Positions 1-23,854 of a stretch of 23,854 bases of DNA are shown here, piece by piece. Every line of letters starts with the position of its first letter. Position 1 is the stretch's first letter. The stretch spans positions 1 to 23,854 of the IMG/VR virus record IMGVR_UViG_3300020185_000264; one strand, given 5' to 3'. The notes under the pieces were generated by a model, which made no database searches, had not been told where the DNA came from, and worked only from the letters and a program-made list of their open reading frames with translations. The translations under genes and the position numbers were made by a program. Origin of the DNA: a virus.

Positions 1-26
1 TGGCCGATGTTTCAGGGGGTGAGTAA
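1..26 (+). CDS. 3' end of an upstream gene (partial)
   Basis: An open frame enters from the left edge and reads A-D-V-S-G-G-E before a TAA at 24-26. That stop overlaps the ATG of the next gene (TAATG), the junction style used throughout this genome, which is the main reason to believe it. Too little is visible to say what it encodes. Confidence 0.3.
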
Positions 27-487
27 TGGGTAAGACAATCCAAGCAGAGATACAGCCTAACGTCATTGTACGCTCAAGGGGTAAGCGGCTATACCCTAAC
101 GCACACGCAAGGCTAGAGTCGTGGGCTAGGGCGTACAGGTCAGGCAGTCAGGGCGAGATTAAAAGGCTCACAGGCGCACCATACGCCGCACCATCAAAGC
201 CAATAGGGTTTATCCTACCTGACACCGAGGAGGAGCGTATAGGCGCGGTCGTGAACAAGCTATCAAGCTATAACCGCATGTTCGTATGGTGTCACTACAT
301 CAAGCGGCCTGAATACATGGCTAAACTGTATAAGCGCGTCAAGCAAGACGAAAGTGAGACAAACGAGGCGTACAGGGGTCGAATCAAGCGTATTTACTAC
401 GATAGGCTGGGCGTTACCTATGGCGTATATCAGCAAGATTTGCGGGATGCTCAGGAGGAGTTTATAGCTAGGGGCGGTATATTTTAA
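26..487 (+). CDS. Putative Q-like late antiterminator
   Basis: A 153-aa basic protein with a GGGGGTGAG ribosome site just before the ATG. Its layout resembles the phage antitermination Q family: an N-terminal helix with LESWARAYRSG (residues 30-40), a middle helix VVNKLSSYNRMFVWCHYI (75-92), and a C-terminal helix-turn-helix-like part with YDRLGVTYGVYQQDLRDAQ (125-143). In that family the pieces are an N-terminal L-E-x-W helix, a central helix ending in H-Y-V, and a DNA-binding helical pair. Context supports it: a strong promoter starts 29 bases after the stop, followed by small genes, a structured stretch and a terminator, as after lambda Q. If correct, it binds near the late promoter, modifies RNA polymerase and lets it pass terminators into the packaging and structural genes. 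The similarity is recalled by eye, so another small DNA-binding protein is possible. Confidence 0.45.
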   Translation: MGKTIQAEIQPNVIVRSRGKRLYPNAHARLESWARAYRSGSQGEIKRLTGAPYAAPSKPIGFILPDTEEERIGAVVNKLSSYNRMFVWCHYIKRPEYMAKLYKRVKQDESETNEAYRGRIKRIYYDRLGVTYGVYQQDLRDAQEEFIARGGIF

Positions 488-515
488 AAAACTTGCAATT
501 AATTGAAAATAGTGC

Positions 516-544
516 TTGCACTGGACAAATATACAGTGTATAAA
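516..544 (+). promoter_or_regulatory. Putative late promoter (sigma70 type)
   Basis: TTGCAC (516-521) and TATAAA (539-544) are separated by exactly 17 bases, a near-consensus sigma70 promoter with transcription expected from about 551. It lies between the Q-like gene and the late operon, the position of lambda pR'. Just upstream of the -35 is a perfect 10-bp palindrome, CAATTAATTG (496-505), in an A/T-rich stretch that could be an activator or antiterminator site or an UP element. Confidence 0.65.
530..542. promoter_or_regulatory. Dyad operator overlapping the late -10 box
   Basis: TATACAGTGTATA is a perfect inverted repeat of two 6-bp arms around one central base. It covers the end of the spacer and the first bases of the -10 box. 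A dimeric repressor bound here would block the promoter. The regulator is not identified. Confidence 0.4.
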
Positions 545-579
545 GGGTGCGAGGGTGGAGTTTTGCGCCCAAAGAGAAT

Positions 580-759
580 ATGACTAAAAAAATACATTTA
601 AAACTTGTTCGAAGTTTCTCAGTGGGTTTTGTCTTTTACGACCCTAAGTTAAACGGTTTTTGTTTAGAGTTTAATCTGCTTTTCTTTCGGTTGGCGTTAT
701 GGAGCAAAGGAGCGTCATGGTTTGGCTTTACTAACTACTGGGGGGCTAATTCGGGCTAA
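580..759 (+). CDS. Small hypothetical protein of the late leader
   Basis: A 59-aa frame starting at ATG 580, with an AAAGAG ribosome site a few bases before. A GTG at 547 extends the frame, but it lies at or before the expected transcription start (about 551), so ATG 580 is preferred. The protein begins MTKKIHLKLVRSF and is rich in Phe, Leu and Trp with a hydrophobic middle (about residues 14-42). Its end overlaps the next start (TAATG). It sits between the late promoter and the terminator, where lambda has only a non-coding leader. I do not recognise a family. Confidence 0.5.
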   Translation: MTKKIHLKLVRSFSVGFVFYDPKLNGFCLEFNLLFFRLALWSKGASWFGFTNYWGANSG

Positions 760-884
760 TGGAGCAACTTCTAGCAATATATTTCTTTTTAGTCTTTTCT
801 TTCGTTTTAGCGTTGCTTATAATTGTTATTAGCTTTGCATTATCTGAATATGAAAATTATAAACAAAGTCGAAACGCCTCTTAA
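759..884 (+). CDS. 41-aa single-pass membrane protein
   Basis: ATG 759 overlaps the stop of the previous gene (TAATG) and the frame runs to TAA at 882-884. The translation starts MEQLLAIYFF and carries one long hydrophobic segment (about residues 4-29), then a short polar tail rich in Asn, Tyr and Lys ending in R-N-A-S. The coupled start and clear membrane segment argue that it is real. The role is unknown; a small membrane effector expressed early from the late promoter is one possibility. Confidence 0.5.
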   Translation: MEQLLAIYFFLVFSFVLALLIIVISFALSEYENYKQSRNAS

Positions 885-940
885 ACGTAGATATTTGGGT
901 GTTACCAAAGTAAAGCGCAACCTTTTCGGCTATAACAAAA

Positions 941-1058
941 ACCTTAGTCTGCCGAGCAATCTCGGTGGTTAAATTGCAATCTAAGGGAATCTGAACCCTA
1001 GCATAACTAGGTAGTAGGATTCACCCGCCCCACTCATTAAATTGGGTGGGGCTTTTTT
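941..1058 (+). ncRNA. Structured leader RNA ending in a terminator
   Basis: No convincing coding frame covers this stretch, but it folds well on paper. CCTTAG (942-947) pairs with CTAAGG (981-986) and encloses a perfect hairpin CCGAG-caat-CTCGG (952-965). Next is a second perfect hairpin CCTAG-cataa-CTAGG (997-1011), then the intrinsic terminator at 1027-1058. Together with the promoter at 516-544 this could give a terminated leader RNA of roughly 500 nt, or a shorter processed product. It does not have tRNA arms. Lambda makes a terminated 6S RNA at the equivalent place, without sequence similarity implied. Confidence 0.35.
1027..1058 (+). terminator. Intrinsic terminator before the packaging genes
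   Basis: GCCCCAC (1027-1033) pairs with GTGGGGC (1046-1052) across a 12-base loop and is followed by TTTTTT. Transcripts from the 516-544 promoter would stop here unless antiterminated, matching the role of lambda tR'. Confidence 0.8.
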
Positions 1059-1249
1059 ATTGGTTTAATATTTACGACAAAGACCTTTATGTATAAGGGT
1101 TTAGGGTATGTTCCCGAAACAGACTTCGGCAACAATAGAATTTTATTCCATATCGGGATACAGAATAAACCCGCCACAACATCACCTATCAGGGGCTGGA
1201 AAAGCTACCACTTACGATATTGGGCGGGTAATTACACAGGAGCGCAGCA
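1059..1249 (+). other. Non-coding leader before the 108-aa gene
   Basis: This gap holds no gene I trust. TCCCGA (1112-1117) can pair with TCGGGA (1153-1158), and ACCCGCC (1169-1175) with GGCGGGT (1223-1229), so the RNA upstream of the ribosome site at about 1238 may be folded. I found no convincing promoter in it. Confidence 0.3.
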
Positions 1250-1576
1250 ATGCCAAAGATAACAGGCAAGGGCGCAACCATAACAAAGGGTGGCACTCCG
1301 ATAGCTTACGTTACAGACTACACATGGTCTGAGTCATTAGGTACGGTTTACGGTCAAAGCGAGTCAAAGCTATCTGTTAACGCAATACTAGATACGGACT
1401 TCACGCCAGAGCGTACAGGTGGCAGAGACACCTATGTTCTGTTGCCGGCATCTACGTCTAGTCAATCCATAACAATGACTAACGCAGAGATAGAGAGCGT
1501 GAGCGTAAGTGTAGGCCGTGAGTCAGTGAAGCAATCACTAACAATAACCAGCAAGAACACCGCGACCATTGCCTAA
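1250..1576 (+). CDS. Beta-rich hypothetical, possibly structural
   Basis: A 108-aa protein with a good AGGAG ribosome site 8 bases before ATG. It is rich in Thr, Ser, Val and Ile with alternating polar and apolar residues, typical of a beta sandwich or barrel. Segments such as GGTPIAYVTDYTWSES (residues 14-29) and AEIESVSVSVGRESV (80-94) look like edge strands of small tail-tube or decoration proteins, but a separate tail tube gene is present at 9443. The end overlaps the HNH gene by 8 bases. In a cos phage cut near 2050-2130 it would lie at the right end of the virion DNA. The fold guess is weak; the gene itself is well supported by its ribosome site and the coupling. Confidence 0.55.
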   Translation: MPKITGKGATITKGGTPIAYVTDYTWSESLGTVYGQSESKLSVNAILDTDFTPERTGGRDTYVLLPASTSSQSITMTNAEIESVSVSVGRESVKQSLTITSKNTATIA

Positions 1577-1868
1577 CCTACCAGAGCAACACAACTCGCA
1601 TAAGGTAAGGCGCACAAGATCGGCAAGCGTTAAGGCAAGACAAGGCAAGAGAGCATACGCGACATACTCCAAGCGATGGAGAGCAGACCGTAAGCAACAG
1701 CTAGACAGACAGCCATTGTGTGAGCATTGCCTAGCATACGGCAGATACACGCCAGCTAACGAAGTAGATCACATCAACGGAAGTGCAAGCAACGAGGCAG
1801 ATTACACACCTGATAACTATCAGAGCTTGTGTAAGTCCTGCCACTCAAAGAAAACGGTAAGACAATGA
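1569..1868 (+). CDS. HNH endonuclease next to the terminase
   Basis: A 99-aa HNH protein. The zinc/HNH core is C-E-H-C (about residues 51-54), the E-V-D-H-I-N-G strand (64-70) with the catalytic His, N-Y-Q-S and L-C-K-S-C-H-S (82-93). Small HNH proteins beside P27-type small and HK97-type large terminases (HK97 gp74 is the example) work with terminase in cutting DNA at cos during packaging. The start is taken as TTG 1569 because no ATG or GTG lies upstream of the core; it overlaps the previous stop, so coupled translation is likely. A basic N-terminal stretch (residues 10-40) probably binds DNA. Confidence 0.8.
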   Translation: MPNLPEQHNSHKVRRTRSASVKARQGKRAYATYSKRWRADRKQQLDRQPLCEHCLAYGRYTPANEVDHINGSASNEADYTPDNYQSLCKSCHSKKTVRQ

Positions 1869-2053
1869 TACAAACATCACACAACATCAAAGGATGGATA
1901 GCAACCTGTACAGATACAGGTAAAACGGCAACAGCTACATTTGACGAAGGTAAAGGCATCGCACAGGAGCGCCTACAAGACGCGCTAAAGGCTGAGTCTA
2001 CCGATAACACTAAGACAAAAAGAAAGTGGCGTGAGCGAGACACGGAGGGCTAG
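1865..2053 (+). CDS. Small hypothetical protein
   Basis: A 62-aa protein whose ATG overlaps the HNH stop (ATGA). The first half is beta-like (IKGWIATCTDTGKTATATF), and the second half is charged and probably helical, ending K-R-K-W-R-E-R-D-T-E-G. It lies between the HNH endonuclease and the small terminase, so a packaging role is possible. I do not recognise a family. Confidence 0.5.
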   Translation: MIQTSHNIKGWIATCTDTGKTATATFDEGKGIAQERLQDALKAESTDNTKTKRKWRERDTEG

Positions 2054-2129
2054 GGGGTGCGAATCCTTGTCACCTTACATCCTACAATACGACCGACCTC
2101 CTTTTTTTTATACCCGCAATTGAAACATT
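2044..2129. other. Candidate cos / packaging start region
   Basis: This short gap before the small terminase has several marks. There is a run GGGGG (2053-2057), and GGTG (2056-2059) can pair with CACC (2071-2074). GGAGG (2044-2048) can pair with CCTCC (2097-2101), which is followed by eight T. Phages with an HNH protein beside P27-type small and HK97-type large terminases cut at cos sites with 3' overhangs near these genes. No cut position can be read from the sequence. The outer pairing plus T run could instead be a terminator. Confidence 0.25.
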
Positions 2130-2534
2130 ATGCCGCAACCTAAGAAGCCCACCAAGATACTTGAGCTTAGTGGCGCGTTTAAGAAAGACCCACAGCGTAA
2201 ACGTGGCGCAGAGCCACAACCTACGGAGGGTATAGGGGATTGCCCTAAACACCTAAGTGATAGCTACGCTGTTATTTGGAACGAGATTAAGAGTAATTGT
2301 GTTGATGGTGTTTTAACCATCCAAGACCGCCATGCTTTGGAGTTGGTTGTTACTGGCATCCATGAGGTGCGGCATGGTATCGAGACAGACGATGGTATTA
2401 AGCAAGTCGGCGGTGCTGAGAGAGACAGAGTGTTTAAACAGCTTGGACGTTTTGGGTTAACGCCTAGTGATCGAAGTAATGTTGTCGTTAGTCAGCCTGA
2501 AAAGAAAAAGGGCGGGTTTAAGAGTTTAAAGTGA
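2130..2534 (+). CDS. terS: Terminase small subunit, P27 family
   Basis: A 134-aa protein matching the P27-type small terminase layout. It has the N-terminal KPTKILELSGAFKKDPQRK segment, then P-K-H-L and a Y-A-V-I-W-N-E-I helix, G-V-L-T-I-Q-D-R-H-A-L-E, and a late L-G-R-F-G-L-T-P-S-D-R-S motif, followed by a lysine-rich end. It recognises the packaging site and loads the large subunit on phage DNA. The ribosome site before ATG 2130 is weak. The stop overlaps the GTG start of the large subunit (GTGA), as expected for partners made together. Confidence 0.85.
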   Translation: MPQPKKPTKILELSGAFKKDPQRKRGAEPQPTEGIGDCPKHLSDSYAVIWNEIKSNCVDGVLTIQDRHALELVVTGIHEVRHGIETDDGIKQVGGAERDRVFKQLGRFGLTPSDRSNVVVSQPEKKKGGFKSLK

Positions 2535-4183
2535 CAGGCTCGGAGCGTTTAGAGAGATACATTAACGATGTATTAACTAAGCCAAAGGACTATCCAGAAA
2601 CGATAGTGCAGGCGTGTCAAAGGTTCGTTGATGACATGAACCGCAAAGATATATATTTTGACGTTGGTGCGGCTAATAACGCGATAGAGAATGTCGAGTT
2701 AATGCCTCACACTAAAGGCAAATGGAAAGATAAGCCCACAATACTAGAGGATTTTCAGTGCTTTTGGATTGGCTCTCTGTTTGGTTGGAAGTGGACCAAG
2801 AATGATTTTAGGCGTTTTCGTTACGCTTACGTTCAAGTTCCAAGAAAGAACGGCAAGAGCCATATTGTAATTTGCATTGCGCTAGTGATGTTTGGCTGTG
2901 ATGAAGAACAGGGCGCAGAGGTTTACTTAGGCGCGACTTCTCAAGAGCATAGCCGAGATTTATTGTATCGACCGGCAAAGTATATCGTTAATCATTCAGA
3001 TGATTACCGCGAGGCTTACGGTGTAGAGGTTGGGGCTACTTCAATGGTTCAGCCCGACAATAACGCGACATTAAAAACGGTTATTAAAAAGCCTGACGAT
3101 GGGGCTAGTCCTCATTGTGCGGTTGTTGACGAATACCATGAGCACGAGTCAAGCGATCAGTACGACACGTTCAATACTGGCATGGGTTCGCGTGATCAGC
3201 CTTTGTTACACATCATAACAACGGCTGGCGGTGACTTAGGTTCGCCATGCAAGTATGAGTATGATGATTGTAAGCGCGTATTGCGTAAGGAAATAGAGGC
3301 AGATACTAAGTTTATTCTAATTTATGAGCCTGATGAGGGCGATGAATGGCACGACCCAAAGATTTTAAAGAAGGTCAACCCATGTTTAGGGGTGTCGGTT
3401 AACGAGGATTACTTGTTAGACCAGCTAGAAATTGCCAAAGTCTCAGCAGAAAAGCAGAACATTTTTAGAACAAAGCACCTCAATCAATGGGTGGGGTCAA
3501 AGGTTGCCTGGATGAATATGTTGGCATGGCAACGGCAGAAAGACACCTCACTTAGTTGGGATGATTTCAAAGACAAGCCTTGTCACATAGGGCTAGATTT
3601 AGCCTCAAAAAAAGACCTTTGTGCTATCAGCGTATTGTTTGAAGAGGGTGGGCATTATTACAGCTTTCCTTTCTTCTTTGCGCCAGAAGGTGCGGCAGAG
3701 ACTAACGACAGATACCCGCAGTTTGTTAATCGTGGTGAGCTAGAGCTTACCGATGGCAATATGACAGACTATGCGTTTATTGAGAAAAAATTATTAGAGA
3801 TATGCGAGTTTGCAGACGTTAAGAGCATTGCTTATGACCCATATCAAGCGACCTATTTAGTTACTAGGCTTCAAGAGAAGCGAATTAAATTAGTTGAGTT
3901 CAATCATACGGTGGTCAATATGTCTGAGCCGATGAAAGAATTAGAAGCGCGGGTGTTGAATGGTGAATTACATCATAACGGCAATGCTTGCATGACGTGG
4001 CAAGTCTCCAATGTGGCGGCAAAGCTAGACGTAAAAGATAACATTTACCCGAATAAATCAAACAGAAATGATGAGCGATGCAAAATTGATGGAGTTGTCG
4101 CAATGATCATGGCTTTTGGTCGGTGGCTTGGTGAGGATGATCCAGACAATCCTTATGAAGAGAGAGGATTTCGCACACTATGA
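2531..4183 (+). CDS. terL: Terminase large subunit, HK97 type
   Basis: A 550-aa packaging motor of the Terminase_1 type. The N-terminal ATPase has a Walker-A-like VPRKNGKS (103-110) and Walker B CAVVDEYHEH (196-205). The C-terminal RNase H-like nuclease has its acidic residues in GLDLASKKD (D356), IAYDPYQA (D436) and KIDGVVAM (D520). It uses ATP to pump DNA through the portal and cuts concatemers. Size and motif order are normal and nothing appears missing. It starts with GTG overlapping the small-subunit stop and ends overlapping the portal start (ATGA). Confidence 0.93.
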   Translation: MTGSERLERYINDVLTKPKDYPETIVQACQRFVDDMNRKDIYFDVGAANNAIENVELMPHTKGKWKDKPTILEDFQCFWIGSLFGWKWTKNDFRRFRYAYVQVPRKNGKSHIVICIALVMFGCDEEQGAEVYLGATSQEHSRDLLYRPAKYIVNHSDDYREAYGVEVGATSMVQPDNNATLKTVIKKPDDGASPHCAVVDEYHEHESSDQYDTFNTGMGSRDQPLLHIITTAGGDLGSPCKYEYDDCKRVLRKEIEADTKFILIYEPDEGDEWHDPKILKKVNPCLGVSVNEDYLLDQLEIAKVSAEKQNIFRTKHLNQWVGSKVAWMNMLAWQRQKDTSLSWDDFKDKPCHIGLDLASKKDLCAISVLFEEGGHYYSFPFFFAPEGAAETNDRYPQFVNRGELELTDGNMTDYAFIEKKLLEICEFADVKSIAYDPYQATYLVTRLQEKRIKLVEFNHTVVNMSEPMKELEARVLNGELHHNGNACMTWQVSNVAAKLDVKDNIYPNKSNRNDERCKIDGVVAMIMAFGRWLGEDDPDNPYEERGFRTL

Positions 4184-5631
4184 GCCAGTTTAATCCTTGG
4201 TCTAAGGACTACATGAAGAATTTGACGTTAAAAGATGGTGATAATTTCAACCGTTCTTTTAACTATTCAAGTAAGACGCAATCAGGCGCAATGGTTAGTG
4301 ACGCTTCGGCATTAACCCAGTCTGCGGTTTACGCTTGCGTAAGGGTTTTATCTGAGACTGTTGCTAGTTTGCCTTTAAGGGTTTATGAGGTTGACGGAGA
4401 GACACGCAAAGGCGTAGACCATCCCCTTAATCGCCTTTTAGGTGTAACGCCTAACGGTGAGCAGACAGCTTTTGAATTACGCGAGTTTCAAATGACTTGC
4501 TTGGGGCTTAGGGGTAACGCATACGCGCAGAAATTGTACTCTAATCGGGGCGTTATCGGTGAGATTAACCCTCTAAACTCGGCCTACATGAACGTAGACC
4601 GTGATAGTGCTGGGCGGCTTGTGTTTGATTACCAAGAGACAAACAATAATAAAGTCTATTCGGTTGATGAAATTTGGAGAATTGCGGCTTTAGGTTCTAA
4701 CGGTGTGACAGGTTTAAGCCCTATTCAGCAGGCTAGGGAGTCAATCGGAACGGCTATGGCTGTGGAAGGGCATGGTGCGAGTGTATTTAAGAACGGCGTC
4801 AACCCTTCAATTGTGTTGTCTAGCGATGGCGTATTGTCTGATGTGGCGTTTGATAGGCTGAGAGAACAGCTAGAGACAAACAGCGCAGGATTCGGTAATG
4901 CCGGCAAGCCTTTCTTGGCTGAGGGCGGAATGAAACCGTACACAGTTAGCATGACTAATCAAGACGCGCAGTTTATCGAGTCGCGCAAGTTTCAGGCCGA
5001 GGACATTGCGCGATGGTATCGCGTACCACCTCACATGATCGGTTTGCTTGATCGGGCTACGTTCTCAAACATTGAACAGCAATCGATTGATTTTGTTGTA
5101 AACACAATTCGACCTTGGCTGGTTCGCATTGAAGCTACCATGATGCGTGATTTGTTGTCGCCACAAGAGCAGGGGCGTTATTTCCTATCGCATACGGTCG
5201 AAGGGTTGCTGAGAGGCGACACTAAGACGAGATACGAGGCTTACGGCTCAGGCATAGACAAGGGGTGGCTCACACGCAACGAGGCGCGGCTGTTAGAGAA
5301 CAGGCAGCCTATTGATGGGCTAGACGAGCCTGTATTGCCGGTTAATGTTCAAACGGTAAGCGAGCGAGAGCAGAATTTACAAAACAGCCTAGCCGAAGTG
5401 TTAGCCGATCAGGAATCTAACGCATTGCGGCAAGAGCGCAACAAGGGCGGCGATGATTTCGGAGATAGGATGGTGATTTTTTACTCTAAATTCAAAGACA
5501 GATTAGTTAACTATGGCGCTTCTACTGAGGACGCTACTAAATACGTTCTAACAAGAGCCGAGCAAGTAGAGTCTGGGCAGTTCGACAAGATAGAGCGCAG
5601 CGCACAATTAAAAATAGCGGAGATATTATGA
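4180..5631 (+). CDS. Portal protein, HK97 family
   Basis: A 483-aa portal that forms the ring at the head vertex for DNA entry and exit. Family marks are the N-terminal SAVYACVRVLSETVASLPLR (49-68), the GNAYAQKLYSNRG stretch (about 112-124), the helix with IQQARESIGTAMAVEGHGAS (about 182-201), and R-K-F-Q-A-E-D-I-A-R-W-Y-R-V-P-P-H-M-I-G-L-L. The C-terminal 80 residues are charged and probably helical. It is translationally coupled on both sides by ATGA overlaps to the large terminase and the protease, the usual order in HK97-like modules. Confidence 0.93.
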   Translation: MSQFNPWSKDYMKNLTLKDGDNFNRSFNYSSKTQSGAMVSDASALTQSAVYACVRVLSETVASLPLRVYEVDGETRKGVDHPLNRLLGVTPNGEQTAFELREFQMTCLGLRGNAYAQKLYSNRGVIGEINPLNSAYMNVDRDSAGRLVFDYQETNNNKVYSVDEIWRIAALGSNGVTGLSPIQQARESIGTAMAVEGHGASVFKNGVNPSIVLSSDGVLSDVAFDRLREQLETNSAGFGNAGKPFLAEGGMKPYTVSMTNQDAQFIESRKFQAEDIARWYRVPPHMIGLLDRATFSNIEQQSIDFVVNTIRPWLVRIEATMMRDLLSPQEQGRYFLSHTVEGLLRGDTKTRYEAYGSGIDKGWLTRNEARLLENRQPIDGLDEPVLPVNVQTVSEREQNLQNSLAEVLADQESNALRQERNKGGDDFGDRMVIFYSKFKDRLVNYGASTEDATKYVLTRAEQVESGQFDKIERSAQLKIAEIL

Positions 5632-6254
5632 ACGTAATTGACATTTATTCAGATATTGGGGAGTCGTTTTGGGGCGATTCGGTGTCTGCAAATGACATTA
5701 AGGGCCAGTTAGAAGGCATGACAGGGGATCTAACGGTTCGCATAAATAGCGCGGGTGGTTCGGTTTTTGATGGTTTTGCTATCTATAACCTTCTAAACGA
5801 GTACGAGGGAGAGGTTACAGTCAAAATAGACGCATTAGCGGCAAGCGCGGCAAGCGTTATAGCTATGGCTGGCGACAACATCCACATGGCTGACAATGCG
5901 TTAATGATGATACATGATCCCTGGACTATTGCCGTTGGTGATAGCAAGGACATGGCTAAGACTGCGGAATTGCTAGACAAAATTAGAGACTCAATTGTTA
6001 CCACATATCAAAGCAAGTCCAATTTGGATAAATCGCAAATTGAAAACATGATGAGCGAAGAGACATGGTTTAGCGCAGAAGAGGCAATTGCTAACGGCTT
6101 TGCAACGGCTAAGACAGATGAAAAAGCGCAACCAATGAATAAATTGGATAAGCCGTGGATGAATAAAGCTCCTGAAATTGAGCAAGAGAAAGAAACAGAT
6201 GCCGCGTTTTTGAATATACAAAAGCGCAAATTAAAATTATTGGCAGAAGCCTAA
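5628..6254 (+). CDS. Prohead protease, ClpP-like (S14)
   Basis: A 208-aa serine protease of the ClpP type used for head maturation. The substrate-cradle strand is VRINSAGGSVFDGFAIYN (37-54). The catalytic serine lies in DALAASAASVIAMAGD (Ser73) and the histidine in MMIHDPW (His96). The ETWFSAEEAIANGFA segment follows, as in the family. It lies between portal and capsid genes and would cleave the capsid N-terminal delta domain and itself. The C-terminal 40 residues are lysine- and glutamate-rich. An intrinsic terminator follows 26 bases after its stop. Confidence 0.92.
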   Translation: MNVIDIYSDIGESFWGDSVSANDIKGQLEGMTGDLTVRINSAGGSVFDGFAIYNLLNEYEGEVTVKIDALAASAASVIAMAGDNIHMADNALMMIHDPWTIAVGDSKDMAKTAELLDKIRDSIVTTYQSKSNLDKSQIENMMSEETWFSAEEAIANGFATAKTDEKAQPMNKLDKPWMNKAPEIEQEKETDAAFLNIQKRKLKLLAEA

Positions 6255-6280
6255 CGATTAGCAGACGTTAATCAAATAAC

Positions 6281-6305
6281 AAGCACCTTTCGGGGTGCTT
6301 TTTTT
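6281..6305 (+). terminator. Intrinsic terminator between protease and capsid
   Basis: AAGCACC (6281-6287) pairs with GGTGCTT (6294-6300) across a 6-base loop, running into a T-tract to 6305. It lies just before the capsid ribosome site (AGAGGATTTACAAA), inside an otherwise tightly coupled operon. Confidence 0.75.
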
Positions 6306-6331
6306 ATGTCTACAGAAAGAGGATTTACAAA

Positions 6332-7513
6332 ATGAAAGCAAATGAAATTCTAGCGCAACGCGCTAAAGTGGTTAACGACATGCAGTCCATGTTGAACGTA
6401 GCCGAAAAAGACAACCGTGATCTAAACGATACGGAGAAAGAAATTTATAACAAGATGGAGTCTGATGTTGTTGCCCTTAAGGAACGCGCAGACCGTATTG
6501 CAAACCAAGAAAAGCTAAGCGCGGATCTAGACATTGTGCGCGGCGAGTCGGCTAAGGCTTCTGTCGGTGGCTCTGCTAAGTCGGTACAGTCTAGCAAAGA
6601 GTACAAAGAAGTGTTTAACGGCTGGGCGCGTAATGGTCAAATCACGCCAGAAGTACGCAACGCTCTACAGGTTGGCACTAATTCAGAAGGCGGTTATATC
6701 GTGCCAGAAGAATTTGAGACTATGCTCGTTGCTAAGATTCAAGACGTTAACCCGTTGCGTCAATGGTGCAATGTAATTACGACTGCAAGTGATCGCAATA
6801 TTCCTATTGAGTCTACTTTGGGTACTGCGGCATGGGCGGCAGAAGAAGCGACAACTGCCGAGTCTGATGCGGCTTTTGGTCAAGTAGTGTTGAACGCTTA
6901 CAAGCTAAGCACACTGGTTAAAGTTTCAGAGGAGCTTATGGCTGATTCGTTCTTTGACATTAGCTCATACCTTGCTAATAACTTCGGCTCTCGTTTTGCT
7001 CTTGCAGAAGAAGCGGCTTTTGTTAACGGTGATGGCTCGGCTAAACCTACCGGCATTGTTGGCGGTGCTACTGATTCTGGCATTACCTTCGCGGGTACTG
7101 CTGCAATTACGGCTGATGAGTTGATTGATACTCAGCATGGTTTGACTCGCCCTTATCGCGCAAATGCGGTTTGGATGGTTAACGATTCAACACTTAAGAT
7201 GATTCGTAAGCTAAAGGATGGCGACAATCAGTATTTGTGGCAGACAGGCTTAGTTGCTGGTGCTCCTGATACTTTGTTAGGTCGTCCAATTTACTCAAGT
7301 ACGGCTATGCCTGCGGCTACTACTGGCCTCAAGTCTGTTGTGTTTGGTGATTTGTCGGGCTACACGATTGCAGACCGTACAGGGCGCACCATTCAGCGAT
7401 TGAATGAGCTTTATGCTGTAACTGGTCAAGTTGGTTTCAGAGCCTTTGGTCGATGTGATGGCAAGGTTACGGACAGCAACAAGATCGTATACGCGAAGCA
7501 AGCAGCAGCGTAA
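6332..7513 (+). CDS. Major capsid protein, HK97 fold
   Basis: A 393-aa capsid protein, close to the 385 aa of HK97 gp5. Residues 1 to about 100 are charged and coiled-coil-like (MKANEILAQRAKVVNDMQ, DTEKEIYNKMESDVVALKER) and act as a delta domain scaffold removed by the protease. The mature part begins near ALQVGTNSEGGYIVPEEF (111-128), the typical N-arm entrance. Other marks are KLSTLVKVSEELMADS and a late LLGRPIYSSTAMP, then IADRTGRTIQRLNE. A strong AGAGGA ribosome site precedes the ATG. Terminators on both sides set this highly expressed gene apart. Confidence 0.95.
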   Translation: MKANEILAQRAKVVNDMQSMLNVAEKDNRDLNDTEKEIYNKMESDVVALKERADRIANQEKLSADLDIVRGESAKASVGGSAKSVQSSKEYKEVFNGWARNGQITPEVRNALQVGTNSEGGYIVPEEFETMLVAKIQDVNPLRQWCNVITTASDRNIPIESTLGTAAWAAEEATTAESDAAFGQVVLNAYKLSTLVKVSEELMADSFFDISSYLANNFGSRFALAEEAAFVNGDGSAKPTGIVGGATDSGITFAGTAAITADELIDTQHGLTRPYRANAVWMVNDSTLKMIRKLKDGDNQYLWQTGLVAGAPDTLLGRPIYSSTAMPAATTGLKSVVFGDLSGYTIADRTGRTIQRLNELYAVTGQVGFRAFGRCDGKVTDSNKIVYAKQAAA

Positions 7514-7520
7514 TTTAATC

Positions 7521-7548
7521 GGGGCGGCTTTCGGGTCGCCCCTTTTTT
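7521..7548 (+). terminator. Intrinsic terminator after the capsid gene
   Basis: GGGGCG (7521-7526) pairs with CGCCCC (7537-7542) and is followed by TTTTTT. It starts 7 bases after the capsid stop. The following bases ATTGAGGGATT carry the ribosome site of the next gene. Confidence 0.8.
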
Positions 7549-7563
7549 ATTGAGGGATTAAGC

Positions 7564-7728
7564 ATGATTAAAATGTTAACAGCAGTAGCTTCGGATAAGT
7601 TCGCGGTTTCTCCAGGTGAGACAACCGACAAATTCAGCAAGGCCGAAGAAGATAGATTTATTGCGGCTGGTTTAGCTGAAAGACATACAGAAAAGACAGC
7701 AAAGAAAGTAACCAAGAAGGCTAAGTAA
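7564..7728 (+). CDS. Small head protein, FluMu N-terminal-like
   Basis: A 54-aa frame with a GAGGGATT ribosome site, ending in TAA that overlaps the next ATG (TAATG). It starts MIKMLTAVASDKFAVSPGE, continues with S-K-A-E-E-D-R-F-I-A-A-G-L-A-E, and ends in a lysine-rich tail. The pattern of a short strand, P-G-E, then a helix ending A-G-L-A-E is seen in small proteins after phage capsid genes (FluMu N-terminal-like domain). It may help at the head-tail join. The family link is from memory. Confidence 0.6.
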   Translation: MIKMLTAVASDKFAVSPGETTDKFSKAEEDRFIAAGLAERHTEKTAKKVTKKAK

Positions 7729-8249
7729 TGTCTGTAACGCTATCCGAGCTTAAGAGCCAGCTAAGAATAACCGGCACTGATGAAGATACAGAGCTAGGTA
7801 TTTATTTGGCGGCATCTATTGAATATGTCGAGCAGTACACAGGGCAAAGGTTGTCTCGTGTGGCTAGAACGGCTTATTTTGATTCGTTTGGTGTGATGGA
7901 GTTGGTAGGTGATTCGCCTGCCTCGATTACGGTTAGTTATCTTGATGATAACGGCGACTCTCAGACGCTCTCTAGTGCGGTGTATGCGCTTAAAGTTCAC
8001 AAGGCTAGACCTTACTTAACTCTAGCTAGTGGGCAGTCATATCCAAGCACTCAATCGGTAGATGCGGCGGTTACTGTCACTTATACCAGTGGTTATGATG
8101 TTAATTCATTGCCTACGCTTTTAAAGGCGGCTGTTTTAGTTGATGCGGCTACGTTGTACGAGTTTAGAGAGAATGAAACGGTTATGAAATTGCATGATCG
8201 CGGCATGGTTGAGCGGCTTTGTGCGGCATATCGAATAATTAAATTATGA
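7728..8249 (+). CDS. Head-tail connector, HK97 gp6-like
   Basis: A 173-aa connector protein that would stack under the portal. It begins with the family's pattern SVTLSELKSQLRITGTDED, then a helix with YLAASIEYVEQYTGQRL (27-43). Later comes a V-T-Y-T-S-G-Y strand followed by LPTLLKAAVLVDAATLYEFR (about 130-149). Its position after the capsid gene and before the head-closure gene agrees. It overlaps the next gene by ATGA. Confidence 0.85.
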   Translation: MSVTLSELKSQLRITGTDEDTELGIYLAASIEYVEQYTGQRLSRVARTAYFDSFGVMELVGDSPASITVSYLDDNGDSQTLSSAVYALKVHKARPYLTLASGQSYPSTQSVDAAVTVTYTSGYDVNSLPTLLKAAVLVDAATLYEFRENETVMKLHDRGMVERLCAAYRIIKL

Positions 8250-8569
8250 GCGCGGGAGAATTACGCCACAAAGTAAAGTTGCAGACGCTTAGTTATGCGG
8301 CAACGACTAACGGTGATTACTCGAAAGTGGGTAGTTATTCAGAGCTAGATACAGTTTGGGCTTCGATCAAATACTCGGATGGCAAAGAGGACGAGACAGG
8401 CCGAGATTTAAGCAAGCAGAATGTAAAAATAAAAGTTCGTTATAGAACGGATTTAGACAATATAAACCGCGTGTTGTTTGGTTCGAGGGTGTTTGATGTT
8501 GAATCAGCCATCGACCCAACAGGGCGCAGACAATACTTAATTTTAAACTCAACTTATCGGTCTAACTAA
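8246..8569 (+). CDS. Head closure / head-tail adaptor protein
   Basis: A 107-aa protein of the head-tail joining family (SPP1 gp16-like). It shows the start MSAGELRHKVKLQT, the W-A-S-I-K-Y-S-D-G-K-E strand, and the VKIKVRYRTDLDNINRVLFG segment, then R-V-F-D-V-E-S-A-I-D-P-T-G-R-R. It seals the head after DNA packaging and docks the tail. ATGA overlap upstream, TAATG overlap downstream. Confidence 0.85.
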   Translation: MSAGELRHKVKLQTLSYAATTNGDYSKVGSYSELDTVWASIKYSDGKEDETGRDLSKQNVKIKVRYRTDLDNINRVLFGSRVFDVESAIDPTGRRQYLILNSTYRSN

Positions 8570-8994
8570 TGGACGCTAGCTTTAAGATTGAGGGGTTAGA
8601 CAAGCTCAACAAAGAGCTAAAAGCTCTGCCCGAAGATTTTAGAAACAAGGCGTTACAGTCTACGACTAGAGCGGCTACTAAGTTGATTCAGCTGGAAGCG
8701 ACAGAGTTAGCACCAAAGAAAACAGGCAACCTCTCACAGTCAATTGTAACTAAGAAGGTGCGTAGTCATTCTAAATGGGTGGCAATGTATAAGGTAACGA
8801 TAAACCGTAGAGGCAAGAAGGCTAAAGCACATTACGCGCACATGGTTGAGAACGGAACAGTTAAGCAACCAGCACAGCCTTTTATGCGCCCGGCTTATGA
8901 GCGCAAGCAAAAAGAAGCTGTAGAGCATTTTAAAATGATTCTGGCTAAAAAGATCGCGTTCTATCAGCGCAAGATAGCGAGGCTGCGTAAATGA
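8569..8994 (+). CDS. HK97 gp10-like tail completion protein
   Basis: A 141-aa protein. Family marks are IEGLDKLNKELKALPEDFRN (7-26), APKKTGNLSQSI (48-59), and H-Y-A-H-M-V-E-N-G-T with P-A-Q-P-F-M-R-P-A-Y. Proteins of this family (HK97 gp10, PF04883) belong to the neck and tail completion set. The C-terminus is very basic and helical. It overlaps its neighbours by TAATG and ATGA. Confidence 0.88.
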   Translation: MDASFKIEGLDKLNKELKALPEDFRNKALQSTTRAATKLIQLEATELAPKKTGNLSQSIVTKKVRSHSKWVAMYKVTINRRGKKAKAHYAHMVENGTVKQPAQPFMRPAYERKQKEAVEHFKMILAKKIAFYQRKIARLRK

Positions 8995-9353
8995 GTTGGG
9001 ATTCTGAGTTTTATGCGGCTGTAATGGCTAACGGTGACTTTAGCTCAGGCGTTACGGCTTTGGCTTTAGAGTTTAAGTCTGATGGGGTTACACCTTTCGC
9101 CACATATCAATTAATTAACGCTAACGGAACACAAGACACCACAGGCCACGGCTTTGAAGGTGAACGATTGATTCAATTGACAGTTTGGGCAGATAGCCCG
9201 ACTGATGCAATGCGTCTTTGTGAGTACGGCTCGCTAGGGGCGCAAACTTTAAATGTAGTAAGAATGTATGAACGCAGTTTGGGTAGAGATTCAGACTCGG
9301 ACGTATTTGGCTATGCGATAGATTTCACAATCTGGTTCGATAGCCCTAGATAA
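8991..9353 (+). CDS. Tail terminator protein (DUF3168-like)
   Basis: A 120-aa protein of the tail terminator / gp17-like type. Supporting features are the short helical start (WDSEFYAAVMANGDF), F-A-T-Y-Q-L-I-N-A-N-G-T-Q, then ERLIQLTVWADSPTDAMRLC, and a final strand G-Y-A-I-D-F-T-I-W-F-D. It caps the tail tube and joins it to the neck. It is the last gene of the neck block; two terminators and the tail tube gene follow. Confidence 0.82.
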   Translation: MSWDSEFYAAVMANGDFSSGVTALALEFKSDGVTPFATYQLINANGTQDTTGHGFEGERLIQLTVWADSPTDAMRLCEYGSLGAQTLNVVRMYERSLGRDSDSDVFGYAIDFTIWFDSPR

Positions 9354-9378
9354 ACAAAACACACTTTTCTTTTAACCG

Positions 9379-9402
9379 AGCTGCCGATTGGCGGCTTTTT
9401 TT
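9379..9402 (+). terminator. First of two tandem terminators before tail tube
   Basis: AGCTGCC (9379-9385) pairs with GGCGGCT (9390-9396), one G-T pair included, over a 4-base loop, followed by a T run to 9402. Confidence 0.75.
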
Positions 9403-9404
9403 AT

Positions 9405-9427
9405 GGTCGCTTATTGCGGCCTTTTTT
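9405..9427 (+). terminator. Second of two tandem terminators before tail tube
   Basis: GGTCGC (9405-9410) pairs with GCGGCC (9416-9421), one G-T pair included, over a 5-base loop, followed by TTTTTT. The next bases ATTGAGGATTTAAAA hold the tail tube ribosome site, nearly the same block as after the capsid terminator. Confidence 0.75.
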
Positions 9428-9442
9428 ATTGAGGATTTAAAA

Positions 9443-9883
9443 ATGGCTGGTACTAAGGCACATAACTGTAAATTATTTTATTCAAGCGACACTGGCACGA
9501 CTTATACGCTAGTGGCAGGCGCGACTCAGGTTCAAAAGCCAGAGGCTTCACGCGCAGAAATTGACATGACAGACCTATCAAGCACAGCTAAGGAATTTGA
9601 GCTTGATATTGCGGATTTCGGTTCTGTCTCGTTTCCTTTTAACTTTAGCGGAGTAGATACAGTTCACCAAGCTTTGCTTGCATTGGAGAATAGTTCAACA
9701 AGCGGTCAATTTAAGGTTGAGATGGTTGAGAACGGCGTAAGTACTGTAACTACTTTTGTATTCACTGCTGACGTTTCAAGCATCGCGATTACTGGTTCAG
9801 TTGGTGGTAAGCAAGAGGGTACTTTAAACCTTCGAGTGACCGGCGCGGTAACTGTAGCTCATGGCGCAACGGCTGAGTCTTAA
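9443..9883 (+). CDS. Major tail tube protein
   Basis: A 146-aa beta-rich protein in the place of the tail tube gene, between the tail terminator and the tail chaperone. It begins MAGTKAHNCKLFYSSDTGTT, then VAGATQVQKPEASRAEIDMT, where the loop and strand pattern and the ...T-D-L-S-S-T-A-K-E... segment resemble small siphovirus tube proteins. Late strands SSIAITGSVGGKQEGTLNLR close the barrel. It stacks as hexamer rings around the tape measure. It has a strong GAGGA ribosome site and its own upstream terminators, in line with high, separately controlled expression. Confidence 0.82.
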   Translation: MAGTKAHNCKLFYSSDTGTTYTLVAGATQVQKPEASRAEIDMTDLSSTAKEFELDIADFGSVSFPFNFSGVDTVHQALLALENSSTSGQFKVEMVENGVSTVTTFVFTADVSSIAITGSVGGKQEGTLNLRVTGAVTVAHGATAES

Positions 9884-9885
9884 TC

Positions 9886-10224
9886 ATGGAATTAGTCGAT
9901 ATTAAAGTTCGCAAGAACAAGAAAGGCGACTTAATCGAGGGGGAGTTCTTTGTTAAAGAGCTTTCCTTTGATGAGTGTATGACTTTGCATTCTTCGGCTT
10001 CTGATGGTGACGAAAATTCACGCATGATTCAGATGTGCTTAGTTGACTCTGAGGGTAATCATGTCTTTAAGCCTCAACAAGTAAAGCTGATTAAAGATCG
10101 CCTTAATGGTGTTGATATGACTTCGGTTCTGATTGTTGCTAATGGCTTAAACGACTTCACCAAGATCGGCGAGTTAGCGGAGAAGTACGCAAAAAACTCA
10201 AAGAGCGACCAGAAACAAGATTAA
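9886..10224 (+). CDS. Tail assembly chaperone, G-like short form
   Basis: A 112-aa protein starting two bases after the tail tube stop. Position, small size and the downstream overlapping frame identify it as the lambda G-like chaperone, which coats the tape measure during tail assembly. It contains a beta-rich start (MELVDIKVRKNKKGDLIEGE) and helical parts such as PQQVKLIKDRLNGVDM. Most ribosomes would stop at 10222-10224; a fraction shift frame at 10191-10197 to make the GT form. Confidence 0.85.
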   Translation: MELVDIKVRKNKKGDLIEGEFFVKELSFDECMTLHSSASDGDENSRMIQMCLVDSEGNHVFKPQQVKLIKDRLNGVDMTSVLIVANGLNDFTKIGELAEKYAKNSKSDQKQD

Positions 10225-10505
10225 GGCATCTGGTCGCAGAGGTTACTAATCAGCCTCTAGATTCAATATCTCAGTATGAGTTGATGCGGTGGGGGGTGGC
10301 GTGGGAATCACAGCCCCCCTTATTGCTACAGATTAGGAATTTATTAGCTCAGTTAAACGCTACGGCTGTCAATGGATTAGGCGGCAATGTTAGCACTAGG
10401 GATTTTATTCCTGAATTTCAGAAAGAAGATGAGGATGCAGATTTCGCAATCGCGGATATGACCCTGCATTTTGCAAAGCATAACGCACAGATCAAGGATA
10501 AATAA
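9886..10505 (+). CDS. Tail assembly chaperone GT fusion (-1 frameshift)
   Basis: Programmed -1 frameshifting on A AAA AAC would join the first 104 codons of the G-like frame to a second frame that reads from CTC at 10197 through to TAA 10503-10505, giving about 206 aa. The T part begins L-K-E-R-P-E-T-R-L-R-H-L-V and contains ISQYELMRWGVAWESQPP and LLLQIRNLLAQLNA. It has no good independent start: the first ATG (10281) lies well inside and lacks an obvious ribosome site. T domains recruit the tail tube subunits while the G part binds the tape measure. The stop overlaps the tape measure start (TAATG). Confidence 0.85.
10191..10237 (+). promoter_or_regulatory. -1 frameshift signal (slippery site plus stem-loop)
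   Basis: The heptamer A AAA AAC (10191-10197) is in the correct zero-frame phase (codons GCA AAA AAC). Seven bases later an 8-bp perfect stem starts: GCGACCAG (10205-10212) with CTGGTCGC (10230-10237), enclosing a 17-base loop that contains the G stop codon. Slippery site, spacer and stem match the textbook design. A second possible hairpin (AGAGG/CCTCT) just downstream could add to the stall. Confidence 0.85.
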
Positions 10506-13500
10506 TGGCTTCAAGTATTGAAATTGATGTTTCTGCGAATATCGCAAAATTCAAGGCATCAATGGATAAGGCGGCTATTGAGGGCAACAAACTCAATAAG
10601 AGGCTAGACCGAGCTTTTAAGGGTGTCAGCAATGCTATGCGTTCCGTTGGCGCTCTTGCGGGTGTCGCGGTTGCGGGTGGTTTGGGGGCAATGGCGAAGT
10701 CTGCCATTAACTCTGCCGATGCTATCCAAAAGCTAGGCATAAGGACTGGTGCTAGTGCTGGGTTTCTGAGTGAAATGCGTTATGCGCTGTCTCAGAATGA
10801 CGTGGCAATGAAAGACTTTGAGGGCGCGTTAAGAAAGATTAACAAGTCGTCACAAGAGGCAGGGGATGGACTCTCTACTCAGGTTCGGGCTTTTGATAAG
10901 CTAGGGATTAGCGTTAAGGCGTTTCAGGCATTAGGCACTGATGACAAGTTCAAGGTGCTGTCCGAGGCAATCTCTCGCGTAGAAGATCCTGCAATTAGAA
11001 CGCAAGTTGCAATGGACATAATGGGTCGCTCAGGTGAGCAGCTTTTAACCGTTATGCAAAACGGCGCGGGAGGCATTGAAGAATATCTAGTTAAGGCTAG
11101 AGACTTGAACATGACGCTCTCACAAGAGCAAGTGGATTCTGCTGCTGCGGCCAATGATGCAATAGATACACTTACTAAATCCTTCTCAGGTGCGGCTACT
11201 CAGTCCATCCTTCAATACTCAGACGAAATAGCTAGGGCGGCTGATTTAACCCGCGAGTACCTACCCAAAGCGATTAGCGCAGTAATTGAGGTATTTAAAA
11301 TTGCGACTCCTGCGGTTTTGGCTTTCTATACAACACTAAAACTATTAACTTTCGCGCCTCCTATGTTTGCGGCTATTTCAGCAAGCGCGGTAGCTATGGG
11401 AGGAGGGTTAACGGTTGCGAGTGTTGCCACAGGTACGCTCACCGTAGCGATTAGCGCGCTAAAGGCTGGTTTGTTGTTTCTCACTGGACCGGTTGGTATT
11501 GCTTTAGCTGTAGGGTCTTTGGTTGGTTTGGCTTTCCACTTTAAAGAGACAGAAAAGTCTACGTCTGATTTACGCGCAGAGCTTGATCTACTAAAGAGCG
11601 GGAACATGGGTTTGGCTGACAGCATGAATAAAGTCAGCATGGCTAGTGTAGATCAAAGCATTGAGGCGTTACGCAAACAGTACGAGGGGCTTAATTCCGA
11701 CTTAAGACTTAACCTAATAACCTTCGGTCAGTTTGATGACAGGCTCGCAGAATTAGACGAAAGGGCGAGTGTTTTAGTTGAGACTAAAAAGCACCTCATT
11801 GGTCAAATAAACAAAACCAGAGATTCACTATCTAAAGGCGTTACAGCCACAAAACTAAGCTGGGAAGAATACAAGAAAAGCAAAGAGGTACTGACTCAAT
11901 ACACAGGCGAAATTGACGAAGCAACGAAGTCACAAATTAAATTTCTTAAAGTGTCTACACAGACTTTTGAGGAATACAGAAACGCTAACAGTAGAGGCGT
12001 TATTGAGAATTTTGGCAACTCATTAAATGAAGCAAGCGCGGAGTTATACAACACTCAACAAAACCAGGATCTATTTAATCAGGCATTAAAAGATGGTGTT
12101 ATCTCTGGCGAATTAGCGGAGAAAATGGCATCTAGCTTAGGCGTAGAGTACGAAGGCTTAGGCGAGAAAACATCAATAGTCTCAGACGCATGGGAAGATG
12201 CTAACCGTAAAATATTCGACTCGATGCAAACCTTCTTTCGGGATGGTTTGGATGGTTGGGATAACTTCGGTGATTCGGTCAAAGACATAGTTAAGGACAT
12301 GATAGCCTCGATTCTGTCGCAGATTGTGGCACTACTAGCGGCTAACGCTTTCAAGCAACTTATCAGCTTTGTATCTGGCGGTAAATACTTCTCCGGCGCT
12401 AGTTGGTCTGATGGGTTTAGTGAAATGTTCGGCGGTAGTTCTACCAGTGGGAAGTCAAATTTATCAGGCGGCACGACTGGCGGGTTCTTTCAAGACATCG
12501 GAAAGGAAATGGGCTTTAGCTCTACCCAAACTGATGCGGTCTTAGGTGGTGCGGCGGCGGCTTTCACGCTATACAACGGCTACAACCAGATTAAGAACGG
12601 CAACGAGATTTCAGGCGCGGTTCAATTAGGTAGTGGCGCGATTCAAGGTTACAACGCATACCAAAATTTTACAGGCGGCGCGGAATATTCTGGCATGGCT
12701 GGAAATTATCTAGGCGCGGCTGGTAACGTCTTTGGGATATACGGCGGCATTAAGCAAGGCGGCGCGATGGGCTACGGTTCTGCTGCTCTTAACGCATACC
12801 AGTTGTACGGAGCAGGTCAGGCGGCTGGTTGGTGGGGTCAAGCGGCTAATGCCAGCACTTTCGGCAACACGCTGGCAACAACGCCTTACGCTCAAAACTT
12901 AGTCAACCCTAACTTTATGTCCTACACAGACCCAGGGCTAAACATTGCTAATCAAGGGGTATCACAAACAGGCAACGGTTTAAGCTGGTTGGGCAAGGCT
13001 GGAGCGGTCGCTGGTGTCGCTGGCGGTGTTTACGGCATGTACTCAGGCATCGAGCAGGGTGGAGCGCGGGGAGCGGCTACCTTCGGTGCTGGTGCTATCG
13101 GAGCATATGCGGGAACTGCCGCTCTAACAGGTGGAGCTTCTGCTGTACTTGGTGCGATGGGCCCTGCGGGCTGGGCGGCTATGGCTGTACTCGCTCTCGC
13201 GGGTATGGGTGGCGCTAGAGACTACGATCAAATTTTACAAGAAGATTACCTGCCTGACTTGTTAGGACAGCAGGGCAAAGGTCATGCTCTAGGCGCAAAC
13301 GGCGAGACTGGTTTTAACGGCGGCAATACTGCGGTCTTTGGCGCTAATTGGGGCATACAAGGCTCTGGTTTAACGGCTCAACATTTAGTCGATGGTGGCG
13401 AGAACGGCAATGGCGGTTTCTTCACCGGCGCACAGAGGACGCTTGATGGATTTGAGGAGGCATTAAGGGCGGCTGGATTCGAGAGCCTTAACTCTGATTT

Positions 13501-14188
13501 CGGTACGCTTCGGGTCTTAGACAAAGACAAGAACGTCGCTGACATCATGGAGGTTTGGGAGACTTACGCTGCTGGACTAGAGGAGGCTGTAGGCTACAAC
13601 GAGGTGTTTCAGACAGCTATCGAAAACGGCTTAGTAAGCCCTAGTAATCTATTTTTTGAAAACTTCGCTACTGGTTTTGGTCAGTCTGCTTTCGAGGCTC
13701 GTGATTCGCTTATAGCCATTGATGGCGCATTTGATGAAATGGTCAAGGGCGGCATGACTAAGACAGACGCGCTGTTTAAGTCTATGTCTGATCACTACGG
13801 ATTAGCCCTAGAGGATGCTCAATATTTTGTTGAACAGTCTGGCGTATCTGCTGAACAATTTATAGACAACTTTAGCAATTACAGCGACTCAGCACTTAGC
13901 CAGATTTTAGATTTTAATGCTGATGGTGTGACTGGATTTAAGAACGGCTTGGCGCAAATGGGTGAACAAGCGGAGTCTACTTTCAACCAAATCGAGCAAC
14001 GCATTAACGGCGTATCTGTAGCGGCTCAGAATAGCGCGGGTAATGTTGTTAATGCCTACGATGGGGCTTATGACAGAGTGCAGGGTTTAGACGATGCTTT
14101 CTCAAGAAGGCTACTCCAAAAGCTAGACCAGATCACGGATAACTCTAGTGTTACTCGTGGTAACAGCCAGCCACTAGCGGGAATTTAG
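10505..14188 (+). CDS. Tape measure protein
   Basis: A 1227-aa protein that sets tail length and enters the cell with the DNA; at about 0.15 nm per residue it suggests a tail near 180 nm. It starts SSIEIDVSANIAKFKASMDK, typical of tape measures, with long helical stretches. A hydrophobic region (about 258-345) probably spans membranes. The middle (about 680-875) is Gly/Ala/Tyr-rich and repetitive. A second hydrophobic block (about 865-910) precedes an acidic, polar C-terminal part. No lytic transglycosylase or peptidase motif is evident. It begins overlapping the GT stop and ends directly against the hub gene start (TAG-ATG). Confidence 0.93.
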   Translation: MASSIEIDVSANIAKFKASMDKAAIEGNKLNKRLDRAFKGVSNAMRSVGALAGVAVAGGLGAMAKSAINSADAIQKLGIRTGASAGFLSEMRYALSQNDVAMKDFEGALRKINKSSQEAGDGLSTQVRAFDKLGISVKAFQALGTDDKFKVLSEAISRVEDPAIRTQVAMDIMGRSGEQLLTVMQNGAGGIEEYLVKARDLNMTLSQEQVDSAAAANDAIDTLTKSFSGAATQSILQYSDEIARAADLTREYLPKAISAVIEVFKIATPAVLAFYTTLKLLTFAPPMFAAISASAVAMGGGLTVASVATGTLTVAISALKAGLLFLTGPVGIALAVGSLVGLAFHFKETEKSTSDLRAELDLLKSGNMGLADSMNKVSMASVDQSIEALRKQYEGLNSDLRLNLITFGQFDDRLAELDERASVLVETKKHLIGQINKTRDSLSKGVTATKLSWEEYKKSKEVLTQYTGEIDEATKSQIKFLKVSTQTFEEYRNANSRGVIENFGNSLNEASAELYNTQQNQDLFNQALKDGVISGELAEKMASSLGVEYEGLGEKTSIVSDAWEDANRKIFDSMQTFFRDGLDGWDNFGDSVKDIVKDMIASILSQIVALLAANAFKQLISFVSGGKYFSGASWSDGFSEMFGGSSTSGKSNLSGGTTGGFFQDIGKEMGFSSTQTDAVLGGAAAAFTLYNGYNQIKNGNEISGAVQLGSGAIQGYNAYQNFTGGAEYSGMAGNYLGAAGNVFGIYGGIKQGGAMGYGSAALNAYQLYGAGQAAGWWGQAANASTFGNTLATTPYAQNLVNPNFMSYTDPGLNIANQGVSQTGNGLSWLGKAGAVAGVAGGVYGMYSGIEQGGARGAATFGAGAIGAYAGTAALTGGASAVLGAMGPAGWAAMAVLALAGMGGARDYDQILQEDYLPDLLGQQGKGHALGANGETGFNGGNTAVFGANWGIQGSGLTAQHLVDGGENGNGGFFTGAQRTLDGFEEALRAAGFESLNSDFGTLRVLDKDKNVADIMEVWETYAAGLEEAVGYNEVFQTAIENGLVSPSNLFFENFATGFGQSAFEARDSLIAIDGAFDEMVKGGMTKTDALFKSMSDHYGLALEDAQYFVEQSGVSAEQFIDNFSNYSDSALSQILDFNADGVTGFKNGLAQMGEQAESTFNQIEQRINGVSVAAQNSAGNVVNAYDGAYDRVQGLDDAFSRRLLQKLDQITDNSSVTRGNSQPLAGI
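12560..13123 (+). repeat. Threefold Gly/Ala/Tyr protein repeat in tape measure
   Basis: The encoded protein carries three related blocks, roughly at residues 686-720, 742-770 and 842-873. Examples are LYNGYNQIKNGNEISGAV, FGIYGGIKQGGAMGYGSA and YGMYSGIEQGGARGAATF. The shared core is Y-x-G-x-x-x-I-x-x-G followed by A-x-x-x-x-A-Y. They look like diverged internal duplications. Confidence 0.6.
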
Positions 14189-16219
14189 ATGACTGCTCAA
14201 ACTATCCTGGCAAGTAATCGGGCGGCTACGATTGTCTTAGAGGTTCGCACCGATAACACAAAGGTTTTGCCGGCATCTTATTCTGATTGGGTGGGCGGCC
14301 CATCAATGCTTGCTTATCCGTTAGGTGTGGATTTTGAAGATAACAGCCTTTTATATTTATCGACTGGAGCGGTTGCGGGGTTAGCTTATAACGAGGTTGT
14401 GTTTAGCGACTTCTTTGTTGAGCGTTCACTTGCTGCACCGTTCACAGGTGGTGGCGGATTGTCGATTAACGGGTTGCCTAATGCTCCGAGTTTTGCGGGT
14501 TTAGACATATTTGTATCAGGCGATGATTTAGAGCTATACGCTAGAGATTGGGAGAATAAGCCCTTTGCTCTTTATGTAGGCTATGAGGGTGATGATTGGG
14601 CTAATTTTGAGGTCTACTTTACTGGCAAGACTATCGGACACTCTTTGATTAATGAGGGGATTCAAGTTGATTTAAGCCTAAATCCTGTAGGTACAGATAA
14701 ACTATTTCCTGTTAGCCGTTTTGACGATGGAAGGGTTAAGCCTTACATCTTTGGCGCGGTGAAGAACATAAAACCGGTCAAGGTTAATCCAGACAATGAT
14801 GATGGGCTATGGATGTTCACATCGGGAAGCGTGGTAACTACTGACTTTGAATTTGAAAAGCCTCCAGCAGTTGAGTACGACGGGAAGAACGATTTCGCTT
14901 ATGGAAGAATTGCTTATTGGGCGTTTTCATCTTCGGGATTCTCTTTAACTGGAGATGAGCATGGATTACCAGCAGACGTAACCCTGGGTGATGTTTCAAT
15001 AGCCGAGGATGGCGACCATATAAAGATAACAGCACCAGACAATACGGCAATTAGTGACTATACTGGAGGGGTTTACGCTGTCACAGAGGTTAATGACGCT
15101 GGTTCTGAGTCGGTTGACTATGATGTTTATTTTGATTTTTCACTAGATACATCAAGCACGTTAGACGAGTACGACATTCTGGTTGGGTTTAGTCCATTTA
15201 TCGGAATTGAAAACCCTACAAAGGCGACAAAGGCAATAAAGACTGTAAGGCTTTCTAATTCCAGCGTATTACCTTCGGCGTGGATACAGGTAAAAAAGGC
15301 AAATGGTGATGACGCAGAAGATATTATTCTGAATGTTTATGGCATAAGAATAGTTCCAAAAGTAACGACCCCTAGCTTAGTCGTTTTAGGCAGGGAGTCA
15401 TCTAGTTTTTTTAAGATACCGACATACAGGGTTGTAGATGCAAATATAACGGCATCCCTGCCTTCTTTTATCGCGGTATATGATGACACAGGGCTTCTAA
15501 AAATAGCTGACGATAACAACGACTTTATAATTAAGCGTGTAACAGGCGATGCGACTAACAACGATTTAGTCGCAGCTTGCCAATACATAAGCACGCAAGC
15601 AAACGGCACTGATTCGCCTATCACGTCTAGCATAACATCGCCCACAGTTGGGATCTATTGCGATAAGGCTAAACCGATTGTGGAGTGGTGGCGTGAGTGG
15701 TGCGACTCTACGGACGTTTACCTCGATGTAAGCCTAACGACCTCAACTACCGACCTCAAAAGACGCTTCAATAATCAGGTTTTTGACGCTGATGGTGTTT
15801 TGAATGTTACCGAATCGTTCAGCTTTACCGAGGACGATATTATCAATCTTAAGCAGCTACCAAACGAGCCAAGCGTAAGCCAATATGAGGTTAGCTACAA
15901 CCAAAAATACGAGCTACCAAATGAAAGCCCAACAGTAACGAGCATAAATCCATTCGCAAGGCTTAACCAAGTAAAGCGGATTGATACGGTATTAAAAACA
16001 CAGGCAGATGCAACCGTTGTTGCAGAGCTAAATAACCGCGATGGCAACAGGCGCACGTTTTATGAGTTTGAGGTTGCGGGTGCTGGGCATGGTCTATCAC
16101 CTAATGACACTGGTTTTATTAGTCACTCAAAGATTAAGGATGGGAAGTTTACGCTTAGGTTTGTTCGTGAATACCCATTACAAAAAAAGACATTATTAAA
16201 GGGCGTAAAGAATGGCTAA
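14189..16219 (+). CDS. Large tail hub / baseplate protein
   Basis: A 676-aa protein directly after the tape measure, the place of distal tail and hub proteins. It is rich in beta strands. Residues about 100-160 (PSFAGLDIFVSGDDLELYAR, PFALYVGYEGDDWANFEVYF, then FTGKTIGHSL) look like a distal-tail domain. VKPYIFGAVKNIKPVKVNPD (about 182-201) is a pattern common in hub proteins that merge several roles. The C-terminal part (about 460-676) has mixed strands and a conserved-looking NEPSVSQYEVSYNQKYELP. No peptidase motif is visible. Since few other tail genes follow, it may combine Dit- and Tal-like functions. The call rests on position and texture. Confidence 0.5.
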   Translation: MTAQTILASNRAATIVLEVRTDNTKVLPASYSDWVGGPSMLAYPLGVDFEDNSLLYLSTGAVAGLAYNEVVFSDFFVERSLAAPFTGGGGLSINGLPNAPSFAGLDIFVSGDDLELYARDWENKPFALYVGYEGDDWANFEVYFTGKTIGHSLINEGIQVDLSLNPVGTDKLFPVSRFDDGRVKPYIFGAVKNIKPVKVNPDNDDGLWMFTSGSVVTTDFEFEKPPAVEYDGKNDFAYGRIAYWAFSSSGFSLTGDEHGLPADVTLGDVSIAEDGDHIKITAPDNTAISDYTGGVYAVTEVNDAGSESVDYDVYFDFSLDTSSTLDEYDILVGFSPFIGIENPTKATKAIKTVRLSNSSVLPSAWIQVKKANGDDAEDIILNVYGIRIVPKVTTPSLVVLGRESSSFFKIPTYRVVDANITASLPSFIAVYDDTGLLKIADDNNDFIIKRVTGDATNNDLVAACQYISTQANGTDSPITSSITSPTVGIYCDKAKPIVEWWREWCDSTDVYLDVSLTTSTTDLKRRFNNQVFDADGVLNVTESFSFTEDDIINLKQLPNEPSVSQYEVSYNQKYELPNESPTVTSINPFARLNQVKRIDTVLKTQADATVVAELNNRDGNRRTFYEFEVAGAGHGLSPNDTGFISHSKIKDGKFTLRFVREYPLQKKTLLKGVKNG

Positions 16220-16955
16220 TTTCGCAATATACGCGCAAGCGGCAAGCCTATCATCTTTGAAGGTTGGCGCTAGTGCTACACCGACCTCATACACTCAGAT
16301 TAGCAAGACGCAACGATTCTCATTGCCGGGCGGATCTACTGATGAGGTTAAACTGGAATACTCAGCACCTCAGACGTTTAACGCTGTAGCAATCACTGGA
16401 TTAAATCAATTTCCAACGGTAACGGTTACAAAGACACTCAGCGCGGTTGATACGGTTTTAGGTACGATTAGCGGTTCGACTTACGCGGCAACTAGCCGAG
16501 CGCGTAGCACATTTAACGCTTTGCTGATTTTCTCGGATGAGTCCGCAGATGACATCACAATTACGTTTAGTACACCGTACCCTACTAGCTTTAATACGGT
16601 GTTTGCTGGGTATTTATCGCTACAACCTACCACCAACTTTAATCGCGGCGTTAACTTCACGGCTAACAGCCAGATGTACGCATTGCAAACTCGTGGCGCA
16701 ACGTATCACTCGACTAAATCTAGGCTTCGTCAATTTAATCCGCAAATGACGCTATTGAGTGATGAAGAATATTTTGATGTTGAGTTTAGCAAGTCTCAAA
16801 TAGACGATAGCAATTGTCTAGTGGCTTTAGATTCAGCAGATACAAGCCCTGAGAAGTGGATGATAGCTAACATTGTTGGCGGCGATGGTAGCTTGTCGGG
16901 CGAAGGGACAAACTCACAAACATTAAACTTTATGGAAGCACAAAAATGGCTTTAG
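16212..16955 (+). CDS. Beta-rich tail tip protein
   Basis: A 247-aa protein starting inside the last bases of the hub gene and overlapping the next gene by 10 bases. It is rich in Ser, Thr and Phe (for example MANFAIYAQAASLSSLKVGA and DDITITFSTPYPTSF), without signal peptide or membrane segment. The central strand pattern resembles a jelly roll, but no catalytic motif is seen. Its place between hub and receptor-binding protein suggests a baseplate or fibre-adaptor role. I do not recognise a family. Confidence 0.5.
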   Translation: MANFAIYAQAASLSSLKVGASATPTSYTQISKTQRFSLPGGSTDEVKLEYSAPQTFNAVAITGLNQFPTVTVTKTLSAVDTVLGTISGSTYAATSRARSTFNALLIFSDESADDITITFSTPYPTSFNTVFAGYLSLQPTTNFNRGVNFTANSQMYALQTRGATYHSTKSRLRQFNPQMTLLSDEEYFDVEFSKSQIDDSNCLVALDSADTSPEKWMIANIVGGDGSLSGEGTNSQTLNFMEAQKWL

Positions 16956-17698
16956 AATTAGCGGGTGGTGCAAGAGAGACTTGCACAGTATCGGGAAATG
17001 ACTTTACGCTTACAGGCGCGACAACTGGCGCTATTAGTTTTCTCACGGCGATTACTAAAACAGCTTTGACGATTGATGGCTCTACGGTTTATTGCTATGC
17101 CTTTGAAGCGACAGACCCCAGCACTTACGAGGTGATGGAAATGACGTACAACAGCGCGTCAAATAAGTTGGTTCGCGTGGATACTGAACACGGTTCAAAC
17201 GGCACGAGCGCGGTTACGTTCGACACAGGAACAAGTGCGGTTGTTATCTATCGGGTTTTCTCTGAGCAAGAATTTCTGCTTAGTCATCAGGCGGTTTCGG
17301 CTTCAGGGTATCTTGGAAGCACATTTTCAATGGCTTTAAGCACTGTTGAGCAAATAACCGGATGGACTGAAAACTGGGACACTGGAGGTAATTTTGCATC
17401 TGATAAATTCACGGCAGACAGGGCGCAAAAGGTAGACGTAAAAATACAGGCAGCATTCCAAGTCGGAGCGGATCAAGACCAGATTGATTTGTACATATAT
17501 AAAAATGGCACGGCTGTAAAGAGAAGGAGGTTTAGAGCTAGTTCGGCTGGTCCGCAAACCATAGCTATATCAGCGACTCTAGATTTAGCTGTTAATGATT
17601 ACATTGACTTTAGAGTTAAAAATTCAAGCAACACCGACGGTGTTATTTCTGGTAATGACGACACATTTTTTACAATATCAACGCATGTAGTTCCGTAA
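16946..17698 (+). CDS. Putative receptor-binding tail protein
   Basis: A 250-aa protein, last of the tail block and just before the lysis genes. The N-terminal 110 residues (ALELAGGARETCTVSGNDFT, then LTGATTGAISFLTAI) resemble a tail-attachment module found at the start of many siphovirus fibre proteins, with an R-E-T-x-T-x-x-G-x-x-x-x-x-L-x-G-A pattern. The C-terminal part (about 137-250), including FTADRAQKVDVKIQAAFQVG and LYIYKNGTAVKRRRF, matches the strand order of C1q-like trimeric jelly rolls used for binding host surfaces. Binding target unknown. Confidence 0.55.
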   Translation: MALELAGGARETCTVSGNDFTLTGATTGAISFLTAITKTALTIDGSTVYCYAFEATDPSTYEVMEMTYNSASNKLVRVDTEHGSNGTSAVTFDTGTSAVVIYRVFSEQEFLLSHQAVSASGYLGSTFSMALSTVEQITGWTENWDTGGNFASDKFTADRAQKVDVKIQAAFQVGADQDQIDLYIYKNGTAVKRRRFRASSAGPQTIAISATLDLAVNDYIDFRVKNSSNTDGVISGNDDTFFTISTHVVP

Positions 17699-17699
17699 C

Positions 17700-17906
17700 A
17701 TGAAAGATCAGATTCTAGAACAGTCTCAGAATTTAAGCTGGGCGGGGGCGACAATTGGAGTTGTCGGCGGGATAACCTTAACGGAAGCACTTGCGATAGG
17801 TGGCTTTGTTTTGGCGCTTTTTGGTGCTGGGGTGAATTTCTGGCACAAGTATAACCTGGTTAAGTTGGAACGCAAACGCTTCGAGATGGAATCGAAGGAC
17901 GGCTAA
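17700..17906 (+). CDS. Holin-like protein
   Basis: A 68-aa protein with hydrophobic residues 14-48 (GATIGVVGGITLTEALAIGG and FVLALFGAGVNFW), then a basic tail H-K-Y-N-L-V-K-L-E-R-K-R. Two membrane helices and a charged cytoplasmic end fit a class II phage holin, similar in layout to the HP1 holin family. It opens the lysis cassette, where a holin would form inner-membrane lesions and release the endolysin. It overlaps the next gene by TAATG. Confidence 0.65.
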   Translation: MKDQILEQSQNLSWAGATIGVVGGITLTEALAIGGFVLALFGAGVNFWHKYNLVKLERKRFEMESKDG

Positions 17907-18031
17907 TGACCCAAGCCCTGCACCTTGTCGGCTACTCGCTTCTAGCGGTGGTCTTTTTTTTGGGTGTGCTGATGTTAGCGACATATTGCGCTTTTGTTGT
18001 TGTTGACGTTCTTTACGAGGAACGGTTATGA
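17906..18031 (+). CDS. 41-aa single-pass membrane protein in lysis cassette
   Basis: ATG 17906 overlaps the holin-like stop (TAATG), and the TGA at 18029-18031 overlaps the endolysin ATG (ATGA). Translation begins MTQALHLVGYSLLAVVFFLG, remains hydrophobic to about residue 35 and ends Y-E-E-R-L. Exact coupling on both sides and position between holin and endolysin support a real gene, perhaps an antiholin, second holin or lysis regulator. Confidence 0.6.
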   Translation: MTQALHLVGYSLLAVVFFLGVLMLATYCAFVVVDVLYEERL

Positions 18032-18450
18032 ACCTTACTCCAAACTTTACCCTTCAGGAATTAACAATAAGCCAAACGGCAGAACGTCATGGAATTGACA
18101 ACAGCCCAAACAGTGAGCAAATAATCAATTTAAAGCGGGTTTGTACGGTGCTAGAGGCTGTAAGGGCGACTATCAACAAGCCAGTGATGGTTAGCTCAGG
18201 TTTTCGATGTGAGGCGCTCAATACAGCCGTTAGAGGCGCACCAAAGTCTAAGCATATGGAAGGTTTAGCGGTAGATTTTCACGTTGCCGGAATGACTCCA
18301 CACGATGTCATTGAAGCGGTAAAGCACGTTATTCCATACCGCACACTAATAGACGAATTTGGGCGATGGATTCACCTAGACATAGAGCGCGGAAAGATAC
18401 TCAAGGCGCACAAGATAAACGGAGCTACACACTATGGCCGCATCAATTAG
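18028..18450 (+). CDS. Endolysin, M15 peptidase type
   Basis: A 140-aa zinc peptidase of the M15A-like (Peptidase_M15_3) type that cleaves peptidoglycan cross-bridges. It starts with the family pattern NFTLQELTISQTAERHGIDN. It shows VSSGFRCEALNTAVRGAPKS (55-74) and the zinc motif S-K-H-M-E-G-L-A-V-D-F (His76, Asp83), then E-F-G-R-W-I-H-L-D (His116 as third ligand, with acidic D109/E110 nearby). No signal peptide is present, so it depends on a holin. The last 17 bases overlap the next gene. Confidence 0.88.
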   Translation: MNLTPNFTLQELTISQTAERHGIDNSPNSEQIINLKRVCTVLEAVRATINKPVMVSSGFRCEALNTAVRGAPKSKHMEGLAVDFHVAGMTPHDVIEAVKHVIPYRTLIDEFGRWIHLDIERGKILKAHKINGATHYGRIN

Positions 18451-18616
18451 ACATCTTTTATATAAGTATGACGCGCAAGTATTAAGCGGCATTAAGACCT
18501 ACCTCACGATTGCTCTACTCGTTGCATCGGTGCTGATAATTCCAGTCGGTAAACTCCAATACTTCGTGCAGGCGTTAGCCCTAGCGCATCTTTTTGTTTT
18601 GAGGGTGGCTAAGTAA
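18434..18616 (+). CDS. 60-aa two-helix membrane protein
   Basis: A 60-aa protein with a GGAG ribosome site nine bases before ATG 18434. Two hydrophobic segments are visible: YLTIALLVASVLIIPVG (about 23-39) and YFVQALALAHLFVLRVAK (43-60). It sits between the endolysin and the i-spanin, with overlaps on both sides. It could be another holin or a lysis regulator. Confidence 0.55.
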   Translation: MAASIRHLLYKYDAQVLSGIKTYLTIALLVASVLIIPVGKLQYFVQALALAHLFVLRVAK

Positions 18617-18900
18617 TGCAAATGCTAATAAGCCTATTCACCACAGGCGGCAAGATTAATCCGATAGCAATGCTGTTATTCGTTGGCGTTTCTATTTACT
18701 TGTATAACGACTTTCAGGGCTACAGAGACAGGCAAGAGCTAGCCCGACAATGCGAAGTCTACCGAGCAGCCGCACAAGACAAGATCACTCAACTAAATCG
18801 GAGTAATGACAATGTTACCGAAACGATTGAAAGCATTGACCCTGATAATCTTAATGATTGGGTTGAGCGCATTAATGGGATGCAGCGCAAAGCTGACTAA
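18616..18900 (+). CDS. i-spanin (Rz-like)
   Basis: A 94-aa protein with an N-terminal membrane anchor (about 16-30, PIAMLLFVGVSIYLY) and a charged, helical periplasmic part (YRDRQELARQCEVYRAAAQD, then KITQLNRSNDNVTETI). This is the Rz layout: anchored in the inner membrane, spanning the periplasm to the o-spanin so that the outer membrane is fused or broken in the last lysis step. The o-spanin gene starts inside this one in the +1 frame, the classic arrangement. Confidence 0.75.
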   Translation: MQMLISLFTTGGKINPIAMLLFVGVSIYLYNDFQGYRDRQELARQCEVYRAAAQDKITQLNRSNDNVTETIESIDPDNLNDWVERINGMQRKAD

Positions 18901-19081
18901 GGACTTACAACCCACAAAAACTTACACACCTATTCTGATAAACCAGAATCCCACGACAACCGACCTAGCTATTGCACTGACGCAATGTATAGCAGACCGC
19001 GAATTGCTCTATTTAGATTTCGAGCGCATCAATAAAACAGAGAAACTGATAAATAAACGGATATGGGAAATATGGAAGTAG
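18806..19081 (+). CDS. o-spanin lipoprotein (Rz1-like)
   Basis: A 91-aa protein in the +1 frame relative to the i-spanin, overlapping its last 95 bases. It has a basic start (MTMLPKRLKAL), a hydrophobic stretch (11-22) and a lipobox L-M-G-C with the lipidated cysteine at 26. The mature part, T-Y-T-P-I-L-I-N-Q-N-P-T, reads on for about 65 residues, longer than lambda Rz1 and not strongly proline-rich. It would be an outer-membrane partner of the i-spanin. The end overlaps the next gene. Confidence 0.75.
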   Translation: MTMLPKRLKALTLIILMIGLSALMGCSAKLTKDLQPTKTYTPILINQNPTTTDLAIALTQCIADRELLYLDFERINKTEKLINKRIWEIWK

Positions 19082-20436
19082 TAATTGGAATTATTTTAAT
19101 CCTGGTTATCGGCGCAATAGTCAAGACAGCAAAGGATAAAAAGGAGCGCAAAGAGTTTAACCAGCGCGAGACTCCAAAGCCAACGCCATCAATTGCAGAT
19201 TTACCAGTGGGCAACTATTGCATCATTGATGAATGTACGCCAGAAATAGCAGCAGGGCGCGAGACTAACGGAGCGCAAGACGTACAGGCGCAATTGTATT
19301 TACTAATATCCGAGACAGGCACTAAACCAGCTTTTATTGGAGTGTCATGTGGTGAGCATGGGGTAAATAAACAGCCCACTCTTAACGCGATTAAAGAGCT
19401 ATGTCTCAATATTCCGATACTCGAAGGCGCACCGACTTACTTAGGCGCAAAGTCTGAATTAAGCGATGCGATTGTCGCAGAAAGCAAAAAGGGCGTATTT
19501 AAAATCTATCTTGGCTCACCAGCAGGCGATGTTGCAAGGGCCTTCAAAGATGATGGAATACACATTCACAATATTAGACTCCCTCGGTTGCTAGAGCATA
19601 CTTGGAACGAGCATATCAACTATGTAGCGGCTAAATACGTCTTAGACCGATTGCAAGACAAATCAGGCGCGGTCACTGAGTATTACGAGCTAATCAAGCG
19701 CAGTAATCTACCATCAAAGTTCCAAGACACTCACACGTTCATAAACCTAAACAGAACCCTCAAGGCGTGGGATTTAGCCAATAGTCCTGAAATTCTAAAG
19801 CGCAACCAAGAGTTAAATGCAGGCATAAGAGACAACACTGGAGTGTTGCGAATTGCAGACGTTTTATGCGTTGCTAAAGATTTAGGCTTTGAAAAAGACA
19901 TAGCGCGGATATTTAACGGCATACAGAACGGCATGGATATTTGCAAGGATAGGATTGCTCTAGGTGCTGTAGAGACTTTGGTTCAATCTACGCCACCACT
20001 ATCAAGGCTGGATATGACTCCCATAAGCCGAGATACGTTCAGCGAGTCTAATTGCATTGTGTACGGCGGCACTAGAAACCCATTTAGATACAAAAAGACA
20101 TCCGTAATTCAGAGCGCGTCAATAGGAATAAACAGCCACACCATACGCCACACTAAAGCGGGAACGTGGGCGGGTAAGACTTATCAAGCAGGGCGTAAAA
20201 TTGATGGGACACACGGCATCGTAAGCTATGACCGTGAAACTAAGCAATGGTATGTGTTCATGTTTGAGTACAGCGTAATAGGCGAGCCAAGACGACCAAA
20301 GGGCTGGCAGTTTCTTAACTGGATTCAGCAAGGCGACCCGATTGGTTTAATCGCAAGCACTAACACTCGCAGCCGCGAATGGGATGTTAGTGGGCAAGCG
20401 AACGAGCGCACAAATATTTATTGGATAACAGCGTGA
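19063..20436 (+). CDS. Membrane-anchored protein, nucleoside-hydrolase-like middle
   Basis: A 457-aa protein after the lysis cassette. Residues 5-20 (EVVIGIILILVIGAIV) are a membrane anchor with no lipobox, followed by a basic, proline-containing linker. Residues about 50-170 resemble the start of nucleoside hydrolase folds, especially the DUF1593 type: an early strand NYCIIDECTP, then Q-D-V-Q-A-Q-L-Y-L-L, F-I-G-V-S-C-G-E-H-G, T-L-N-A-I-K-E-L, I-P-I-L-E-G-A-P, and I-Y-L-G-S-P-A-G-D-V-A-R-A-F. The calcium-binding Asp cluster of active hydrolases is mostly absent (only D73 aligns), so it may be non-catalytic or use another chemistry. The C-terminal 120 residues are beta-rich and unrecognised. 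Start could be ATG 19072 instead. Confidence 0.5.
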   Translation: MGNMEVVIGIILILVIGAIVKTAKDKKERKEFNQRETPKPTPSIADLPVGNYCIIDECTPEIAAGRETNGAQDVQAQLYLLISETGTKPAFIGVSCGEHGVNKQPTLNAIKELCLNIPILEGAPTYLGAKSELSDAIVAESKKGVFKIYLGSPAGDVARAFKDDGIHIHNIRLPRLLEHTWNEHINYVAAKYVLDRLQDKSGAVTEYYELIKRSNLPSKFQDTHTFINLNRTLKAWDLANSPEILKRNQELNAGIRDNTGVLRIADVLCVAKDLGFEKDIARIFNGIQNGMDICKDRIALGAVETLVQSTPPLSRLDMTPISRDTFSESNCIVYGGTRNPFRYKKTSVIQSASIGINSHTIRHTKAGTWAGKTYQAGRKIDGTHGIVSYDRETKQWYVFMFEYSVIGEPRRPKGWQFLNWIQQGDPIGLIASTNTRSREWDVSGQANERTNIYWITA

Positions 20437-20681
20437 CATTAGACGAATTATTTCCAAACGTAGCCGCGCAAGTAAAGGCGGCTCTAGCTTCAAACGCTGA
20501 CCAATACGGCGAAGGGCTGACATATAAAAAGCATCAACAGGAGTTAGATAAGGCGGTGGGTCATTTAATGCAATCACTCATTAATAATGATAATTCTGAG
20601 GATAATACAACGCACAGAATTAGCGCGATTATCCGACTCTTAAAGGTGGCTGAGTTAGATGCGATTACAAATATCGACTAA
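20433..20681 (+). CDS. Small protein, possibly DUF5664-like
   Basis: Start set at GTG 20433, overlapping the previous stop (GTGA), giving 82 aa; a TTG at 20421 would add four residues. The helical part Y-G-E-G-L-T-Y-K-K-H-Q-Q-E-L-D-K-A-V-G-H-L then I-S-A-I-I-R-L-L-K-V-A-E-L-D resembles the helical repeat of small phage dATP/dGTP diphosphohydrolase-like proteins (DUF5664: Y-G, then A-x-x-H-L, then a final helix). This is a weak visual match. It overlaps the A1-like gene by 23 bases. Confidence 0.4.
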   Translation: MTLDELFPNVAAQVKAALASNADQYGEGLTYKKHQQELDKAVGHLMQSLINNDNSEDNTTHRISAIIRLLKVAELDAITNID

Positions 20682-22200
20682 ACGAGCTGAGAAAATAGCC
20701 CACCATTGGGACTCAGACTCTACACTATTTGAAAACATGCGATCTGCTGGCCTAAAGGGTAATGATAGGCGCAGTATGCACCGATACCGCAGACAAGCCG
20801 AAGAAATTACAGGTCAAAAGTTAGACCTCAATAGCCCACAAGCACACCAGCAAATTGATTGCCCCTCCACTCTTAACCTCACAGACGCAAGAAAGCATAA
20901 GACTTTCGTTGTCACATCACACACTAACGACTCGCCCATTGTTGACGCATTTTGGGATTCTCTACAGCTTTTCTGTGAGTCTAAAAGCGCACAGCTATTA
21001 GTCGTACCTCTTAGATACCAGAACAAAACCGCCATGAATGCGGTCGCTGATTATCAGTGGGACGAACGTATATACCCTTATGCGGTTACAAAAGACTTTC
21101 ACATACACAAACACCTTGTTATATCGGGCCATAAGCTAAACGCCACTACAGTTAATCCTTTAGCGGGTAAGCAAGCACTAAGCGGCATTAAGAGCGCGGT
21201 CTATGGGCATCCACAAGTCGCATTGCAAAACGTGGGTACACCTAAAGACGAGTTGCCTAAATCTATGATGACTACAGGCAGTTGCAATAAGCCAGTCTAC
21301 TCATCAAGCGAGACAGGCGGCAAAGCGGCATTTAATCATTCAGTCGCTGCGGTAATAGTTCACTTAGTAGGCAAAAGATACTTCTTTACACAGTTAGGTT
21401 TTGATGGTGAGGGCTTTCAGTTTCTAAACGAGTATTGGACACCAGAAGGCGTAGAGAATCGCCATGCAGAGATTGTTCACGGTGATATACATGCCTGGTA
21501 TGAGCGCAAGGACGTTACTAAATCAAAGCTAAGGATTATCGACAGGGTTAAACCTACAACGCAAATATTCCATGATTTACACGATCAGCACATAGGCTCA
21601 CACCATGCCACTATTCGCGAACGAGTAGAGCAAGCCTTAAAGGGTGAGGTGTCGATAGAAAAAGAGGTCAGGCTTTCTATTGATTACCTAGAGCGCATCG
21701 GTAAGGGTACAAAAAACCTAATCGTTGGTTCTAATCACAATGACCATCTAGATCAATGGCATGGATCGTATAAAGTAGAGCGCGACCCATACAACGCAAA
21801 GTTTCACGGATGGCTTTCTAGCCAGATTTACGGCACAGACAGGAATTGTCTACAGGCTTGCTTTGATGAGTTTGGTTGTAAAGTCCATTACGAATTTATA
21901 TCAAGAAACAAGCGCCACAGCATATCAGGCGTGGACACCTCACAGCATGGTGACAAAGGCGTGAACGGTGCGAGGGGAAGCGCACAAGGGTTTAGCATGA
22001 CTATGTTAAAAACCATGATAGGTCATGGCCATTCTGATGGAATATTTAAGGGATGCTGGCAAGTAGGCACTAGCGCGGATGGTATGACCTACGCTAACGG
22101 CTACAGCACATGGACGCTCACGGATGGGGTAATTTACCCTAACGGCAAACGCGCACTAATCCGGCACATTAACGGCAAGACTATTGCGGATTATCTGTAA
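20659..22200 (+). CDS. A1-like metallophosphoesterase
   Basis: A 513-aa protein. The C-terminal half carries a calcineurin-like metallophosphoesterase set in order: HGDIH (274-278), FHDLHD (304-309), VGSNHNDH (356-363), SQHGDKG (428-434) and IGHGHSD (454-460). This matches the layout of the phage T5 A1 protein and its homologs, linked in T5 to host DNA degradation and early takeover. The N-terminal 70 residues are basic and HTH-like (K-R-A-E-K-I-A-H-H-W, D-R-R-S-M-H-R-Y-R-R-Q-A-E) and may bind DNA. The middle part is A1-specific. T5 uses it pre-early, but here it is last in the late-direction operon, with an AAGGTGG ribosome site. Substrate unknown. Confidence 0.7.
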   Translation: MRLQISTKRAEKIAHHWDSDSTLFENMRSAGLKGNDRRSMHRYRRQAEEITGQKLDLNSPQAHQQIDCPSTLNLTDARKHKTFVVTSHTNDSPIVDAFWDSLQLFCESKSAQLLVVPLRYQNKTAMNAVADYQWDERIYPYAVTKDFHIHKHLVISGHKLNATTVNPLAGKQALSGIKSAVYGHPQVALQNVGTPKDELPKSMMTTGSCNKPVYSSSETGGKAAFNHSVAAVIVHLVGKRYFFTQLGFDGEGFQFLNEYWTPEGVENRHAEIVHGDIHAWYERKDVTKSKLRIIDRVKPTTQIFHDLHDQHIGSHHATIRERVEQALKGEVSIEKEVRLSIDYLERIGKGTKNLIVGSNHNDHLDQWHGSYKVERDPYNAKFHGWLSSQIYGTDRNCLQACFDEFGCKVHYEFISRNKRHSISGVDTSQHGDKGVNGARGSAQGFSMTMLKTMIGHGHSDGIFKGCWQVGTSADGMTYANGYSTWTLTDGVIYPNGKRALIRHINGKTIADYL

Positions 22201-22203
22201 GGT

Positions 22204-22250
22204 TTATCCGCGTCCAAGTGTAAGCTAGGCTTATCCGCGAAAGGGTGTAA
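22204..22250 (+). repeat. Two 20-bp direct repeats after the A1-like gene
   Basis: TTATCCGCG-N5-GTGTAA occurs at 22204-22223 and 22231-22250, identical in the outer bases with a variable 5-base middle, spaced 27 bp start to start. They lie between the convergent late and leftward genes. They could be protein-binding iterons; no matching third copy was seen. Confidence 0.55.
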
Positions 22251-22280
22251 ACCTCACATTGCGTGGAAGGTTTACAACCC
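22243..22280. terminator. Hairpin between convergent genes (possible terminator)
   Basis: TGTAAACC (22246-22253) pairs with GGTTTACA (22269-22276), extended by GGG/CCC with one bulged base. It sits exactly between the A1-like gene and the stop of the leftward HNH gene. T-tracts are short on both strands, so termination is uncertain. Confidence 0.35.
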
Positions 22281-22945
22281 TAGACTATACTCACAGTCTT
22301 AGTTTGAAATGTGAACAAGTTCCTTTTGTCTCTAGGGCTTAGTTTGACCATTCTTTGGTTCATATAATTCCCATTACGCAAATGAATTGACGCGCAATAA
22401 CCATCACCGAATATTTTGTGCGCCTCCCTATACCCTGCAATGTAATCTACCCTTTCTTTTTCACAGAAGAAGTAACGGCTAGACCTCATGGGGATACCGC
22501 TTACTCGGTTGTAGTAGCCTTCGTTGTTAGGCGTTCTTTCGAACCCCTTAAAACGGCTCATCTCATCTTTAGCGTGACATATAAAGCCTTTAGGGTATTC
22601 CCTTCGCTTTTTCTTTGGCTTGGCTTTTTTTGGCGGGGTTTTTGTTGCGCGTAAAGATTTTAGGTTTGACTCTACTTTTGGCGCGTAGACATTTTTAACG
22701 ATGTATAAAACAGGCACTAAATCATCTAGATTTAAAGAGTTAGACTTCTGTATGTTTATAGCGGGGTCGCAAGCGACGTAGTTAGTTATAATATCTTTCC
22801 CGCCTAACGAAACAGGCAACACATGATCTATGTGAAACGTGTCAAAACTCAATGCTCGGCCAGAATAAAAGCACTTGCCAGAGTAAGCCTTAAATAAAGC
22901 CTTTCTCAATGCTTGATTATTGGTACAAATAATCTCTTCACTCAT
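22280..22945 (-). CDS. HNH endonuclease, free-standing
   Basis: A 221-aa protein. The N-terminal HNH core has G-K-C-F-Y-S-G (23-29), the catalytic strand F-H-I-D-H-V-L-P-V (37-45), N55, and a final P-A-I-N-I-Q-K-S-N (61-69). A lysine-rich linker (about 101-116, TKTPPKKAKPKKKRRE) follows. The C-terminal 100 residues contain E-R-V-D-Y-I-A-G-Y-R-E-A-H-K, somewhat like the AP2-type DNA-binding half of phage homing HNH proteins. It starts overlapping the HTH gene stop (ATGA), with a GAGGTGGGA ribosome site, and is the last gene of the leftward operon. Confidence 0.75.
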   Translation of the reverse strand: MSEEIICTNNQALRKALFKAYSGKCFYSGRALSFDTFHIDHVLPVSLGGKDIITNYVACDPAINIQKSNSLNLDDLVPVLYIVKNVYAPKVESNLKSLRATKTPPKKAKPKKKRREYPKGFICHAKDEMSRFKGFERTPNNEGYYNRVSGIPMRSSRYFFCEKERVDYIAGYREAHKIFGDGYCASIHLRNGNYMNQRMVKLSPRDKRNLFTFQTKTVSIV

Positions 22946-23112
22946 AATCCCACCTCAATTAGCTCGCGTCTAGGCGAGTACAACACGCCACAATCAACGA
23001 TAAAGCCCTTACTTATCCACTGATATACCTGAGGCACTTTAACGCCTTGAGCCTTCGCAAATTCTACCTTTGATCCTTTGTAATTCGCGGCAATGTATTC
23101 GTCTAGGGTCAT
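22942..23112 (-). CDS. Small HTH DNA-binding protein
   Basis: A 56-aa frame from ATG at 23112 with a GGAG ribosome site, ending in TGA that overlaps the HNH start (ATGA). The protein starts MTLDEYIAANYKGSKVEFAK and continues A-Q-G-V-K-V-P-Q-V-Y-Q-W-I-S-K-G-F, a Cro/YdaS-like helix-turn-helix of about 20 residues. The final part I-V-D-C-G-V-L-Y-S-P-R-R-E-L may form a short hairpin or dimer arm. It could regulate the nearby palindromic promoter or the late promoter, which is not shown. Confidence 0.65.
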   Translation of the reverse strand: MTLDEYIAANYKGSKVEFAKAQGVKVPQVYQWISKGFIVDCGVLYSPRRELIEVGL

Positions 23113-23324
23113 GCAATCTCCGCAATAGCTTCTTCGGCTTCGGCTTTTGTGTTGTACACGATAGGGTTATCGTCGCCATTCAAAAGATCGAATCTGTGGC
23201 AGAGCATTAGAGCATGGTCAGCCTCTTCTTCGCTGTCAAAAGCCTCAACCAGAGCGGGATTGTTTCCATTTACACCCCAAGTCCAAAGCTCTACGCCTTC
23301 GCGCAAATAATTACGCCTAGCCAA
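23109..23324 (-). CDS. Small hypothetical protein
   Basis: A 71-aa frame from TTG 23324, whose end overlaps the HTH gene start (ATGA). The protein has E-L-W-T-W-G-V-N-G-N-N-P-A-L-V-E-A-F then helical E-E-E-A-D-H-A-L-M-L-C-H-R-F and K-A-E-A-E-E-A-I-A. No clear ribosome site precedes TTG 23324, which lies inside the inverted-repeat promoter. The in-frame TTG at 23306 is a plausible alternative. Function unknown. Confidence 0.5.
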   Translation of the reverse strand: MARRNYLREGVELWTWGVNGNNPALVEAFDSEEEADHALMLCHRFDLLNGDDNPIVYNTKAEAEEAIAEIA

Positions 23325-23359
23325 TTTACTATAAATTTATATGTCACTTATAGTAAATT
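23323..23359 (-). promoter_or_regulatory. Palindromic promoter/operator of leftward genes
   Basis: A 12-bp perfect inverted repeat, AATTTACTATAA (23323-23334) and TTATAGTAAATT (23348-23359), is separated by 13 bases. Read on the minus strand it contains TTTACT (23357-23352) and TATAGT (23333-23328) 18 bases apart, so each arm carries one promoter box. By symmetry the same boxes exist on the + strand. TTTACTATAA recurs at 23494-23503. A dimeric repressor or bidirectional start are both possible. Confidence 0.5.
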
Positions 23360-23385
23360 TATACTCGAGTTATGTAGCGGTCTAT

Positions 23386-23637
23386 TCACTCTGTCTCCTG
23401 TATAGCGCACATAGCGCCTTTATGGTCTTTGTCTAGCTCTGCAATTAGTGCGTCTGCGTGGTCACAGGCTACTTCGGCTACTAATTTTGTGTCTTTACTA
23501 TAAAAATTTCCAGCCAACAATCCTTGCATAGCCATACCCGCAAGCTGGTCGCGTCTTGATAGCGGCAAGGGGAACAGCTGAAATTGCTCGTCAGAATCAA
23601 TCTGTATTATTTGTCCCGGAATGTTTTTGTAATTCAT
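23386..23637 (-). CDS. Small hypothetical early protein
   Basis: An 83-aa protein with a GGAG ribosome site before ATG 23637. The segment LSRRDQLAGMAMQGLLAGNF (26-45), then A-D-A-L-I-A-E-L near the end, is the pattern of a widespread small phage protein of unknown function found in early regions. It is preceded by the 18-codon frame and followed by a 61-base gap holding the palindromic promoter. Confidence 0.6.
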   Translation of the reverse strand: MNYKNIPGQIIQIDSDEQFQLFPLPLSRRDQLAGMAMQGLLAGNFYSKDTKLVAEVACDHADALIAELDKDHKGAMCAIQETE

Positions 23638-23690
23638 TGTCTTACTCCGGTGATGCGTTTAGTTTTAATCGTGTGGTTGTAGTCGTACAT
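23634..23690 (-). CDS. 18-codon micro-frame between two genes
   Basis: ATG 23690 shares its A with the stop of the upstream phosphoesterase (TGATG), and the frame ends in TGA overlapping the next ATG (ATGA). It encodes M-Y-D-Y-N-H-T-I-K-T-K-R-I-T-G-V-R-Q. The fit on both sides suggests a coupling mini-cistron rather than a functional protein. It contains the ribosome site of the 83-aa gene. Confidence 0.3.
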   Translation of the reverse strand: MYDYNHTIKTKRITGVRQ

Positions 23691-23854
23691 CACACTAACC
23701 CATCTGATCGTGATTCTATTAACACCCTAACCTCGTCAAGACTTATTGGTCTATGCCAGAAGTCCCAATTTACATTGATGTAAGGGAATCCTAGAGGCTT
23801 AGTCATGGCATCCTTATGTATGTGACCATGCACATTAACCTCAGCCCTGAACAT
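23690..23854 (-). CDS. Calcineurin-like phosphoesterase, C-terminal end (partial)
   Basis: The frame is open from the right edge and ends in TGA at 23692-23690. The 54 visible residues include the G-H-I-H motif in E-V-N-V-H-G-H-I-H-K, then F-P-Y-I-N-V-N-W-D-F-W-H-R-P-I-S-L-D-E-V, the characteristic end of small metallophosphoesterases. The rest of the domain lies outside the window. It is distinct from the A1-like enzyme. Confidence 0.7.
   Translation of the reverse strand: MFRAEVNVHGHIHKDAMTKPLGFPYINVNWDFWHRPISLDEVRVLIESRSDGLV

Follow-up and report, generated by a model that had tools for sequence, protein, structure and literature searches.

An A1-family metallophosphoesterase gene at the end of a putative late lysis operon in a temperate phage lineage

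At the onset of infection, phage T5 destroys the DNA of its host, a step for which the A1 protein is essential (PMC13250531). A1 of T5 is also needed for host shut-off (PMC8541194, PMC13250531), and in the paradigm drawn from this phage it is expressed early (PMC13250531). What, then, might a gene of the same family do when it stands last behind the genes for cell lysis? The question is raised by a linear 23,854-nt fragment from IMG/VR (the whole stretch analysed, hereafter the window), which carries an HK97-type head-tail module (terminase, portal, protease, capsid, connectors, and tail). The A1-family gene lies on the + strand at positions 20659–22200, starts with ATG, and encodes 513 amino acid residues, exactly the reading frame reported in an initial annotation of this DNA.

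The encoded protein matches the profile phrog_1745 ('DNA transfer protein') with an E-value of 3.2e-98, residues 38–509 of 513 being aligned with positions 46–540 of 542. Relatives were detected by tblastn in 1123 phage records, including many Salmonella and Escherichia phages of the T5 group; all are less than 60% identical to the window protein, and 1056 of them cover at least 80% of the query. Three profiles were built from the window's own clade, for residues 1–58, residues 60–265, and the phosphoesterase part, and A1 of phage DT57C was used as a T5-group stand-in for T5 A1. The profile of residues 60–265 alone found DT57C A1 (E = 2e-19), together with RcCronus (8e-24) and XacN1 (8e-51), and that of the phosphoesterase part found DT57C A1 at 1e-34. 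The profile of residues 1–58 did not find DT57C A1, and the N-terminus therefore differs from that of the T5-group proteins. Similarity to T5-type A1, which the initial annotation had proposed and suggested checking by profile comparison, is thus present in both the middle and the phosphoesterase domains and is not confined to the phosphoesterase core. Searches of Pfam, NCBIfam, and PDB sequences returned no match. Two short conserved A1 peptides were also scanned against the genomes of 84,980 bacterial and archaeal species and gave no relative, although distant prophage copies could escape so narrow a scan. Judged from its sequence, the window protein is a true member of the T5 A1 family, although it is only 26% identical to DT57C A1, with which it shares homologous middle and metallophosphoesterase domains and all catalytic residues.

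The protein can be divided into three parts. Residues 1–58 (20659–20832) form a family-variable helical segment, with three helices in the structure model, that is possibly HTH-like. Residues 60–265 (20836–21453) constitute the A1-specific alpha/beta domain matched by its own profile as described above; the possibility that it arose by duplication of the phosphoesterase domain and subsequent decay was rejected, as no profile similarity was found (probability, 0.2%). Residues 266–513 (21454–22197) correspond to a predicted calcineurin-like/Mre11-like metallophosphoesterase domain. An AlphaFold2 model based on 27 aligned homologues (mean pLDDT, 89.9) was compared with known structures; Foldseek by itself yielded no hit with an E-value below 0.001, whereas those of VIA-align were clear. 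Residues 268–510 of the model superposed best on the archaeal PolD DP1 proof-reading exonuclease (Z-score, 12.8; 196 residues; rmsd, 3.4), followed by YfcE (11.9), Mre11 (11.7), and Escherichia coli SbcD (10.6), where Z differences of less than 1 count as ties. All five metallophosphoesterase motifs claimed in the initial annotation are present and in order, namely Asp276-x-His278 (21484–21492), Asp306 (21574–21576), Asn359-His360 (21733–21738), His430 (21946–21948), and His456-x-His458 (22024–22032). These eight residues are identical in 27 of 27 diverse homologues and are kept in DT57C as well, and the four that the annotation had singled out, His278 (in GDIH), Asp306 (HDLHD), Asn359 (SNHND), and His458 (GHGH), were correctly assigned. 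In the model, the C-terminal half of A1 thus adopts a calcineurin-like/Mre11-like metallophosphoesterase fold. It has this fold and the five motifs in common with PolD DP1, Mre11, and SbcD; it differs from them in that neither PDB nor Pfam gives a match at the level of sequence, and in that their accessory domains and partners are not seen in A1. In comparison with the 98.6%-identical A1 genes of two IMG/VR relatives (L005 and L003), the dN/dS ratio is ~0.015–0.016 (dS, ~0.4; dN, ~0.006). Sequence comparison accordingly portrays the window A1 as an intact enzyme under strong purifying selection.

The fold in itself serves many substrates, and it is conceivable, if improbable, that A1 is a phosphodiesterase whose target is not DNA but, for instance, nucleotides or a defence signalling nucleotide. 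The small phosphodiesterase YfcE and LpxH have structural scores nearly equal to the best, and the neighbouring genes described below are suspected to be nucleotide-related. The closest match is nevertheless PolD DP1 with Mre11 close behind, both DNA exonucleases (although Z gaps of less than 1 are ties), a large additional domain specific to A1 is part of the protein, and T5 A1 mutants lose host DNA degradation (PMC8541194); these observations argue rather for a DNA-directed enzyme.

The gene arrangement bears on the time of expression. Behind the tail genes, in order and on the + strand, follow a holin (17700–17906; phrog_20, E = 1.5e-6), an M15-type endolysin (18028–18450; PF08291, E = 2e-25; phrog_894, E = 2e-37), a Rz/Rz1-like spanin pair (18616–18900 and 18806–19081), u457 (19063–20436), u86 (20433–20681), and A1. 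The spanin call rests on the layout, with overlapping frames and a lipoprotein-like second protein, and the match to the Rz-like spanin profile is at only E = 0.11. With this qualification, the position of A1 behind lysis and spanin genes noted in the initial annotation is borne out, but two genes unmentioned there, u457 and u86, separate the spanins from A1. The stop codon of u457 overlaps the likely GTG start of u86 at 20433, which fits the relatives better than the TTG at 20421 from which u86 had been listed; u86 in turn overlaps A1 by 23 nt, and AAAGGTGG, as read from the sequence, stands before the A1 ATG. No sigma70-like promoter match was found on the + strand from 17600 to 22387, nor did the region after A1 yield an intrinsic terminator; these scans are weak evidence, since promoter-like sites were fewer than in shuffles. 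The GC content of A1 (0.455) is that of the late region (0.454). A self-promoted moron was considered as an origin for A1 and rejected on account of the overlapping frames, the matching GC content, and the lack of a promoter-like site.

The genes downstream of A1 lie on the opposite strand. A free-standing HNH endonuclease gene (22280–22945, − strand; PF13395, E = 5e-7), situated between A1 and these convergent genes, represents a ~640-nt insertion, the corresponding junction being empty in L005, and could drive exchange of A1 alleles. At the edge of the window (23690–23854, − strand) is the C-terminal fragment of a small phosphoesterase (phrog_547, E = 2e-9).

The same terminal position is found in the IMG/VR relatives examined, A1 being the last rightward gene facing leftward genes in L003–L005, L007–L009, L011, and L026. 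Among these, L005 encodes an integrase (phrog_1, E = 5e-62) and a CI-like repressor (phrog_4, E = 2e-36), and L007 an integrase and an XRE repressor. The window itself contains neither gene and ends before such genes would appear. Because L005 and L007 carry both, the lineage of the window is considered temperate, which the initial annotation missed and which provides a reason for the late placement of A1. L026 and L008 instead carry replication modules whose polymerase, named from sequence, is of the PolA type, and no integrase was found in them. Of the two possibilities originally offered, a promoter of its own or late action, the frame overlaps, the lack of a promoter-like site, and the conserved last-gene position favour late co-expression and speak against the former; the operon anatomy thus leads us to infer that A1 is transcribed late.

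A1 genes are placed quite differently in many other phages. In DT57C, A1 is pre-early and adjoins A2 and dmp; the homologue in Stappia phage SI01 lies between a helicase and a ligase gene, that in Vibrio phage RYC near thymidylate synthase and ribonucleotide reductase genes, and those of many other phages within modules for replication or nucleotide metabolism, a setting that points to early or middle expression in these phages. PhiCbK gp126 and KASIA p106 (PMC3556154, PMC8541194) are likewise A1 homologues outside the T5 group, but differ from the window gene in being placed in replication modules. In T5, A1 is among the pre-early genes in the terminal repeat, whereas the window A1 closes a putative late lysis operon of a temperate lineage, without A2 or dmp beside it. 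The late-end position is not new, however, as sequenced phages such as RcCronus offer precedents, which the initial annotation overlooked. RcCronus gp22 ('T5 A1-like'), from a small Rhodobacter siphophage listed as temperate (PMC8601537), also stands at the 3' end of a structural operon, but shows 27% identity, comes after tail genes and not after lysis genes, is itself followed by ssb, and belongs to a separate tree clade. The Sinorhizobium plasmid pLM21S1, which has phage genes, similarly carries an A1 homologue after tail genes and a glycoside hydrolase gene (endolysin-like); its product is longer (613 aa), 26% identical, and outside the window's clade. The tree groups the window gene with other late-end genes in a supported clade, six in all, and at least two changes are needed to account for late-end placement. 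The window A1 is a variant of a known family. A further homologue lies at 11698–13368 of an Endozoicomonas plasmid (L062; NZ_CP103299.1) that also encodes a terminase, an N4-gp56-type capsid protein, RecT, and HTH regulators and, from this gene content, is likely a phage-plasmid.

These placements, together with the T5 paradigm (PMC13250531) and the fact that non-sigma70 promoters escape consensus scans, could be taken to mean that A1 is transcribed early from a promoter of its own despite its position. We regard this as unlikely: the frames overlap from u457 through u86 to A1, there is no promoter-like site nearby on the + strand, and early destruction of host DNA would shut the lysogenic route that is open to the relatives. 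Less probable still is a role in packaging or ejection, which the initial annotation had entertained, with A1 acting as a virion protein or a second-step transfer protein. The PHROG name and the need for both A1 and A2 in the second-step transfer of T5 (PMC13250531) would fit such a role, as would the A1 homologues lying a few genes upstream of the large terminase gene in L035 (1388–2902) and L041 (9893–11419). The close relatives of the window, however, have the small genomes of ordinary tailed phages, nothing resembling A2 was noticed beside A1, and the phosphoesterase site is fully kept; the suggestion finds no support here.

An indication of what is retained at this position comes from L017. 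Its homology to the window begins at 17700, breaks off at 20660, exactly where A1 starts, and resumes at 22950. Its A1 slot holds a 330-aa zinc-ribbon metallophosphoesterase (phrog_221, E = 3e-47) that is unrelated in sequence to A1, and the phrog_221 gene occupies this slot at the same coordinates in L017 and L016 (7603–8592 in each). One metallophosphoesterase has been swapped for another, and the comparison therefore suggests that enzymatic activity is what selection keeps. This bears on the proposal made for the KASIA and phiCbK proteins, according to which A1 would be mainly an RNA-polymerase-binding regulator, here one acting late to shut transcription off, with the phosphoesterase site being secondary. 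One paper (PMC8541194) cites binding of host RNA polymerase by T5 A1, reports no nuclease activity of A1, and relates the proposal of the phiCbK authors that gene expression is altered via the host polymerase. Besides the exchange of the slot for a different metallophosphoesterase, the invariance of all eight catalytic residues tells against a mainly regulatory role, and little would be left to regulate for a late regulator placed after lysis; we consider this proposal rather unlikely for the window protein.

The two genes between the spanins and A1 provide a possible context. u457 had been suspected from its sequence to be nucleoside-hydrolase-like before modelling; its model is of low confidence (pLDDT, 46.5), yet most of the top-ranking structures that it matches are nucleoside hydrolases (residues 48–275; Z-score up to 8.8). 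No match was found in Pfam or, with a six-sequence low-diversity profile, to a single E. coli RihC sequence, and no homologue in the phage record collection. With its N-terminal transmembrane helix, u457 is predicted to be membrane-anchored and probably nucleoside-hydrolase-like over about residues 48–275; it is a candidate enzyme at most, its putative aspartate motif being kept only in part. The small protein u86 gave a sub-threshold match (E = 0.008) to the N-terminal domain of dATP/dGTP diphosphohydrolases (PF18909), and a homologue also stands directly before A1 in L011, an otherwise different contig whose other late genes look myophage-like. In L026, u457 is kept (92%), A1 is 52% identical, and u86 is absent. 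A u457 gene is also present without A1 in L020, and in L009 (2743–3689) the homologue is split across two overlapping frames, through decay, assembly error, or programmed frameshift. The theme of nucleotide breakdown among the neighbours of A1 is a lead and not a result.

Altogether, we favour, with a probability of roughly 0.55, the reading that A1 is a late-expressed, DNA-directed metallonuclease of the A1 family, encoded by the last cistron of a late operon and off in lysogens. A helical N-terminus and the A1-specific alpha/beta domain would be combined with a Mre11/DP1-like two-metal phosphoesterase whose active site appears intact. A1 would be translated by coupling, last after the holin, endolysin, spanins, u457, and u86, and the late promoter would keep it silent in lysogens and on the lysogenic branch, so that it would come on only after commitment to the lytic cycle. 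Its most likely action would be to cut or degrade host (or unpackaged) DNA, and u457 and u86 may assist, possibly by acting on the released nucleosides or nucleotides; the nuclease activity, the substrate, and the roles of the neighbours are proposed here by inference. It is more speculative, and on balance doubtful, that the region behind temperate lysis genes constitutes an exchangeable slot for late DNA destruction, in which a membrane-anchored protein resembling nucleoside hydrolases (as u457), a small protein resembling nucleotide enzymes (as u86), and an interchangeable metallonuclease (A1 or phrog_221) jointly convert host DNA to free bases around lysis.

If this last proposal is true, the slot would be a late-phase counterpart of the pre-early host destruction by T5. 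A known early weapon of T5 has seemingly been shifted to the close of infection, a place in which it would be silent in the lysogen, and small temperate phages with an intact late-end A1 that lacks an adjoining A2 make it possible to test the role of A1 in its own right. Should A1 be a late nuclease, temperate phages would destroy the DNA of their hosts as the cycle ends, with effects on transduction, on nucleotide release at lysis, and on the timing of damage-sensing defences.
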